A stretch of 64,000 nt of DNA. It comes from Chryseobacterium sp. 6424. GTDB lineage: Bacteria > Bacteroidota > Bacteroidia > Flavobacteriales > Weeksellaceae. The notes beneath the pieces are model-generated. The model was not told the DNA's origin, made no database searches, and saw only the letters and a program-made list of their open reading frames with translations. The position numbers and the translations under genes are program-made. The stretch lies in assembly GCF_003692615.1 (NCBI RefSeq), contig NZ_CP023540.1, forward strand, positions 558,001 to 622,000. Direction: 5' to 3'. Positions 1 to 64,000 of the stretch are shown in pieces. Position 1 is the first letter of the stretch. The number at the start of each line of letters is the position of its first letter.

Positions 1-717
1 TGCGCTGGATGTGTTCACCCACATTTGTTGGCCAGTCTCGGCATCTTGAAATAGTGCGTACCCCACATCGGGTATTTCATTGTCCTTGTTGTCGTAGATT
101 CGCATACCGAGTAGCTGGTGTTTTCTGGCGGCGACACGCAGGATTTTCTGATCATACTCATCCTCAAAATCCGAGAACATGAATACGAGTGATTTCTTCT
201 TGAAGACGCTCATCATATATTGCAGTACCACATCCGTTCTGGCTTCTGCAGGCACATATTCTGCGGTAAGGATGTTGCTGAGGATGGCTAGGATATGCTT
301 GCGACCTTTCTGTGGAGGGATTACTTTGTATACTTTGTCCGCGAACAGGATGAGTCCTACTTTATCGTTATTTCCCGCGGCGGAAAATCCCACGCTGGCC
401 GCGATTTCGGCAACAAATTCGCGCTTAAGTTGTAGATGTGTGCCATAATCCATGGAAGCGGAGATGTCTATCAGCAACATCATGGTAAGTTCGCGTTCTT
501 CTTCCATCACTTTTACGAAAGGTTCGCGGAAGCGGGCGGTCTTGTTCCAGTCGATACGGCGGATCTCATCACCAAACTGGTACGGGCGCACTTCAGAGAA
601 AGTCATCCCCTGGCCTTTAAAAGCACTGTGATACTGGCCCATCAGGGTAGCTTCCGTCTTTTTTCTGGTTCGGATTTCAATCTGTTTTACTTTTTTAATG
701 ATGTCGCGGATCTCCAT
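1..717 (-). CDS. DUF58 domain protein (C-terminal end missing at window edge)
   Basis: The gene reads leftwards from an ATG at 717 for 239 codons and runs off the window. The N-terminal part carries the DUF58 hallmark (FGDEIRRIDWNKTAR), followed by a von Willebrand A-like segment beginning LLIDISASMDYG, whose DxSxS pattern is a metal-ion-dependent adhesion site. It lies 6 bases downstream of a MoxR ATPase gene on the same strand. This MoxR/DUF58 pair is a recurring operon (also known from Bacteroides aerotolerance loci), in which the ATPase is thought to act as a chaperone for vWA proteins. Family assignment is firm; the substrate or process is unknown. Confidence 0.9.
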   Translation of the reverse strand, partial: MEIRDIIKKVKQIEIRTRKKTEATLMGQYHSAFKGQGMTFSEVRPYQFGDEIRRIDWNKTARFREPFVKVMEEERELTMMLLIDISASMDYGTHLQLKREFVAEIAASVGFSAAGNNDKVGLILFADKVYKVIPPQKGRKHILAILSNILTAEYVPAEARTDVVLQYMMSVFKKKSLVFMFSDFEDEYDQKILRVAARKHQLLGMRIYDNKDNEIPDVGYALFQDAETGQQMWVNTSSA

Positions 718-723
718 TGATGG

Positions 724-1728
724 TTAGGGTGCCTGTACTTTACTCAGGATTCTGTTTACAATTTCATCGGCGTTAATTTCCTCTGCTTCAGCTTCGAAGC
801 TTAGTCCGATCCTGTGCCGTAATACATCTTTGGCAATCTCTTTTACATCTTCGGGCAGTACAAAAGCCCTGTTCCTAAGGAAGGCTACTGCGCGCGAGGC
901 GATAGAAAGATTAATTGAGGCCCGCGGGGAAGCACCAAAACTGACGTAATTCTTCAGTTCGGCCAAGCCGTATTTTTCCGGGAAACGGGTAGCAAAAACC
1001 ATGTCGAGAATATATTTTTCAATTTTCTCGTCGAGATAAATTTGGTTGATGAGGTTTTTGGCTTCCGAAATATTCTGTAACGAAATGACCGGACGGATCT
1101 GTGGTTGATGCGAGGTAGATACCATTTTCATGATTTTTCTCTCATCCTCAAAATCGGGGTAGGAGATGGTGCATTTCAGCATAAAGCGGTCGCTTTGCGC
1201 TTCTGGCAGCAGGTACGTACCTTCCTGATCAATGGGGTTTTGGGTGGCCAGTACCAGAAAGGGTTTTGGGAGCGGCATGGTTTCATCACCTATCGTTACC
1301 TGCTTTTCCTGCATGGCCTCTAACAGTGCCGACTGTACTTTTGATGGTGCACGGTTGATCTCATCTGCCAATACGAAATTGGCGAAAATTGGGCCGCGTT
1401 TTATACTGAAATCATTGTCCTTGATATTATACATCATGGTACCAACCACATCGGCCGGCAGCAGGTCGGGGGTAAACTGTATTCTGGAAAATTCACCCTG
1501 CACAGCCTCCGCTAGGGTTTTGATGGCTAAAGTTTTAGCAAGCCCAGGTACCCCCTCCAACAGTACATGCCCATTACCCAAAAGACCGATCAGCAGGCGG
1601 TCAACCATATATTCCTGTCCGATGATGGCTTTGTTGATCTCTTGTTTCAGTAGGGTGAAGTAGTAATTTTGCTCGCGTACTTTATCGTTAAGTTGTTTAA
1701 TATCCTCTGCCTGATGAAGTTCTGACAT
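724..1728 (-). CDS. MoxR-family AAA+ ATPase
   Basis: A 334-residue AAA+ ATPase of the usual MoxR length. Walker A is GVPGLAKT (about residues 59-66), Walker B is FVLADEINRAP (about 118-128), and sensor 1 lies in LVLATQNPID. The C-terminal lid domain contains the GASPRASINL motif typical of MoxR. The ATG at 1728 opens the reading frame. It is followed directly by the DUF58 gene on the same strand, so the two are probably co-transcribed and act together, with MoxR remodelling a vWA-domain partner at the membrane. The exact client is inference. Confidence 0.95.
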   Translation of the reverse strand: MSELHQAEDIKQLNDKVREQNYYFTLLKQEINKAIIGQEYMVDRLLIGLLGNGHVLLEGVPGLAKTLAIKTLAEAVQGEFSRIQFTPDLLPADVVGTMMYNIKDNDFSIKRGPIFANFVLADEINRAPSKVQSALLEAMQEKQVTIGDETMPLPKPFLVLATQNPIDQEGTYLLPEAQSDRFMLKCTISYPDFEDERKIMKMVSTSHQPQIRPVISLQNISEAKNLINQIYLDEKIEKYILDMVFATRFPEKYGLAELKNYVSFGASPRASINLSIASRAVAFLRNRAFVLPEDVKEIAKDVLRHRIGLSFEAEAEEINADEIVNRILSKVQAP

Positions 1729-1883
1729 GTGTTATTTTTAGATTAAAAGTGTAAATTTCTAATAAATACCGGGATCAGTCAACACAATTAGTGCCAAGTT
1801 TTAGTTAAAGTTTTGTTAAAGCATCTTGCCCCAAGACTGTATGAGCAGCGAAGAATACTGTAGCCGTAAGCCAGCGAACATCT

Positions 1884-1915
1884 TTTGCTGTTTCCAGTTA
1901 ATTAAACTATTTTTG
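1884..1915 (+). promoter_or_regulatory. Bacteroidota-type promoter of the DinB gene
   Basis: The -33 element TTTG (1884-1887) is separated by 20 bases from the -7 element TATTTTTG (1908-1915). This fits the primary-sigma consensus TTTG-N19/20-TAnnTTTG of this phylum. The DinB start codon is 20 bases downstream. The rest of 1729-1883 shows nothing I can name. Confidence 0.65.
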
Positions 1916-1935
1916 ATACTTAAAATGTCACACCG

Positions 1936-2406
1936 ATGAACTACCACTTTCAGGCACACCGGCAAGTCCGCAGAAATCTCCTAGATATTCTACAAAATAC
2001 CAGCCCACAAGAACTGATGATAATCCCGGATGGCTTCAACAATAATATTTACTGGAATATCGCGCACACCGTAGCCACCCAGCAACTTTTATGTTATTAC
2101 CTCAGCGGTAACCCCTTTCGTATTGATAAATATTGGATTGAAACATATAAAAAAGGCACCCTGCCCAACCTGAGTGTAGAGCAGTCGGAGATCGATGACC
2201 TGGCTTTCCTGCTGACAGAAACCTCGAAGATTTTAATGAAAGATTACGATGCGGATTTTTTTGCGGATTATACCTCATACACCACCAGTTTCGGCCTTGA
2301 TCTGAAGAATATTCAGGATGCCATTATCTTCAACAATATGCATGAGTCGCTGCATTTGGGTTATGCGATGGCCCAAAAACGTGCGATCCTGGGTGAACAG
2401 TTCTAA
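1936..2406 (+). CDS. DinB-family protein
   Basis: A 156-residue protein with the four-helix pattern of the DinB/YfiT superfamily, a putative metal-dependent hydrolase or thiol-transferase fold. The histidines expected for the metal site are visible: His in NIAHTVATQ (about residue 49) and the C-terminal pair in NMHESLHLGY (about 136 and 140). The ATG at 1936 follows a good promoter. The next gene begins 31 bases downstream on the same strand. Substrate unknown; in Firmicutes such proteins handle bacillithiol, but nothing here shows that. Confidence 0.85.
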   Translation: MNYHFQAHRQVRRNLLDILQNTSPQELMIIPDGFNNNIYWNIAHTVATQQLLCYYLSGNPFRIDKYWIETYKKGTLPNLSVEQSEIDDLAFLLTETSKILMKDYDADFFADYTSYTTSFGLDLKNIQDAIIFNNMHESLHLGYAMAQKRAILGEQF

Positions 2407-2437
2407 CGCGACACAGACAACTTTAAACATTACTATT

Positions 2438-3229
2438 TTGAAAGACTTTTCACATAAAAAAACCTCTGAAAACCACGATAAAGACCGCAAAGATGATTTT
2501 ATTTTCGGACTTCGGCCGGTGATGGAGGCCATAGAGGCCGGTAAAACCATTGATAAGATATTCATGCAGAATGCACTGCAGGGTGAGATTTATCTCGAAC
2601 TGAAAAACCTGCTTGCAAGACATAAAATTCGTCCGAATTACGTTCCAGTAGAAAAACTCAATAGATTTACAAGGAAAAACCACCAAGGGGTAGTCGCTTT
2701 TATTTCAGATGTTCCGTTTGAAAAGATTGAAGATGTGCTTCCACAACTGTTCGAGGAAGGAAAAACCCCATTTTTATTGATCCTCGACCGTCTAACGGAT
2801 GTGCGGAATTTCGGGGCTATTTGCCGTACCGCGGAATGTGTTGGCGTACACGCCGTCATTCTGCCCGAAAAAGGCGCCGCACCAATCAATTCTGATGCGA
2901 TCAAAACTTCTGCCGGCGCTATCTACAACCTGAAGATTTGTAAAGAGAAAAACCTTGCCCATACGGTAGATTTCCTACAGCAAAGTGGCGTACAGGTACT
3001 CGCCGCCAGTGAAAAGGCTCAGAAACTGATCTACGATGCCGATTTTACCGAACCTTGCGCCATCGTGATGGGTAATGAAGAAACGGGTATTTCGAAAGAA
3101 GTGTTGCATCATGCAGACGAGAAGATAAAACTGCCGATTGTAGGCAAAACGCAGTCCCTGAACGTATCCGTCGCTTGTGGTGCCATCTTATATGAAGCGG
3201 TGCGACAGAAAAACCTCGCCGGTAAATAA
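2438..3229 (+). CDS. rlmB: 23S rRNA (guanosine-2'-O-)-methyltransferase, RlmB/TrmH family
   Basis: A SpoU-class SAM-dependent 2'-O-methyltransferase. The N-terminal substrate-binding domain starts FIFGLRPVMEAIEAG. The catalytic SPOUT knot has the three family motifs: DRLTDVRNFGAICRTA (Asn and Arg), IVMGNEETGIS (Glu) and LPIVGKTQSLNVSVA. I place the start at the TTG at 2438 (MKDFSHKK). The frame is open upstream, but an earlier start would overlap the DinB gene by about 90 bases. The product is about 263 residues, near the family norm. Whether it methylates G2251 as RlmB does, or another RNA, cannot be told from sequence alone. Confidence 0.85.
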   Translation: MKDFSHKKTSENHDKDRKDDFIFGLRPVMEAIEAGKTIDKIFMQNALQGEIYLELKNLLARHKIRPNYVPVEKLNRFTRKNHQGVVAFISDVPFEKIEDVLPQLFEEGKTPFLLILDRLTDVRNFGAICRTAECVGVHAVILPEKGAAPINSDAIKTSAGAIYNLKICKEKNLAHTVDFLQQSGVQVLAASEKAQKLIYDADFTEPCAIVMGNEETGISKEVLHHADEKIKLPIVGKTQSLNVSVACGAILYEAVRQKNLAGK

Positions 3230-3314
3230 ACTGCGTACGCTTTAAAGTTTGCATTCTCTTCATTTAGCACTCAATTTGATTAAAAATTTATTTACTTAAT
3301 TAAAACAGAGATTT

Positions 3315-3764
3315 ATGCAGAACCGAACCGTGCAGAAGAGTGAAATCCGAAACTACGTGCTGGAGATTATCGCTGGGAAAATAAAAAAGCTGGAAGACTT
3401 TATTGAGTTTACCATTGATGCAAGCCGCGATATTAAGAAAACACCGAAATACGATTCTATTCGGGAGGAAATACAGGAAGAAATCTACCAAATGCAGCGC
3501 CAGCTAGGCTCCCTGAATGACCTGCAGCGTCATATGGTGAAAGTGCTGAACGCGCCTACAGACACAGTTCAACTGGGATCGATGGTTTTTACGAATAAAG
3601 CCCGTTTCTATATCTCTGTTTCGCTGGGTGAATTTTTTTATGAAGGTGACCGGTTTTATGCGATTTCAGAACAAAGCCCTATGGCGCAAGTGATGTTCGG
3701 GAAAGTTGCCGGCGATTCTTTTGTACTCAATAACATCAGTCAAACCATCCAAAATGTCATGTGA
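3315..3764 (+). CDS. Short GreA/GreB-like protein
   Basis: A 149-residue protein. Residues 20-75 form a charged, probably helical hairpin. The C-terminal half ends in ISEQSPMAQVMFGKVAGDSF, which resembles the FKBP-like C-terminal domain of Gre transcript-cleavage factors (their SPLGxALLGKxxGD motif). The acidic tip expected at the end of the Gre coiled coil is not obvious. It may be a Gre-fold RNA polymerase secondary-channel binder without cleavage activity. Its stop codon lies just before the nitroreductase start, suggesting one transcript. Family link is moderate, function is inference. Confidence 0.65.
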   Translation: MQNRTVQKSEIRNYVLEIIAGKIKKLEDFIEFTIDASRDIKKTPKYDSIREEIQEEIYQMQRQLGSLNDLQRHMVKVLNAPTDTVQLGSMVFTNKARFYISVSLGEFFYEGDRFYAISEQSPMAQVMFGKVAGDSFVLNNISQTIQNVM

Positions 3765-3766
3765 TA

Positions 3767-4285
3767 ATGGATAAAGCAGCAGTCCTAAAAGAGATTATAG
3801 AAAACCGCAGGAGTATATTTCCTAAGGATTATTCCGATGAAAAAATTGATGATGATGTTTTAACGGAAATCCTGCGTTCTGCAGCGTTTGCCCCAAACCA
3901 TAAACGCACCAAGCCCTGGCGTCTGAAAGTTTTCAAAGGCGAGGATAAATTACAATTGGGTGCGGAAATGGCGGAAATCTATAAACGTACCACGGCAGCG
4001 CCACTTTTTCTCGAAAAAAAATACCTCAGCATCTCCGAAAAGGCTGTCAAGGCAGATACTATCATTACAATTTCAGTCAACTTCAGCGGATTGGTGCCCG
4101 AGTGGGAAGAAATTGCCGCCACCGCCATGGCCGTACAGAATATGTATCTAACGGCTTCCGCACACGGCATCGGTTGCTATTGGAGTACGCCCGGCCTAAT
4201 AAAACATTTGGATGCCTTCCTGGGACTACCCGAAAATCAAAGATGTTACGGGCTTTTCTTCCTTGGTAAGTGTGCAAATCAATAA
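3767..4285 (+). CDS. Nitroreductase-family protein
   Basis: A compact nitroreductase of 172 residues from the ATG at 3767. A GTG at 3761 is also in frame but overlaps the preceding stop codon. Family features are ENRRSIFPKDY near the N-terminus (FMN phosphate-contacting Arg), APNHKRTKPWRLKVF, and the flavin-contacting AHGIGCYWSTPGL near the C-terminus. Length and the ENRRS start resemble the YdjA-like subgroup. It probably uses FMN and NAD(P)H; the substrate is unknown. A strong hairpin terminator overlaps its end. Confidence 0.88.
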   Translation: MDKAAVLKEIIENRRSIFPKDYSDEKIDDDVLTEILRSAAFAPNHKRTKPWRLKVFKGEDKLQLGAEMAEIYKRTTAAPLFLEKKYLSISEKAVKADTIITISVNFSGLVPEWEEIAATAMAVQNMYLTASAHGIGCYWSTPGLIKHLDAFLGLPENQRCYGLFFLGKCANQ

Positions 4286-4319
4286 AAAAATCTTTCAGGG
4301 TTGCTGAAAGATTTTTTTT
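4284..4319 (+). terminator. Rho-independent terminator after the nitroreductase
   Basis: The stem AAATCTTTCAG pairs with CTGAAAGATTT around a short loop and is followed by a T tract. It ends the 1.9-4.3 kb rightward group. Confidence 0.85.
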
Positions 4320-4365
4320 GCATTCGAGGCGCGAGCGAAGCGAGCGTCAAAAGAGTCTTGCTTAA

Positions 4366-5358
4366 TTATCCGTTAAGCAGTATTGCGGCTTCTTTGGCCG
4401 CGTAAGTGAAGATCATATCAGCACCGGCCCGCTTTATGCACGTCAGGCTTTCGATAACCGCTTTGTCATTGTCCAGCCAGCCGTTTTGTGTCGCCGCTTT
4501 TAGCATCGCATATTCACCACTTACATTATATACGGCGATCGGCAGGTCAATTGCTTCACGCACTTTTGATACGATATCTAAATAAGGCAAGCCTGGTTTT
4601 ATCATGATGATGTCGGCACCCTCAGCCACATCTTTATAGACTTCATCCAAAGCTTCGCGCGAGTTATGGAAATCCATTTGATATGTTTTTTTGTCTTTCG
4701 GAATATCCGTGTTTTCTTTGGGAGCAGAATCAAGCGCGCTGCGGAATGGGCCGTAAAAGGAACTTGCATATTTTGCCGCATAGCTCAAGATGGCTACATC
4801 GGTGAACCCATTTTCCTCTAAACCTGCGCGGATGGCTGCAACGCGGCCGTCCATCATGTCACTGGGCGCCATCACATCGGCCCCTGCTTCCGCTAGTGAT
4901 ATCGCCATTTTAACCAATGCTTCATTGGTAGCGTCGTTGTCTATTTTACCGTTTGTAATAATGCCGTCATGTCCGTACACAGAGTAGGGGTCTAGCGCTA
5001 CATCGGGCATTACTATCATTTCAGGGACTGCGTCTTTTATCGCTTTGATGGTGTTCTGCATCAACCCGTTTTTGTTCCATGCTTCTGTTCCTTTATTGTC
5101 TTTCAGATTTTCAGAGACTTTCATGTAAAGATTTACACCCCTTATCCCTAAAGAGAACAACTCTTTACATTCTTTCACCGTAAGATCAATGCTCCTGCGG
5201 AAAATGCCCGGCATCGAGGGGATGGGTTCTTGCAGATTTTCGCCTTCCATAACGAAGATCGGCATTACAAAATCGTTGGTCGTAAGTATGGTTTCCTGTA
5301 CCAATGCACGTATTGAGGCATTGGTACGGAGTCTGCGGTTGCGGGACGGTATAATCAT
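4366..5358 (-). CDS. hemB: Delta-aminolevulinic acid dehydratase (porphobilinogen synthase)
   Basis: A 330-residue protein, the standard HemB length. It condenses two 5-aminolevulinate molecules to porphobilinogen in heme synthesis. The two active-site lysines are visible in LSYAAKYASSFYGPFR (about residue 199) and the Schiff-base Lys in DIIMIKPGLPYLD (about 253). The metal-site region DVALDPYSVYGHDG lacks the cysteine triad of Zn-dependent enzymes, so a Mg-dependent type is likely. hemL, for the preceding step, is far away at 47.6 kb. A TAAATTTG -7-like box lies at 5391-5398 on the same strand. Confidence 0.97.
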   Translation of the reverse strand: MIIPSRNRRLRTNASIRALVQETILTTNDFVMPIFVMEGENLQEPIPSMPGIFRRSIDLTVKECKELFSLGIRGVNLYMKVSENLKDNKGTEAWNKNGLMQNTIKAIKDAVPEMIVMPDVALDPYSVYGHDGIITNGKIDNDATNEALVKMAISLAEAGADVMAPSDMMDGRVAAIRAGLEENGFTDVAILSYAAKYASSFYGPFRSALDSAPKENTDIPKDKKTYQMDFHNSREALDEVYKDVAEGADIIMIKPGLPYLDIVSKVREAIDLPIAVYNVSGEYAMLKAATQNGWLDNDKAVIESLTCIKRAGADMIFTYAAKEAAILLNG

Positions 5359-5482
5359 TTTCTTTTGGAATAAATTTTGAATTTATACTGCAAATTTAAC
5401 CATTGTTTTATGAAAAAACGGTGGTAGATAAATTACGTTTCCTTACTTTTGTGAGCATATTATAAATATAAAGTTTTATAAG

Positions 5483-5836
5483 GTGAAAAATTTACTGTCT
5501 TCTATTATATTTTTTGGCATGTTGGTCTTGTTTTCTGCGGACCTTTCCGCGCAGGTCAGCCGAGAGCCTTTTGCTGCGGCACAAAAGTCTGATGACGGCG
5601 TGTTGGTGGCATATCCTAATCCTGCCCGTGATTTTATTATTGTAAAGTCTAAGGACGCTTCACTGAAAATCAAATCAGTTACATTTTATTCAATCCTAGG
5701 CATGCAGGTGGCGGAATATGCGGTGAATATGAACTCGGGTGAGATTCGGCTTGATAAGCTTCGCCCTGGTAAATACCTGATGAGATACACCCTGAGCGAT
5801 AATACGCAGAAAGTGACCCAAATTGTAAAACATTAA
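5483..5836 (+). CDS. Secreted mini-protein made almost only of a T9SS type A sorting domain
   Basis: The protein has 117 residues from a GTG start. A signal peptide covers about residues 1-24 (IIFFGMLVLFSADLSAQ). After a linker of about 15 residues, the rest is a C-terminal sorting domain with the hallmarks YPNPARDFIIV, LGMQV, and a Gly-Lys-Tyr strand (LRPGKYLMRY) near the end. Such domains normally follow a large passenger and direct it through the type IX system to the cell surface. Here there is essentially no passenger. It stands alone between hemB and its own terminator. Confidence 0.85.
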   Translation: MKNLLSSIIFFGMLVLFSADLSAQVSREPFAAAQKSDDGVLVAYPNPARDFIIVKSKDASLKIKSVTFYSILGMQVAEYAVNMNSGEIRLDKLRPGKYLMRYTLSDNTQKVTQIVKH

Positions 5837-5866
5837 ATCATCCCTGGCCATCAGGGATTTTTTTTG
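5837..5866 (+). terminator. Rho-independent terminator after the T9SS-domain gene
   Basis: The stem ATCCCTG pairs with CAGGGAT and is followed by a run of eight T, directly after the stop codon. Confidence 0.85.
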
Positions 5867-5886
5867 AAATCATCTGTGGCAGTACT

Positions 5887-5918
5887 TTTGAAGCATCATA
5901 TAATAATCAGTAATTTTG
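5887..5918 (+). promoter_or_regulatory. Promoter of the ndh-trmD unit
   Basis: TTTG (5887-5890), a 20-base spacer and TAATTTTG (5911-5918) match the Bacteroidota consensus. The ndh ATG lies only 4 bases after the -7 box, so the transcript would be nearly leaderless if this promoter is used. Confidence 0.6.
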
Positions 5919-5922
5919 TTCT

Positions 5923-7185
5923 ATGGAAAGCAGGGAAAAAATTGTCATCATCGGCGGCGGATTTGCAGGTCTTCATCTCGCAAAGAAACTTAACAACAAG
6001 AATAAGAAAGTCTTTGTTCTCGATAAGGTGAATCACCACATGTTTCAGCCGTTATTCTATCAGGTGGCCTGTGGCCGTATTGAGCCAAGTAACATTTCAT
6101 TCCCTTTCCGGAAAATCTTTCAGCGCTCGCGCAACATCCAGTACCGCATGATTGAAGTGGAGAGGATCTTGCCTGAACAGAACAAAGTCATCACCTGCGA
6201 TGCGGAAATCACCTATGACAAACTCGTAATTGCCACCGGCTGCAAAACAAATTTCTTCGGAAATGAAAAGATGGAGCATCTGACTTTCGGAATGAAAAAT
6301 ACACAGGAAGCCATTGCCATCAGAAACCATATACTGCTGACTTTTGAAAAACTTATAATTCAGAAGAAACGCAGCGATGACGGTAACTGGAATATCGTTA
6401 TCGTAGGAAGCGGACCTACAGGTGTAGAACTTGCCGGTGCCTTTGCTGAAATGAAAAGTGAGATCCTGCCGCGCGATTATCCCCATATGAATTTTCAGGA
6501 ACTGAATATCATCCTTATTTCTTCAACACCTACCTCATTGAGCATGATGAGTGAAGAATCCCAGGCCATGTCTGAAAAATACCTGAAAGAACTCGGTGTC
6601 ATCTTCCTGAAGGATGAGTTGGTTACTGATTATGATGGGGATAAAGTTTATATGAAAAGCGGTAAAACAATCGCTTCAAATAACGTGATCTGGGCAGCCG
6701 GCGTTACCGGCAACATCATTGAAGGGCTGAACCCGGATGTGATGATCAGAAACCGGTACAAAACCGATCGCTATAACCGCGTGTTGGGATACGATAATAT
6801 TTTTGCAATTGGTGATATCGCCTATATGGAAACACCGAAATATCCGATGGGGCATCCTCAGGTAGCCAATGTAGCCATTAATCAAGGTAAAAATGTAGGC
6901 AGAAACTTCCTTAAAAAAGATATAAAAGACTGGAGGGAGTATGAATATGTAGACCAAGGCAGCATGGCCACCATTGGCAAGCACCGTGCGGTGGTTGATT
7001 TGCCGAACTTTAAGTTTCAGGGCTTCCTCGCATGGTATTTCTGGATGTTCCTTCACCTGATGCTCATCCTCTCCGTAAGAAATAAAGTGGCGATCTTCTT
7101 TAACTGGATGTGGAGCTACCTCAACAAAGACTCCTCACTCCGCCTGATCATCATACCAAATAAAAAGAACCGAACCGAACAATGA
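5923..7185 (+). CDS. ndh: Type II NADH dehydrogenase (NAD(P)/FAD-dependent oxidoreductase)
   Basis: A 420-residue flavoprotein that passes electrons from NADH to quinone without proton pumping. It has two Rossmann motifs, [13 protein letters not shown] at the N-terminus for FAD and [13 protein letters not shown] at about residue 160 for NADH. The second FAD motif is [13 protein letters not shown] at about 300. The C-terminal region is aromatic and hydrophobic ([14 protein letters not shown]), which is how these enzymes dock on the membrane. Its last four bases overlap the trmD start (ATGA), implying translational coupling. Confidence 0.93.
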
Positions 7186-7856
7186 GAATAGACATTATCA
7201 GTGTATTACCGGAGCTTATGGAAAGCCCGTTCCGGACATCAATTTTAAAAAGGGCTTCAGATAAAGGCCTCGCAGAAGTTCATTTTCATTCTTTAAGAGC
7301 ATACGGTTTAGGGAAATACCGCCAGATTGATGATGCACCTTATGGCGGCTCCGCAGGCATGGTGATGATGGTAGAACCGTTGGACCGCTGCATATCAGAG
7401 CTAAAGGCCCAACGGCAGTATGATGAGGTCATTTACCTCACGCCAGACGGAGAAACCCTGAATCAGAAAATAGCCAATACACTTTCCACCAAAAAAAACC
7501 TCCTGTTTCTTTGTGGCCATTATAAAGGTATTGACCAGCGCGTGCGCGAACTGCATATCACCAAAGAAATCTCTATCGGCGATTATGTGCTGACCGGTGG
7601 CGAACTCGCGGCCTGTGTGCTCGCAGATGCCGTTATCCGCTTGTTGCCGGGCGTACTGAATGATGAGCAAAGTGCGCTTACCGACAGTTTTCAGGATGGT
7701 TTACTTTCGCCCCCCGTATATACCCGCCCTGCTGAATATAAAGGTCTGAAGGTGCCTGAAGTACTCCTCAGCGGAAATTTTAGTAAAATAGAAGACTGGC
7801 TGCACGATGAAGCCCTAAAAATTACCCAGACCAAACGACCTGATCTTTTACAGTAA
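7182..7856 (+). CDS. trmD: tRNA (guanine-N1-)-methyltransferase
   Basis: A 224-residue TrmD, which methylates G37 of tRNAs reading CNN codons and prevents frameshifting. The SPOUT knot is evident: [10 protein letters not shown] at the N-terminus, [29 protein letters not shown] and [14 protein letters not shown]. It is co-transcribed with ndh, not with rpsP and rimM (18.7 kb), so the familiar rpsP-rimM-trmD cluster of other phyla is broken up here. Confidence 0.97.
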
Positions 7857-7910
7857 CGCACTCATAACCGTTATTTTTAAGTAAATTTGTAAATCAAAGG
7901 CAATAGTCTG

Positions 7911-8855
7911 GTGAATGGCAGTAAACGCACAGATGAAATCATCGCTTTCTATAATGTGGAAAATCTTTTCCCGCCGGATCCACCTGTGATGCATTATTTA
8001 GATCCAACGCCATCAGGACTGAAAAACTGGGATGAGAGGAAATACCAGGTCAAACTGCGCAAAATCGCTGAAGTCTTCCACTTAATCAGTTTGCACAAAG
8101 GCCAGTCACCACTTTTCATCGGTTTATCCGAAATACAGGGCGAGCAACCATTACAGGATTTACTGGCGAAGGATGTTTTTAAGGAATATGCATTTGTGCG
8201 GAACGGTAATTTAGACAGGCGTGGCATGGGCGTATATTTACTTTATCAGAAGAAAAGGATACAACTTATTTCCTCCGAAACATTAGATTTGGCCGTTGGT
8301 TTTGAAGTTGATACTTCAGAAGAAATAAGTGCAAGGAGTATATTGAAATGTAAATTTTTGTTAGACTCGGCCGTTTTTAATGTGTTGTTGCTGCATTTGC
8401 CTTCCCAACGGGATAATAATGTCAAAATAAAACTAAGGACACACATTTTGAAGGCGCTGAAGGAAGAAATAACGAAGATTGACAAGGAAGAAGCGGTGAT
8501 CATGATGGGCGACTTCAACGTAAATCCTGATGATGAAGATATCGCAGCGCTGTTTTACCAGAACCAGAACAGGCGGTGCTTCAACAACCCGTTCTTGCCA
8601 TTATATACGGCACGGCAGTTTTCGGCTTATCATCAGCGTGGCGGGCTTTTGTTCGATCAGATCATGTTTTCGGAGGAATTTTATGACAACCGTTTTCCGA
8701 TGCAGTTTTCCGGCGGAGAAGTCTTTAGTCATCCACGTTTACGCGCTGCTGGCAGAAAATTTGCAGCACGGCCCGCAAGAACTTACGCAGGCACGCGATA
8801 TATAGGCGGATACAGCGATCATTTTCCCGTATTGGCCTCATTTATTAGAAATTAA
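7911..8855 (+). CDS. Endonuclease/exonuclease/phosphatase family protein
   Basis: The protein has 314 residues from a GTG start and no signal peptide, so it is probably cytoplasmic. It carries EEP metallohydrolase motifs: IAFYNVENLFPPDPP at the N-terminus (metal-site Asn), LSEIQG (Glu, about residue 76), MGDFNVNPDDE (Asp and Asn, about 200) and the C-terminal SDHFPVLASF (Asp-His). The substrate may be nucleic acid or a phosphoester; the family does not settle it. The Lrp-type gene follows 17 bases downstream. Confidence 0.88.
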   Translation: MNGSKRTDEIIAFYNVENLFPPDPPVMHYLDPTPSGLKNWDERKYQVKLRKIAEVFHLISLHKGQSPLFIGLSEIQGEQPLQDLLAKDVFKEYAFVRNGNLDRRGMGVYLLYQKKRIQLISSETLDLAVGFEVDTSEEISARSILKCKFLLDSAVFNVLLLHLPSQRDNNVKIKLRTHILKALKEEITKIDKEEAVIMMGDFNVNPDDEDIAALFYQNQNRRCFNNPFLPLYTARQFSAYHQRGGLLFDQIMFSEEFYDNRFPMQFSGGEVFSHPRLRAAGRKFAARPARTYAGTRYIGGYSDHFPVLASFIRN

Positions 8856-8872
8856 AATAACAATAGTCAGAT

Positions 8873-9343
8873 ATGAAAAGTGCAACCAATGCAAGCTATC
8901 ACTTGGATGCTGTGGATAAAGAGATCATCTATATGCTGATGGATAATGCCAAAACTTCCTTGGCCCACATTTCAAAAAACGTCGGCATATCTACGACGGC
9001 CGTACACCAACGCATAAAAAAATTAGAGCAGGCTGGGGTAATCGAAAACTCCATCTCATTCCTTAATCCACGTAAGATTGGCTACAAAGTAGTATCTTAC
9101 ATCGGTGTCTTTCTTGAGCAGCCAAGTCATTATCATGATGCCGTGAAGGCCCTTAAGGAAGTGAATGAAGTGGTGGAAGCACATTATACCACCGGCAATT
9201 ATACGATCTTCCTTAAAGTGCTTTGCCGCGATAATGATCATTTGATGCAGATTTTAAACAAGCTGCAAAAACTGAAAGGTGTGACCAGGACTGAAACCTT
9301 CATCTCGCTCGAACAAAGCATCAACCGACAACTGAAAGTTTAA
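8873..9343 (+). CDS. Lrp/AsnC-family transcriptional regulator
   Basis: A 156-residue regulator. The N-terminal helix-turn-helix (residues about 12-60, LDAVDKEIIYMLMDNAKTS and ISTTAVHQRIKKLEQAG) is followed by the RAM ligand-binding domain (VVEAHYTTGNYTIFLKVLC). Such proteins usually sense amino acids. The deoC gene starts 4 bases after its stop, so the two are probably one transcript and deoC may be part of what it controls. Confidence 0.93.
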   Translation: MKSATNASYHLDAVDKEIIYMLMDNAKTSLAHISKNVGISTTAVHQRIKKLEQAGVIENSISFLNPRKIGYKVVSYIGVFLEQPSHYHDAVKALKEVNEVVEAHYTTGNYTIFLKVLCRDNDHLMQILNKLQKLKGVTRTETFISLEQSINRQLKV

Positions 9344-9347
9344 TAAC

Positions 9348-10091
9348 ATGAATATTACTGCATTTTTAGATTCCACCTACCTCAAAACGCCGGCACAGGC
9401 AGGCATCAGCGAAGAGGAAACACTTAAGAAAGTATATGAACTGACCGATGAAGCCATCGAAAACAATTTTTTTGAAGTGATGATCCGGCCAGATTACGTT
9501 AAAGAGATCAAAAATTATCTCACTTTAAAAAAATCTGGAGTGAAAGTAGGAACGGTCATAGGTTTTCATGAAGGCACAGCCAGCACCGCTGAAAAACTCG
9601 CGGAAGCTGAGAAAGCCATTGTCGATGGCGTAGATGAGCTTGATTATGTCATTAATTACGAAGCATACAAAGCCGGAAAAAGCGATTTGGTAAAAGATGA
9701 ATTCGTAGCGGGTACCAAACTGGCCCTCGAAAACGCGAAAGTCGTAAAATGGATCATCGAAATCGCCGCGCTTACTGATGAGCAGATCGTTTCGATTACA
9801 AAAGACATCCGTCAGTGGGCCGAAGAAAATTTTGATGAAGATCAACTTCCGAATATTTTCGTGAAATCATCCACAGGGTTTTATCCCACCGAAAATGGCA
9901 AGCCCAACGGTGCCACTTTCGAAGGTATTGAACTGATGATTCAAAACGCTGGTAAACTTCCGGTAAAAGCAGCCGGCGGCGTAAAATCGCCCGAAGACGC
10001 ACAGAAAATGATCGAGATGGGCGTGAAGAGAATCGGGACCTCATCTGCGCTTTCACTTATCTCAAACAAAGAAATTACCGGTGGATACTAA
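9348..10091 (+). CDS. deoC: Deoxyribose-phosphate aldolase
   Basis: A 247-residue class I aldolase that cleaves 2-deoxyribose 5-phosphate to glyceraldehyde 3-phosphate and acetaldehyde in deoxynucleoside breakdown. The Schiff-base Lys lies in FVKSSTGFYPTENG and the proton-relay Lys in PVKAAGGVKSPEDA. The substrate-contacting Asp is in FLDSTYLKTPA at the N-terminus. Cytidine deaminase (60.2 kb), another pyrimidine-salvage gene, is elsewhere in the window. Confidence 0.95.
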   Translation: MNITAFLDSTYLKTPAQAGISEEETLKKVYELTDEAIENNFFEVMIRPDYVKEIKNYLTLKKSGVKVGTVIGFHEGTASTAEKLAEAEKAIVDGVDELDYVINYEAYKAGKSDLVKDEFVAGTKLALENAKVVKWIIEIAALTDEQIVSITKDIRQWAEENFDEDQLPNIFVKSSTGFYPTENGKPNGATFEGIELMIQNAGKLPVKAAGGVKSPEDAQKMIEMGVKRIGTSSALSLISNKEITGGY

Positions 10092-10124
10092 CCGTTCTAC
10101 AGTATAAAATAAAAATCAGGAAAT

Positions 10125-10147
10125 CGTGCCCAGGGCACGGTTTTTTG
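10125..10147 (+). terminator. Rho-independent terminator after deoC
   Basis: The inverted repeat CGTGCCC/GGGCACG is followed by a T-rich tract. Confidence 0.75.
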
Positions 10148-10172
10148 TTTTCTATACGTTATTTTTGCAACG

Positions 10173-11036
10173 ATGGCGAAAAAATCAGGCAAAAGGAAAT
10201 CTACCAAAAAAATCCACCAGAAGAGGCGCAAGAGATTTATGTGGCGCCGTGGTATATTGCTTGCGATTCTGCTACTGGCATTGGTAGGAAGTGGTTTCTA
10301 CCTGAAACAGAAGATCGGGTTTTATTATGCCATGTATTTCAATAGATTCGAGCATAAAAGCCTTACCAATACCGAGTTTGAGGAAAAACGCATCAACCGT
10401 ATCATTACCGAATATTCCGATAAAACCTTTGGTATTGATATGTCCCACTATCAGCGGAGAGAAGACATCCAGTGGGACAGCCTCAGCATCGCGAACCGTG
10501 CCATCCCGATTCAGTTTGTCATTTTAAGAGCCACGATGGGCAACCGCAGTGCTGACAGACATTTCGATGAATTCTGGCAGCTCGCGAAAAAACATAATCT
10601 CATCCGCGGTGCCTATCATTTTTACCGTGCTGACGAAGATCCGGTGCGCCAGGCCAATAATTTCCTGGAAAATGTGAAACTGGAAGAAGGTGATTTGCCG
10701 CCGGTTTTAGATATTGAAAAAATTCCCAGACGCAAATCGAACGCGAAACTCGTCGAAGACCTGAAAATTTGGTGCCGGATCGTTGAGGAGGCGTATGGCG
10801 AGAAACCCATCATCTACACCTATTATCATTATTACAATGATTTCCTGAAAGGCGAATTTGACGATTATCCTCTTTGGCTCGCCAATTATAACGATGTTTT
10901 GGTGCCCTCACCTGATGATCCGTGGCAAATCTGGCAGTTTACAGAGAAAGGCATCGTACACGGCATCAATACCAAAGTGGACGTTAATGTGTACAACGGC
11001 AGCCTTTGGTCACTAAGGCGGCTCACGCTCGATTAA
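10173..11036 (+). CDS. Membrane-anchored GH25-family lysozyme
   Basis: A 287-residue protein. A very basic N-terminus (about residues 1-25) precedes one transmembrane segment (about 27-46, ILLAILLLALVGSGFYL) that anchors the enzyme, probably facing the periplasm. The glycoside hydrolase family 25 domain follows, with FGIDMSHYQ (first catalytic-site Asp), RGAYHFYR and PPVLDIEK (catalytic Asp and Glu) and WQIWQFTEKG near the end. It would cut peptidoglycan glycan strands during remodelling. Confidence 0.9.
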   Translation: MAKKSGKRKSTKKIHQKRRKRFMWRRGILLAILLLALVGSGFYLKQKIGFYYAMYFNRFEHKSLTNTEFEEKRINRIITEYSDKTFGIDMSHYQRREDIQWDSLSIANRAIPIQFVILRATMGNRSADRHFDEFWQLAKKHNLIRGAYHFYRADEDPVRQANNFLENVKLEEGDLPPVLDIEKIPRRKSNAKLVEDLKIWCRIVEEAYGEKPIIYTYYHYYNDFLKGEFDDYPLWLANYNDVLVPSPDDPWQIWQFTEKGIVHGINTKVDVNVYNGSLWSLRRLTLD

Positions 11037-11107
11037 ACCTTCCGCGGGTGCCGTTAAAATGTCGTATTTTCGCGCCAGCAAATTCAACATCTCAAAAATC
11101 CAAGACC

Positions 11108-12988
11108 GTGAATTACGTTTCAGCTGAAAACCTTACCAAGTCGTACGGACTGAAGGTTCTGTTCAAAAATATTTCCTTTAATGTAAATGAAGGCGATAAA
11201 ATCGCTATCGTAGCCAAAAACGGCAGCGGAAAATCGACCTTGCTGAAGATCCTGATGGGGAAAGAAATTGCGGATGCTGGGACTGTCGTCATTAATAAAG
11301 ACATTCAGGTCGTTCTCTTTGATCAGGAAATTGAGTTTGATCCATCGCTTTCCGTAGAAGAATTCATGATGACGCTGGATTCGCCGCCGATCTTGGCTGT
11401 AAAGAAATATCACCACGCACTGCACACCGAAGATCCTGATGATATGGATAAAGCCCTGGCCGAAATGGAACTGCACAAAGCCTGGGATCTTGAGAATGAG
11501 ATGAAACAGATTCTCTCGCAGCTGAAAATCACCGATCTTGATGCCAAAATGGGAACACTTTCCGGCGGGCAGATCAAAAGGGTAGCATTGGCGAAACTTT
11601 TGACGGAGACGCGCGCCGAGCACCGACACATCCTCTTAATCATGGATGAGCCTACCAACCACCTCGATGTTGAAATGGTAGAGTGGCTCGAAAATTATCT
11701 TTCGAAAGCGAAAATTACGCTGTTGCTGGTGACGCACGACCGTTATTTTCTTGATTCTGTGTGTGATATCATTTGGGAGATGGAAGACCAGAATCTCTAT
11801 GTTCACAATGGCAGCTACGCAACTTACCTTGAAAATAAGGTCATCCGCGAAGAAAATTTGAATTCTACAATTGATAAAGCTCAGAATCTTTACCGCAAAG
11901 AACTCGAATGGATGCGCCGTCAGCCGAAAGCGCGCACCACCAAATCGAAATCGAGGATTGGCGATTTCTATGAGACCGAAAAAGTAGCCAAACAGGATAC
12001 CAGGAAGCAGAATCTGGAACTCGATTTTGAGATGAAACGCTTAGGCAAGAAAATCCTGGAGCTTAAAAATATCGATAAAAGTTTCGGTTCAAAGGTTTTG
12101 CTTAAAGATTTCAGCTATCAGTTTCAGCGCGGCGAAAAAGTAGGGATTGTAGGGCAGAATGGAACCGGAAAATCTACATTATTGAATATTATCCAGGGAC
12201 TTGAGCCTTACGATAATGGCGAAATAGAAACCGGCGAAACCATCAAATTCGGTTATTTTTCGCAGAAGGGGCTCACCTACAAAGAAGACGAACGCGTGAT
12301 TGATTTCATCAGGGAAATCGGTGAAAACTTTCCGCTGGCAAACGGCCGCACCATTTCGGCTTCGCAGTTTTTAAGGCTTTTCCTGTTCGATGACCAAACG
12401 CAATATTCGCCCATCTCGAAACTTTCAGGTGGCGAAAAACGCCGTCTGCACCTGATGTACGTGCTTTATCAGAACCCGAACTTCCTCATTTTCGATGAAC
12501 CGACGAATGACCTAGACCTTCCGACTTTGACGGTACTCGAGAATTTCCTGCTACAGTTTCAGGGTTCGCTGATCATCGTATCGCACGACCGCTATTTTAT
12601 GGATAGAATTGTGGATCACGTGCTGGCCTTCGAAGGCGACGGAAAAATCCGTGGATTTGTGGGCAATTTCTCTGAGTATCGCGAAACGTGCAGCCAGGAA
12701 TTGAGCAAGAAAAGTGCGGTGGCCGAAGCGAAACCGAAAGTTGAAACGCCTGCGCCGAAAGCTGAAACTGCAAAACCTGTTCAGAAGAAACTCAGTTTCA
12801 AAGAGCAGCGCGAACTTGAAACCATTGAAAAAGAGATGCCGAAACTCGAATCTCAGCGGGCAGAGATTCTCGAAAAACTCAATAACGAAACCGATTACGA
12901 GAAGATTTCTGTGCTTTCGGCGGAGCTTCAGAGAATCGGCGATGAACTAGAAATGATGGAGCTTCGCTGGCTGGAACTTCAGGATTAA
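11108..12988 (+). CDS. ABC-F family ATPase (Uup/EttA-like)
   Basis: I start it at the GTG at 11108 (MNYVSAENLTKSYG), giving 626 residues. The frame is open further upstream but overlaps the lysozyme gene. It has two ATP-binding cassettes and no membrane domain: Walker A AKNGSGKST and GQNGTGKST, signatures TLSGGQIKR and KLSGGEKRR, Walker B LLIMDEPTNHLD and FLIFDEPTNDLD. A coiled-coil C-terminus of about 100 residues, with a Pro/Ala/Lys linker, resembles Uup. These proteins act on ribosomes or, for Uup, on DNA intermediates. The closest subfamily is not certain. Confidence 0.9.
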   Translation: MNYVSAENLTKSYGLKVLFKNISFNVNEGDKIAIVAKNGSGKSTLLKILMGKEIADAGTVVINKDIQVVLFDQEIEFDPSLSVEEFMMTLDSPPILAVKKYHHALHTEDPDDMDKALAEMELHKAWDLENEMKQILSQLKITDLDAKMGTLSGGQIKRVALAKLLTETRAEHRHILLIMDEPTNHLDVEMVEWLENYLSKAKITLLLVTHDRYFLDSVCDIIWEMEDQNLYVHNGSYATYLENKVIREENLNSTIDKAQNLYRKELEWMRRQPKARTTKSKSRIGDFYETEKVAKQDTRKQNLELDFEMKRLGKKILELKNIDKSFGSKVLLKDFSYQFQRGEKVGIVGQNGTGKSTLLNIIQGLEPYDNGEIETGETIKFGYFSQKGLTYKEDERVIDFIREIGENFPLANGRTISASQFLRLFLFDDQTQYSPISKLSGGEKRRLHLMYVLYQNPNFLIFDEPTNDLDLPTLTVLENFLLQFQGSLIIVSHDRYFMDRIVDHVLAFEGDGKIRGFVGNFSEYRETCSQELSKKSAVAEAKPKVETPAPKAETAKPVQKKLSFKEQRELETIEKEMPKLESQRAEILEKLNNETDYEKISVLSAELQRIGDELEMMELRWLELQD

Positions 12989-13007
12989 TAAAACAGACAA
13001 TTTCATA

Positions 13008-14383
13008 ATGGCAGAAAATCAAAAACTTGAAGCGAAATACGGCCTGTTTACCGCCATCTCGATGGTGGTAGGCCAAGTGATAGGCTCAGGAATATTTTTT
13101 AAGGTAGATGACGTGTTGCTTTCCACGCAGGGCAATATATTAGCAGGACTTATCGGTTTTGTCGTGGTGGGCATCAGCGTGGTTTTCGGGGCGATTTCGA
13201 TGGCAAATTATGCTGAACTGCTGCCAAAAGACGGCGGAATCTTGAATTACGTTAATTACCGTTTCGGCGAAAACGCCGGTTATTTCGTGGGTTGGATGTA
13301 CCTGAGTCTTTTCTATCCGGTGCTTACGGCTGTACTTTTCACGGTTTCAGGGATTTATATTGCGCATCTTTGTGCGGAGTTTATGCATTTTGAGCCTACC
13401 AGCCTCCATTTTTTACTGATCGGTTTTGTGAATCTGCTGATATTTTTTGTATTTAATATTTTCAGGCCCAGAAGCAGCGGAATTTTTCAGCAGCTGACCA
13501 CCGTTCTGAAGGTCTTGCCGCTTATTTTAATTGCTTCAATGGGGATTTTAAGTCTTGTAAAAGGCGATGTCGAAGAGCAGAATACTTTTGCTTATGCCGC
13601 TAGGAATGTGGCTGAAAATCAAACACTTTTAATGCTGATTGCGGCCAGTTTCATCCCGATTTCGTTCGCGTTCGACGGTTGGTACATCGCGACGCAAATT
13701 TCTGGAGAGATTAAAAATTCTAGGAAAAATCTGCCAAAAGCGTTGATTATCGGTACGTTAGCGGTGATGGTGATTTATATTTCTTACTATATGGGAATCG
13801 TCTTCGGAATGAGCGGCGATGAAATCATCAGGCTGAAAGACACCTATATCACCGAATTTTCACGAAAGATTTTTGCTGACAGTGGCGCGCTGATCATGCA
13901 ACTATTCATCATCGTGTCGGTTTTGGGAACGTCAAACGGCTTGTTGCTGGCGATGATTCGTGTGCCTTATCAATTTGCGGGTTTACCGAAAGCCAAACAG
14001 TTTCTGAAACTCAATGTGGTAGATACGAAAACAAAAATGCCGGTGAACAGTGCGTTTCTTGGGCTTGGGTTGGTGATTTTCTATTTACTTGCGTATTATT
14101 TTACAAGCACGGAAAAGTTTTTTACAGAACAGAATTTCGATTTATCGGCGATCCGATCGTATTCATTTACATGGTAAACGGCGCGCTGTTTATCGGTCTG
14201 TTCAGTTTGCTTAAAAAAGGAGTGTTTTCCGGAAACGCTTTACTTAAAAGCATGATGGCGGTCATCGCGATATTTGGGATCACGATTGTATTGTTGGGGA
14301 CCGCGCTTTCACCGAATGGTGTCGCTTATTTTATTATCAGCGTCGGTTATCTGGGCATAGGATTTTTATTCAAAAAGAAATAA
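13008..14383 (+). pseudogene. APC-superfamily amino-acid permease split by a frameshift
   Basis: The first reading frame (13008-14177) codes for an amino acid-polyamine-organocation permease with FTAISMVVGQVIGSGIFFK in the first helix and about ten hydrophobic segments. It ends abruptly in SAIRSYSFTW. The continuation, GDPIVFIYMVNGALFIGLF, is encoded in a different frame beginning around 14146 and runs to 14383, adding the last two helices. One base is missing near the TTTATCGG stretch at 14141-14148. Joined, the protein would be about 458 residues, a normal length. It is either a true pseudogene or a sequencing error; the rest shows no decay. Confidence 0.8.
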
Positions 14384-14388
14384 CACCG

Positions 14389-15576
14389 CTATTTCGACAC
14401 CCGGTGCCACCAAATAATGAAGCCCGTGACGGGCAGCATGCAGCCGATTAACGTGACGATGAAATAAAGGATAATACTCGGCAATCCCATGATTTCGCCG
14501 GTGTGGAGCGGCTTGGCCAACGCAGTGAACTGTTTATCAAGTGGTTTGTCGAGGAAAATGTCCTTGGTTTTGAACGCGCCTGCTTTATCGAAGGTTATCT
14601 CATCGGGTAGTTGCAGGCTGTACCAATGTTGCGCGTTCACTTTCCTTACTGTATAGCGCGGGTTTTCTGCGTTCGGAAGTTCAAGTACGGTGTTTCCGTT
14701 GTAATCAAGGTGCTCATCAGCCGTTTTTAGTATCGCATTCAAGGAGACCGGTTGTTCGGTGGTTTCCTTTTTTTCCTGCTGACGATCCATCATATCACCC
14801 ATCAGATTTGCAAATGTATCATCGTTTTCATTCGTTAGGGAAGTTTGAATCGACTCTCCGCCCAGCGATATGATGACCGCATTTTTCACCCACGGGTAAG
14901 TAACATAAATGCCAGTGACGGCGATGAAAAACAGCAGCGGAATGGCATAGAAACCCAAAACATTGTGCAGATCATGGTTCAGGCGGAAGAACTTTGATTT
15001 TAATTTTACGGTCAGGCCTTGTTTTAAATATTTCAGTTTTCGTGGTAACCAAAGTACAAATCCGGAGAAAAGTAAAACCAAAAACATCAATACCGAAGCG
15101 CCACCAATTTGCCTGCCCACATCGCCCAGCATTAGATTGCGGTGGAGATCAAGAATCACCTCAAAAAATGAGTTCAGGCCTGCATCCGCGGAGCCCAGCT
15201 TATCGCCGGTGTAGGGATTGATGAACGTGCTGTGATTGGCCGTTCCCTCGTTATAAGAAACCATCCAGCTTCGGTTTCCGGCTGGCATTGTGAGGGACGT
15301 GAGTTCTTTGCCTTCTTTTTTAAATATCCCGGAAACGGCGTCCGGATTCAATTTAGGCTGATCCGATAATGAAACGAAAATCTTATCATAATTGTAAAGA
15401 TCGATGATTTGGTTTTTAAAGGCATAAATACTGCCCGAAAGACAAAGTACCAAAATGACAACCGAAGAGAGCAGTCCGAGCCAAAGGTGCAGAAATCCCA
15501 TGAAGTATTTGAAGAAAGACTCGTTCTTTTTCCTTTTTCTGAGGAAAAGCCGTGCGGCGGATTTTTTCTTAGCCAT
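14389..15576 (-). CDS. PepSY-associated transmembrane protein
   Basis: A 395-residue membrane protein of the PepSY_TM family, with an N-terminal basic stretch and helices at about residues 30-50, 160-180, 208-230 and 365-390. Histidines typical for this family sit next to helices (FLHLWLGLL, DLHRNLMLG, NHDLHNVLG, LHTGEIMG) and could bind heme, as proposed for relatives encoded beside iron transporters (FegB-like reductases). It lies downstream of a Spy-like lipoprotein and a TonB receptor on the same strand. A role in reducing imported ferric iron is inference. Confidence 0.85.
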   Translation of the reverse strand: MAKKKSAARLFLRKRKKNESFFKYFMGFLHLWLGLLSSVVILVLCLSGSIYAFKNQIIDLYNYDKIFVSLSDQPKLNPDAVSGIFKKEGKELTSLTMPAGNRSWMVSYNEGTANHSTFINPYTGDKLGSADAGLNSFFEVILDLHRNLMLGDVGRQIGGASVLMFLVLLFSGFVLWLPRKLKYLKQGLTVKLKSKFFRLNHDLHNVLGFYAIPLLFFIAVTGIYVTYPWVKNAVIISLGGESIQTSLTNENDDTFANLMGDMMDRQQEKKETTEQPVSLNAILKTADEHLDYNGNTVLELPNAENPRYTVRKVNAQHWYSLQLPDEITFDKAGAFKTKDIFLDKPLDKQFTALAKPLHTGEIMGLPSIILYFIVTLIGCMLPVTGFIIWWHRVSK

Positions 15577-15600
15577 TAGAAGACAGACTTTATAAAATTT

Positions 15601-15641
15601 AAAAAAAGCACCGGAAAATTGCGCTTCCGATGCTTTAAAAA
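15601..15641 (-). terminator. Hairpin terminator between the Spy-like and PepSY genes
   Basis: The stem AAAGCACCGGAA pairs with TTCCGATGCTTT, with A/T tracts on both sides, so it could stop transcription in either direction. On the minus strand it follows the lipoprotein gene, so the PepSY gene may need its own promoter or read-through. Confidence 0.7.
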
Positions 15642-15666
15642 AATGTATTAACAGGAAGACAGTTCT

Positions 15667-16284
15667 TTATTCTCTGCCTTTGAATTGCTGGTCTTTTACG
15701 ATTTCCAGATATTTGGCGTTCTGCTCAGGCGTAAGCACTGTTTTTACGGCTTCTTTTCTTTGGTTGTCGAACTTTGTCCAATATTCCTTTGCTAAATCAG
15801 TATTGCCATGGTACACATCATGTGCGTCAGAGAAAGCTTTTTCGAAAGCATTGTTCGCGGCGTTCAGCATATCGAACTGTTTCTCGTCGAGGGCAGCTTC
15901 TGTTTTGATTTTTGCCAAAAGCGCATCATTATAACGAGGTCTTTTGCGTGCCTTGCTTTCTACAAACTCATTGAATTTCTGCAGTTGCTCCGGGCTCAGG
16001 ATGGCAGCCATCTCTTCGCTTTGGCTTTTGCGGAGTTCCTCTCCTTTAATGCCGAGTGCTACGCGGTCCATATTGCCTTGTGCTTTGGCATTCTCGTAGT
16101 TGTCCTGCTGCATTTTCTTGTATTTGGCCGTAATCTCATCGAACTGTTTTTCTTTAGCGTCATCAAGTTTCAGTTCGGTTTTGATTTCGGTGAAATCTAT
16201 CGAACCTCTTTTCTGCTCTTTCTTGCATGAAACCAATGTTACTAAAGAAAGCGCTGCGGCCAGATAAAAATGGGTAAGTCTCAT
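15667..16284 (-). CDS. Spy/CpxP-like lipoprotein
   Basis: A 205-residue lipoprotein with a lipobox (TLVSC, Cys about residue 20). The mature part is highly charged and helical. It contains the LTxxQ-like motif twice, ILSPEQLQKFNEF and VLTPEQNAKYLEI, the hallmark of Spy/CpxP/LTxxQ periplasmic proteins that bind unfolded proteins or metals. It is flanked by a TonB receptor and a PepSY protein on the same strand and shares a promoter/operator design with the receptor gene, so a metal-linked role is likely but unproven. Confidence 0.7.
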   Translation of the reverse strand: MRLTHFYLAAALSLVTLVSCKKEQKRGSIDFTEIKTELKLDDAKEKQFDEITAKYKKMQQDNYENAKAQGNMDRVALGIKGEELRKSQSEEMAAILSPEQLQKFNEFVESKARKRPRYNDALLAKIKTEAALDEKQFDMLNAANNAFEKAFSDAHDVYHGNTDLAKEYWTKFDNQRKEAVKTVLTPEQNAKYLEIVKDQQFKGRE

Positions 16285-16302
16285 AGTTGTTTAATTTGAT
16301 TG

Positions 16303-16331
16303 CAAATATATTATTTTTAATCGTTCTAAAT
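16303..16331 (-). promoter_or_regulatory. Promoter and putative operator of the Spy-like lipoprotein
   Basis: Read on the minus strand, the motif ATTTAGAACGATTAAAAA (16314-16331) precedes the -7 box TATATTTG (16303-16310). The gene starts 18 bases further on. Nearly the same arrangement precedes the TonB receptor gene (18562-18590). Confidence 0.55.
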
Positions 16332-16335
16332 TAAA

Positions 16336-18543
16336 TTAAAATAAATAATTTAACTGTACGGCAAAATTTCTAGGATCGATTCTGTTCAAATAACCGCCGC
16401 GGTAGTATGAACTGTAGCCGATGGCATCGGTAAGGTTATTCGCGAACACTTTCACTTTCACATTTTTGTAGCGGTAACCGATCTGTGCGTTCACTGTGGT
16501 ATAAGCATCCAGCATGAAAGGTTTAACGCCTGGCTGTGTATTGTGTACGATTGTTTTCTGCGTATATTCATTGATTGGTCTTTCGCCTACGTAATATACG
16601 CCTCCACCAAAGTGTAGTCCCGCGAGTGCGCCATCTTTCACGGTGTAGTTCAGCCAGCCGTTTGCGGTATGTTCAGCAGCCATCATAGGTCTGGAATCGT
16701 TTACGTAAGCCGGGCTGTTTTCGTAGAAAGCGTCGAGGTATGCATAACCTGCCATCACTTCAAGCTCTGGCAATAGTTTCCCGATGAGGTCAATTTCTAC
16801 CCCACGTCTTTTCAGATCGCCCGCAAGGCCGTAAAGTCCTGTAGCATTACCTGCCTGATCGAGAATGGAGTAAGAAAGATTGTTCATGTCCATATCAAAT
16901 AGGTTGATGTTGAAACGAAGTCTTTCATCAAACCAGTCCGATTTTACACCAGCTTCCCACTGCCGGGTAACAGAAGCGCCCACAGTACCACCTCCTTCTA
17001 AAGGATTTGAATTTCCTCGAAGGCTGGTTGTGGTGGTATATGAACCATAGATGTTAACGTTTTCTAGTGGAGAAACCATCACCCCGACTGACGGATCCCA
17101 CGCATATTTCTGTCCGTCCTGAGAATCGCCGTTGAACTTGCTATAACGTACGCCCATAATGGCTTTTACGTATTTCCCAATGCTCATTACTTCCTGTGCC
17201 ATTACTCCTATAGTTGCGCTTTTTGCCTGGGCGTTCGCGCCGAGATTTACCAAACGGCTAAGGTCAACCGAAGCAGGTAAGATGTTGCTGAATTGCTGTG
17301 TAACATCAATATTATCAACAAAAATGCTGTTTACCGCACGGTCAATTACGCCATTGGTCACAAGACCATATGCGTCGGTGGTGGTTGCAGACTCTTTCCA
17401 GTCGAAACCTATTTGGAAGGTGTGTTTTAATATTCCGGTCTGTACATCCTGTCCTACAAAATCGAACTGGAAAACCTTGCTATTATCTTCGCTGCTGCTT
17501 TTCGAAACGCTTCTTCTTCTTAAACCGTAATTAGTGATGTTCGGTGAACGTTGTACCAAAGACAGGCTGGCAACGGCTGATGATTCCAGATCTGTGTCGG
17601 ACGACATGTACGCCGCACGTACCTTATAGAAATCACCGATCTTTCTTTCGATGTTTGTTGAAAAACTAAGGCTTTTGTTTCGGGTAACATCCGTATTAAA
17701 GCCTAAAAACTTTTCTTTCGGCATATCGTAGATGGCATTTACATCATCCGCGGCCAAGTTTACGGTTCCGCGATTCGGTGTGCGTTCGTCATCCATATAA
17801 TCCATTTCAACTACGATTTCCGTTCTGGCGTCTGGTCGGTAAGCGATGGATGGGTTGATGTAGATTCTTTCTCCTTTTACGTAATCTGCGTAGGATTCAT
17901 TATTCTGATAAGCTGCGTTAAAACGTACGGCTACTTTTCCGTTGGCATCCAGGACTCTCTGGAGATCCAGGGTAGGACGGTACATATTCCAGTTGCCGTA
18001 GCGGAAACCGATGTCACCTGCGTTATAGAAACGGGGCCTTTTAGTTACAAGGTTGATGACACCACCGGCCGCTCCTAACGCGGAACCGATACCTTGTGTG
18101 ATCGCTGCGGAACCACGGATGACCTGTAAACTTTCTACACCCTGCATATCAGCCATCAGCGAACTTGTTCGGAAGTCAGAGTTCATCAGTACGCCGTTTT
18201 TAAGGGTAGGCGTACCTCGGTAGCCACGGATCGACATACTTTCCGCACCACCACCATAAGAACTGAAAAGTACTACACCCGGAATGTTTTTGGCGGCATC
18301 AGTGATGGTAAGCGCACCCATTTCCGAGATTGCTTTCGAGGAAATGATGGAGATGCTCTGGATTTGGTCGCGGGGTTTCAATGGTAATCTTGTAATGATT
18401 TCCAAACCTTTCTGCTGACGCTTTACATCACCAAATAATTCAATCTGTTCGATGTCGGAAACCTTCGCGGAGTCCTGAACCTGCTGTCCGTTCATTATTC
18501 CTACAGCTAAAAGAAACGCTGCACTGATGCTTACTTTCTTCAT
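16336..18543 (-). CDS. TonB-dependent siderophore-type outer-membrane receptor
   Basis: A 735-residue receptor. After the signal peptide, the plug domain carries IEQIELFGDVKR (a TonB-box-like region), SISIISSKAISEMGALTITDAA, the MSIRGYRG motif, and GAAGGVINLVTKRP closing the plug. The barrel ends in an aromatic residue (VQLNYLF), as required for Bam insertion. The pattern fits the TonB-siderophore subfamily. I choose the ATG at 18543 (MKKVSISAAFLL). The ATG at 18564 falls inside the -7 element, so it is unlikely to be transcribed with enough leader. The ligand is probably a ferric siderophore, by family and by context. Confidence 0.93.
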   Translation of the reverse strand: MKKVSISAAFLLAVGIMNGQQVQDSAKVSDIEQIELFGDVKRQQKGLEIITRLPLKPRDQIQSISIISSKAISEMGALTITDAAKNIPGVVLFSSYGGGAESMSIRGYRGTPTLKNGVLMNSDFRTSSLMADMQGVESLQVIRGSAAITQGIGSALGAAGGVINLVTKRPRFYNAGDIGFRYGNWNMYRPTLDLQRVLDANGKVAVRFNAAYQNNESYADYVKGERIYINPSIAYRPDARTEIVVEMDYMDDERTPNRGTVNLAADDVNAIYDMPKEKFLGFNTDVTRNKSLSFSTNIERKIGDFYKVRAAYMSSDTDLESSAVASLSLVQRSPNITNYGLRRRSVSKSSSEDNSKVFQFDFVGQDVQTGILKHTFQIGFDWKESATTTDAYGLVTNGVIDRAVNSIFVDNIDVTQQFSNILPASVDLSRLVNLGANAQAKSATIGVMAQEVMSIGKYVKAIMGVRYSKFNGDSQDGQKYAWDPSVGVMVSPLENVNIYGSYTTTTSLRGNSNPLEGGGTVGASVTRQWEAGVKSDWFDERLRFNINLFDMDMNNLSYSILDQAGNATGLYGLAGDLKRRGVEIDLIGKLLPELEVMAGYAYLDAFYENSPAYVNDSRPMMAAEHTANGWLNYTVKDGALAGLHFGGGVYYVGERPINEYTQKTIVHNTQPGVKPFMLDAYTTVNAQIGYRYKNVKVKVFANNLTDAIGYSSYYRGGYLNRIDPRNFAVQLNYLF

Positions 18544-18561
18544 GTTTAATTTAATTTTCTG

Positions 18562-18590
18562 CAAATGTAGTATTTTTAATTATTCTAAAT
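18562..18590 (-). promoter_or_regulatory. Promoter and putative operator of the TonB receptor
   Basis: On the minus strand, ATTTAGAATAATTAAAAA (18573-18590) lies directly upstream of the -7 box TACATTTG (18562-18569). TTTAGAAT and AATTAAA form an imperfect dyad like a Fur-type box. The same block precedes the neighbouring lipoprotein gene. Confidence 0.55.
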
Positions 18591-18760
18591 AAGGATAATT
18601 TATGACAAATGTCATATTTTTTTATTTGAAAAAAATTAATGTAAAAATCTTGGTTTTTCACGAAAGAGCAGTCAGTATATATAACCAGGTTCAGAAAAAA
18701 TTAATATCTTTGCACACTTAATAATAAAACAGGGACGAGTTCCCACAAAACCAAACATTT

Positions 18761-19447
18761 ATGTCAGTAAAAATTAGATTACAAAGACACGGTAAAAAAG
18801 GAAAACCTTTTTTCCACATCGTAGTTGCAGATGCCAGAGCAAAAAGAGATGGTAAATTCATCGAGAAATTGGGTACTTACAACCCAGTTACCAATCCTGC
18901 AATCATCGAACTGAACGTTGACTCCGCAGTAAAATGGCTTAACAACGGTGCCCAGCCTACCGATACTGCAAGAGCAATCCTTTCATACAAAGGCGTACTT
19001 TACAAAAAACACCTTTTGGGTGGTGTTGCTAAAGGTGCTTTTGACGAGGCTGAAGCTGAAAAAAGATTCAACACTTGGTTGGAAGGTAAAGAGCAGCAGG
19101 TTCTTGGTAAAAAAGACGGTCTGAAGAAAGCAAAAGAAGATGCTAAGAAAGCAGCGTTGGAAGCTGAGGCTAAAGTAAACCAAGCAAGAGTTGACGCTGC
19201 CGCTAAACTAGAAGCAGACGCTAAGGCTGCTGAAGAAGCTAAAATTGCTGAAGAAAAAGCCGCTGCTAACGCTGAAGCCGCTGAAAAATCAGCCGTAGAA
19301 AACGTAGCAGAAACTTTAGGTAACGTAGCCGCTGCAGTAAGCGGAGCTGTAGATGCAGTGAAAGAAACTGTTGCTGAGGTGACGGAGAAAATTGCTGATG
19401 CTGTAGCACCTAAAAAAGATGCTGAAGGCGACGAGGCAAAAGCCTAA
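18761..19447 (+). CDS. rpsP: 30S ribosomal protein bS16 with long C-terminal extension
   Basis: The first 85 or so residues are bS16 ([36 protein letters not shown] and [12 protein letters not shown]). The protein is 228 residues, far longer than the 80-90 of Escherichia coli. The extra 130 or so residues are rich in Ala, Lys, Glu and Val and probably form a long helix. Extended bS16 is usual in Flavobacteriia as far as I know, so this is a lineage trait, not a fusion. A -7-like TATCTTTG lies at 18705-18712. It is followed by its own terminator and then rimM. Confidence 0.96.
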
Positions 19448-19470
19448 TTCCCAAGCACACATATTACAAC

Positions 19471-19500
19471 AAAGGCGCTACTGTAGCGCCTTTGTTATTT
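19471..19500 (+). terminator. Rho-independent terminator after rpsP
   Basis: The perfect stem AAAGGCGCTA/TAGCGCCTTT with a CTG loop is followed by GTTATTTT. It separates rpsP from rimM. Confidence 0.85.
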
Positions 19501-19546
19501 TAAAATAAATATATTTGCACCCAATAAGGTCATACAGAATCCTACA

Positions 19547-20089
19547 ATGAAAAAAGAAGACTGCTATTTTTTAGGGAAAATCACCCGCCGCCACGGCCTG
19601 CAAGGGAATGTTTTTTTGAAACTCGATACCGATCAGCCAGAGATGTATAATCGGCTAGAGTCCCTTTTTCTGGATATCAATGGCCTGCTGGTACCCTTTT
19701 TCATCGCCAAACAATCGTGGAGTAAAGGCGACACCCTCATCATTTCCTTCAAAAACGCCACCGAAGCACTCATCGAGCAGTCTCTGGGCAAAGACGCCTA
19801 CCTGCCACTTTCCACACTGCCCAAGCTCACAGGCAACAAATTCTATTATCACGAAGTCATTGGCTACGAAATCCGTGAAGCCGACGGTAAAAGCTGTGGC
19901 AACATCGTTTCCGTGAACGACCAGACCGCGCAGCACTACTTCATACTCGATTTTGCAGGCAAAGAAATCATCGTCCCAATCATCAAAGATTGGATTATCG
20001 AACTCAATCGTGAAGAAAAATTCTTAAAAATGGATCTTCCAGAGGGGTTGATGGACGTGTTCTTGGTCCCATCAAAGAAAGACGAGTAG
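19547..20089 (+). CDS. rimM: 16S rRNA processing protein RimM
   Basis: A 180-residue RimM, needed for late 30S maturation and binding ribosomal protein uS19. The N-terminal beta-barrel has LGKITRRHGLQGNVFLKLDTD. The C-terminal PRC-barrel domain begins at about residue 100 (KFYYHEVIGYEIREADG) and has FAGKEIIVPIIKDWI. It follows rpsP, as in most bacteria, but after a terminator and without trmD. Confidence 0.95.
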   Translation: MKKEDCYFLGKITRRHGLQGNVFLKLDTDQPEMYNRLESLFLDINGLLVPFFIAKQSWSKGDTLIISFKNATEALIEQSLGKDAYLPLSTLPKLTGNKFYYHEVIGYEIREADGKSCGNIVSVNDQTAQHYFILDFAGKEIIVPIIKDWIIELNREEKFLKMDLPEGLMDVFLVPSKKDE

Positions 20090-20095
20090 TTACAG

Positions 20096-20200
20096 GCCAG
20101 CCATCTGGGCGACAATTTCCGTCCTCCGTTCCCGCTTTTTCGCTTCATTCCATTACGCAAAAAGAGCTCCACTCAGGCCGGGTCGCAACTGGGGAGCTAT
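20096..20200. repeat. Intergenic hairpin repeat, copy 1
   Basis: An imperfect hairpin whose inner stem is GCTTTTTCGC/GCAAAAAGAGC. It is bounded on the left by CCGTTCCCGC and on the right by GAGCTCCACTCAGGCCGGG. The outer arms match the element at 35463-35575 (CCGCTCCCGC and GAGCTCCGCTCAAGTCGGG), while the inner stem differs. Confidence 0.65.
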
Positions 20201-20347
20201 TTGAAGAAATAAGTTTGAAACACGTAACGAGACGCTAAAATTTTCACCGTTTGCATCAAAAATTACGCCAGTTTTTATTACATTTGTACAACATCAGCAC
20301 ATAAAATACCTCTGTAAACCGCTGCTGAAGTATAAAAACGAGTGTAA

Positions 20348-21793
20348 ATGAGAACAACCATTAACGAATTATTATCCGATTACAAAAAACTACTTCATCA
20401 CGACATCACCGTTCAGGGCTGGGTTCGCGCCTTCCGCAGCAACCGCTTCATCGCACTGAATGATGGTTCTACGATCAACAACCTACAGGTAGTAGTCGAT
20501 TTTGACAAGTTTGATGAAAATCTTATCAAAAACATCAGCACCGCAGCCTCACTGAAAATTGTAGGCGAGCTTGTTGAGAGCCAGGGCGCAGGGCAAACCA
20601 TCGAAATCATAGCAAAAAAAATACAGATATTAGGCGACAACCTTACCGAAGAGCGCGATAAGACCATACTTCAGCCCAAAAAACACTCTTTGGAAATCCT
20701 GCGGGAGCAGGCACATCTGCGTTTCCGGACTAACCTTTTCGGTGCTGTTTTCCGTGTACGCAGTGCGGTGAGTTTCGCGATTCATCAGTTCTTTCACCAA
20801 AACCAGTTCTTCTACATGAACACCCCGATCATCACCGGGGCCGATGCTGAAGGAGCCGGGGAAATGTTCAGCGTCACCAACTTTGATTTGAACGATATCC
20901 CGAAAGATGAGACCGGTGCCATTGATTACAGCCAGGATTTCTTTGGCAAAAAGACCAATCTTACCGTCTCCGGCCAGCTAAACGTGGAAACTGCGATGAT
21001 GGGACTTGGCCGTGTGTACACCTTCGGGCCGACTTTCCGTGCGGAAAACTCCAATACCACGCGTCACCTTGCCGAATTCTGGATGGTGGAGCCCGAAGTT
21101 GCCTTCAATAACTTAGAAGACAACATCGATCTTGCGGAAGATTTCCTTAAATACGTCATCGGTTACGTGTTAGAGAATTGTAAAGACGATCTCGATTTCC
21201 TTGACAAGAGATTCGCCGAAGAACAAAAACAAAAACCTGAGAAAGACCGCGCTGCCGAAGGACTCATCGAAAAGCTACAGAATGTCATCAGCAAAAGATT
21301 CAAAAGAGTATCCTATACGGAAGCCATTGATATCTTAAAGAATTCAAAAGAAAATAAGAAAGGCAAATTCCAGTTTCCGATCGAAGAGTGGGGCGCCGAT
21401 CTGCAAAGCGAACACGAGCGTTACTTAGTTGAGAAACACTTTGAAAGCCCAGTAGTCCTGTTCGATTATCCAAAAGAAATCAAAGCCTTTTACATGAAAC
21501 TGAACGACGACGGAAAAACCGTGGCAGCCATGGATGTGCTTTTCCCGGGGATTGGCGAAATCATCGGCGGTTCTCAGCGCGAGGAAAAACTCGACGTTCT
21601 AAAGGAAAAAATGCTCGTCATGAATGTGGATGAACATGAACTTTGGTGGTATCTCGATACCCGGAAGTTCGGTTCGGTGCCACATGCTGGTTTCGGTCTC
21701 GGGCTTGAAAGACTGGTGCTATTCGTAACCGGTATGACCAATATCCGCGATGTGATCCCCTTCCCGCGTACACCGAATAACGCCGAATTCTAA
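20348..21793 (+). CDS. asnS: Asparaginyl-tRNA synthetase
   Basis: A 481-residue class II aminoacyl-tRNA synthetase. The N-terminal OB fold reads [21 protein letters not shown]. Class II motif 2 is [25 protein letters not shown], and motif 3 is [29 protein letters not shown] at the C-terminus. The asparagine-type ending and length distinguish it from AspRS. Its presence indicates direct Asn-tRNA charging. Confidence 0.97.
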
Positions 21794-21882
21794 ACAACGC
21801 CGCAGCAGAAAACTTCTGTACGGTAACATATAAACCTATATTATTGATTTTTTTTCAATAGTCATAAAGAGATGAAAAATTC

Positions 21883-23361
21883 ATGTTAAAACAAAATTTA
21901 CAACTTCGTCTTGGCCAAAAGCTGGCGCCTCAACAGATACAGCTGATGAAGCTTATACAGCTTCACACCCTGGAGTTCGAGGAGGAACTGGAGCGTGAAC
22001 TAGAGGAAAATCCTGCGCTTGAAAAAGTGCAGGAAGAAGCTCCGGAAGAGGATTACAGCTCGCTCGACGATAGCTTTGAAGATGAAGGGACCGAAAGCAT
22101 TGATACCGATTTCGATGTGAATGATTATATTTTTGATGACGAGCCGGCGTATAAAACCGCATCCAGCAATTACTCGGCAGATGATGAAGAGTTCGACAGC
22201 GGCTCATTGCTTACCGAAGGCCAATCGCTTTATGATTATCTTCTAGAGCAGATCCGGCTGGCCAATATCGAAGGTGATGAGCTGAAAATCGCAGAATATA
22301 TCATCGGAAACCTTGATAATGATGGGTATTTACGCCGAGAGGTAAAGCAGTTGGTTGACGACCTGGCCTTTACACAAGGGGTCTACACGACTAAGGAAAA
22401 AGTTGATGAAATCCTTGAAAATTATGTGCAAAAACTAGATCCTCCTGGCGTTGGCGCAAGAAACCTTCAGGAATGCCTGTTGCTGCAGATTGAAAAAAAG
22501 GTGAGCGCCGATAAGGCGGTGATTTTGGCAGCCAACATCTTGCGGAATCAGTTTGATGCGCTTACGAACAAGCATTACAATAAAATCCTTCAGAAATACG
22601 ATATTGAAGAGGATGATTTGAAAGACGCACTTGATGTCATCTCGAGGCTGTCCCCAAAAGTAGGAGGTAATTTCGATACACAGACCATTACCATCAATCA
22701 GGAGATTATACCCGATTTTGTTATTCAGATCAAAGAAGGCAAAAACGGACAGGTGGACGTCATCCCTTTACTGAACAGCAAAAACGCGCCAACACTGCGC
22801 GTTTCGGATGAATACAAGGAAATCCTTACCACCTACTCACACGATAAGAAATCCCCGGAGCATAAGCAGGCAGCGTTGTTCATCAAACAGAAATTAGATG
22901 CGGCGAAATGGTATATCGATGCCATTAACCAAAGACAGAATACGCTGCTGCAAACCATTACAGCGATCGTAAAACTACAGAAGAATTACTTTATCACCGG
23001 TGATGAAAAATCTCTGAAACCGATGATCCTAAAAGATGTGGCGGACATCACAGGCTTTGATATTTCCACCATTTCCCGTGTGGTGAAAAGCAAATATGCC
23101 GACACACCGAACGGTATCGTATATCTGAAGAACCTGTTCTCCGACTCCCTTACCAATGATGATGGTGAGGAAGTATCTACCAGAGAAATCAAAAACCATC
23201 TTCAGGAAGTCATCAGTAAAGAGAATAAACGTAAACCGTTGACGGATGATGCGCTTGTAGGCCTGCTGAAAGAAAAAGGCTACAATATTGCCCGCCGCAC
23301 CATCGCAAAATACCGCGAACAACTGAATATTCCGGTAGCGAGACTACGCAAGGAACTTTAA
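21883..23361 (+). CDS. rpoN: RNA polymerase sigma-54 factor
   Basis: A 492-residue RpoN. Region I is the glutamine-rich LQLRLGQKLAPQQIQLMKLIQ with EEELERELEENPALE. Region II is acidic. The core-binding region includes YIIGNLDNDGYLRR and LDPPGVGARNLQECL. The C-terminus carries the DNA-binding helix-turn-helix (MILKDVADITGFDISTISRV) and the RpoN box (ARRTIAKYREQLNIP). It directs transcription from -24/-12 promoters with enhancer-binding ATPases; none of those is encoded in the window. Confidence 0.96.
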   Translation: MLKQNLQLRLGQKLAPQQIQLMKLIQLHTLEFEEELERELEENPALEKVQEEAPEEDYSSLDDSFEDEGTESIDTDFDVNDYIFDDEPAYKTASSNYSADDEEFDSGSLLTEGQSLYDYLLEQIRLANIEGDELKIAEYIIGNLDNDGYLRREVKQLVDDLAFTQGVYTTKEKVDEILENYVQKLDPPGVGARNLQECLLLQIEKKVSADKAVILAANILRNQFDALTNKHYNKILQKYDIEEDDLKDALDVISRLSPKVGGNFDTQTITINQEIIPDFVIQIKEGKNGQVDVIPLLNSKNAPTLRVSDEYKEILTTYSHDKKSPEHKQAALFIKQKLDAAKWYIDAINQRQNTLLQTITAIVKLQKNYFITGDEKSLKPMILKDVADITGFDISTISRVVKSKYADTPNGIVYLKNLFSDSLTNDDGEEVSTREIKNHLQEVISKENKRKPLTDDALVGLLKEKGYNIARRTIAKYREQLNIPVARLRKEL

Positions 23362-23372
23362 ATTACAACAGA

Positions 23373-23399
23373 AAAGCCAGCAAACTTGCTGGCTTTCTC
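23373..23399. terminator. Bidirectional terminator between rpoN and the converging membrane gene
   Basis: The perfect stem AAAGCCAGCAA/TTGCTGGCTTT lies between converging genes, with weak T tracts at each end. Confidence 0.75.
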
Positions 23400-23401
23400 T
23401 A

Positions 23402-24076
23402 TTAAGGATGTTCGGCTTCTATTTTCTGCAAGGCGGCTAAGTTTTTACCCAGTCTTTTAAGTAAGATACCATACACGATGCGGTAATACACCCAAATCAG
23501 CACCACGCTGAGGCCCGTCATCAACACCAGCCCTATCACGAAGCCGATGAGGGTAGGGTGGCTCATCTCCACATGTTGGGAAGACAGGACCGAGAACGTG
23601 AAGAACGTGAGGACGACCGTAAAGATGATCAGTAAAAGGATGTTTGCCAAGATGAAAAGATTAACGGTTTTCTTAAAACGCATGATCTGTAAAATCAGTC
23701 TTTTAAGGTTTGCTTCAATCTTGATGCGGCGGAAATTTCTATAAAAGCGTACCACGAAGAATGCGGTCATCAAAAGGCTGATGATCTTCAGGATGAAGTA
23801 AAGGTGCGAAAAGCTGGCCTGCAGTTCATCCGTACTGTGTACACCCAACTTCCCAAGTACCGTCATGAAACTTTTGGAGTCGTCGCCTAGGAAGGTGTAA
23901 TATATATTCATACACAGCATCACCAGAAACTCGATAATGCTGATCCCGAGAATATATTTTACATAATTCCTCGAAGATTTATTCAGCATCGCTTCAATGT
24001 CGTGGCTGTTATATTTTGGCGCTACGTGTTGTTGCTGCCAGGTTTTCTTTAAGTCATCCAAATCAAATTCAGGCAT
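23402..24076 (-). CDS. Membrane protein paired with an ECF sigma factor
   Basis: A 224-residue protein that I cannot assign to a named family. Residues 1-35 are soluble (FDLDDLKKTWQQQ) and could bind a sigma factor. Four hydrophobic segments follow, at about 40-60, 90-110, 140-165 and 180-205. Its start overlaps the end of the ECF sigma gene by 8 bases. That arrangement is typical of sigma/anti-sigma pairs, so an anti-sigma role is the best guess. Confidence 0.6.
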   Translation of the reverse strand: MPEFDLDDLKKTWQQQHVAPKYNSHDIEAMLNKSSRNYVKYILGISIIEFLVMLCMNIYYTFLGDDSKSFMTVLGKLGVHSTDELQASFSHLYFILKIISLLMTAFFVVRFYRNFRRIKIEANLKRLILQIMRFKKTVNLFILANILLLIIFTVVLTFFTFSVLSSQHVEMSHPTLIGFVIGLVLMTGLSVVLIWVYYRIVYGILLKRLGKNLAALQKIEAEHP

Positions 24077-24563
24077 GTTTCTCCATTAATTGTTTCAGGG
24101 TTTTTTTCAGCCGGTTCATTTTCACACGGGCATTTACCTCTGTAATTCCCAGGTTTTCCGCAATATCGCGGTAGGGCAAATCATCCAGATACATCATTAC
24201 GATGGCTCTTTCCACCTGTGGCAGCATTTTCACCACTTTGTATAATAAGGAGATCTGTTGCTGCTTCTCGTCATCATCTTCCAGAAAACCTTGGTGATGA
24301 AATTCCATCAGCTCATCCGTCTGCGGGGATTTGGTTTTCTTCCTGAAAAGGGTGATGGCGGTGTTCAGGGCCACGCGGTACATCCAGGTAGAGATTTTGC
24401 TCTGTCCTTTGAATGTGTCGTACGAACGCCAAAGTTGTAACACAATTTCTTGGAAGAGATCCTGTTCATCCTCCAGCGAGTTGGTATACAGGCGCGAAAC
24501 CTTGATAATCAGACCCTGATTATCTTTAATTAGTTTCGAAAACTCCTGTTCCTTCGCGCTCAA
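24069..24563 (-). CDS. ECF-type RNA polymerase sigma factor
   Basis: A sigma-70 family protein with region 2 (QDLFQEIVLQLWRSYDTFKGQSKISTWMYRVALNTAI) and region 4 (LPQVERAIVMMYLDDLPYRDIAENLGITEVNARVKMNRL). I place the start at the TTG at 24563 (MSAKEQEF), because a -7-like TATATTCG lies at 24586-24593 on this strand. ATG codons further upstream (24617, 24671) are in frame but would precede that element. The distal neighbour is a membrane protein that may restrain it. Target genes cannot be seen here. Confidence 0.85.
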   Translation of the reverse strand: MSAKEQEFSKLIKDNQGLIIKVSRLYTNSLEDEQDLFQEIVLQLWRSYDTFKGQSKISTWMYRVALNTAITLFRKKTKSPQTDELMEFHHQGFLEDDDEKQQQISLLYKVVKMLPQVERAIVMMYLDDLPYRDIAENLGITEVNARVKMNRLKKTLKQLMEKHA

Positions 24564-24712
24564 AACGTCAGTGTTTAAAAAAAAGCGAATATAAGTTTTT
24601 TTATACAGAAGCGGCATTTTCAGCATCATTTCAGTTGAAATACACAGTACCGTCATGGCTGGTGATCTCAACGTTAAAGCAGTGCTACCTTCAATTTTAT
24701 TATATTTGCTCT

Positions 24713-25777
24713 ATGATTTTACGCGGAGAAAATTTAATCAAGGAATACGGTCCCAAAAAAGTAGTGAAAGGAGTCTCGGTAGAGGTTTCACAAGGCGAAA
24801 TCGTAGGGCTGCTCGGGCCGAATGGTGCCGGTAAAACCACCAGTTTCTACATGATTGTAGGCTTGGTAAAACCCACTTCAGGAAAAATCTTCCTGAACGA
24901 CAAGGAAATCACGAATGATGCGATGTACCGCCGCGCGCAGCAAGGCATTGGTTATTTGGCTCAGGAAGCTTCTGTGTTCCGCAAACTTTCGGTGGAGGAT
25001 AATATTCTGGGTGTTTTGCAACTTACAAAACTTTCAAAACGCGAACAGCAGATAAAATGCGATGAACTGATTGAGGAATTTTCGTTGCAGCATGTACGCA
25101 AAAACCGTGGCGACCTGCTATCTGGTGGGGAACGTAGAAGAACAGAGATCGCGCGCTGCTTGGCTACAAGCCCTAATTTCATCCTTTTGGATGAGCCTTT
25201 TGCAGGTGTAGACCCTATTGCGGTGGAGGATATACAGAAAATTGTGCGCAGCCTGGTAGATAAAAATATCGGGATCTTAATTACCGATCATAACGTACAG
25301 CAAACGCTGGCCATTACCCATAAAACCTACATCATGTTCGAGGGTAAGATCCTTAAAGAAGGCTTGCCACACGACTTGGCGAATGATCCGCAGGTGCGCG
25401 AAGCTTATCTGGGAGAGAATTTTGTGTATCAGGATATATTGAATAAGCCCAAGAAAAAAAGCTTTGTGTATAACATCTGGGCCGGCAACTTCGCATCGAA
25501 GCAGCAATTCCAGAATTTTGTGGATGAAGAATTTGCCGGTGTCGATAATCTGCGGCTGATGTATGGTTTCGAGGACATTAGTTTTGCCTCACTCTCAAAC
25601 TCCGAAATCGAGTATATCTTTAATGAAGTAGTGGATAAAAACGCCAATAACGCTTTCCTGTTCCAAAAGAAGAACATTGGCGAAACTTACACTAGATCCC
25701 AGGCTGAGGCAGAAGCCAACGCGCTGAGCAAGCCCGAGTTGCATTACCTGACCACTTTTTTATCTGAAGGCGGCTAA
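24713..25777 (+). CDS. lptB: LPS export ABC transporter ATPase LptB with a C-terminal extension
   Basis: The cassette covers about residues 1-240: Walker A GPNGAGKTT, Q-loop region GIGYLAQEASVFRKLS, signature LLSGGERRR, Walker B FILLDEPFAGVDP, and the LptB-typical ITDHNVQQTLAI. LptB powers lipopolysaccharide extraction with LptFG. LptB normally ends near the REAYLGE motif (about 240). Here about 115 more residues follow (KKSFVYNIWAGNFASKQQF to the end), with no family I recognise. The start is the ATG at 24713, just after a TATATTTG box. Confidence 0.9.
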   Translation: MILRGENLIKEYGPKKVVKGVSVEVSQGEIVGLLGPNGAGKTTSFYMIVGLVKPTSGKIFLNDKEITNDAMYRRAQQGIGYLAQEASVFRKLSVEDNILGVLQLTKLSKREQQIKCDELIEEFSLQHVRKNRGDLLSGGERRRTEIARCLATSPNFILLDEPFAGVDPIAVEDIQKIVRSLVDKNIGILITDHNVQQTLAITHKTYIMFEGKILKEGLPHDLANDPQVREAYLGENFVYQDILNKPKKKSFVYNIWAGNFASKQQFQNFVDEEFAGVDNLRLMYGFEDISFASLSNSEIEYIFNEVVDKNANNAFLFQKKNIGETYTRSQAEAEANALSKPELHYLTTFLSEGG

Positions 25778-25809
25778 CCCTACGAGAATCCCGGGGAAAT
25801 CATGTAAAT

Positions 25810-27615
25810 ATGCCCAAACCATTTCACAGAACCATCAATCTTTACCATATCTACCGGCAATTGCTGCCGTTCATCAGGCCGTACCGGATGATGATATACG
25901 GCACGCTGTTTCTTACCTTTATCGGCGCACTGCTGGCGCAGGTAAATCCGCTGGTGCTGAAGTACACGGTGGATGAAGTTACCGTACTTACCACCATGCC
26001 AGAGCCTATGGCGTTGGGTTTGCCAGTTTTGCTTACCATTTCAGCCATTCTTTTGGGGAAAGAGCTGCTGAATATATTCATACAGTTCGGGCAGAAGTTT
26101 TACGGAGAGAAAATCCGTATCAACACCAGTTCGGTATTGGCACAAACAGTCATCGACAAAATTTTGCTTTACCGTGTGGCTTATTTTACTGATGAAAATC
26201 ACGACTCTGGCAAGCTACAGATCCGGATCGACCGCGGCATTGAGAGCCTTACCAAACTGGTACAGAACTTTTTCATTGATATTTTACCACTGTTCTCGAA
26301 CGCCGTCATCGCGCTGGTGATCATGTACTTGCAGAACGTATATGTAGGGATCGTCTCCACAATTGTGGTACCAATTTATTTTTATGTAAGTGCCCTGCAG
26401 GCAAAGAAACTTTCTGGCGTACGCCGTACGTTGCGCAACCAGCGGGAAAAGAAAACATCAGGCCTGCTGAACCTCATCAGTTCTATTATGGTGATAAAAA
26501 GTTTCGTGCGCGAAAGATTCGAAGGTAAAAAACAGTATGACCTACAGATGGATCTGATGGAAAGCCAGCTCTATACACGCAGAACCAACTTTATTTATGA
26601 TGGTCTAAAGACATTTATCGAGCAGTTCGGGGTGGTGCTTATCATTCTGCTTACCGTCTTTTTGGTGCTGGGCCAGCAGATGACCATTGGCGCCATCATG
26701 CTGCATATCCTTCTATTCAATAATGTATCGGCACCCATACGCCAGTTGCACCGCATTTATGATGATATGAATGATGCAATGATCTACGCAGAGAGTTTCT
26801 TTGATATTTTAAATGCTGAAGAGGAAAAGGAAGCTACCGGAACACTTGTGAAGAACATCGAAGGCAAGTTTGAGCTTAAAGAAGTCAGTTTTTATTATCC
26901 AAATGGTGTGCAGGCGCTGAAAAATGTAAGCATGACGATAGAAAACGGGAAAACCACCGCCTTGGTAGGCCTCAGTGGAGCCGGGAAATCTACCGTAATT
27001 AATCTTTTATGTAAATTTTATCTGCCCAATACCGGGGAGATTCTTCTTGATGGGGTAAGTTTGAATGATTTTGAGAACGCTGCCCTCCGCGAGGATATTG
27101 GCCTTGTACTCCAAAAAAACCATATCTTTCAGGGAAGTATTGAAGAAAACATCCGTTACGGAAATATGCACGCCACTTTCAGCGAAATAGAAAAAGCCGC
27201 CAAGAAAGCCTATTTGCACGACCAGATCCTGGATTTACCCGATAAATACCAACACGACGCCACGCAGCTTTCCGGTGGGCAGCAGCAGCGGATCGCCATC
27301 GCCAGATTGTTCCTTAAAGACCCGCCGATTATTTTTCTTGATGAACCTACAGCGAGCCTCGATGCCATTGCCACCGAACAGATTAAGAACTCACTCGATG
27401 CCATTAAGAAAGACCGCACGGTCATCATCATCTCGCATTCGCTGTCACAGATTTTAGATGCGGATTGCATTTATGTGATGAAAAAAGGCGAGGTGGTGGA
27501 GCAGGGTACACATGATGAGTTGATTACCTTACACGGAACTTACCGTAACATCTTCGACGCTTCTGCCAGAAGCCTAAACCTTGATAAACTCGTGAGTTCT
27601 TATCGCGGTCATTAA
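25810..27615 (+). CDS. MsbA-like ABC exporter (fused permease and ATPase)
   Basis: A 601-residue half-transporter. Six transmembrane segments lie within about residues 25-320. The ATPase then has Walker A GLSGAGKST, Q-loop LVLQKNHIFQGSIEENI, signature LSGGQQQRIAIARL and Walker B IIFLDEPTASLD. It acts as a homodimer in the inner membrane. It follows lptB by 33 bases, so lipid or LPS-core flipping is plausible, but multidrug export is equally compatible. A second exporter of this class starts at 62933. Confidence 0.88.
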   Translation: MPKPFHRTINLYHIYRQLLPFIRPYRMMIYGTLFLTFIGALLAQVNPLVLKYTVDEVTVLTTMPEPMALGLPVLLTISAILLGKELLNIFIQFGQKFYGEKIRINTSSVLAQTVIDKILLYRVAYFTDENHDSGKLQIRIDRGIESLTKLVQNFFIDILPLFSNAVIALVIMYLQNVYVGIVSTIVVPIYFYVSALQAKKLSGVRRTLRNQREKKTSGLLNLISSIMVIKSFVRERFEGKKQYDLQMDLMESQLYTRRTNFIYDGLKTFIEQFGVVLIILLTVFLVLGQQMTIGAIMLHILLFNNVSAPIRQLHRIYDDMNDAMIYAESFFDILNAEEEKEATGTLVKNIEGKFELKEVSFYYPNGVQALKNVSMTIENGKTTALVGLSGAGKSTVINLLCKFYLPNTGEILLDGVSLNDFENAALREDIGLVLQKNHIFQGSIEENIRYGNMHATFSEIEKAAKKAYLHDQILDLPDKYQHDATQLSGGQQQRIAIARLFLKDPPIIFLDEPTASLDAIATEQIKNSLDAIKKDRTVIIISHSLSQILDADCIYVMKKGEVVEQGTHDELITLHGTYRNIFDASARSLNLDKLVSSYRGH

Positions 27616-27634
27616 TACCTTTAATTAAAAAAGA

Positions 27635-28210
27635 ATGAACAGAATAATATTAGCCACTACAATCACAATCGGCCTGGTTTCGTGTAGTAAAATTGAAGAA
27701 ACCGTTAACCAAACCGTAACTTCAGCTAAAGAAAAAGCCGAACAGCAAACCACAGAGTTGGTTAAACAAACGGTAAACGAACAACTGACAAAACTCGTAA
27801 ATGCAGAAACAGTCACTTTCCGTTCCGTATTTCCGAATGATCACGACTCGTTGATCGAAAACGAATCGGGCAGGAAAGTAGCTTTCCCAAACGGAACTCC
27901 TTTTTACGTCTTTAAATACAAAACTGACAACAAAGATTTGCTGTTGAAAACTCTTGTAGAACAACCCACTATCGACGAGGCACAGTCTAAAAATGAATTT
28001 GAGAAAGTAAATGGCGGTTCCATCATAGAAAAGATCACCTTCTTTGAGAAATTTCTTCCCAAGAACACCATTGATGTTGGCTTTCTGAACGATATAAAGA
28101 ATGATAAAGGCGTGGAATATTATAAGATTAAGCGCTTCCCCAATGCCAGCACTTTAATCTATAACCCAAAGAACCAGATGGTGTATCATTTTGTAGAAGT
28201 AAAAAAATAA
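27635..28210 (+). CDS. Putative lipoprotein of unknown function
   Basis: A 191-residue protein with a lipobox (GLVSC, Cys at residue 17). A helical stretch rich in Lys, Glu, Gln and Thr (residues 20-58) could be a coiled coil. The rest is a mixed alpha/beta domain I do not recognise. Its TAA stop overlaps the ATG of the HD-domain gene by one base, so the two are co-translated. No function can be inferred beyond cell-envelope location. Confidence 0.7.
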   Translation: MNRIILATTITIGLVSCSKIEETVNQTVTSAKEKAEQQTTELVKQTVNEQLTKLVNAETVTFRSVFPNDHDSLIENESGRKVAFPNGTPFYVFKYKTDNKDLLLKTLVEQPTIDEAQSKNEFEKVNGGSIIEKITFFEKFLPKNTIDVGFLNDIKNDKGVEYYKIKRFPNASTLIYNPKNQMVYHFVEVKK

Positions 28211-28881
28211 TGATGACAAATGTGATTGCCAATACCGTAAACTTCGTAAAGAAAACCCTGCATGGCGCGGAAGCCGGGCACGATTGGTTCCATACCGAAC
28301 GCGTATGGAAATTGGCCAACCAGATTGCACGGACAGAAGACTGCAACCAAACGGTAGTGCAGTTGGCCGCCTTGCTACACGATATTGCAGACCCTAAATT
28401 CCACAACGGAGATGAAAACCTGGCGCTACAGATCTCCAGAGACTTCCTGGAAAGCGAAGCAGTAAACGACACGATTACAGAACAGGTATTGTTCATTATC
28501 AAACATCTGTCGTTTAAAAATCGTGGGGATGCGCCCGCCGAGTTGCCTTTGGAGCTGAAAATCGTACAGGATGCCGACCGCCTCGACGCGATAGGCGCCA
28601 TCGGCATCGCACGCACTTTTAATTTCGGGGGTTATAAAAACAATCTGATGTATGATCCTGATATTCCGCCAAAACTGAATATGGATAAAGAAGCGTACAA
28701 GAAAAGCAACGGCACTACCATCAATCATTTCTATGAAAAACTGCTGCTGCTGAAAGATCTGATGCATACACAGAAAGCAAGATCGATGGCAGAAGAAAGG
28801 CACGCGTTTATGCAAACCTTCCTGCACCAGTTTTATAAAGAATGGTCGGTAGCTGAAGCCGGCCAACCTGCTGATAATTAA
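28210..28881 (+). CDS. HD-domain phosphohydrolase (YedJ-like)
   Basis: A 223-residue HD-superfamily metal hydrolase. The metal-binding His and Asp are visible: HDWFHTERVW (first His, about residue 25), LLHDIADPKF (HD, about 56) and VQDADRLDAIGAIGIART (Asp, about 119). The GAIGIART motif is typical of the YedJ/YfdR group. The natural substrate is unknown, probably a nucleotide or small phosphoester. It is translationally coupled to the preceding lipoprotein. Confidence 0.85.
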   Translation: MMTNVIANTVNFVKKTLHGAEAGHDWFHTERVWKLANQIARTEDCNQTVVQLAALLHDIADPKFHNGDENLALQISRDFLESEAVNDTITEQVLFIIKHLSFKNRGDAPAELPLELKIVQDADRLDAIGAIGIARTFNFGGYKNNLMYDPDIPPKLNMDKEAYKKSNGTTINHFYEKLLLLKDLMHTQKARSMAEERHAFMQTFLHQFYKEWSVAEAGQPADN

Positions 28882-28892
28882 TCGAAATTTTT

Positions 28893-29486
28893 ATGTTTTA
28901 TTTATTTATACTGCTCTTTTTTCTGCTTTCCGCGGCTTTGGCGGCCACCGTTTTTAAAAGCGGCAGCCAGAGGATTTGGTCACGGATTTTCCGTGTGGTC
29001 GTGGTAGTGATCTCCGTAGGGATATTTGCGTATTACTTTATTACCCGCAGCCTGTCGCAGTTCGAGGAGAACGCGCTTACTGTTCAGTTAGTGAATAAAC
29101 TGCCTTTCCCGCTCGATTTTTATATTGTAAAAGTAGGCGGCACGCAGGACCAGCCAATTTATGAGACCACGCATTCGGGCAGCATCCGCAGCGCGTTTTA
29201 TAGGATAGAATATCTGGATATGAGGACTGCCGATCAGTTTTGGGTAGCAGGCTTCATGGGGCGGAAAAACCTGGTGTATTTTTCTCAGCATTATGTACCC
29301 AATAGAAATGAAGACCAGATTGTTGAGATACAGAATTACATCAACCAAAGCCAAAAACTTTCGAAGCTCGCCGCAGCACAGATTGAGGAGTTGCGCTTTA
29401 CCAATATGAGAACCGCGATTTGGATTACGCTGGATCTGTTACTTTTATTCCTGAATTTTACCTTACTCATCCGACGTAGGAAATAA
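28893..29486 (+). CDS. Membrane protein of unknown function
   Basis: A 197-residue protein with hydrophobic segments at about residues 1-20, 32-50 and 172-192. Between the second and third lies a soluble domain of about 120 residues (EENALTVQLVNKLPFPLDFYIVKVG). I do not recognise the family. It lies 11 bases after the HD hydrolase and is probably the last gene of that unit. Confidence 0.6.
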   Translation: MFYLFILLFFLLSAALAATVFKSGSQRIWSRIFRVVVVVISVGIFAYYFITRSLSQFEENALTVQLVNKLPFPLDFYIVKVGGTQDQPIYETTHSGSIRSAFYRIEYLDMRTADQFWVAGFMGRKNLVYFSQHYVPNRNEDQIVEIQNYINQSQKLSKLAAAQIEELRFTNMRTAIWITLDLLLLFLNFTLLIRRRK

Positions 29487-29519
29487 AAAAGCTCCTTAAA
29501 ATCAAACTTTTAAGGAGCC
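29485..29519 (-). terminator. Terminator of the efflux operon
   Basis: The stem GGCTCCTTAAAA pairs with TTTTAAGGAGC and, read on the minus strand, is followed by six or more T. It may also stop the rightward genes that converge on it. Confidence 0.8.
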
Positions 29520-29540
29520 ATTAATTAAAGGGAGATGTTT

Positions 29541-30737
29541 TTACTTTCCGCGTTGCTCTTTCAGGGCTTCTTTGTCTTTGTCGGAAGGGTTCCACACTTT
29601 CACTTCAGAATCTTTGGTAAGCCCAGATAAGATCTGAACATTGATGCCGTCGCTGGCGCCAAGCTTCACGTTTACTTTCTTAAACTTTCCGTCGGGTTGT
29701 TTCACTTCCACGAACGGATTGTCTTTTCCGTTCACTTTTTCATACTGAATCAAGGATTCATCGAGCAGCAATGCGTTTTTCTGCGAACTCAGGATGATTT
29801 CGCCGTTTGCAGAGAAGCCGGCCCGGATGTACTCATTGGTTTTATTGAAAACATCTCCTTCAATGGGGAATTTGATGGTTCCGTTTTCATCTTTTCCTTT
29901 CGGCGCGATCATGGTAACACGGCCGGGGAACGTTTTGTTCTGTAACGCACCGATCACGATGTTCATTTCCATGCCTTCTTTCAGTTTTCCTGCCTGTGCC
30001 TCATCAATGGTACCCTGAAAGATCAGTGAGTTGAGGTCGGCGATAGACGCGATAGTTGTGCCTGCATTAAATGAGTTGGCTTCAATTACCTGGCTGCCCA
30101 CTTTCACTGGCACTTCAAGCACCGTTCCGTTTGCTTTTGAGCGGATTTGCGTAGTGGCAAGCCCTGCGAGTTCTGGTGTTGCGCCGGTTCGCGCGATCTG
30201 TAAGTTTTTTTGGGCGGTTTGCAGTTGCTGCTGTGCATTTCTTAGCTGTTGTTGTACAGACTGCAGCTGCTGCTGCGCCGAAATATATTCTTGTTTCGAG
30301 ATGACGCCCTGGTTGTACAGCCGCTGTTGCATGGCGAACTGCTGCTGTTGGTTGGCCACGTTGGTTTTGGCGTTACTGATCTGTAGATTGGCATTATTTA
30401 TTTCCTGCTGAGCGGCGTTTACGTTCTGTACACTTGGTACGATACGTAGCGTGGCGATAAGCTGCCCGGCGGTTACCTGGTCACCTTCATCCACCAAGAT
30501 TTTATCGATAATCCCAGACATATTGGGTTTTATTTCAATCTCCTCACGTGGCACGATGTCGCCGGTAGCCATTACTTTATCATCCATATTCTTTACGACA
30601 GGTTTTCTGGTGAGGAAGGTCTCGCTTTCTTTAGTGTTAGAGGAAACCAAATAACTGATGCCGGAGATCAGCGCTACCGCGAAAATGAGCCCTAAAAAGA
30701 TATAAATTCCTTTCTTTAAAGTGAATTTCTTTTTCAT
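29541..30737 (-). CDS. MacA/HlyD-type periplasmic adaptor of an ABC efflux pump
   Basis: A 398-residue membrane-fusion protein. It has an N-terminal anchor helix (about 10-30) and a split lipoyl domain (IKPNMSGIIDKILVDEGDQVTAGQLIATL and IRSKANGTVLEVPVKVGSQV). A long Gln-rich alpha-hairpin lies between them (about 105-190, many QQQLQ runs), followed by the beta-barrel and proximal domains. It bridges the inner-membrane pump to an outer-membrane channel. It is last in a four-gene operon of ATPase, two permeases and adaptor; no TolC-like gene is nearby. Confidence 0.9.
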   Translation of the reverse strand: MKKKFTLKKGIYIFLGLIFAVALISGISYLVSSNTKESETFLTRKPVVKNMDDKVMATGDIVPREEIEIKPNMSGIIDKILVDEGDQVTAGQLIATLRIVPSVQNVNAAQQEINNANLQISNAKTNVANQQQQFAMQQRLYNQGVISKQEYISAQQQLQSVQQQLRNAQQQLQTAQKNLQIARTGATPELAGLATTQIRSKANGTVLEVPVKVGSQVIEANSFNAGTTIASIADLNSLIFQGTIDEAQAGKLKEGMEMNIVIGALQNKTFPGRVTMIAPKGKDENGTIKFPIEGDVFNKTNEYIRAGFSANGEIILSSQKNALLLDESLIQYEKVNGKDNPFVEVKQPDGKFKKVNVKLGASDGINVQILSGLTKDSEVKVWNPSDKDKEALKEQRGK

Positions 30738-30765
30738 ATTAATAGTTTATTGTTTACAAATTTAT

Positions 30766-32034
30766 TTATTCTGACCGAAGGGCTTCAATGGGTCTGATCT
30801 TCACCGCACGTTGTGCCGGGATCATCCCAATCACCAATCCCAGAAAGACCATCACGGCCATCGCGGCAAATACTTCCCCGTAATTTACAGTTGGGTTATA
30901 GAACGGAAACTCATCTTGATCTTTCGTCATGATATTTACAATCATCAACAGGAAAATACCGGTAATGAAGCCTAAAATCCCCGAAACCAGTGTAATGACT
31001 ACACTTTCAAGCAGTATCTGGTTGCGTACTTCGGCAGGTTTGGCGCCCAGCGCGCGGCGAATCCCGATTTCTTTCGTACGTTCTTTCACGGTAATCAATA
31101 GGATGTTTGAAATCGCTATGACACCGGCTAAAATAGTTAAAGTCCCCACCACGATGGTTAAAAGCTGCATTCCGCTGAGGAAACCGGTAAGTTTCTTGAA
31201 TTCTTTCCCGAGATTGAAACTGCCGAAAGCATTAGTATCATCCGGAGAGACACGGTATTTATCCTTAAGCGCGGCTTTCACATCGTCTTCAACCTTAGTA
31301 AGGTCAGCATCTGGCTTGCTCACGATGGCAAAAAAACCTACTTTATCACCGTCGTTATACATCTTAGTAAAGGTAGAAAGTGGGATGAAGGCAGATTGGT
31401 CATTTTCTGGCCCGCCGCCTTTTTGCGCCCGGAACACGCCGATCACCGAGAAAAATATGCCTTTTACGTTAACAGATTTACCGATGGGGTTTTCATTCTT
31501 TTTGGCATCAAAGAAGTTTTTGTAAATCTCTTCACCTATAACGATCACGTTTTTGCTGGCAGTGACATCCGCATCGTTGAGGTAACGCCCGAAAATAAGT
31601 TTTTTCTGAGAGATCTTGTTCCCGATCGGGTAATCGCCGGTTAGGGTATAGGTGGCTTTTTTGCCGTTCCGGGAAAAACTTTCGCCGGGACTGCCGAAAC
31701 TTCCGCGCGAGTTTTGGGGCGAAATATAATCTACTTCAGCAATTTTTCGTGGCAGCATCTCGAGGTCGCTCAGGTGCAGGTCCATTTTTCGTCCTTTGGG
31801 GAAACCATCATAAGGAATGGTGGTGTTTTGTGCCCACAGAAAGATAGAGTTGGTGGCGTACCCGGCAAATATTTTGTCGAAGCCATTTTCCATGCCTTTG
31901 GCAGCGCCCAGCAACGCTACGAAGAGAAACATGCCCCAGCCCACCCCAATCATGGTGAGGAATGTACGGAGTTTGTTGTTCCGAAGCGAGTGGTAAATTT
32001 CCTGCCAAGTATCTATTTTGAAGATGATGTTCAT
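30766..32034 (-). CDS. MacB-like ABC transporter permease (second copy)
   Basis: A 422-residue permease with one N-terminal transmembrane helix (LRTFLTMIGVGWGMFLFVALL), a periplasmic MacB_PCD domain (about 50-260), and three C-terminal helices in the FtsX fold (ILAGVIAISNILLITVKERTKEIGIRRALGAK). It ends in KIRPIEALRSE. It is clearly related to the next gene upstream and may form a heterodimer with it. Confidence 0.9.
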   Translation of the reverse strand: MNIIFKIDTWQEIYHSLRNNKLRTFLTMIGVGWGMFLFVALLGAAKGMENGFDKIFAGYATNSIFLWAQNTTIPYDGFPKGRKMDLHLSDLEMLPRKIAEVDYISPQNSRGSFGSPGESFSRNGKKATYTLTGDYPIGNKISQKKLIFGRYLNDADVTASKNVIVIGEEIYKNFFDAKKNENPIGKSVNVKGIFFSVIGVFRAQKGGGPENDQSAFIPLSTFTKMYNDGDKVGFFAIVSKPDADLTKVEDDVKAALKDKYRVSPDDTNAFGSFNLGKEFKKLTGFLSGMQLLTIVVGTLTILAGVIAISNILLITVKERTKEIGIRRALGAKPAEVRNQILLESVVITLVSGILGFITGIFLLMIVNIMTKDQDEFPFYNPTVNYGEVFAAMAVMVFLGLVIGMIPAQRAVKIRPIEALRSE

Positions 32035-32202
32035 GGTTCTTGTGGACTTTATAACTTTTATGGCTAAATGAAACTTTTAAATAGAGAATAAACAGTAGTG
32101 ATGATTTTTAAGAAATGATGATGCCTGTGTAATCAATATAACAGCTACGATACTTTTTTATTTTTAATTATTCCCAAAGACTTAAAACTCAAACCCTCAG
32201 AT

Positions 32203-33432
32203 CTACTCACTCCTCAGCGCTTCGATCGGTTTAATTTTACTAGCGCGGTAAGCGGGCACGAATCCGGCGATAAGACCCGAAATCACCAGACTTATAAATG
32301 CTACAAAAATAAGCCCCCAACCTACGGATGGATCTTTAATGAAATATTTTTCCAAACTGTCACCAATCAACGCCAATGACAGCACGCCCAGCGCTACGCC
32401 AATAATCCCTGAAATCACCGTAATCACCATGCTTTCCTGCATGATAAGACCTACAATAGTGCGGGGTTTTGCACCGATGGCTTTGCGCACACCGATTTCC
32501 TGGGTTCTCTCTTTTACGATATACACCATGATGTTGCTGATGCCGATGATGCCGGCCAGCAATGTGCCCATCCCAATGAATCCCACAATCAGTGTGATAA
32601 TGAACAGAAACTGGATGGTGTCGCCCATGTTCTTAGCATTATTCCGCACCACGATTCCCTGTTCATCATCGGGGGAAACTTTATTTTTAGCTTTAAGTTC
32701 TTTTTGCAGTTGGTCGCCATATTCAATCGCATCTGCGGGAGAAAGTTTGCTGTCGTACGTAATGAAAATGGTACTTACCGTATCCGACCCCTTTTTTAAT
32801 TGCTGTAGGGTAGATATGGGGACGGTAATCATCCGTTCGTCCCAGTCGCCGCCGTCATCAGAGAACACACCGACTACTTTAAAGAAGGTTCCGTTGATAT
32901 CAAGGTCTTTGCCTACCGGGCTTCCGTTCTTAATCAGGTCGCGCTGCACCATCCGCCCAATTACGGCTACATTCTGTTTCAGATCGATGTCGCGGGCGTT
33001 CAGGTAGCGGCCTTCGGTCAGTTTCCGGTTCTCAATGATCTGTTCATCAGGATTGGCCCCGCTGATTTGGTAGCTGCCGCTTTCCTTTCCGTATTTTACC
33101 GTCATATTGGTAGAATAGCGGGGCGTGGCATTTTCCATTTTTTGCGGATCACTGTCAATGACCTGCTCGAAGTCTTCATTTTTAAGCACGACTTGCCGGT
33201 CGGACTGTAAACCGCCGTACGCCATGGATGTTTTCCCGGAAAATATGGTGATAAGGTTGGCGGCGTCGCGCGTGAAGCCTTCAGTAAAGGCATTCTTCAA
33301 ACCCGTGCCGATCCCGAAAAGCACAATGAAAATGTACAGGCCAAGGGCCACGGTGAACCCAGAAAGCACCGTCCGCAATATGTTGCTGCGGATGGATTCG
33401 AAAATTTCTCGCCAGCGGTCTAGATCAAACAT
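32203..33432 (-). CDS. MacB-like ABC transporter permease (first copy)
   Basis: A 409-residue FtsX-fold permease with the same plan as its downstream paralogue: N-terminal helix (ILRTVLSGFTVALGLYIFIVLFG), periplasmic domain, then three helices with GISNIMVYIVKERTQEIGVRKAIGAKPRTIVG and the ending KIKPIEALRSE. A single base separates its start from the ATPase gene stop. The 168-base gap to the second permease is AT-rich with nothing I can name. Confidence 0.9.
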   Translation of the reverse strand: MFDLDRWREIFESIRSNILRTVLSGFTVALGLYIFIVLFGIGTGLKNAFTEGFTRDAANLITIFSGKTSMAYGGLQSDRQVVLKNEDFEQVIDSDPQKMENATPRYSTNMTVKYGKESGSYQISGANPDEQIIENRKLTEGRYLNARDIDLKQNVAVIGRMVQRDLIKNGSPVGKDLDINGTFFKVVGVFSDDGGDWDERMITVPISTLQQLKKGSDTVSTIFITYDSKLSPADAIEYGDQLQKELKAKNKVSPDDEQGIVVRNNAKNMGDTIQFLFIITLIVGFIGMGTLLAGIIGISNIMVYIVKERTQEIGVRKAIGAKPRTIVGLIMQESMVITVISGIIGVALGVLSLALIGDSLEKYFIKDPSVGWGLIFVAFISLVISGLIAGFVPAYRASKIKPIEALRSE

Positions 33433-33433
33433 T

Positions 33434-34126
33434 TTATATCAGCACTTTTTGAGTAATAAACTCATCACTTTCAATGATGCCGTCTTTCAGAATCACATTT
33501 CTTTTAGTTTGTGCGGCCACGTCGGGTTCGTGTGTTACGACAATGATGGTTTTACCTTCGCGGTTAATTTCCTGCAGAAGTTTCATGATGTCGTATGTCG
33601 TTTTGGAGTCGAGCGCGCCGGTAGGTTCGTCGGCTAAGATCACTTTGGGATTGGTGATGAGTGCGCGCGCGATGGCCACACGCTGCTTCTGTCCGCCAGA
33701 AAGTTCATTAGGCAAATGCCCGGCCCAGGCAGCCAGACCTACTTTTTCAAGATATTCGAGCGCTTTTTTATTACGTTCTTTACGCGCAACGTTTTGATAG
33801 TAAAGTGGCAGGGCTACATTTTCAAGCGCGGTCTTATAACCAATTAGATTAAAGGACTGAAAGATGAAGCCCAGAAATTTGCTGCGGTATTCGGCGGCTT
33901 TCACTTCCGACAGGTCTTCGATTGGGATGCCGTCAAGTTCATAAGTGCCGGCGTCTTTTTCATCTAAAATCCCGATAATGTTCAGCAAGGTGGATTTTCC
34001 CGAACCCGAACTTCCCATGATCGAAACAAACTCTCCTTCGCCAATGCTCAGGTTAATGCCTTTCAGAACGTGCAGTTTACTCTTCCCGGTATCATAAGAT
34101 TTGTGTAAATCCTTTATTAATAACAT
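33434..34126 (-). CDS. MacB/LolD-type ABC transporter ATPase
   Basis: A 230-residue ATPase with Walker A GSSGSGKST, Q-loop FIFQSFNLIGYKTALENV, signature LSGGQKQRVAIARAL, Walker B VILADEPTGALD and H-loop VVTHEPD. Its closest relatives power mechanotransmission pumps of the MacAB and LolCDE type. It heads the operon that includes two permeases and an adaptor. Export of peptides, toxins or drugs is likely, but the cargo is unknown. Confidence 0.92.
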   Translation of the reverse strand: MLLIKDLHKSYDTGKSKLHVLKGINLSIGEGEFVSIMGSSGSGKSTLLNIIGILDEKDAGTYELDGIPIEDLSEVKAAEYRSKFLGFIFQSFNLIGYKTALENVALPLYYQNVARKERNKKALEYLEKVGLAAWAGHLPNELSGGQKQRVAIARALITNPKVILADEPTGALDSKTTYDIMKLLQEINREGKTIIVVTHEPDVAAQTKRNVILKDGIIESDEFITQKVLI

Positions 34127-34320
34127 AAGGCGTGGAGATTAATTTTAAATATAGGTAGAATAAAGTAAAATTTTGTTACACAACCCTTGTTTTCTTTTAA
34201 ATAAGTACTGAATGTTTACTGTTTTTTTATCTTCCGTTTGCGGCAAGTGGCTGTAGGTAATGGTTTACGAAATTGTGGAAAACTTTTACTGCTTAAATTC
34301 AATGATTTAATCTTTATAGC

Positions 34321-34351
34321 TTTGGGGGGCGGGTGCAATTTTCTATTTTTG
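34321..34351 (+). promoter_or_regulatory. Consensus promoter of nrdB
   Basis: TTTG (34321-34324), a 19-base spacer and TATTTTTG (34344-34351) match the Bacteroidota consensus exactly. The leader before nrdB would be about 120 bases. The rest of the 350-base gap 34127-34476 shows nothing else I can name. Confidence 0.75.
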
Positions 34352-34476
34352 TGAACCCGTGCCCGTATGCGATTTTTTATCATTGGACTGATGTTTCATA
34401 CTGTAAGTATTTGATTGTAAGACTTTTTAATTAATGATGTGATTGCGCAAGGCATTTTTTAAACTTAAAACTGATT

Positions 34477-35451
34477 ATGGGAATTTTTGATAAAAGAATA
34501 AGCTACAAACCATTTGAGTATCCGGAAGTCCTACAGTTTGTAGAGGCGATTAACAAATCTTTTTGGGTACATTCTGAAGTGGATTTCACCGCCGATGTGC
34601 AGGATTTTCAGTCGCAGCTGGAGCCGCATGAAAAGAATGCCGTGAAAAACGCGCTTTTAGCGATCGCGCAGATTGAAGTTTCGGTGAAAACTTTCTGGGG
34701 AAATCTTTACAACCATTTGCCGAAACCTGAGCTTAACGGTTTAGGTTCTACGTTTGCCGAATGCGAATTTCGACATTCCGAAGCGTACTCTCGATTGCTT
34801 GAGGTGTTGGGATATAATGATGAATTCAACCATGTCGTGGAAATTCCTGCCATCAAAAAACGCATTGATTTCCTTTCAAATGTGCTGAAACACGCCAATT
34901 CCACAACGCCGAAAGAATATGTTTCGTCGCTGTTGCTTTTCAGTATCCTGATCGAAAACGTGTCGCTGTTCTCACAGTTTGCGATTATTCTGTCCTTTAC
35001 GCGGTTCAAAGGTTACATGAAGAATGTTTCGAACATCATCGCCTGGACTTCCGTGGATGAGCAGATTCACGCCAACGCCGGAATTTATCTGATCAACAAG
35101 ATCCGCGAAGAGCAGCCGGAGCTTTTAACAAATTCGGATATCGAAGATATTTACACGCTTGTTGACCATTCAATCGAGCTTGAAGCCGAAATCCTCGACT
35201 GGATTTTCGAGATGGGCGAAATCGACAACGTGTCGAAAGAAAGTCTGCTCAACTTCATGAAATACCGGGTGGACGACAGTCTGAAGAAAATCGGCATGGC
35301 GACACGCTACAATGTTTCCACGGAAGATTACAAGCCGATGATTTGGTTTGAAGAAGAAGTTTTCGCCAATTCAATGGACGATTTCTTCGCGAAAAGACCG
35401 GTAGATTATACCAAGCACGACAAGAGTATTACGGAGAACGATTTGTTTTAA
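34477..35451 (+). CDS. nrdB: Class I ribonucleotide reductase, beta subunit
   Basis: A 324-residue R2 subunit that carries the di-metal site generating the radical for dNTP synthesis. Ligands are visible in CEFRHSEAYSRL (Glu, His, and four residues later the radical-bearing Tyr) and in SVDEQIHANAG (Glu and His). The presence of that Tyr points to a tyrosyl-radical enzyme, not a Tyr-less class Ic type. Its partner nrdA lies 1.1 kb downstream, beyond repeats and a small gene. Confidence 0.95.
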   Translation: MGIFDKRISYKPFEYPEVLQFVEAINKSFWVHSEVDFTADVQDFQSQLEPHEKNAVKNALLAIAQIEVSVKTFWGNLYNHLPKPELNGLGSTFAECEFRHSEAYSRLLEVLGYNDEFNHVVEIPAIKKRIDFLSNVLKHANSTTPKEYVSSLLLFSILIENVSLFSQFAIILSFTRFKGYMKNVSNIIAWTSVDEQIHANAGIYLINKIREEQPELLTNSDIEDIYTLVDHSIELEAEILDWIFEMGEIDNVSKESLLNFMKYRVDDSLKKIGMATRYNVSTEDYKPMIWFEEEVFANSMDDFFAKRPVDYTKHDKSITENDLF

Positions 35452-35462
35452 TACTTTTATTT

Positions 35463-35575
35463 GGGCGCCTTTTTCCGCCTTCCGCTCCCGCTTTTCTATA
35501 ATTTTTTCTGCAAAAAAAATTATAGAAAGAGCTCCGCTCAAGTCGGGGCGCGGCCTCGGAGTAATTTTAATCTAA
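35463..35575. repeat. Intergenic hairpin repeat, copy 2
   Basis: The inner stem TCTATAATTTTTT pairs with AAAAAATTATAGA. The outer arms are CCGCTCCCGCTTTT on the left and GAGCTCCGCTCAAGTCGGG on the right. The arms match the element at 20096-20200, the inner stem does not. It sits just after nrdB and may also act as its terminator. Confidence 0.7.
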
Positions 35576-35621
35576 TCGCAATTAGACAAGCAAGTTCCAT
35601 TTTGATTAAGACCTTTTAAAA

Positions 35622-35960
35622 ATGATAAACGTTAAAGTAAAATATAAAGTCGCAGCAGAATTTTCGGAGAGAAACAGAGAAAATATCGAATTTTTCCTGG
35701 AATCTTTCCGTGAGCTGGATCATACGAAATTCCGCTATCAGATTTTTGTGGAAGAGGATGGTCTTACGTTTTACCATCAGTCCGCGTATGTTGATGAAGA
35801 AATTCAAAGACAACTGTTGGCGATGCCGATGTTTCTCGAATTCCAGCGTCAGCGCGACCAAAACCTAGAGGGTGAGGTGGAAATGAAGATCCTGAAGTTT
35901 CAGGGAAGTGCGGGAAGTTTTGATAATGTTTTCGGGAATTTTGATGCGCCTGAAAGCTAA
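35622..35960 (+). CDS. Small protein, possibly of the dimeric alpha/beta-barrel fold
   Basis: A 112-residue protein without signal peptide or membrane helix. The alternation of strands and helices (INVKVKYKVAA, RYQIFVEEDGLTFYHQSAYVDEE, FLEFQRQRDQ) resembles antibiotic-biosynthesis-monooxygenase-like barrels, but no catalytic residue supports that. Located between nrdB and nrdA; co-regulation with them is possible. Family assignment is tentative. Confidence 0.55.
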   Translation: MINVKVKYKVAAEFSERNRENIEFFLESFRELDHTKFRYQIFVEEDGLTFYHQSAYVDEEIQRQLLAMPMFLEFQRQRDQNLEGEVEMKILKFQGSAGSFDNVFGNFDAPES

Positions 35961-36000
35961 GAAAGAATAAGACAGGGTCGCGCGAGCGAAGCGAGCGCCA

Positions 36001-36076
36001 AAAAGTGTTTTTGTAGAACGCCGGGGAAATAAAAATTAATGGATTGCTTCGTCCCTCGCAATGACGAACCGCCCGA
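36001..36076. repeat. 76-base direct repeat, copy A
   Basis: This block (starting AAAAGTG, containing GTAGAACGCCGGGG and GGATTGCTTCGTCCC, ending GAACCGCCCGA) recurs almost unchanged at 36317-36391. Directly upstream (35978-35999) is a GCGAGCGAAGCGAGCG motif that also occurs at 4330-4347 next to hemB. Confidence 0.85.
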
Positions 36077-36100
36077 GCGATTAATCGACAAACAGAGCAA

Positions 36101-36315
36101 AGCAGCGAAGCGGCGAAATATTGGTAGCAACAAATTGATACGCAGAGAAAGCCGCGAAGCGGCGGAATGTTGGTAGAAAATGATGTAGATAAACGAAGAA
36201 AAGCCGCGAAGCGGCGACATGTTCGTAGCAAGCGATTTAGAAAAACGGAGAGAGCCGCGAAGCGGCGAAATATTGGTAGCGATGAATTGGTAGATAGAGA
36301 AAGCCGCGGAGCGCC
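36101..36315. repeat. Five-unit array of short hairpins with ~50-base period
   Basis: The palindrome GCCGCGAAGCGGC (stem GCCGC/GCGGC, loop GAA) or a near copy occurs at about 36102, 36151, 36203, 36254 and 36303, spaced 49-52 bases apart. Each unit is followed by a TTGGTAG-like stretch and an A-rich linker. The first and last units are degenerate. The reverse strand is open in two frames across the whole array, but only because the unit length avoids stops. Confidence 0.8.
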
Positions 36316-36316
36316 G

Positions 36317-36391
36317 AAAAGAGTTTTGTAGAACGCCGGGGAAATAAAAATTAATGGATTGCTTCGTCCCGCGCAATGACGAACCGCCCGA
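36317..36391. repeat. 76-base direct repeat, copy B
   Basis: A near-identical copy of 36001-36076 with a few substitutions and a one-base length difference. The two copies bracket the hairpin array. Confidence 0.85.
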
Positions 36392-36476
36392 AATCCTAGC
36401 CCCGATCGCAGCGGCATCCTTTTTTGGTGGCTGAGGCTCTCGAAGCCACCAAAAAAGATATAGCGGAGAGCGGGAC
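36392..36476. repeat. Intergenic hairpin repeat with AGCGGCATCC / AGCGGAGAGCGGGA boundaries
   Basis: A strong inner stem (TTTTTTGGTGGCT with AGCCACCAAAAAA) is enclosed by CCCCGATCGCAGCGGCATCC on the left and GATATAGCGGAGAGCGGGA on the right. Its architecture is like that of the elements near 20.1 and 35.5 kb but its boundary sequences differ. The interval up to nrdA at 36573 shows nothing else. Confidence 0.7.
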
Positions 36477-36572
36477 GTGTCTTTCAGAGGATTCCGAAAC
36501 CCCGTTGCTCCTAAAAAAAATAAAAAATAGAGCGCAGATGCGACGATGCATCTTGCCTAAAAACATACTGTA

Positions 36573-38228
36573 ATGGAAGAAAATACAAACATCTGGTGGC
36601 TCAACGAGGAGTCCGAACAAATGCTGAACCGCGGGTACCTACTGAAAGGCGAAACAGTGAAAGGCGCCATAGAAAGAATTACCACCGCCGCGGCGAAAAG
36701 ATTATATAAACCCGAGCTTCAACCTGCGTTCGAGGAGATGATCACCAAAGGATGGATCAGTTTTTCGTCCCCGGTTTGGGCGAACATGGGCACGCAGCGC
36801 GGCTTGCCGATTTCGTGTTTCAACGTTCACGTTCCGGATAATATTGAAGGAATTACGCACAAACTGGGCGAAGTGATTATGCAAACCAAGATCGGAGGTG
36901 GAACTTCGGGCTATTTCGGCGAACTCAGAAACCGTGGAACTGCCGTAACCGACAACGGAAAATCTTCGGGTGCCGTTTCGTTCATGAAACTCTACGATAC
37001 CGCCATGGATGTGGTGTCGCAGGGTGGCGTGCGTCGGGGCGCATTTGCTGCATATCTGGATATCGATCATGGTGATATCGAGGAATTTCTGTCGATAAAA
37101 GATATCGGAAGTCCGATCCAGAACCTGTTTACCGGAATCTGCGTTCCGGATTACTGGATGCAGGATATGATCGACGGCGATATCGACAAGCGTAAAATCT
37201 GGGCCCGCGTGCTTGAAAGCCGTCAGCAGAAAGGTTTGCCGTACATCCTATTCTCCGATAACGTGAACCGCAACAAGCCGCAGGTGTACAAAGACCTGGG
37301 CATGACAATCAATGCGAGTAACCTTTGCTCCGAGATCATGCTGCCTTCTTCGCAGGAAGAATCATTCATCTGCTGCCTGTCTTCAATGAACCTTGAACTG
37401 TACGACGAATGGAAAGACACGAACGCCGTTAAACTTGCGATTTATTTCCTCGATGCGGTCCTGTCGGAATTCATCGAAAAAACTGAAGGAAACTACTATC
37501 TGACAGGTGCCAGAAACTTTGCGATGCGTCACCGTGCGCTTGGTTTGGGCGTTTTGGGTTACCATTCTTATCTGCAGAAAAACATGATTCCGTTTGAAAG
37601 TTTCGAAGCGACACAATTTAATGCAAGGGCGTTCAGACAGATCAAAGAACAGTCTTTAGCTGCGTCGCAGGAACTTGCAAATATTTATGGCGAACCGGAA
37701 TTACTGAAAGGCTATGGAATGCGAAATACGACCACAATGGCGATTGCGCCAACGACTTCCAGTTCCGCGATTTTGGGCCAGACTTCTCCCGGTATCGAGC
37801 CTTTTGCTTCGAATTATTACAAAGCCGGTCTCGCAAAAGGCAACTTTATGCGTAAGAACAAATATCTGGCGAAACTTCTTCAGGAAAAAGGCCTGGATAA
37901 TGAAGAAACGTGGAGAACGATTATGTTGAACCACGGTTCTGTACAGCATTTGGCTGAACTTACCGACGAGGAAAAAGCAGTATTCAAGACTTTCCGCGAG
38001 ATTTCTCCGATGGAGATTATTTCTCAGGCGGCGCAGCGTCAGCAGTACATTGATCAGGCACAGTCGCTGAACCTTCAAATCCCGTCGACAATGCCGGTGA
38101 AAGACGTGAATTATCTTTACATCGAGGCCTGGAAAAAAGGCGTGAAGACTTTATACTATCAAAGAAGTTCTTCGGTTTCAAAAGAAATGATGGTAAATTT
38201 CGTGACTTGCTCGAGTTGTGAAGCGTAA
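36573..38228 (+). CDS. nrdA: Class I ribonucleotide reductase, alpha subunit
   Basis: A 551-residue catalytic subunit without an N-terminal ATP-cone, hence shorter than E. coli NrdA (761). Active-site residues are present: Cys in LPISCFNVH, the NLCSEI triad (Asn, Cys, Glu), the redox Cys in FICCLSSMN, the radical-path tyrosines in TLYYQRSSS, and the C-terminal VTCSSCEA pair that shuttles electrons from thioredoxin. Absence of the ATP-cone suggests no dATP overall-activity control in this subunit. An IS256-type element begins about 80 bases downstream. Confidence 0.96.
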   Translation: MEENTNIWWLNEESEQMLNRGYLLKGETVKGAIERITTAAAKRLYKPELQPAFEEMITKGWISFSSPVWANMGTQRGLPISCFNVHVPDNIEGITHKLGEVIMQTKIGGGTSGYFGELRNRGTAVTDNGKSSGAVSFMKLYDTAMDVVSQGGVRRGAFAAYLDIDHGDIEEFLSIKDIGSPIQNLFTGICVPDYWMQDMIDGDIDKRKIWARVLESRQQKGLPYILFSDNVNRNKPQVYKDLGMTINASNLCSEIMLPSSQEESFICCLSSMNLELYDEWKDTNAVKLAIYFLDAVLSEFIEKTEGNYYLTGARNFAMRHRALGLGVLGYHSYLQKNMIPFESFEATQFNARAFRQIKEQSLAASQELANIYGEPELLKGYGMRNTTTMAIAPTTSSSAILGQTSPGIEPFASNYYKAGLAKGNFMRKNKYLAKLLQEKGLDNEETWRTIMLNHGSVQHLAELTDEEKAVFKTFREISPMEIISQAAQRQQYIDQAQSLNLQIPSTMPVKDVNYLYIEAWKKGVKTLYYQRSSSVSKEMMVNFVTCSSCEA

Positions 38229-38299
38229 GCAATCATTATTAATTTAACGTCCTGAAAAAATGATACAGGATTAAACAAATAAAAATTTTTTTATTAAGG

Positions 38300-39689
38300 T
38301 AGCATCTCACTAACTGTGTAAGTTGAAAAGTTATTCTGAAAATTTTGAGCCCTCAAAGCTCAGGAAATTTTCGGAAACCTAGCGAAGTGGTTCGGCGCAG
38401 CCAAATAACTTTTTACTATTTTTAAACCATTATACAGTTATGATCGACAAAGAAGAATTATTGAACAACAAAGAGTTTTATAAATCATTTAAAAGCGGAG
38501 AAGATTTAACCGCCTTCTTCAAACAAATGCACAAGAGTGCCGTAGAGCACATGCTGAACGCTGAACTGGATGCCCATCTGGACAACGAAAAGCATGAAAA
38601 AACTAAAGAAGGAAATTATCGTAATGGGCACGGAACCAAAAAGATAAAATCCTCTTTTGGAGAATCTGAAATCAAGGTTCCCAGAGACCGAAACGGTGAT
38701 TTTGAGCCTGCTTTAGTTCCTAAAAGACATAATATAATTGAAGGTCTGGAAAATGTGATCATCTCTTTTTATGCAAAAGGGATGAGCGTAAGCGACATCG
38801 AAGAACAGGTTCGGGAAATGTATGATTTTGAGGTGTCTACTTCCACCATATCCCGCATCACCAGTGCAGTAGCAAGTGAAATGGTAAGCTGGCAGAACCG
38901 TCCTCTGGACGATCTCTATCTGATTGTGTGGATGGACGGAATTGTTTTTAAAGTCCGTGAAAACTCTAAAGTCATCAATAAAACCATCTATTTGGCGGTG
39001 GGCCTGAACCGCGAGGGCAGAAAGGAAGTTTTGGGCATGTGGCTGGGAAAGAATGAAAGTTGCAGTTTCTGGATGAGCGTACTAACGGATCTCAAAGCCC
39101 GTGGCATAGAGGACATTCTGATTACTGCTACCGACAATCTCAATGGGTTTACTCAAACCATCCGATCCGTTTTTCCACAATCCCAAACTCAAATCTGCGT
39201 AGTCCATCAGATTAGAAATGCCTGTAAATATGTGGTTTGGAAGGACAGAAAAGCCTTTACAGCAGATATGAAACACATCTATACTGCGCCAAACAAACAG
39301 GCGGCAGAAGCTGCCCTACTGGATTTTGCAGAAAAATGGGAGTCTAAATATTCTTACGCCATCAGATCCTGGAAGGAAAATTGGGATGAACTCACCGTGT
39401 TCTTCGATTTTCCTTTGGAAATCCGCAAGATCATCTATACCACCAACTTAATTGAAAATCTGAACGGAAAAATAAGAAAATACACCAAAAACAAAATGTC
39501 ATTCCCAACGGATGATGCCGTGCTGAAATCGGTTTATTTGGCCTTGAGAGAAGCCACCAAAAAGTGGACAATGCCCATCCAAAATTGGGGGATTGTTCTA
39601 AACCAATTTATGCTTATTTTTGAAGAAAGGCTCAGATTATAAAATCCAAGCCTCAACTTTTTAACTTACACACTTTAAGGGATAGTGTC
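38300..39689 (+). mobile_element. IS256-family insertion sequence
   Basis: The element carries one transposase gene (38440-39642). The ends share an imperfect inverted repeat: CTGTGTAAGTTGAAAAGTT at 38314-38332 and, inverted, AACTTTTTAACTTACACAC at 39655-39673. Weaker similarity extends outward to about 38300 and 39689, so the outer limits are approximate. I found no convincing target-site duplication. The right end lies against the first CRISPR repeat (39690). Confidence 0.85.
38440..39642 (+). CDS. IS256-family transposase
   Basis: A 400-residue DDE transposase, the standard length. Acidic residues are in [10 protein letters not shown] (Asp), [10 protein letters not shown] (Asp) and [16 protein letters not shown] (Glu, in the IS256 signature). 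The N-terminus has [19 protein letters not shown], also typical (transposase mutator family). The reading frame is intact, so the element may still be active. Confidence 0.95.
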
Positions 39690-40175
39690 CTTTTAATCGC
39701 ACAATCATTGAATTGAAATATAAGAATAAGCCGGAAGTAACCCACGCATCGGAACTTTTAATCGCACAAACATTGAATTGAAATTTTTTTGGCTTATGTT
39801 CTGTGAGATCATACTGGGCTTTTAATCGCACAATCATTGAGTTGAAATACAGCTCGAAGCGGATAAAGAAGAACTTTTGGAAGCGTCTTTTAATCGCATA
39901 ATCATTGAATTGAAATTAGGCGAAGGCGCTGGCCAGCTGTGCCGTGGTGCGCTTTTAATCGCACAATCATTGAATTGAAATCTGCAACAAAGGCAAACCC
40001 AGTTCAAGCCGCTTAGCTTTTAACCGCACAATCATTGAATTGAAATAATTTTCGGCACTTGTCTAAAAGACTCCAGGACGCTTTTAATCGCACAATCATT
40101 AAATTGAAATCATTGCGAAACTTTCAGGCACAAACCTTACCGAGTCTTTTAATCGCACAATCATTGAATAGTTAT
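39690..40175 (+). CRISPR. Orphan CRISPR array, 8 repeats and 7 spacers, decaying
   Basis: A 30-base repeat (CTTTTAATCGCAC, then AATCATT, then GAATTGAAAT) starts at 39690, 39755, 39819, 39887, 39952, 40017, 40081 and 40146. The spacers are 35, 34, 38, 35, 35, 34 and 35 bases and unrelated to each other. The repeat size, spacer size and ATTGAAAT end fit type I-B or III arrays. In that orientation the leader belongs on the left, where the IS256 element now lies. Only repeats 1 and 5 are exact copies of the consensus. Repeats 2, 3, 4, 6 and 7 have one substitution each and repeat 8 has lost its last six bases. No cas gene is in the window. Confidence 0.93.
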
Positions 40176-40418
40176 TTCAGAATTTATTTATTAACCTGTA
40201 TAGTTATTTTAGGACGGGGTCAAGGACGGGTCCCACAGCAGTCACCTTGCCGGATACTTCATAGATACTTCATGGATAGTTCATGAAAACAAAAATTGAA
40301 ATTGAATAAATCTTTACCTGTTTTGTCGCTAACATAAATTGGTATATTTCAACTTTGATGTTTTCCCGGAGCAATTTAATTCTTATACTTTGAAAGATGA
40401 CCGCCATCTCTTCAAATC

Positions 40419-40446
40419 AAAAACGCCCCGAACATCGGAGCGTTTT
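40419..40446 (-). terminator. Terminator after the alkaline phosphatase gene
   Basis: The stem AAAACGCCCCGA pairs with TCGGAGCGTTTT. It lies 19 bases beyond the phosphatase stop on the minus strand. Between the array and this hairpin (40176-40418) I see only a short tandem repeat of GATACTTCAT-like units at 40251-40282. Confidence 0.8.
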
Positions 40447-40464
40447 CTTATTAGTAACAGTTGT

Positions 40465-41874
40465 CTAAAACTTATTCTCAACCTCCGCCGCCTTCAGAAG
40501 GAAAGTGTGCATATCCGTATTTTTCATAAACGGTTTCATCTGTTCGCTGCCGGGTCCAAACATCGCCACTTCGCTGTAGTCCGCCGAGTGATCCATGCTG
40601 ATCCAGCCTACTGAGGTGTAATCCTGCTGAATTTGAGACAGTAATTTGAACGGAAGATGCCGCGGATTGTACATGCCGTCTTCCATTTTTGCTTTGGCAT
40701 AATAGGATTGGATTTCTTTGGCCTGCTCATCGGTAATCGCGATTCCGGCATTGGCCTGCGCGATACGGTCTTTGATGGTGCTGAGGCTGTCGTTGCCGTT
40801 GATTCCCTGCAGGATCCATTCGTTGGTTTGCGAGAATTTTTGGATGCGGTCGAAATTTTCGTTGACCTTTCGGCCATAGATAAGTCCGGGATTGGCATTG
40901 CCGTGGTCTGTCGTTAAAACTACCAGCGTGTTGCCGTCTTTTTTAGCGAAATCAATCGCCACTTTCACGGCATCATCGAACGCGAGCTGATCGTAGATGA
41001 GGCCTGAAATATCGTTTCCGTGCGCCGCCCAGTCGACTTTTCCGGCTTCAACCTGCATCACGAATCCGTTTTTGTCATCCTTCATGTGTCCGATGGCTTT
41101 TGAAGTCATTTCTGCCAGCGTCGGGATGTTGTTTTTCATAAAAGTGCTGCTGAGGTGATCGGTAGAATAGGGCAAACCATCTTCATCAAAGGTGGCAAGG
41201 AGAGGTTTGTTAGCAGGTGTAGCATTCATTTCAGCCTTATTGCGTGCCACGGAATAGCCTTTTTTCCTGAAAACTGAATAAACGTCTTTCTTGTCTTCGC
41301 GCTGCGCCGCATCGAAATATTTATGTCCACCGCCCATGATGACATCAAATCCTAATTCAGAATAAGTCATGGCAATATCCTGCTGAGAATTCCGGCTTTT
41401 GCTGTAAACCGAAAATCCCGCTGGTGTGGCATGTGTCACCGGAACCGTGGTCACCAAACCGATCTTTTTGCCTGCTTTTTTGAATTTCTGAAGGATGGGC
41501 AAATGCTCTTCACCATTGACGCCTATGTTCAGGCTGCCGTTATTCACGCGGTGCCCGCCACCCCATGAGGAGCTTGCTGCCGCCGAATCTGTCACTACCG
41601 AATTGGCCGAAGCCATATCCATCAGTCCGCGCTGTACCAGATTTTGCTCGTATAAAGAAAGCCACTGCGAAGGCCGTCCCAGTTTGCGGCGGCTGTACAT
41701 ATCGGCCATCTGCAGGGTGCCGATGCTCATGCCATCGCTGACCATAAATATGATATTCTTCGCTTTCTTACCGCCAAATTCTTCTTTAAATATATTCGCT
41801 TTCGCACTAAAAGGTGTGAGAAGCAGTCCGCCTAAGGCCAGAGAACCGCTTTTCAATAAATCGCGTCTTTTCAT
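40465..41874 (-). CDS. Alkaline phosphatase (PhoA superfamily), secreted
   Basis: About 469 residues from the ATG at 41874. The N-terminus MKRRDLLKSGSLALGG resembles a twin-arginine (Tat) signal. The nucleophile Ser lies in VVTDSAAASSSWG. Metal ligands appear in IIFMVSDGMSIG (Asp), QVEAGKVDWAAHGND (Glu, Asp and His), VVLTTDHGNANP (Asp-His) and WISMDHSADYSEV (His). It hydrolyses phosphate monoesters in the periplasm or outside. It is divergent from a second, unrelated-subtype phosphatase, PafA, with 118 bases between them. Confidence 0.93.
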   Translation of the reverse strand: MKRRDLLKSGSLALGGLLLTPFSAKANIFKEEFGGKKAKNIIFMVSDGMSIGTLQMADMYSRRKLGRPSQWLSLYEQNLVQRGLMDMASANSVVTDSAAASSSWGGGHRVNNGSLNIGVNGEEHLPILQKFKKAGKKIGLVTTVPVTHATPAGFSVYSKSRNSQQDIAMTYSELGFDVIMGGGHKYFDAAQREDKKDVYSVFRKKGYSVARNKAEMNATPANKPLLATFDEDGLPYSTDHLSSTFMKNNIPTLAEMTSKAIGHMKDDKNGFVMQVEAGKVDWAAHGNDISGLIYDQLAFDDAVKVAIDFAKKDGNTLVVLTTDHGNANPGLIYGRKVNENFDRIQKFSQTNEWILQGINGNDSLSTIKDRIAQANAGIAITDEQAKEIQSYYAKAKMEDGMYNPRHLPFKLLSQIQQDYTSVGWISMDHSADYSEVAMFGPGSEQMKPFMKNTDMHTFLLKAAEVENKF

Positions 41875-41992
41875 TAATCCTATTTTGTTCAAATTTAAGC
41901 AAAGATGAGCGAACAGGACGGCAATTTTCACGAAAACCGCGGGGCTGCTTTGTAATTTCCCTTAAATTTGTCGGTATTAAAATATAATTAAA

Positions 41993-43639
41993 ATGTCCGG
42001 TAAAATTCCAGTTCTGTTTTTCGTATTCCTGTCTTTTTTCAGCATAAACGCACAGAAAAATCAATCTAAACCAGCTCCTAAGCCTAAACTGGTCGTTGGC
42101 CTTGTAGTTGACCAAATGCGGTGGGATTTCCTGTACCGCTACGAGTCCAAGTATGGTAACGGCGGCTTCAAAAGGCTAATGAGGGAAGGGTACAACCTTA
42201 ATAATGTGATGATTGATTATGTGCCCACAGTCACCGCGCTCGGGCATACCGCCATCTATACTGGTTCGGTACCAGCCATACATGGTATCGCGGGTAATGA
42301 CTGGACGGATCGGAAAACCGGTAAGAATGTGTACTGCACCACCGATACGGAAGTAAAGGGGATTGGTGCAAGTTCTGAAAAGATTGGCGCGCACTCACCG
42401 CATAATCTGTGGAGTACCACCATTACCGACCAATTGGGCATCTCTACGAATTTCCGTTCCAAAGTGGTAGGCGTTTCTTTGAAGGACCGCGCTTCCATCT
42501 TGCCTGCCGGTCATAATCCTACCGGAGCTTTTTGGTTCGATGAGGGGACGGGGCATTTCATCACAAGTTCGTATTATATGAGTGACCTGCCACAGTGGCT
42601 GAAGAATTTTAATGCACAGAACTGGGGCGAAAAACTGGTGGCTGACGGTTGGGATACCTCATTACCAATTGATAGGTATACCGAAAGTACGGCCGATGAT
42701 GTGCCGTGGGAAAACCTGTTGGGCAGCGCCAAAACACCAACATTCCCCTACAGAAGTCTGGCCGCGGATTACGCGAAGAAAAAAGGCATCATCCGGACAA
42801 CACCTTTTGGCAACACCCTTACGCTTAAGGTAGCGGAGGCCGCGATTGATGGCTATCAGATGGGCAAGAACGCCGATACCGACTTTCTCGCAGTAAACAT
42901 TGCCTCGACTGATTATGTGGGACATTCATTTGGCCCGAATTCCATCGAAGTGCAGGATACGTATTTACGTTTAGACAAAGACCTCGAAAACTTTTTCATC
43001 ATGCTTGATAAAAAAGTAGGGAAGGGCAATTATCTGGTGTTTCTGTCAGCAGACCATGGGGGCGCGCATTCTTTAGGTTATATGGAAGCGAACAAAATGC
43101 TGACAGGCCTCTTTGACGACGGTTTACAGAAAAATCTTGAAGAAGAACTGGAAGCAAAGTTTGCACATGAAAAAATCATTTGGGGAATCGACAATTACCA
43201 GATTTTCCTCAACCGTGATCTGATCGAAAAAAACAACCTTGATGAAGAAGACATCAAAGAATTTCTGATCAAACGCCTGAACCGTGACAAACGTGTTTTA
43301 TACGCGGTAGATTTGGCAGAGGTAGCCAGCGCCGCCATTCCAGAACCTATAAAATCACGTATTATCAATGGGTACAACTGGCAGCGGAGCGGCGACATCC
43401 AGATCATCTCACACGATGGCATGTTGCCGAATTACGCGAAAAAAGGAACCACGCACAGCGTATGGAACTCATACGATTCTCACATTCCACTGATATTTAT
43501 GGGCGCTGGTGTTAAGCAGGGCCAAAGCTCAAAGCCCTACCACATGACTGACATTGCGCCGACACTCGCGCAAATACTGAAAATTGAAAACCCGAGTGGC
43601 AGCATTGGTCAGCCAATCGCGGAAGTTTTAGCGGATTAA
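41993..43639 (+). CDS. pafA: PafA-type alkaline phosphatase
   Basis: A 548-residue phosphatase with a signal peptide (residues 1-20, FFVFLSFFSINAQ). Family features are VVGLVVDQMRWDFLYRY (metal Asp), VPTVTALGHTAIYTGS (Thr nucleophile, as in PafA of the related Elizabethkingia), NIASTDYVGHSFGP (Asp and His), FLSADHGGAHS (Asp-His) and KGTTHSVWNSYDSHIPL (His). It is Ca-independent, Zn-dependent and phosphate-insensitive in its relatives. A TAAATTTG box precedes it at 41963-41970. Confidence 0.94.
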   Translation: MSGKIPVLFFVFLSFFSINAQKNQSKPAPKPKLVVGLVVDQMRWDFLYRYESKYGNGGFKRLMREGYNLNNVMIDYVPTVTALGHTAIYTGSVPAIHGIAGNDWTDRKTGKNVYCTTDTEVKGIGASSEKIGAHSPHNLWSTTITDQLGISTNFRSKVVGVSLKDRASILPAGHNPTGAFWFDEGTGHFITSSYYMSDLPQWLKNFNAQNWGEKLVADGWDTSLPIDRYTESTADDVPWENLLGSAKTPTFPYRSLAADYAKKKGIIRTTPFGNTLTLKVAEAAIDGYQMGKNADTDFLAVNIASTDYVGHSFGPNSIEVQDTYLRLDKDLENFFIMLDKKVGKGNYLVFLSADHGGAHSLGYMEANKMLTGLFDDGLQKNLEEELEAKFAHEKIIWGIDNYQIFLNRDLIEKNNLDEEDIKEFLIKRLNRDKRVLYAVDLAEVASAAIPEPIKSRIINGYNWQRSGDIQIISHDGMLPNYAKKGTTHSVWNSYDSHIPLIFMGAGVKQGQSSKPYHMTDIAPTLAQILKIENPSGSIGQPIAEVLAD

Positions 43640-43875
43640 GTCTGCGAGAGCGCTATTTGTAAGCCTGTTCAAAGAAAAGACTCCTTTTGCTGTCAATTTT
43701 TTTTATGGTGAGGTCGTGTAATTATAATCTCGTGACGATTGAGATGAATAGTGATGACGATGCGGAAAGTGTTGGTCCTTTTTAACAAAGGTTTGATTGT
43801 AAGCATACAAATACAAACCATACTGTTGAAATAATGTTAATGAGATAGGCTCAAAGCCAGAAGCGATCAGCCACA

Positions 43876-43909
43876 AAAGGCGCTCCCCGAGGGAGCGCCT
43901 TTGTTTTTT
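43876..43909. terminator. Bidirectional terminator between pafA and the DUF4136 gene
   Basis: The perfect 12-base stem AAAGGCGCTCCC/GGGAGCGCCTTT with a CGA loop is followed by GTTTTTT. The remaining bases between pafA and this hairpin (43640-43875) show nothing I can name. Confidence 0.85.
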
Positions 43910-43929
43910 GTAAACTTGAATATCTTAGG

Positions 43930-44457
43930 TTAGCGCTGTGGTGGATACTGCGCCATGATCTCAGCCACAATTTCCGGGATCTGTTTTTGTTTAGACTTTG
44001 GTGAATCTACCGAAATGCCGCTTCCGGTACCTTGCCAAACAAGTTTTTGGGTTCTTGCGTCAATCAGGTCAAGAGTCAGCGCGCCCTGGTTGTAGTTGGA
44101 AGTCCAGGTTCTGTTCATCCCAACGCCCCAACCGAATGGTCCGCCCCAGCCGTACATGCCGTAGGGCCTTGTACTTTGGATGTCCTGAATTTTTTTGTGG
44201 TTTGCTTTTACATTGACGATGAGATCCGGATTTTCCGACACGCTTAAACCTTTCGATTGAAGCTGTTTCGAGACCTCGTTCAGCACGCGGTCTTTATCAA
44301 TGTCGTTCAGTTTTAAATCATCAATACGCAGTTTATAGGTTTTGTACGTATTGAAATTAGCGGTTTCAGCATAATCGGATTTTACCTGAAAAGGACTGCA
44401 TGAGCTTAAACCTAGCGAAACGGAAGCTATAAGCAGCAGGATATATTTCTTATACAT
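43930..44457 (-). CDS. DUF4136 lipoprotein
   Basis: A 175-residue lipoprotein with a lipobox (GLSSC, Cys about residue 20). The domain has the usual DUF4136 pattern: SDYAETANFNTYKTYKL, an L-x-K-G turn (LQSKGLSVSENPDLIVNV), a Gly/Trp-rich loop (YGWGGPFGWGVG), and LTLDLIDARTQKLVWQGTGSG near the end. It probably faces the periplasm. Molecular function is not known. Confidence 0.85.
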   Translation of the reverse strand: MYKKYILLLIASVSLGLSSCSPFQVKSDYAETANFNTYKTYKLRIDDLKLNDIDKDRVLNEVSKQLQSKGLSVSENPDLIVNVKANHKKIQDIQSTRPYGMYGWGGPFGWGVGMNRTWTSNYNQGALTLDLIDARTQKLVWQGTGSGISVDSPKSKQKQIPEIVAEIMAQYPPQR

Positions 44458-44490
44458 GGCGTTAAATTTAATTTATTGAAAGATAATGTT

Positions 44491-44676
<186 letters not shown>

Positions 44677-44712
44677 TTAAATGTTAACTACCAAATATTT
44701 TATCTTTGTGAA

Positions 44713-45045
44713 ATGGTTGTTGTCTGGCAGTTACTCCTCAAAAATACAAAAATTTCAGCGATCACCCTTTTTCCGCTAATCATCCTGCGCCGGCCTGCAT
44801 TGCGGCAGGATGCTGTCCTCATCAACCACGAAAGAATCCACCTGCGGCAGCAGCTGGAACTTTTGGTGGTTTTCTTTTACATCATATATGTGGTGGAATA
44901 TTATTACTGGTATCTCAAACTGAAAAATCCCTATGAAGCCTATAAAGCCATTTCATTTGAACGTGAAGCCTATGCGATGGAAAAAAATCTGGATTATCTG
45001 AAAACCAGAAAATGGTGGAGTTTCCTGAAATTCAGGCGGAAATAG
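44713..45045 (+). CDS. Small membrane protein with an HExxH motif
   Basis: 110 residues from the ATG at 44713 (MVVVWQLLLKNTKIS). The frame is open further upstream, but this start lies 4 bases after a TATCTTTG promoter-like box. It has hydrophobic stretches at about 15-27 and 46-62. Before the second, NHERIHLRQQLELL contains HERIH, a zinc-metalloprotease-type HExxH motif, and a downstream FEREAY Glu could be a third ligand. It is smaller than known membrane proteases, so catalysis is uncertain. Confidence 0.65.
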   Translation: MVVVWQLLLKNTKISAITLFPLIILRRPALRQDAVLINHERIHLRQQLELLVVFFYIIYVVEYYYWYLKLKNPYEAYKAISFEREAYAMEKNLDYLKTRKWWSFLKFRRK

Positions 45046-45128
45046 CATTAAATTCAAGTTAAAATATAGGAACATGCCGGAACGAATCCTGAATTATATG
45101 TACCTTTATCTTTTAAAATCCTGAAAAG

Positions 45129-45455
45129 ATGGCAAAATACGTAATGACAAAAACTTCGGACAACGAATTCCGTTGGGTCTTGAAAGCCGGGAATGGCGAA
45201 CCCCTGCTGACGAGCGAAACCTTTACTACAAAGCAAAACTGCCGTGCCAGTATCGAAAGCAGTAAGAAAAACCTAGGGGATGATTCTTTCAAAAAGCTGG
45301 ATTCTGTAAGACACCAACCATACTTTACACAAGTGGCAGGTAATCACCAGCCATTGGCCACGAGCGAAATGTATGCCTCTGCCCAATCCCGCGACAATGG
45401 GATTGAAAGTGTAAGGAAAAATGCCCCAGACGCGCAGATCGAAGATCTTACCTGA
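45129..45455 (+). CDS. YegP-family protein (two DUF1508 repeats)
   Basis: A 108-residue protein formed by two tandem DUF1508 units: FRWVLKAGNGEPLLTSETF with KQNCRASIESSKKN, and PYFTQVAGNHQPLATSEMY with QSRDNGIESVRKN. Each folds into a small beta-beta-beta-alpha unit in known structures. Function unknown. The ATG at 45129 follows the usual spacing from a CTGAAAAG stretch. Confidence 0.92.
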   Translation: MAKYVMTKTSDNEFRWVLKAGNGEPLLTSETFTTKQNCRASIESSKKNLGDDSFKKLDSVRHQPYFTQVAGNHQPLATSEMYASAQSRDNGIESVRKNAPDAQIEDLT

Positions 45456-45565
45456 GAACATCAAACGTATTTTAAAAGATTATTCAGGGAGTGTTTCCTG
45501 AAGCACACCGTTACGTCACTAACCCAAAACAAGATACCATCCAACCCGTATTGTTGAGTTTCCTT

Positions 45566-46480
45566 ATGCAGATTCCTGATATTCAAATTCCTGTTATAGA
45601 GATACCGACTGGTAATAAAATCCGCCTCTTCATCAAAAGGGAAGACCTAATTCATCCCGAAATCTCAGGCAATAAATACTGGAAACTGTTTTGCAACCTC
45701 AATACTTATCTGGAAAAAAAGCCATACAATCCTTTTTTGGTTACATTCGGTGGCGCTTTCTCGAACCATATTGCCGCAATAGCCGCAGTGGGCCGACAGT
45801 TGAACATTCCCACTTTAGGCATCATCCGTGGGGAAGAGCTTCACGATAAATGGCAACAAAACCAAACGCTGAACACCGCTGCCCATAACGGGATGCGTTT
45901 TCGGTTCGTCACTCGCGATGTTTACAGAAACAAGGGAACGCTGTCGCAGCAACTTCAAGAAGAATTCCCGCACGCGCTGCTGATTCCCGAGGGCGGCACC
46001 AACACTTTGGCTGTAAAGGGCATACAGCACATGCTCGGCGAACAAACAAAAAGTTTTGATTATCTTTGCGCTCCGGTAGGCACAGGCGGCACAGTGGCAG
46101 GCATCTCGAAATTTGCGCTGGATCATCAGCAGGTACTGGGTTTTACCGCAGTAAATGATACATCACTCGCAGAAACCATAACTTTGCTTTCGGGCAGAAA
46201 AAATGTGGAGCTTATAGAAGCGCATCTTGGGGCGTATGGTAAAATAACCGATGAAAATATCCGTTTTATCAATACGTTTTATCAAAAGCACCAAGTGCCG
46301 CTCGATCCTGTTTACACCGGTAAGATGATGATGAAGATATGCAGTTTGGCACACAGCGGTTTTTTCCCGGATGGCAGTAAAGTGCTGGCATTTCATACCG
46401 GTGGCCTACAGGGGATTGCCGGTGCCAACCAACGCCTGGCGGCAGCCAACCGACCGCAGATCAACTTCGGTACTTACTAA
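45566..46480 (+). CDS. PLP-dependent D-cysteine desulfhydrase / ACC deaminase family protein
   Basis: 304 residues from the ATG at 45566. A GTG 75 bases earlier is in frame but adds residues not expected for the family. It is a fold-type II PLP enzyme. The PLP lysine lies in EISGNKYWKL, the phosphate loop in APVGTGGTVAGIS, and substrate contacts in GGAFSNHIAA. Family members deaminate 1-aminocyclopropane-1-carboxylate or release sulfide from D-cysteine; I cannot decide between them. It ends 12 bases before a glucosaminidase gene. Confidence 0.88.
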   Translation: MQIPDIQIPVIEIPTGNKIRLFIKREDLIHPEISGNKYWKLFCNLNTYLEKKPYNPFLVTFGGAFSNHIAAIAAVGRQLNIPTLGIIRGEELHDKWQQNQTLNTAAHNGMRFRFVTRDVYRNKGTLSQQLQEEFPHALLIPEGGTNTLAVKGIQHMLGEQTKSFDYLCAPVGTGGTVAGISKFALDHQQVLGFTAVNDTSLAETITLLSGRKNVELIEAHLGAYGKITDENIRFINTFYQKHQVPLDPVYTGKMMMKICSLAHSGFFPDGSKVLAFHTGGLQGIAGANQRLAAANRPQINFGTY

Positions 46481-46492
46481 AATTAAATATGT

Positions 46493-47542
46493 ATGAAGAA
46501 GACAATCCTGTTATTTTCCTTAATTATTTTAGCAAAAATACACGCACAAAAGTGGAAAAATGATGAACAGTACATCCAAAGATTTGCAGCCTATGCCGTA
46601 GAGGAAATGGAAAAATATAAAATTCCGGCCTCTATCACGCTTGCTCAGGGACTTTTAGAAACCGGCGGCGGACAAAGCCGGCTCGCGCAGCAAGGCAACA
46701 ATCATTTCGGGATCAAATGTAAGGAAGATTGGACGGGAAAAACCATGAAACATACGGATGACGCACCGAATGAGTGCTTCCGGGTGTACAATGATCCGCG
46801 GGAGTCCTATGAAGACCACTCCAAGTTCCTGGCCTACCGAAAATATTATACCAACCTTTTCAAGCTCGATATCAAGGATTACAAGGCTTGGGCGCACGGT
46901 CTGAAAAAAGCAGGCTATGCCACCAATCCCCGTTACGCGTACATCCTGATCGATAAGATCGAGAAAAACAGACTCTATGAATTCGATAATACCAATTCAA
47001 AGGAAGTCCTTTACACCGTGCTGAAACTGTACCCAGCCCTTCGCGACGATAAAATCTTCATGGCGAAACTTGATCAGAGCAAAGCTTCCTCGAAACCCAT
47101 CACAGTTACGGTACCTTACGAACAGACATCTTACGCTAAGCAACAGCAAAAAGTAGAGAAAATAAAGACCCGTGCGGAAGTACTGAATACGCTGCTGGTA
47201 AAAAACCACCCGAACGGAGGCAAGAAATTCGTCATCATTCCTGATGATGTAGAATTGAGCGTGATCTCACAAAAATTCGGGATCTCCGAGAGCAAACTGA
47301 TGCGGTGGAATGAACTCGACGGAACCAGCCTCCGTAAGAACGACGTGATTTTCCTCGAAGGAAAAGCCTCTAGCGGAAATGTGGCCACATACAAAACAAA
47401 AGTTGGCGAATCCATGCACGAGATCTCTCAGAAATTCGGCATCAGACTCAGCAAACTGTACGATAAAAACCGCATGGCCTACGGCGAACAGCCCAAAAGC
47501 GGCCAACTTATTTACCTGAAGGACCGCAAACCGCGCAGCTAA
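46493..47542 (+). CDS. Secreted glucosaminidase with two LysM domains
   Basis: 349 residues with a signal peptide (1-18, LLFSLIILAKIHAQ). The GH73-type N-acetylglucosaminidase domain (about 25-165) has PASITLAQGLLETGGGQSRLA with the catalytic Glu, NNHFGIKCK and YRKYYTNLFKL. Two LysM peptidoglycan-binding modules follow (about 248-290, VELSVISQKFGISESKLMRWN; and about 305-345, HEISQKFGIRLSKLYDKN). It cuts cell-wall glycan, probably during division or turnover. Confidence 0.94.
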   Translation: MKKTILLFSLIILAKIHAQKWKNDEQYIQRFAAYAVEEMEKYKIPASITLAQGLLETGGGQSRLAQQGNNHFGIKCKEDWTGKTMKHTDDAPNECFRVYNDPRESYEDHSKFLAYRKYYTNLFKLDIKDYKAWAHGLKKAGYATNPRYAYILIDKIEKNRLYEFDNTNSKEVLYTVLKLYPALRDDKIFMAKLDQSKASSKPITVTVPYEQTSYAKQQQKVEKIKTRAEVLNTLLVKNHPNGGKKFVIIPDDVELSVISQKFGISESKLMRWNELDGTSLRKNDVIFLEGKASSGNVATYKTKVGESMHEISQKFGIRLSKLYDKNRMAYGEQPKSGQLIYLKDRKPRS

Positions 47543-47560
47543 CAAACAAATAATACCCTA

Positions 47561-48844
47561 ATGTTATATCAAAGAAGTTCGGCCTTGTTCGATGAGGCAT
47601 ACAAATATATCCCGGGCGGTGTAAATTCGCCGGTACGCGCATTCAAATCCGTTGGTGGCGTGCCCATTTTCATGAAATCTGCCAAAGGCGCCTACATGAC
47701 CGATGCCGACGATAATACCTATATCGATTACATCAATTCGTGGGGTCCCGCGATTTTGGGACACACGCATCCCGAGGTTTTGGAATCCATCAAGAAACAG
47801 GCTGAAAACGGATTTTCCTACGGAACTCCTTCTGAACTTGAGACCGAAATCGCAAAACTTATCGTTGAAAACGTTCCGAATATCGACCAGATCCGGATGG
47901 TTTCTTCCGGCACTGAAGCGTGTATGAGCGCAATTCGCCTGGCCAGAGGCTTTACGGGCAGGGATAAATTCATCAAGTTTGAAGGTTGCTATCATGGGCA
48001 CTCCGATTCATTTTTAATTAAAGCCGGAAGTGGTGCGGCTACGTTTGGCAACCCAAATTCGCCCGGAGTAACCGCCGGAACCGCGAAAGATACGTTGCTC
48101 GCGAGATATAATGATATTGAGCAAGTGGCGGATCTGTTCAGACATAATGAAGGGCAAATCGCTGCAGTGATCGTAGAACCCGTGGCCGGAAACATGGGCT
48201 GCGTATTGCCGGAAAACAATTTCCTGCAGAATTTAAGAAGACTTTGCGACGAGAATGGCGCGTTGCTGATTTTTGATGAAGTGATGACAGGTTTCCGACT
48301 TGGATTCGGTGGCGCGCAGGAAGTTTACAATGTGAAAGCCGATTTGGTAACTTACGGAAAAGTCATCGGTGGCGGCCTGCCGGTGGGTGCTTTTGCAGGT
48401 AGGAACGAGATTATGGATCATCTGGCGCCGAAAGGTGCGGTGTATCAGGCCGGTACATTAAGCGGAAATCCGTTGGCGATGCGTGCCGGACTCACCACTC
48501 TGGAGCTCATCAGAAAAGATGAAAACTTCTACCGAAACATCAATAAAACCACTGAAACCCTCGATTTTGAAATCGGAAAAATATTGAATTCAAAGAACAT
48601 TCAGCATCGGATCAACAGAAAAGGCTCGATGATGAGTATCTTTTTCCACATCAGATCTGTTTCGAATTTTGATGAAGCGGCGCAGGCCAATCACGCGCTG
48701 TTTAATAATTTCTTTCATTTTCTGCTTAAAAACGGAATTTACCTTCCACCAAGCGGCTATGAAACGTGGTTTATCTCCGATGCGATCAAACAAAAAGAAA
48801 TTGAGAGAACTTTGGAAGTCATTAGAAAATTTGAGTACTCGTGA
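47561..48844 (+). CDS. hemL: Glutamate-1-semialdehyde 2,1-aminomutase
   Basis: A 427-residue PLP enzyme that makes 5-aminolevulinate from glutamate semialdehyde, two steps before porphobilinogen. The PLP lysine is in [17 protein letters not shown]. Other marks are [34 protein letters not shown] and the PLP-ring Asp in [16 protein letters not shown]. This shows a C5 heme route. hemB is at 4.4 kb. The gene ends the core segment; DNA to its right is AT-rich and accessory. Confidence 0.97.
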
Positions 48845-48963
48845 TAGGTCAAATAATACAGTAAAATAAACTTCAGCTAGTTCTAGAAGGCGACAGGGAA
48901 TATAAATATTGAAAGAGATTTTAAATCTTAAGGTGTTCTGTTATTATACAGTAAAACATTTGT

Positions 48964-49196
48964 TTAATAGTGCTTTTTCTCAATACATTTTTCTATAAAT
49001 TCACTTGGAGTAATATTGAATTGAGTACAGATTTTTGCATAAGCACAAAATCTATTTTCTTAATTCTACCATTCTCTATTTTAGAGAGTTTACTTTGGAA
49101 GATGTTTAGCGTGTCAGCTAATTGTTCTTGTGATATCATTTTGCTTTCTCTTATTTTTTTTATTTTGAATCCAATATCCATACTGCTCATTATCAT
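48964..49196 (-). pseudogene. XRE-family helix-turn-helix regulator with a frameshift
   Basis: The N-terminal 48 or so residues form a clear Cro/CI-type domain (IGFKIKKIRESKMISQEQLA and SKLSKIENGRIKKIDF). The frame then runs out in 49196-48993 with an unlikely tail. Removing one base from the shift, that is adding one A to the AAAA run at 49047-49050 (a T on the coding strand), restores CAYAKICTQFNITPSEFIEK and a stop at 48964, a typical ending for this family. It reads away from the bacteriocin-like genes and would be their natural local regulator. Confidence 0.75.
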
Positions 49197-49252
49197 TTAT
49201 TTTCAGTTAGTGCAAAATCTTTGTTAAAGTATCTTGTATACATACATGCTAA

Positions 49253-49429
49253 AGATTTAATAAATTTTACGATAATCCGAAAATAAATATTTTCGATGTG
49301 TTATACAAATTAAAAAATGAAGGATATATTCAGATTATTCCAAATGGAATAGAATGGATAAAAATTTCTTCTCATTTTAGCAACAATAAAAACAAAGTGT
49401 TTTTTATATCACAAAATTTATTAATTTAA
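49253..49429 (+). other. Start-less coding remnant or non-standard small gene
   Basis: After an in-frame stop at 49250-49252, a 58-codon open stretch runs to a TAA at 49427-49429, 12 bases before the first peptide gene. It has no ATG; the only usual alternative start is GTG at 49298. The translation (for example FDVLYKLKNEGYIQIIPNG) looks like a real folded domain in composition. It may be the tail of a deleted gene, or chance. I do not recognise it. The region otherwise (49197-49441) would hold the promoter of the peptide genes. Confidence 0.3.
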
Positions 49430-49441
49430 AAACTTAATTTT

Positions 49442-49618
49442 ATGAAAAAGTTAAATTTAATTCAAATGGAAAATTTGCAGGGTTCTGTAAATTGTTCTGA
49501 AGATACATTTTGGTGGATAGTAGGTGCGGGCACTGCTTTGACACTAGCTACTGGAGGTGTTGGGGCTTGGGCTTTAGCTGGGGGAATATATGGTTGTGTA
49601 ATTGCTAATTCAAAATAA
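49442..49618 (+). CDS. Bacteriocin-like peptide 1 (class IIb type)
   Basis: 58 residues, preceded by an A/T-rich leader. The N-terminus MKKLNLIQMENLQG fits a leader ending in a Gly-type cleavage site (LQG before Ser), as cleaved by C39 peptidases. The predicted mature part has 44 residues, is hydrophobic and rich in Gly and Ala (VGAGTALTLATGGVGAWALA), contains a GxxxG motif (GGIYG), and has two cysteines (residues 18 and 52). The second peptide gene follows after 6 bases and has the same leader. A C39 ABC exporter is encoded 3 kb downstream. No relative can be confirmed without a search. Confidence 0.75.
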   Translation: MKKLNLIQMENLQGSVNCSEDTFWWIVGAGTALTLATGGVGAWALAGGIYGCVIANSK

Positions 49619-49624
49619 ATTATT

Positions 49625-49828
49625 ATGAAAACATTATCTTTACAACAGATGGAATCAATTAATGGTGAGTCGGGTTTTAGTTCATTTTGTGCTGGTTTTG
49701 CAGCAGGTCAAGTTGGTGTTGCAGTTGCTGTCAAAATTGGATTAATTGCTGCTCCACCAGTCGGTGCAACAGTTGGTGCTGTTGTATTAGCTATAGATGC
49801 TGCTTGTGCTTTGGAATGGTTTTTTTAA
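49625..49828 (+). CDS. Bacteriocin-like peptide 2 (class IIb type)
   Basis: 67 residues. The leader MKTLSLQQMESING parallels that of peptide 1 (L-x-L-x-Q-M-E-x-[IL]-x-G). The predicted mature part has 53 residues, rich in Ala, Gly and Val, with a GxxxG motif (GFAAG) and two cysteines (residues 22 and 61). Such pairs of GxxxG-containing peptides act jointly in class IIb bacteriocins by forming a helix-helix unit in the target membrane. That function is inferred from composition, leader and neighbours. Confidence 0.75.
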   Translation: MKTLSLQQMESINGESGFSSFCAGFAAGQVGVAVAVKIGLIAAPPVGATVGAVVLAIDAACALEWFF

Positions 49829-49838
49829 TTTCTTTAAT

Positions 49839-50003
49839 ATGGTAAGAATTATTGTAATTGTATTTTACGTTATTTCATTACTTATTATGGTGCTCGATTT
49901 TTTGAAAGTCATTGATGTGCCTAAGTATATAAAACTTATTTATATACTGATTGCAATTATTGCTACAATTGATATTTTTTATTTGTCAAAAAGAAATAAA
50001 TAA
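49839..50003 (+). CDS. Small two-helix membrane protein, possible immunity protein
   Basis: 54 residues from the ATG at 49839. It has two hydrophobic helices (residues about 2-24, VRIIVIVFYVISLLIMVLDF, and 31-48, IKLIYILIAIIATIDIFYL) with a basic C-terminus (SKRNK). It follows peptide 2 by 10 bases, and a hairpin terminator follows it. Small membrane proteins in this position are often self-immunity proteins of two-peptide bacteriocins. There is no sequence motif to prove it. Confidence 0.55.
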   Translation: MVRIIVIVFYVISLLIMVLDFLKVIDVPKYIKLIYILIAIIATIDIFYLSKRNK

Positions 50004-50027
50004 CTCATTTTTTTTTACAAAAAAAGT

Positions 50028-50053
50028 AAGTTGTCAATAGTTGACAACTTTTT
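50028..50053 (+). terminator. Hairpin terminator/attenuator inside the bacteriocin-like cluster
   Basis: The perfect stem AAGTTGTCAA/TTGACAACTT with a TAG loop is followed by TTTC. It lies between the peptide/immunity genes and the ATG at 50058 of the next gene, so transport genes would be expressed at a lower level than the peptides. Confidence 0.75.
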
Positions 50054-50142
50054 CTTTATGAAAAATTTTATTATATATTTTATAGTTACCCCCGAAAATC
50101 GGACAGTAAGTTTAGTTGAAAAAAAACAATTAAATTTACGAT

Positions 50143-50415
50143 ATGTCACAGCGAAGAAAATTCAATTCAGGATTTAAATTTAAAGTAGTGGTGGAAGCTT
50201 TGAGCGAGCGATACACTATGCAGGAACTCGGCCGAAAGCACGATCTGCACCCCAACCAGATCTCTTCATGGAAGAAAGAGTTCTTGCAAAAATGCGCCGA
50301 TGTTTTTGGTAAGGAGGCTGCTGCAGAAGATAAAAAAGAGGATGTCGACAAGCTTTATAAGGTTATCGGTCAGCAGAAAATGGAGATTGATTTTTTAAAA
50401 AAAGCCTTGTCATGA
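50143..50415 (+). CDS. IS3-family transposase OrfA (copy 1)
   Basis: 90 residues with a helix-turn-helix (FKVVVEALSERYTMQELG, LHPNQISSWKKEFLQ) and a leucine-zipper-like tail. Near its end, a run of seven A (TTAAAAAAAGCC at about 50396-50407) is a -1 slippery site. It lets ribosomes move into the orfB frame to make the OrfAB fusion that catalyses transposition. Confidence 0.93.
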   Translation: MSQRRKFNSGFKFKVVVEALSERYTMQELGRKHDLHPNQISSWKKEFLQKCADVFGKEAAAEDKKEDVDKLYKVIGQQKMEIDFLKKALS

Positions 50416-51272
50416 AACAGTGCCGCCGAGCCCGTAAAGCTCATATTGACAAGGCCAATGCGCTCAGCGTTAAAAAGCAGTGTGAGGTGTTGCAGATATC
50501 GCGCAGCTCCCATTATTACAGGAAAGTTCCGCAAAGCAGTCTGAACCTGAATCTGATGCGGCTGATCGATGAAGAGTTCCTGAACCGTCCCTGGAAAGGA
50601 GTTCCCAGGATGACCAACTGGCTACAGCAGGATATGGGGTATACCATCAACAAAAAGCGTGTGGAAAGGCTTTACCGGGTGATGGGTCTGAGTGCTTCGG
50701 CACCTGGCCCTGCCACCTCCAAAAAAGGCAAAGGCAAGAAACACAAGATCTTCCCATATCTTTTGAGAAATTTAAACATTACGGCTTCCAATCAAGTTTG
50801 GGCAATGGATATCACCTATATTCCTGTGCAGGGCGGCTATCTTTATCTTTGTGCGGTAATCGATCTGTACAGCAGGTTTGTGGTAGGATGGAGCCTGAGC
50901 AACACGATGACTTCCGAATGGTGCCGCGATACCGTGGAGACGGCCATTGGAAAATACGGCAAGCCTGAAATCTTCAATACCGATCAGGGCAGTCAGTTCA
51001 CTGCAGATCTCTTCACAGAATTTATTACCAAACAGGGAATAGCCCTAAGCATGGACGGCAAAGGACGCGCTCTGGATAATATTTTTATTGAAAGACTCTG
51101 GCGAAGTGTGAAATACGAGAATGTATACCTATATGCTTATCAGGATGGACGAGCGTGCTACGGCGGCCTGAAACAGTATTTTCAATATTACAACAACGAG
51201 AGAAGGCATCAAAGTCTTGCATACGAAGTACCTGCGGAAGTCTACGACCGTACAAAAAAGGAAGCAGCATAA
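50412..51272 (+). CDS. IS3-family transposase OrfB (copy 1)
   Basis: 286 residues with an integrase core. The DDE triad lies in AMDITYIPVQGGYLY (Asp), FNTDQGSQFTADLF (Asp) and IFIERLWRSVKYENVY (Glu, with the usual K+7). Its ATG overlaps the end of orfA by four bases in the -1 frame. It differs from the copy-2 protein at about seven residues. Confidence 0.95.
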   Translation: MKQCRRARKAHIDKANALSVKKQCEVLQISRSSHYYRKVPQSSLNLNLMRLIDEEFLNRPWKGVPRMTNWLQQDMGYTINKKRVERLYRVMGLSASAPGPATSKKGKGKKHKIFPYLLRNLNITASNQVWAMDITYIPVQGGYLYLCAVIDLYSRFVVGWSLSNTMTSEWCRDTVETAIGKYGKPEIFNTDQGSQFTADLFTEFITKQGIALSMDGKGRALDNIFIERLWRSVKYENVYLYAYQDGRACYGGLKQYFQYYNNERRHQSLAYEVPAEVYDRTKKEAA

Positions 51273-52054
51273 ATGAACTTTCACACAGTTTTACACATTC
51301 CCACACTACACGGAAAAATCTTTGAAGGGATTTTTCCTATGTGGAAATTTGCAAAACTGCTACCCTTAAAAACAAATAAAATCAAACTTAACTTTTAAGA
51401 TTTACTGTCCAAACTTTGGGGGAAACTATATTTAGCTGTCGTCTTATGTTATATTATCTTAACTTATCTTGATAGACATTTCATTGCAACTGACAGCAAA
51501 ATTTTCGATTTTCTTTCTCAAGACTATCCCAGTCAAGTGGTACAAAACTATATGGAAAGCCAAAAAAAATGGTGGTGGGTTTCTTATGCGGTAACGCCTT
51601 TGCTTATAGGGATAAAGGTTTTATTAGTGGCATTTTGCCTAAACTTTATCCAGCTTTTTGATTTGACCAGCTTGGAAAAAATTAAATTTTCAGATTTTAT
51701 TTTTATTGTCCTTTTGGCTGAATTTGTCTTCGTTATTGCGGGTTTATATAAGTTTGTAAATTTCTACTGGTTACAAACCGATTATAATTTGGAAGATTTG
51801 CAGACTTATTACCCCATTTCGCTTATTAATCTAAGAGAATATCTATCTACTGAGAAATGGTTGGCCTACCCTTTACAATTGGTTAATCTTTTTGAACTTT
51901 TTTATTGGGGGTTTTTAGCTTGGGGAATTACCGAATTATCTGACAATAAAGTGAAGTTTGGAAAATCCTTTGGATTGGTTGCTTTAACTTATGGGATAGG
52001 GTTGCTATTTTGGGTTGGAGTGGTGAGTTTTTTAATTCTAAATGCGCAATACTG

Positions 52055-52576
52055 ATGATGAACAAAAAAGCACTTAAGATATTTGCAATTATTATTCCTG
52101 TCGTTTTTATAGGAATGATGATTTATTTGTTCATAGGTTTTCAAAACAAAAAGAAGAATGTGGAAGGTTTGCAAAATATTCCTGCTTTTTCTGTTCAGGA
52201 CATTAACGGAACTACCTTAACAGAGAAAAATATTCCCGAAGGAAATAAAGTATTGGTGTATTTTAATCCCGAATGTGAGTATTGTCAAATGGAAATGCAT
52301 GAACTATCACAGATTAATGAAAAACATAAAGACATCAATTGGATTATGTTTACCGATAAACCTTTAATGGAAATACAGCAATTTGCGCAAAAATATCATT
52401 TGGATAAAGCCGAAAATATAAAATGGTGCAACGATCCCAAAGCCGAAGTTTATCTAAAATTTGCGATGACAGGAATTCCTTATTTTCTTGGGTACAATGC
52501 AGAGAATAAATTGGTTCACCGAAGCACGGGAGCAACAAAAATTGAAAAAGTTTTAGCGGATTTTGATGGAAAATAG
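52055..52576 (+). CDS. Membrane-anchored thioredoxin-fold protein with CxxC
   Basis: 173 residues from the ATG at 52055, which overlaps the previous stop by one base. One N-terminal helix (about 8-28, IFAIIIPVVFIGMMIYLFIG) anchors the protein, probably with its domain in the periplasm. The TlpA/AhpC-like fold has VLVYFNPECEYCQMEMHEL, where CEYC is the redox pair, and a cis-Pro region in MTGIPYFLGYNAE. It sits between the interrupted membrane gene and the C39 exporter. Both upstream peptides carry two cysteines, so it may form or shuffle their disulfides. Confidence 0.8.
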   Translation: MMNKKALKIFAIIIPVVFIGMMIYLFIGFQNKKKNVEGLQNIPAFSVQDINGTTLTEKNIPEGNKVLVYFNPECEYCQMEMHELSQINEKHKDINWIMFTDKPLMEIQQFAQKYHLDKAENIKWCNDPKAEVYLKFAMTGIPYFLGYNAENKLVHRSTGATKIEKVLADFDGK

Positions 52577-54679
52577 AAAGCTTATCCTAAAAACTTTTTC
52601 GCTTCAAAAAGATTTAACGGATTGCGGTGTGGGATGCCTGCAATCTTTGATGCGTTACTACGGCGGTGATGTGTCTTTAGAAACTTTAAGGGAAAAGAGT
52701 GGCACGGCAAAAACAGGAACCACACTTTTAGGGCTTTACCAATGTGCTAATGAGATAGGTTTTGAAGCCGAAGGCTGCGAAGCGGATTTAAACGCTTTGA
52801 TAGAACACGGCGAGCCTGTTATTTTACACGTAATCTTAGAAAATAAACACGAACATTATGTGGTCTGCTATCACACAATTAATTCTCAAAATAATCAATT
52901 TCTTATTGGTAATCCTGCCAAAGGAATAGAAATCTGGTCGCTAGAATACTTAGAGGAGGTTTGGAAATCTAAAACCTGTCTTACCCTGAAACCAAAGGAA
53001 AACTTTGTAAAGGTTTCCGAAACCAAGAAAAAAAAGATAAAATGGCTGAAGGAGCTCCTTAGCAAAGATAAAGAAGCGGTTTATACAATTATCGTTCTTG
53101 GTGCTATGTTTACACTTTTGGGAATGGCAATGTCTATCTTTTCACAAAAGTTAATTGATGATATTTTACCTAAAAGAAAAATCAACGTTTTGATGCTGAG
53201 CATCGCGTTTCTTGGCTTTTTGCTTCTCGGCAGAGTTGGAATCCAGGCCTTACGAGAATTGTATATCATAAAACAAAGCAAGGCATTTAATCAGCGGATA
53301 AACCATAAGTTTTATTCATCGTTGCTTCATTTGCCCAAATTATTTTTTGATACCCGAAAAGTTGGTGATTTTGTAGCAAGACTCAACGATACCCAAAGAA
53401 TACAGAATGTTATTAGAATTTTAATAACTAATACCGCAACGGATGTTTTGGGCGTTCTGATTTCTATTGGTTTTTTATTTTACTATTCCTGGAAACTGGC
53501 TTTGTTTTGCTTGTTGGTTTCGCCTTTGGTTTTCTACTTGATTTTTAGGTTTAACAAAAGAATTATTGAATCCCAAAGAAATGTTATGGAGGCTTATAGT
53601 GGAAATGAAGCAAATTACATTGACAGCATTAGAGGAATTGACGTAGTAAAAGGATTCTCTAAACAAAATCTTTTCTCAAAAGAAACGAAGTCTTTTATGA
53701 GAATTTTCAGAATAAAATTTTTGAATTAGGTAAACTCAACTTGAAAATTACTTTGTATTCGGGAATTGCTTTAGTCTTTATTCTACTGGGCATTTTGGCT
53801 TTTTCTTCTTACAATGTTTTAATTGGCGAAACGATGGTAGGAGAACTGATGGCAATTATAGGCATTGCAAGTTCTCTTTTGGGTTCGATTACCAACTTAG
53901 CCCTGGCAAGCATTCCCATTCAAGAAGCACGAGTAGCATTTGACAGAATGTTCGAATATTCATCTTTAGAAAAAGAAAAAACAGAAGGCGAAACAATTAC
54001 TGAACTCAATTCTGTTGAAATAACGAATATAGATTTTAGATTTAATGGAGGAAGCCGGCTTTTGAATAATGTTTCTTCGAAACTTGAAAAAGGTAAAGTT
54101 GTTTGTCTTCTAGGAGAAAGCGGAAGTGGAAAAACAACCCTTACAGAAATTTTGCAAAAAAACTATTTTACTGAAAGTGGAAAAATAACCATAATTGACA
54201 AAATTGATTTGCAAAATGTCTCTTTAGAAAATTGGCGAAATTTAATAAGTGTTGTTCCTCAAAGTATTCAACTTTTTAATGGAAATGTTTTGGAGAATAT
54301 TATTTTGGATGATAAAATTGATGAAAACAAGTTGCAAAATATAGTATCATTAGGTTTTGATAAGTTCATTAATTCTTTGCCACAAGGAGTTATAACTGTG
54401 GTTGGCGAAGAAGGAATTAATTTATCTGGCGGACAAAAACAATTATTGGGATGGATGCGAGCTTTGTATCACAATCCAAAATTTTTAATTTTGGATGAGC
54501 CGACTTCTTCTTTGGATTTGATAAACCGAAATTTTATTTATGACCTTATTAAAAAACTGAAAAAGGATTCAGTAATTTTTATCATTAGTCACCATTCTGA
54601 AGATGTGGCAAAAATCGCGGATGAAATTTTTGTTTTGGAGAACACGCAAATATCTAGAAAAGAATTTGCATTTTCATAG
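52566..54679 (+). pseudogene. C39-peptidase ABC bacteriocin exporter with a one-base frameshift
   Basis: Starts at ATG 52566, overlapping the redoxin gene by 11 bases. A C39 peptidase domain (about residues 1-145) has the catalytic Cys in LTDCGVGCLQSLMRYYGGD and His in KHEHYVVCYH. The usual Asp position reads GNPAKG, with Asn. Six membrane helices follow. At 53691-53696 (TCTTTTAT) a T is missing: the first frame stops at 53729 and the rest is read from the -1 frame (YENFQNKIFELGKLNLKI). The ATPase has Walker A GESGSGKTT, signature LSGGQKQ and Walker B FLILDEPTSSLD. Joined length is about 705 residues, normal for these exporters, which cleave leaders and export peptides. Confidence 0.85.
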
Positions 54680-54847
54680 TTGATGCTAATATAGTTACCC
54701 CCAAAGTTTGGACAGTAAATCTTAAAAGTTAAGTTTGATTTTATTTGTTTTTAAGGGTAGCAGTTTTGCAAATTTCCACATAGGAAAAATCCCTTCAAAG
54801 ATTTTTCCGTGTAGTGTGGGAATGTGTAAAACTGTGTGAAAGTTCAT

Positions 54848-55708
54848 TTATGCTGCTTCCTTTTTTGTACGGTTATAGACTTGCGCGGGCACTTCGTATG
54901 CAAGGCTCTGATGTCGTCTCTCCATGTTGTAATATTGAAAATACTGTTTCAGGCCGTCATAGCACGCTCGTCCATCCTGATAAGCATACAGATAAACATT
55001 CTCGTATTTCACACTTCGCCAGAGTCTTTCAATAAAAATATTATCCAACGCCCGTCCTTTGCCATCCATGCTTAGGGCTATTCCCTGTTTGGTGATAAAT
55101 TCGGTGAAGAGATCTGCAGTGAACTGACTGCCCTGATCGGTATTGAAGATTTCAGGCTTGCCGTATTTTCCAATGGCCGTCTCCACGGTATCGCGGCACC
55201 ATTCCGAAGTCATCGTGTTGCTCAGGCTCCATCCTACCACAAACCTGCTGTACAGATCGATTACCGCACAAAGATAAAGATAGCCGCCCTGGACAGGAAT
55301 ATAGGTGATATCCATCGCCCAAACCTGATTGGAAGCCGTAATGTTTAAATTTCTCAAAAGGTATGGGAAGATCTTGTGTTTTTTGCCTTTTCCTTTTTTT
55401 GAAGTAGCAGGGCCAGGTGCCGAAGCACTCAGACCCATCACCCGGTAAAGCCTTTCCACACGCTTTTTGTTGATAGCATACCCCATATCCTGCTGTAGCC
55501 AGTTGGTCATTCTGGGAACTCCTTTCCAGGGACGGTTCAGGAACTCTTCATCGATCAGCCGCATCAGATTCAGGTTCAGGTTACTCTGCGGAACTTTCCT
55601 GTAATAGTGGGAGCTGCGCGATATCTGCAATACTTCGCACTGTTTCGTGACGCTAAGTGCATTGGCCTTGTCAATATGAGCTTTACGGGCTCGGCGGCAC
55701 TGTTTCAT
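54848..55708 (-). CDS. IS3-family transposase OrfB (copy 2)
   Basis: 286 residues with an intact DDE core (AMDITYIPVQ, FNTDQGSQF, FIERLWRSVK). Differences from copy 1 include SVTKQ for SVKKQ, YAINKKR for YTINKKR, CYDGL for CYGGL and NMERRHQ for NNERRHQ. The frame is intact. Confidence 0.95.
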   Translation of the reverse strand: MKQCRRARKAHIDKANALSVTKQCEVLQISRSSHYYRKVPQSNLNLNLMRLIDEEFLNRPWKGVPRMTNWLQQDMGYAINKKRVERLYRVMGLSASAPGPATSKKGKGKKHKIFPYLLRNLNITASNQVWAMDITYIPVQGGYLYLCAVIDLYSRFVVGWSLSNTMTSEWCRDTVETAIGKYGKPEIFNTDQGSQFTADLFTEFITKQGIALSMDGKGRALDNIFIERLWRSVKYENVYLYAYQDGRACYDGLKQYFQYYNMERRHQSLAYEVPAQVYNRTKKEAA

Positions 55709-55977
55709 GACAAGGCTTTTTTTAAAAAATCAATCTCCATTTTCTGCTGACCGATAACCTTATAAAGCTTGTCGACATCCTCTTTTTTATCTTCTGCAGC
55801 AGCCTCCTTACCAAAAACATCGGCGCATTTTTGCAGGAACTCTTTCTTCCATGAAGAGATCTGGTTGGGGTGCAGATCGTGCTTTCGGCCGAGTTCCTGC
55901 ATAGTGTATCGCTCGCTCAAAGCTTCCACCACTACTTTAAATTTAAATCCTGAATTGAATTTTCTTCGCTGTGACAT
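55705..55977 (-). CDS. IS3-family transposase OrfA (copy 2)
   Basis: 90 residues, identical in translation to the copy-1 OrfA, with the same A7 slippery site before its end for -1 frameshifting into orfB. Confidence 0.93.
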   Translation of the reverse strand: MSQRRKFNSGFKFKVVVEALSERYTMQELGRKHDLHPNQISSWKKEFLQKCADVFGKEAAAEDKKEDVDKLYKVIGQQKMEIDFLKKALS

Positions 55978-56038
55978 ATCGTAAATTTAATTGTTTTTTT
56001 TCAACTAAACTTACTGTCCGATTTTCGGGGGTAACTAT

Positions 56039-56064
56039 AGCCAACTGCGACAGTTGGCTTTTCT
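56039..56064 (+). terminator. Hairpin terminator at the right edge of IS3 copy 2
   Basis: The perfect stem AGCCAACTG/CAGTTGGCT with a CGA loop is followed on the plus strand by TTTTCT. Its first base is the last base of the insertion sequence. It may be the original terminator of a rightward operon now lost, or serve the converging oxidoreductase gene. Confidence 0.65.
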
Positions 56065-56081
56065 ATTATTGGTATGTGGTG

Positions 56082-57131
56082 TTAAGGTCGGGCTCTTTCA
56101 TATTGCGGCGGGAAAAAGCAGTGATCATGGTTTTTAAAGGAACCCCGAACCGGCAGGTAAGGATTTCTGAGAATTTCGCGCGCGACAAAAATTAAATCCG
56201 CCTGCTGATTCTGAAAGATTTCCTCTGCTTGCTTCGCGGTTTTGATTAAACCAACTGCGCCGGTGGCAATTCCGGCATCTTTCTTAACGGCCGCAGCTAA
56301 CGGAACCTGATAGCCGTCAAACAAATTGATTTTCGCGCCGTGAATGTTTCCTCCACTTGAAACATCGATGAGGTCGACGCCTTTTTCTTTTAAAATTTTG
56401 GCCAATTTTACACTGTCTTTAATATTCCAGCCGCCTTCCGTATACTCGGTTCCTGAAATTCTTACAAACAATGGATGGTTTTCATCCAGAAGCTCATTCA
56501 CCGCTTCTACGATTTCGAGCAGTAAACGGGTTCTGTTTTCAAAACTTCCGCCATACTCGTCGGTTCTTATGTTTGATAACGGCGACAGGAATTGGTGAAT
56601 TAAATAACCGTGTGCGGCATGGATTTCAATTAAATCAAAACCCGCCTCAAGCGATCTTTGTGCAGCAGCTTTGAAACTTTTAACCAAATCTTTGATTTCA
56701 TCAGTTGAAAGTTCATGTGGAATTCTTTCAGATTCAAGGAACGGAATCGGCGAAGGTGCTACGGTTTCCCAGCCATCTTCTTCCACTGAGGTCTGCTTTC
56801 CGTTCCAGGTGGAAGCTTTTCTTCCTGCGTGCGCCAGCTGAATGCCGATCTTACTTTCCGACTGACCATGAACGATATCAACAACTTTTTTTAACTGTTG
56901 CGCCTGCTCATCATTCCAAATACCCATGCACTTGCTGGTAATCCTGCCTTCCAGAACAACGCCGGTGGCCTCAACAATGATAAGTCCGGTTCCGCCCTGG
57001 GCGCGGCTGCCATAGTGCAACAGATGGAAATCGTTTGCGAGTCCGTTTTCGCAGGAGTACATACACATTGGGGACATTACCCAACGGTTTTTGAGTTCTA
57101 AATTTCTGAATTTTATGGGTGTGTAAAGCAT
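56082..57131 (-). CDS. Old Yellow Enzyme-family NADH:flavin oxidoreductase (YqjM-like)
   Basis: 349 residues, a TIM-barrel FMN enzyme reducing activated C=C bonds with NAD(P)H. YqjM-type features are PMCMYSCENG (Cys that tunes the flavin), IQLAHAGRKAS (with the His of the substrate pair in the following barrel strands), IEIHAAHGYLIHQFLSPLSN with the HAAH substrate motif, and VRISGTEYTEGGW. It lies just outside IS3 copy 2 and next to catalase genes, consistent with an oxidative or electrophile stress role. Confidence 0.93.
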   Translation of the reverse strand: MLYTPIKFRNLELKNRWVMSPMCMYSCENGLANDFHLLHYGSRAQGGTGLIIVEATGVVLEGRITSKCMGIWNDEQAQQLKKVVDIVHGQSESKIGIQLAHAGRKASTWNGKQTSVEEDGWETVAPSPIPFLESERIPHELSTDEIKDLVKSFKAAAQRSLEAGFDLIEIHAAHGYLIHQFLSPLSNIRTDEYGGSFENRTRLLLEIVEAVNELLDENHPLFVRISGTEYTEGGWNIKDSVKLAKILKEKGVDLIDVSSGGNIHGAKINLFDGYQVPLAAAVKKDAGIATGAVGLIKTAKQAEEIFQNQQADLIFVAREILRNPYLPVRGSFKNHDHCFFPPQYERARP

Positions 57132-57188
57132 ATTAAATTATTTCTGATGCCAAAATTAATGAATTAAAGGGAGGTTTAATTCATAAAT

Positions 57189-57222
57189 AAAAAAATAGGT
57201 CTCCACATAGGAAACCTATTTC
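57189..57222 (-). terminator. Terminator after katE
   Basis: Read on the minus strand, stem AAATAGGT pairs with ACCTATTT and is followed by a T run. It lies 19 bases beyond the catalase stop. Confidence 0.75.
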
Positions 57223-57240
57223 TTGTATATAGAAGAATAT

Positions 57241-59376
57241 TTATACTGGTAGTGGATTCATTTCACGATCCCAGAATCGGTGAAGGATAATAGAACCTGC
57301 AAAAAGATCCAGATCTCCATCCGTCACAATTCCATCGGCAGGAATCGTGAGGTTAGGAATGGCTTTTTGTAATAGATCGGTTCCGTTATCATTCGCTGCA
57401 AGTGGTTTACAGTGCTTATATGCTTCTGCTACGAAGTGTTTCGCGCCGGCATGTTCCATTAAAGTGCGAACGCTGTCACCCCCCGGAACGTACACTGCAT
57501 CGAACATTACTGATGAAGCAGTAAGTAAACTGTCATCCACAGGATATTGGTCACCGGAAGCAGTCGTTACAAAACCGTGTCGTGGCGCGATAATCTGTAC
57601 AAGCGCATCCATTTCACAAAGTACTTTTTTCACCCGTGTAAAGGCTTCGTCTTCAACACCATCCGCGGTTAAGATAGCGATTCTTCTGGCTTTGATGTTG
57701 GTGGGAAGTTTATTGGCCATACTTACAGATGGGGCTTCGGTTATCGGCAACTCTGCGCGGAATGAGTGATAATCCTCGAGTTTACCATCTGCCGGAATGC
57801 TGTCGGTGATTGGTTGTGGTAATCTTTCAGGTACCAGTCCCAGATGGTCACCCACTTTATTGGCAAGTTCCTGATCTACCTCCAGCAACATATTTACCAT
57901 ACGCTGACGGATGGGCACAAGCTTCACCTTACCTAACTCAAATGAAAACGCGTTTTGTACATGGCGCTTTTCATGATCCGTCAAACTGTTGTAAAATAAG
58001 GTAGGCTGACTGAAATGGTCGAAGAAGCTTTTGCTGCGGTTACGGATTTTTCTTGAATCAATGCGTTCCTCAAAAGAAGCAAATCCACCTTCCTTAATCA
58101 TGGCCTGGAATGGACAGCCCTGCGCCATCGAATTTGGATGGTATGATACTTTGCCTTTGGGGATCTGCATGCGGTGCATCCCATCGCGCTGGTTATTGGT
58201 AACATCCGGAATGGAGCGGTTAATAGGGATTTCATGGAAGTTAGGTCCACCTAATCTTAAAAGCTGAGTATCTGTATAGGAGAAAAGACGTCCTTGCAGT
58301 AACGGGTCATTCGTAAAATCAATACCGGGAACGATATGGCCGGGGTGGAAGGCGACCTGTTCTGTTTCTGCAAAGAAGTTATCCGGATTGCGGTCTAGCG
58401 TCATTTTACCGATGATTTCTACCGGTACCATCTCTTCCGGAATCATTTTGGTAGCATCTAATAGATCGAACGGAAATTTATGTTCATCTTCCTGCGGAAT
58501 AATCTGTACGCCAAGCTCCCATTCAGGATACATCCCGTTTTCTATGGCATCCCACAAATCTCTGCGGTGGAAATCGGTGTCTTTACCCGCAAGTCTTTGT
58601 GCTTCATCCCAGGCTAATCCAAGTACACCCTGCAAAGGCTTCCAGTGGAAACGTACAAAATGCGACTCGCCCTGCTCATTGATGAAACGGAAGGTATGAA
58701 TACCAAAACCTTCCATTGCGCGATACGTTCTTGGTATCGCGCGGTCGCTCATCAGCCACATGATATTATGCATGGCTTCTGGCATTAGTGAAATAAAATC
58801 CCAGAAAGTATCATGTGCGGAGGCAGCCTGAGGGATTTCATTATCTGGCTCAGGTTTTAAGGCGTGTACCAAATCAGGAAACTTAATCGCGTCTTGGATA
58901 AAAAATACAGGTGTATTGTTGCCTACAAGGTCATAATTACCTTCCTGGGTATAGAATTTTACAGCAAATCCACGGATGTCGCGTGGTAAATCAGTAGAAC
59001 CACGGCTGCCTTGCACTGTAGAAAAGCGTACAAAAACAGGCGTTTTGATGCTGGTGTCGTTCAGGAATTTCGCTTTGGTATATTTTTCCATTGATTTGTA
59101 CAGCTGGAAGTAGCCGTGGGCTGCAGAGCCACGCGCATGTACAATTCTTTCGGGAATACGTTCATGGTCAAAATGCGTCATCTTTTCCCGAAAGATAAAA
59201 TCTTCAAGAAGGGACGGGCCGCGCTCTCCGCCAAGCAGTGAGTTTTGGTCATCGTTGATCTTTACGCCGTGATTGGTGGTCATAAATTCTCCGTGATCAC
59301 TGTTCTTATATTTGCCGAGCTGTTCTATTTTGGGGTTGGCACCATTATCAAATGGTTCCTGTTCGTTTACTTTCAT
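57241..59376 (-). CDS. katE: Large-subunit heme catalase (HPII type)
   Basis: A 711-residue clade-2 catalase. The catalytic His is in RIVHARGSAAHGYF and the Asn in LVGNNTPVFFIQDAIKFPD. The heme-ligand Tyr region is RLFSYTDTQLLRLGGPN. After about residue 560 comes a flavodoxin/DJ-1-like C-terminal domain (RIAILTADGVEDEAFTRV), a mark of the large-subunit class. It decomposes hydrogen peroxide. A ferritin-like DUF892 gene lies 23 bases upstream on the same strand. Confidence 0.96.
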   Translation of the reverse strand: MKVNEQEPFDNGANPKIEQLGKYKNSDHGEFMTTNHGVKINDDQNSLLGGERGPSLLEDFIFREKMTHFDHERIPERIVHARGSAAHGYFQLYKSMEKYTKAKFLNDTSIKTPVFVRFSTVQGSRGSTDLPRDIRGFAVKFYTQEGNYDLVGNNTPVFFIQDAIKFPDLVHALKPEPDNEIPQAASAHDTFWDFISLMPEAMHNIMWLMSDRAIPRTYRAMEGFGIHTFRFINEQGESHFVRFHWKPLQGVLGLAWDEAQRLAGKDTDFHRRDLWDAIENGMYPEWELGVQIIPQEDEHKFPFDLLDATKMIPEEMVPVEIIGKMTLDRNPDNFFAETEQVAFHPGHIVPGIDFTNDPLLQGRLFSYTDTQLLRLGGPNFHEIPINRSIPDVTNNQRDGMHRMQIPKGKVSYHPNSMAQGCPFQAMIKEGGFASFEERIDSRKIRNRSKSFFDHFSQPTLFYNSLTDHEKRHVQNAFSFELGKVKLVPIRQRMVNMLLEVDQELANKVGDHLGLVPERLPQPITDSIPADGKLEDYHSFRAELPITEAPSVSMANKLPTNIKARRIAILTADGVEDEAFTRVKKVLCEMDALVQIIAPRHGFVTTASGDQYPVDDSLLTASSVMFDAVYVPGGDSVRTLMEHAGAKHFVAEAYKHCKPLAANDNGTDLLQKAIPNLTIPADGIVTDGDLDLFAGSIILHRFWDREMNPLPV

Positions 59377-59399
59377 AATGTTAAGTGCTTGTTGTAAGG

Positions 59400-59963
59400 T
59401 TAAACGGCCTTGAAGTCTTTAGACTGATGCATGCCACCAGCTGCCTGTGAATTCAGTTCGGTATCTGCGATGATGGTCAGCAGACAGTCGGATTTTTTTT
59501 CTTCACCCAGGGTACGCAACAGCAGATCCAGCACTTCTCGTTCGTTTAGTACTTTAGCATGCGCAGCTAGGGTGCCGTAAGAAGCGATCTCGTAATGTTC
59601 AACCTTTTGTGAGCTTCCGATGATGGCGGCATCACGTACCGGGCCCGGTTCGGCACTTGCCACACAGTCGCGCCCTTCCGCCAAGATGCCTTCTATGGCC
59701 AGGCACTTTTTACCTTCGGCTTTCATTCCCATCGCTTCAAAAGCTTTCTCCAGCCGCAGCACCTGCATCTGGGTTTGCGCGATGTGATCTTTTATAGCGG
59801 TTTTCAGTTTTTGGCTGGTGGCTTTTTCATACATTTCGGGCAGTGCTTTTGTAAGGGCATTTTCTGCGTAATAAATGTCTTTAAGCCCATCAATGAAGAG
59901 CTGCTGAAGATTCATGGCCGAATCCTTAGATTCGTCTGTCGTTTTGTTTTTGTTTGCGTCCAT
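59400..59963 (-). CDS. DUF892 (YciE/YciF-like) ferritin-fold protein
   Basis: 187 residues forming a four-helix bundle of the ferritin-like type: LQQLFIDGLKDIYYAENALTKALPEM with the first Glu, IAQTQMQVLRLEKAF, VEHYEIASYGTL with ExxH-like metal ligands, and LLLRTLGEEKKSDCLLTIIAD. Members are stress-induced and may store or shield iron. The katE gene follows after 23 bases, so they form a stress operon. Confidence 0.9.
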   Translation of the reverse strand: MDANKNKTTDESKDSAMNLQQLFIDGLKDIYYAENALTKALPEMYEKATSQKLKTAIKDHIAQTQMQVLRLEKAFEAMGMKAEGKKCLAIEGILAEGRDCVASAEPGPVRDAAIIGSSQKVEHYEIASYGTLAAHAKVLNEREVLDLLLRTLGEEKKSDCLLTIIADTELNSQAAGGMHQSKDFKAV

Positions 59964-60206
59964 TTTGTGATTGGTTTATATGGTTAATAATGGTGTTTTA
60001 ACCGGAAAAAGAGTCTTTAATGCCATCATAATCAACATGAAATAAGCGGAAAAGACCGCCTAGCCGAATCAATTATTAAACCAAATAAACATTAAAAGTT
60101 GTTAAAATTCCGGTAAAAGATGATAATCATCAGGCGTTATCGTTTTGATGGCTTTTAAAGCGAGAATCCGATAAAAAGAAGTATATTTACTCCCCAATTT
60201 TTCGAA

Positions 60207-60686
60207 ATGCAAAAAGAATTAAAGATTATTTTCAATACGATACCGAATTATGCCGCACTGGATGAAACGGAGAAAAAGTTGTTTGATGCGGCTAAGAAAA
60301 TCCGTGAAATCGCGTACGCACCTTATTCAAACTTCCAAGTGGGGTGTGCCATGTTGCTGGAAAACGGGGAAATCGTAACGGGCAGCAATCAGGAAAATGC
60401 CGCATATCCTTCAGGGCTTTGTGCTGAGCGAACGACTATTTTTTGGGTTGGGGCCAATTATCCGGATGTCAAGATAAAGAAACTTTTCGTCATCGGTGCT
60501 CCTAAAGACGCCATCAGTTCCACCCCAATTCCACCTTGTGGGTCGTGTCGGCAATCTATCCTGGAATATGAATCGAAACAGGCCGAAACTATTGAGATCT
60601 ATTTCGCTTCGTTAGATGGCGAGATTTATAAAACACGTTCCATACGCGATTTACTGCCATTCTCGTTTGACGCTTCTTACCTTTAA
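60207..60686 (+). CDS. cdd: Cytidine deaminase
   Basis: A 159-residue zinc-dependent cytidine deaminase (homotetrameric length). The Zn ligands and catalytic Glu are in GLCAERTTIFWVG (Cys-Ala-Glu) and PPCGSCRQSILE (two Cys). YSNFQVGCAML is the substrate-binding stretch. It converts cytidine to uridine. It ends 4 bases before the Ppx/GppA gene. The gap to the DUF892 gene (59964-60206) shows nothing I can name apart from a likely promoter near TATATTTAC at 60182. Confidence 0.95.
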   Translation: MQKELKIIFNTIPNYAALDETEKKLFDAAKKIREIAYAPYSNFQVGCAMLLENGEIVTGSNQENAAYPSGLCAERTTIFWVGANYPDVKIKKLFVIGAPKDAISSTPIPPCGSCRQSILEYESKQAETIEIYFASLDGEIYKTRSIRDLLPFSFDASYL

Positions 60687-60690
60687 TGTC

Positions 60691-61575
60691 ATGAAAATTG
60701 CGGCTATAGATATCGGAAGTAATGCGGCCAGGCTGCTCATCAATGAGGTTACGGAACTTCAGGAAGGCAAGCCGGTATTCACCAAACTCAATCTTTTGAG
60801 AATACCGCTGCGCCTTGGTATGGACGTTTTTGCGAAAGGAGAAATAGGCACGGAACGCCGGGAAATGATGGTTAACACCATGAAAATCTTCGCCGATATG
60901 ATGAAAATCTATCAGGTGGAGCATTACCGCGCCTGTGCTACCAGCGCGATGCGTGATGCCAGGAACGGTAACGAGATTATTTCTGAAGTTAAAAATACCT
61001 CAGGAATCGATATTGAAATCATTAGCGGTGATGAAGAAGCCACGCTTATTTATGAAAACCACATCGCTGAGGGGCTGGGGAAAGAGGCAGCTTATCTGTA
61101 CATTGATGTGGGCGGCGGCTCTACCGAACTTACTTATTATGAAAATGGTGAGATGAGCTACAAACATTCCTTTAACATCGGTACCATCAGGTTGCTTAAT
61201 GGTTTGGTAAGCGATGATGATTGGAAGGAGCTGAAAGAGGAGATACGAAAACACATACACAGCAAAAATTCGGTGGTGGCGATAGGTTCGGGTGGGAATA
61301 TCAACAAAATATTCTCCATGAGCAAGACCAAAGACGGAAAACCGATGTCTGCCGACCTGTTGAAAAAGTATCACAAAGAACTCAGCGAACTTACCATCGC
61401 CGAACGGATGAGCAAATATAACCTGCGGGAAGACCGCGCGGATGTGCTGGTGCCGGCCCTCGAAATCTTTAATAATGTGATGAAGTGGGGCGACATAGAT
61501 GAGATCTACGTACCGAAAATCTCAGTAGCAGATGGGCTGGTGCATAATATTTACAGCAGACTGAAGGGTGAGTGA
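60691..61575 (+). CDS. Ppx/GppA-family phosphatase
   Basis: 294 residues from the ATG at 60691 (MKIAAIDIGSNAARLLI). It is an ASKHA-fold enzyme with phosphate-1 loop AIDIGSNAARLLI, catalytic Glu region in ISGDEEATLIYENHI, and phosphate-2 loop YIDVGGGSTELTYYENG. It has only the two core domains, without the C-terminal HD extension of E. coli Ppx. It hydrolyses polyphosphate or pppGpp. Its stop abuts the end of the converging phosphoesterase gene. Confidence 0.93.
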   Translation: MKIAAIDIGSNAARLLINEVTELQEGKPVFTKLNLLRIPLRLGMDVFAKGEIGTERREMMVNTMKIFADMMKIYQVEHYRACATSAMRDARNGNEIISEVKNTSGIDIEIISGDEEATLIYENHIAEGLGKEAAYLYIDVGGGSTELTYYENGEMSYKHSFNIGTIRLLNGLVSDDDWKELKEEIRKHIHSKNSVVAIGSGGNINKIFSMSKTKDGKPMSADLLKKYHKELSELTIAERMSKYNLREDRADVLVPALEIFNNVMKWGDIDEIYVPKISVADGLVHNIYSRLKGE

Positions 61576-62070
61576 TCATTTCTTCCCCAATTCTATAACC
61601 TCTAGATTTTCAACTCGGTCACAGTTGATCTCGAACCGCAGCATCGTCCGCATCTTATGCCAACCTTCTTTCCCACAAGCGCCGGGATTCAGGTGAAGCA
61701 GTTGGTTTTTCTCATCATACATCGCTTTTAGGATGTGCGAATGACCTGTAATGAAAAGTTTAGGAGCCTTTCCTACGATTTCTTTTTTGGCGAGCGGACT
61801 GTAGCGGCCAGGATAACCGCCGATATGTATCATCATCACCTCCGTTTCTTCGCAGCGAAAGCGCAACACCTCAGGGAAGATTTTACGGATTTCGCTGCCG
61901 TCAATATTCCCGTACACCCCGCGCAGCGTAGTGATTTGCCCCAATGTTTCGACCACTGAGGGATTCCCAAAATCTCCGCAATGCCAGATTTCATCGGCGT
62001 TCTTGGCGTAATCCAGTATTCGGTCATCCAGGTATGAATGTGTGTCGGAGAGCAGCAGGATCTTTTTCAT
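61576..62070 (-). CDS. YfcE/MJ0936-family metallophosphoesterase
   Basis: 164 residues. All calcineurin-like metal motifs are present: LLSDTHSYLD (Asp and His), WHCGDFGN (Asp), GVYGNID (Asn), MMIHIGGYPG (His) and FITGHSHILK (GHSH). Members are phosphodiesterases of broad specificity. It overlaps neither neighbour and is transcribed away from truA. Confidence 0.93.
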   Translation of the reverse strand: MKKILLLSDTHSYLDDRILDYAKNADEIWHCGDFGNPSVVETLGQITTLRGVYGNIDGSEIRKIFPEVLRFRCEETEVMMIHIGGYPGRYSPLAKKEIVGKAPKLFITGHSHILKAMYDEKNQLLHLNPGACGKEGWHKMRTMLRFEINCDRVENLEVIELGKK

Positions 62071-62129
62071 AAGTCAGCAAATTACTTTTTTTTCTTCAAT
62101 TCTTAATAAAAATACAGAAATTTGCACGT

Positions 62130-62861
62130 ATGCGATATTTCATTGAATTTTCTTACAGCGGTAAAAATTATTTCGGTTACCAGATTCAGCCTAATGAAAT
62201 TACGGTGCAAGAGGAGCTTGAGAAAGCACTTTCCACCATCCTGCGAGAAGAGATTAAAACCACTGGTGCAGGCCGTACCGATACGGGCGTACATGCGAAA
62301 AAGATCTTCGCGCACTTTGATTATGGGCACGATCTTGATGCGCAGCTGCCATACCGGCTCAACAGTTTTTTGCCACCTGATATCTCAGTGAAACGCATTT
62401 TTAAGGTGAAAGATGATTTTCATGCCCGTTTTGATGCGACCTACCGAACTTATGAATATTATATTTCTCAGGAGAAGAACCCCTTCACGCAAGATGCGGC
62501 CTGGCAGATGTGGAAGCGCACGCTGGAGGTAGGAAAAATGAATGAAGCCTGCCAAATCCTTTTCGAATATAATGACTTTACAAGCTTCGCAAAACTGCAT
62601 ACGGATAATAAGACCAACCTCTGTAAAATCTATAAAGCTTGCTGGCAACAAAATGGTGCCGAACTGAAATTTACCATCTCCGCCGATCGCTTTCTTCGGA
62701 ATATGGTACGGTCAATCGTTGGTACGATGGTAGAAATAGGAAACGGGAAAATACCACCCAGTGACCTCAGAAGGATAATTGAAGCAAAGAACCGAAATGC
62801 CGCTGGTACTTCTGCACCTGCACAAGGCCTGTTTTTGGTAGATGTTGGGTATGAGTTTTAG
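62130..62861 (+). CDS. truA: tRNA pseudouridine synthase A
   Basis: 243 residues. TruA modifies U38-U40 in tRNA anticodon arms. The catalytic Asp is in GAGRTDTGVHAKKI, with YRTYEYYIS and DRFLRNMVRSIVGTMVEIGNG typical of the family. Starts MRYFIEFSYSGKNYFGYQIQ. Its length and motifs are all as expected. Confidence 0.97.
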   Translation: MRYFIEFSYSGKNYFGYQIQPNEITVQEELEKALSTILREEIKTTGAGRTDTGVHAKKIFAHFDYGHDLDAQLPYRLNSFLPPDISVKRIFKVKDDFHARFDATYRTYEYYISQEKNPFTQDAAWQMWKRTLEVGKMNEACQILFEYNDFTSFAKLHTDNKTNLCKIYKACWQQNGAELKFTISADRFLRNMVRSIVGTMVEIGNGKIPPSDLRRIIEAKNRNAAGTSAPAQGLFLVDVGYEF

Positions 62862-62932
62862 TTGAAGGCACTGGCGTTTTACCGGGCAGCAATAAACTTT
62901 TCCCTATTTTTGTAGGATTTTTAAAACAGAAC

Positions 62933-64000
62933 ATGAAGAAACAATCAACGTGGGATATTATTAAAAGGCTGTTTACCATCGGCATGAAATTCCGGTCATG
63001 GTTTGTTTTTACACTCCTCATCTCGGTGATACTTTCGGTGATTTCCACCTACCGGCCTTATCTCACGATGCAGATTGTGGATACTGATATCATTAGGCTG
63101 GGCGACCGGGAGCAGATGATGCGGCATATATACATCTTGATTGGGCTGGTATTTGGCGAAACGATCCTGAATTTCTTTCTGGTGTACTTCTCTAATTTTA
63201 TTTCACAGAATGTTATCCGCGACATCCGCGAGCGTTTGTACCATAAATTGATTTATTTCCGCACTTCGTTTTTTGATAAAACTGCTATCGGGCAGTTGGT
63301 GACGCGCGCGGTAGGCGATGTAGAAACCATTGCAACGGTTTATACAGACGGTTTTCTAATGGTTTTCGGTGACATCTTGAGGATTGTTTTTGTATTAATC
63401 ATGATGTTTCAGGTAGATGTGCACTTAAGTTACATCACATTGATTATTTTACCGCTGATGCTGGTTATTACCCGTTTTTTCCAGAAAAAGCTGCGCAAGG
63501 CTTTCGGTGACGAGCGTACCTGGACCTCCAACCAAAACTCTTTCGTACAGGAAAGACTTAGCGGGATGCCCATCATCCAGGTATTCAATCGCCAACAGGC
63601 GGAGTTTAAGAAGTTTGATTCCATTAATATCACACTGAAAGGCGCGCTTTTGCGTACAGTTTTTATCTTTTCGTTGTTTTTTCCGGTTGTAGAACTCATT
63701 TCGTCGCTGTTTATTGGTTTCATCCTGTTTTATGGCGGGTACATCACTATTTCGGCTGGGGTGGTTATTGCATTTATCCAATATATCTCTATGCTCATCC
63801 GGCCACTGAGGCAGATTGCCGACCGCTTTAATAATATCCAGCGTGGCATTGTAGGTGCAGAGCGTGTCTTAGGAGTGATGGATGAGGATTTCGCGCTGCC
63901 AAATGAAGGTAAATTAATGAAAGACCATTTTGAAGGCGCCATCGAATTTCACAATGTGCATTTTTCTTACGATGATAAACAGGAAGTCCTGAAAGGTATC
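62933..64000 (+). CDS. ABC exporter (permease-ATPase), C-terminal end beyond window
   Basis: Starts at ATG 62933 (MKKQSTWDIIKRLFTIGMKF) and stays open for 356 codons to the window edge. It has six transmembrane segments, with the coupling stretch RTSFFDKTAIGQLVTRAVGDVE typical of MsbA/Sav1866-like exporters, and YISMLIRPLRQIADRFNNIQRG before the ATPase begins (IEFHNVHFSYDDKQEVLKGI). The Walker motifs lie outside. A TATTTTTG -7-like box is at 62905-62912. Substrate unknown; a paralogue is at 25.8 kb. Confidence 0.88.
   Translation, partial: MKKQSTWDIIKRLFTIGMKFRSWFVFTLLISVILSVISTYRPYLTMQIVDTDIIRLGDREQMMRHIYILIGLVFGETILNFFLVYFSNFISQNVIRDIRERLYHKLIYFRTSFFDKTAIGQLVTRAVGDVETIATVYTDGFLMVFGDILRIVFVLIMMFQVDVHLSYITLIILPLMLVITRFFQKKLRKAFGDERTWTSNQNSFVQERLSGMPIIQVFNRQQAEFKKFDSINITLKGALLRTVFIFSLFFPVVELISSLFIGFILFYGGYITISAGVVIAFIQYISMLIRPLRQIADRFNNIQRGIVGAERVLGVMDEDFALPNEGKLMKDHFEGAIEFHNVHFSYDDKQEVLKGI

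Follow-up and report, generated by a model that had tools for sequence, protein, structure and literature searches.

The locus described here lies within a 64,000-nucleotide stretch of Chryseobacterium sp. 6424 (the window) and comprises two precursor peptide genes, a gene for a small membrane protein, the remnants of a larger membrane-protein gene, a redoxin gene and a divided C39 exporter gene, together with a divergent regulator-like gene and two copies of an insertion sequence (IS) (Table 1). An earlier note, made from the letters alone, had listed two adjacent short genes with parallel leaders, a small membrane protein, an attenuator, a membrane protein and a thioredoxin-fold protein in AT-rich DNA, all of which are recovered in the present analysis. 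It missed the IS in the start of the membrane-protein gene, the split in the exporter and the second IS copy.

Table 1. Features of the island, in window positions (strand: + forward, - reverse,. not applicable).
Feature	Position	Strand	Basis
Whole acquired island, two IS copies included, between hemL and the NADH:flavin oxidoreductase gene	48845..56039	.	
Small XRE-type helix-turn-helix (HTH) protein, probably a regulator, encoded divergently to the peptide genes	48993..49196	-	Pfam HTH_3 E 3.3e-8, HTH_19 E 4.9e-8
Precursor peptide 1, 58 aa, leader MKKLNLIQMENLQGS, two-Cys core	49442..49618	+	ORF
Precursor peptide 2, 67 aa, leader MKTLSLQQMESINGE, two-Cys core	49625..49828	+	ORF
Hydrophobic membrane protein, 54 aa; candidate immunity protein for the two peptides	49839..50003	+	position, hydropathy
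Hairpin resembling an intrinsic terminator; may act as an attenuator separating peptide and export genes	50028..50050	+	10 pairs, T-rich tail
5' fragment of membrane-protein gene, IS-cut, starting MKNF as in intact relatives	50058..50080	+	sequence against intact homologues
IS3-family insertion sequence, 1.35 kb (orfA 50143-50415, orfB 50412-51272)	50081..51430	+	
Remainder of five-TM membrane protein, bacteroidetocin-TM-like	51438..52055	+	
Membrane-anchored AhpC/TSA-type redoxin, CEYC	52055..52576	+	PF00578 E 4e-9
C39 exporter, piece one: C39 domain and part of TM domain	52566..53729	+	PF03412 7.7e-28, PF00664 2.8e-30
C39 exporter, piece two, other frame: remaining TM domain and ATPase	53741..54679	+	PF00005 1.2e-27
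Second IS copy, inverted, 96%, at right edge of island	54690..56039	-	

The gene island was acquired horizontally, at a site that is empty in relatives. The junction between hemL and the oxidoreductase gene spans no more than 440 bp in 27 of 35 other genomes of the genus and 7.2 kb here, and the hairpin of the empty site is retained at the right edge of the island. Composition is consistent with this, the island having 24–35% GC (IS excluded) against 43.3% for the window.

Both window leaders are 15 residues long and end in GS and GE rather than in the GG that is usual, if not universal, among relatives, so that the cleavage site in these two peptides is uncertain. Their cores (43 and 52 aa) hold two cysteines apiece and are slightly acidic (K+R 1, D+E 2 in each). 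Exactly two cysteines were found in 46 of 50 peptides across the phylum (core median 38.5 aa, range 32–65), a count drawn from peptide sets assembled without a cysteine filter, as the leader search kept only candidates with at least two. That search returned 66 same-strand and no opposite-strand candidates in 42 related loci, a leader-peptide signal in excess of chance. The GxxxG motifs pointed out in the earlier note are present, but in these two peptides they occur at chance frequency (1 against 1.21 expected, and 2 against 0.76, equalled in 16% of shuffles); over 69 family peptides they are enriched (109 against 83.6 ± 7.7 expected). No NCBIfam or Pfam model was matched at its cut-off by either peptide, the best bacteriocin-type matches below cut-off being the lichenicidin family (E 0.09) and MccV (E 0.59, peptide 2), and membership of class IIb is therefore unsupported.

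Conservation extends well beyond the leader. Peptide 2 has five homologues (60–86% identity in alignment), and among these six sequences 25 of 27 invariant columns, both cysteines included, fall within the core, which rules out the leader-only conservation that the earlier note had set against its own reading; one homologue lacks the first 8 residues, and with it left out a hand count gives about 6 invariant positions among the 15 of the leader. Peptide 1, searched at E 0.01, is matched in 10 of 316 family genomes, namely the window itself, one match inside a 323-aa frame, and eight others that all adjoin a membrane-protein gene. Seven of these eight are accompanied by exporter and redoxin, and the remaining one (G278) has neither within the 7.5 kb covered; the search addresses the other condition that the earlier note had set against its reading, peptide homologues occurring without any C39 exporter. 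Tandem pairs occur in 19 of the 36 peptide-bearing loci and none is visible in the other 17, so pairing is not universal.

A small membrane protein follows the peptides in 31 of 49 cassettes, the other 18 being without one by the rule used. The 54-aa protein of the window is closest to the protein at the same position in locus L052 (raw score 70, against 58 at the 99.9th percentile of shuffles). More generally, the small protein tracks peptide type, being alike in 15 of 22 like locus pairs and in 0 of 440 unlike pairs at score limits (0.4, 0.3) that are arbitrary, with the 15 matching pairs representing four peptide groups, nearly all from one genus; the partial correlation between peptide and small protein was equalled in 1 of 999 permutations. 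This tracking suggests that the small protein provides cognate immunity and is carried in exchangeable cassettes, and intact relatives seem to swap peptide-plus-protection cassettes ahead of one common export set.

Between the first peptide and the membrane-protein gene, a terminator-like site was found in 11 of 28 loci (simple-shuffle mean 0.12 per locus), and Rfam at gathering scores reported no RNA element in the cluster; its only reported matches in the window are two Flavo-1 RNAs at 35–36 kb. The IS, whose orfB matches NF033516 (E 3.2e-76) and which has four copies in the genome, lies downstream of the hairpin and ahead of the main part of the membrane-protein gene, whose beginning it disrupts when judged against intact relatives. 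The remainder is 78% identical to the intact protein of L007, and the family profile has five hydrophobic stretches, a topology based on hydropathy. Profile comparison links this family to the TM protein of L077, a bacteroidetocin-like locus with a four-cysteine peptide (probability 98.8, E 1.1e-16), so the putative tie to the bacteroidetocin TM family runs through L077. As a single query the L077 protein retrieved only four relatives and therefore did not reach Bacteroides. In the plasmid collection one distant match to the membrane protein was found.

Both cysteines of the redoxin CEYC motif are invariant across seven aligned proteins. The exporter, a single ORF of about 700 aa in intact relatives, is divided between two frames in the window, a split that could be a sequencing indel in a stretch rich in A/T runs. 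Its catalytic Cys and His are retained, and Asn occupies the position of the triad Asp that is present in 37 of 41 exporters (those having D-[CN]-G near the frame start). A residue other than Asp is present in 3 of 5 split exporters against 1 of 36 others (Fisher P 0.0036). The Asn substitution and the IS argue for decay, without proving it. The cluster thus has a C39 exporter of its own, as previously claimed, in that C39 and ABC-transporter domains are present, but a working exporter system is unsupported because this copy is interrupted and split.

The same gene set recurs widely. A full-length membrane-protein match was obtained in 22 of 320 family genomes, that of the window included (24 reached the threshold, two of them through partial matches in unrelated proteins), and membrane protein, redoxin and exporter occur together in 21 of these 22 loci, again including the window. 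Phylum-wide, all three genes are present in 42 of 58 distinct loci examined, after L009 was dropped as the same record as L050, an intact Chryseobacterium limigenitum locus. Leader peptides accompany 36 of the 42, with L054 among the tandem-pair loci, and in five of the six loci without them (L006, L011, L071, L075, L106, L113) the upstream sequence extends for no more than about 1 kb. The module does not account for the whole membrane-protein family, as redoxin or exporter is missing from 16 of the 58 loci. L059 (329 bits) and L074 (168 bits) are strong matches lacking both redoxin and exporter, L077 has an exporter with no redoxin found, and 11 loci (L114–L117, L119–L121, L123–L126) score below 100 bits, L115 among them adjoining a C39-like 454-aa protein; a weak membrane-protein match alone is thus no evidence of a bacteriocin locus. 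The remaining two, L068 and L069, contain no genuine membrane protein. Since the set recurs in the family and beyond, with 19 of 36 loci tandem and 46 of 50 peptides two-cysteine, the peptides can fairly be described as bacteriocin-like, of the disulfide type and often paired. Of the earlier proposal of a disulfide-containing, class IIb-like system, it is the two-cysteine, often paired peptides that stand, and not the class IIb assignment.

We consider it probable that the window carries a horizontally acquired and now inactive copy of a Bacteroidota bacteriocin system. Where the set is intact, relatives would produce a single small precursor or two, each with a leader of 15 aa, and the C39 ABC exporter would cleave the leader after a G-x site and carry the core over the inner membrane. 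The membrane-anchored CxxC redoxin, aided by the conserved five-TM protein, is predicted to form one disulfide per core. The cores, often as a pair, would then kill competitors, and the cassette-specific small membrane protein would guard the producer. Here, the genes for the peptides and the putative immunity protein remain intact, but processing and export should fail, given the IS-disrupted membrane-protein gene and an exporter that is split and carries Asn for Asp.

Two rival readings concern the state of the window copy. The window copy could be functional, using another exporter, with the small protein acting in plain immunity and the split being a sequencing or assembly error. The open peptide and small-protein ORFs, the conservation of peptide 2 in homologues and the presence in the genome of one further C39 exporter, with an open 737-aa frame, would accord with this; yet the precursor next to that exporter carries another kind of leader (LSPLEKRMIKGG), a multicopy IS disrupts the membrane-protein gene, and the exporter of the cluster lacks the triad Asp, a state associated with splitting, so that we hold a functional copy to be very unlikely. 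Somewhat easier to entertain, if still unlikely, is an orphan immunity island, retained against neighbours that make the same pair after toxin export was lost. Here open small-protein and peptide genes stand beside damaged export genes, and L059 offers a parallel, with peptides, membrane-protein pieces and no exporter found within 7.5 kb; against it, the peptide genes are open too.

Other readings concern what the peptides do. They might be secreted signals, or factors in development or autolysis, and not be aimed at competitors at all. GG-leader peptides accompanied by a C39 peptidase and a regulator can serve autolysis without killing competitors (available text of PMC11798529), and 10 of the 42 module loci have a relative of the HTH gene upstream, in divergent orientation. 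However, the very diverse cores are exchanged as cassettes together with the small membrane protein that matches them, which fits toxin and immunity better than a signal, and the distribution is sparse and island-like, the module occurring in 0 of 35 other members of the genus; a signalling or autolytic role is accordingly improbable in our estimation. Membership of class IIb proper, as in the two-peptide bacteriocins of lactic acid bacteria, would explain the tandem pairs, the family-wide GxxxG enrichment and the adjacent small membrane protein, but hardly the missing model match, accessory genes that are those of the bacteroidetocin set, the two-cysteine rule, or window cores that are slightly acidic with GxxxG at chance, and we give it scant credence.

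With slightly less than even confidence, we extend the preferred reading of an antibacterial system beyond this locus, to a phylum-wide modular system of Bacteroidota in which a constant five-TM/redoxin/C39 unit would serve exchangeable cassettes, each encoding a peptide or peptide pair, with a single disulfide per peptide, and a small membrane protein for cognate immunity; with bacteroidetocin machinery beneath it, such a system would be a Gram-negative counterpart of class IIb. Most known two-peptide bacteriocins come from Gram-positive bacteria. If this machinery also serves paired peptides that come with their own matching small membrane protein, the question of immunity in Bacteroidota becomes directly testable, and the family offers many natural peptide/immunity pairs, the window copy being of lesser value as it is probably dead.

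Among known systems, class IIb bacteriocins such as lactococcin G combine adjacent peptide genes, Gly-rich cores, a small immunity-like membrane protein and a C39 exporter, and the present system has these in common with them, the two adjacent peptides of the window being of comparable size. Its loci differ in having no family-model match, in the redoxin, the five-TM protein and the two-cysteine cores, and in their Gram-negative hosts. Class II microcins such as colicin V have a C39-processed leader, a hydrophobic core and a Gram-negative host, likewise in common with the system described here. Colicin V is exported through a membrane-fusion protein and TolC (PMC10352776, available text), and inspection by eye revealed no export gene of this type beside the modules. 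The Neisseria nap island resembles ours in being acquired and in its several GG peptides, C39 peptidase, regulator and immunity-like protein; its peptides are cationic, the available text mentions no redoxin, and the C39-processed Nap peptides act in autolysis (PMC11798529). No paper on such a system in flavobacteria appeared among the open-access literature matches listed, as judged from titles and the openings of abstracts, and the Bacteroidota class II candidates reported with IIBacFinder may include these peptides (PMC12648078, available text).

The earlier note placed the characterised examples mostly in Firmicutes and thereby overlooked the bacteroidetocins, which are the closest system so far characterised, belong to Bacteroidota and have been proposed as class IIf (Coyne et al. 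2019, PMC6671954; statements here follow its available text). In both systems leaders of 15–16 aa precede cores with at least two cysteines, in low-GC mobile DNA, next to genes for a five-TM protein, a thiol oxidoreductase and a GG-peptidase ABC exporter; two of these three genes look broken beside the window peptides. Leaders of bacteroidetocins end in GG, and their cores span about 35–50 aa. Bacteroidetocins A and B are single peptides whose gene lies between those for the TM protein and the oxidoreductase; four cysteines are present in both and in three close relatives, at least two in the others, and an uneven number in C (PMC6671954). The window peptides have two only, and the cores of the present family are two-cysteine, Gly/Ala-rich, often paired and mostly encoded upstream of the set. 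A peptide-matched small membrane protein is also frequent here, whereas no immunity gene was found for bacteroidetocins and their producers are sensitive (PMC6671954). Bacteroidetocin activity is attenuated when the gene for the peptide, the TM protein or the oxidoreductase is lost, and in E. coli the four genes together suffice (PMC6671954); in gene content, the present family matches this experimentally tested machinery of five-TM protein, thiol oxidoreductase and C39 exporter.

The cluster in the window looks like a broken copy of a bacteroidetocin-type system. The elements listed in the earlier note were correctly placed, namely two short ORFs, a 54-aa hydrophobic ORF, a hairpin, a membrane protein, a redoxin and a C39/ABC protein, except that the exporter lies in two frames, while that of intact relatives is a single ORF of ~700 aa. 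A 1.35-kb IS3-family element, with four copies in its own genome, separates the hairpin from the body of the membrane-protein gene, and comparison with intact relatives places it just inside the start of that gene. At the C39 triad the window exporter has Cys, His and Asn; the third position was located by alignment with the solved bacteriocin transporter 4ry2, which has there an Asp that we take to be catalytic. This Asp occurs in 37 of 41 exporters, the others being those of the window (N), L006 (Y), L076 (N) and L077 (N), and is missing from three of the five split exporters (window, L006, L077, L105 and L113) versus 1 of 36 others (Fisher P 0.0036).

Positions of features in the window
Feature	Position	Remark
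Flavo-1 small RNA	35467-35554	(-) strand
Flavo-1 small RNA	36394-36481	(+) strand
400-aa ORF	38440-39642	
Peptide 1	49442-49618	58 aa
Peptide 2	49625-49828	67 aa
Small membrane protein	49839-50003	54 aa
Membrane-protein gene, 5' fragment	50058-50080	codes MKNF... start as in intact relatives
Membrane-protein gene, rest of frame	resumes at 51438	
Exporter, first frame	52566-53729	
Exporter, second frame	53741-54679	

A second, inverted copy of the element (96%) bounds the cluster on the right, and immediately past it, at the right edge of the island, a hairpin GCCAAC...GTTGGC is kept that occupies the hemL-oxidoreductase junction in five genomes, all those whose site was inspected. The hemL-oxidoreductase gap is 7.2 kb in the window and, by hand count, at most 440 bp in 27 of 35 other genomes of the genus; it is 1.5–1.6 kb in three and 3.9 and 5.6 kb in two, while the two genes are on separate contigs in two and were not found in one. 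The membrane protein is present in none of these 35 genomes. GC content is 24.2% upstream, 30.8% in the peptide and small-protein genes and 33.3% in the export genes (31.8–35.1% singly), against 43.3% for the window. Elsewhere in the window are a 400-aa ORF resembling, by eye, a transposase of another type, and a pair of Flavo-1 small RNAs within 1 kb of each other.

Searching with a profile built from seven membrane proteins gave matches in 24 of 320 genomes of the family (Weeksellaceae, judged by member names such as Chryseobacterium, Cloacibacterium and Cruoricaptor), 15 of 395 of the order and 29 of 395 of the phylum, in sets that overlap; two family matches are partial and in unrelated proteins. 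Redoxin and exporter adjoin the membrane protein in 42 of the 58 loci examined (one duplicate taken out), including 21 of the 22 full-length family loci, window counted. The remaining family locus, L059 (G278:C42:52100-59659), has neither within 7.5 kb; its membrane-protein remnants and two GG-leader peptides suggest a further locus that has decayed or carries peptides only. Outside the family, the redoxin/exporter set is lacking at 11 matches below 100 bits and at L074 (168 bits; G432:C16:58600-71300). L074 has no leader peptide either; upstream there are an HTH gene in divergent orientation, a hydrophobic protein of 75 aa and a protein of 304 aa that includes a Gly/Ala-rich stretch. The five-TM protein family has a second setting, since distant relatives (L114, L119 and L123) adjoin other genes and no exporter.

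A strict leader pattern identified 50 peptides in the 42 module loci, with none on the opposite strand there and one in the 16 other loci; their cores contain exactly two cysteines in 46 cases, three in three and one in one. A looser pattern, which requires two cysteines, gave 66 candidates on the same strand versus none on the opposite strand, in 36 loci, 19 of which have at least one tandem pair. Four pair types recur, one in five loci (L057, L061–L063 and L066) and three in two each (L054/L065, L055/L060 and L052/L053), with the same two partners in each of the 11 cassettes observed. A check for peptide homologues away from exporter loci returned, for peptide 1, matches in 10 of 316 family genomes (E 0.01), comprising itself, one inside a 323-aa frame and eight others, all adjoining a membrane-protein gene. 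Its core is closest to those of L065 and L054 (raw scores 62 and 58, against 55 for the 99.9th percentile in shuffles), both first peptides of tandem pairs. Nor is conservation confined to the leader, as a further check revealed for peptide 2: in an alignment with its five homologues in the protein collection, one of which is without the first 8 residues, 25 of 27 invariant columns fall within the core, both cysteines among them. Peptide 2 resembles the remaining peptides of the modules less strongly (50, with the 99.9th percentile at 51). The GxxxG motifs mentioned in the earlier note are not enriched in the window pair but are so over 69 family peptides, with 109 observed vs 83.6 ± 7.7 in shuffles (reached in 0 of 500).

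Upstream of distant modules, GG-leader peptides differ in kind (for example ...CDGKSP..ALCGS), with four cysteines in L118 and L127 and two in L128, which suggests that more than one family of peptides uses this exporter set. At ~1.625 Mb of the genome (L003:7213-9423 and 11115-11303), its other C39 exporter (open frame ~737 aa) lies near a 367-aa protein and a 62-aa precursor that has the leader ...LSPLEKRMIKGG and a core rich in proline and with poly-glutamine, and so is of a different precursor class from the window peptides.

A small membrane protein follows 31 of 49 cassettes by the rule used. With likeness set at scores above 0.4 for peptide cores and 0.3 for small proteins, small proteins are alike in 15 of 22 locus pairs with like cores and in none of 440 with unlike cores, although the 15 represent few independent events because they come from four groups, nearly all of one genus. 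Controlled for exporter similarity, the partial rank correlation between peptide and small protein is 0.28, a value that 1 of 999 permutations reached. The window does not itself contribute to this pattern, since the nearest relative of its small protein belongs to L052, while its peptides have closer relatives in loci other than L052. In L055 and L061 a single export set is preceded by two or more cassettes that differ in type. The pattern looks like that of exchangeable toxin-immunity cassettes, in which the small protein would be protective.

According to Coyne et al. 2019 (PMC6671954), the bacteroidetocin region comprises four genes, for a five-TM protein, a bacteriocin-like peptide, a thiol oxidoreductase and a GG-peptidase ABC exporter; the set is sufficient in E. 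coli, and activity is attenuated when the gene for the peptide, the TM protein or the oxidoreductase is deleted. The authors also report that no immunity gene was found, that producers are sensitive and that the single Flavobacteriales species tested was unaffected by bacteroidetocin A. The window-type membrane-protein family has five hydrophobic stretches and matches the TM protein (P0121) of L077 with a probability of 98.8. In L077, from the Flavobacteriales genome of Aureibaculum marinum, a four-Cys peptide of bacteroidetocin-like kind is encoded between the TM and exporter genes, which follows the order of the published region. However, a 313-aa ORF also lies between these genes, where no redoxin was found, and the exporter, too, is split. 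The family is a bacteroidetocin-type system, in a variant that often has two peptides and probably bears immunity, and we infer killing, pairing, disulfide formation and immunity for its members.
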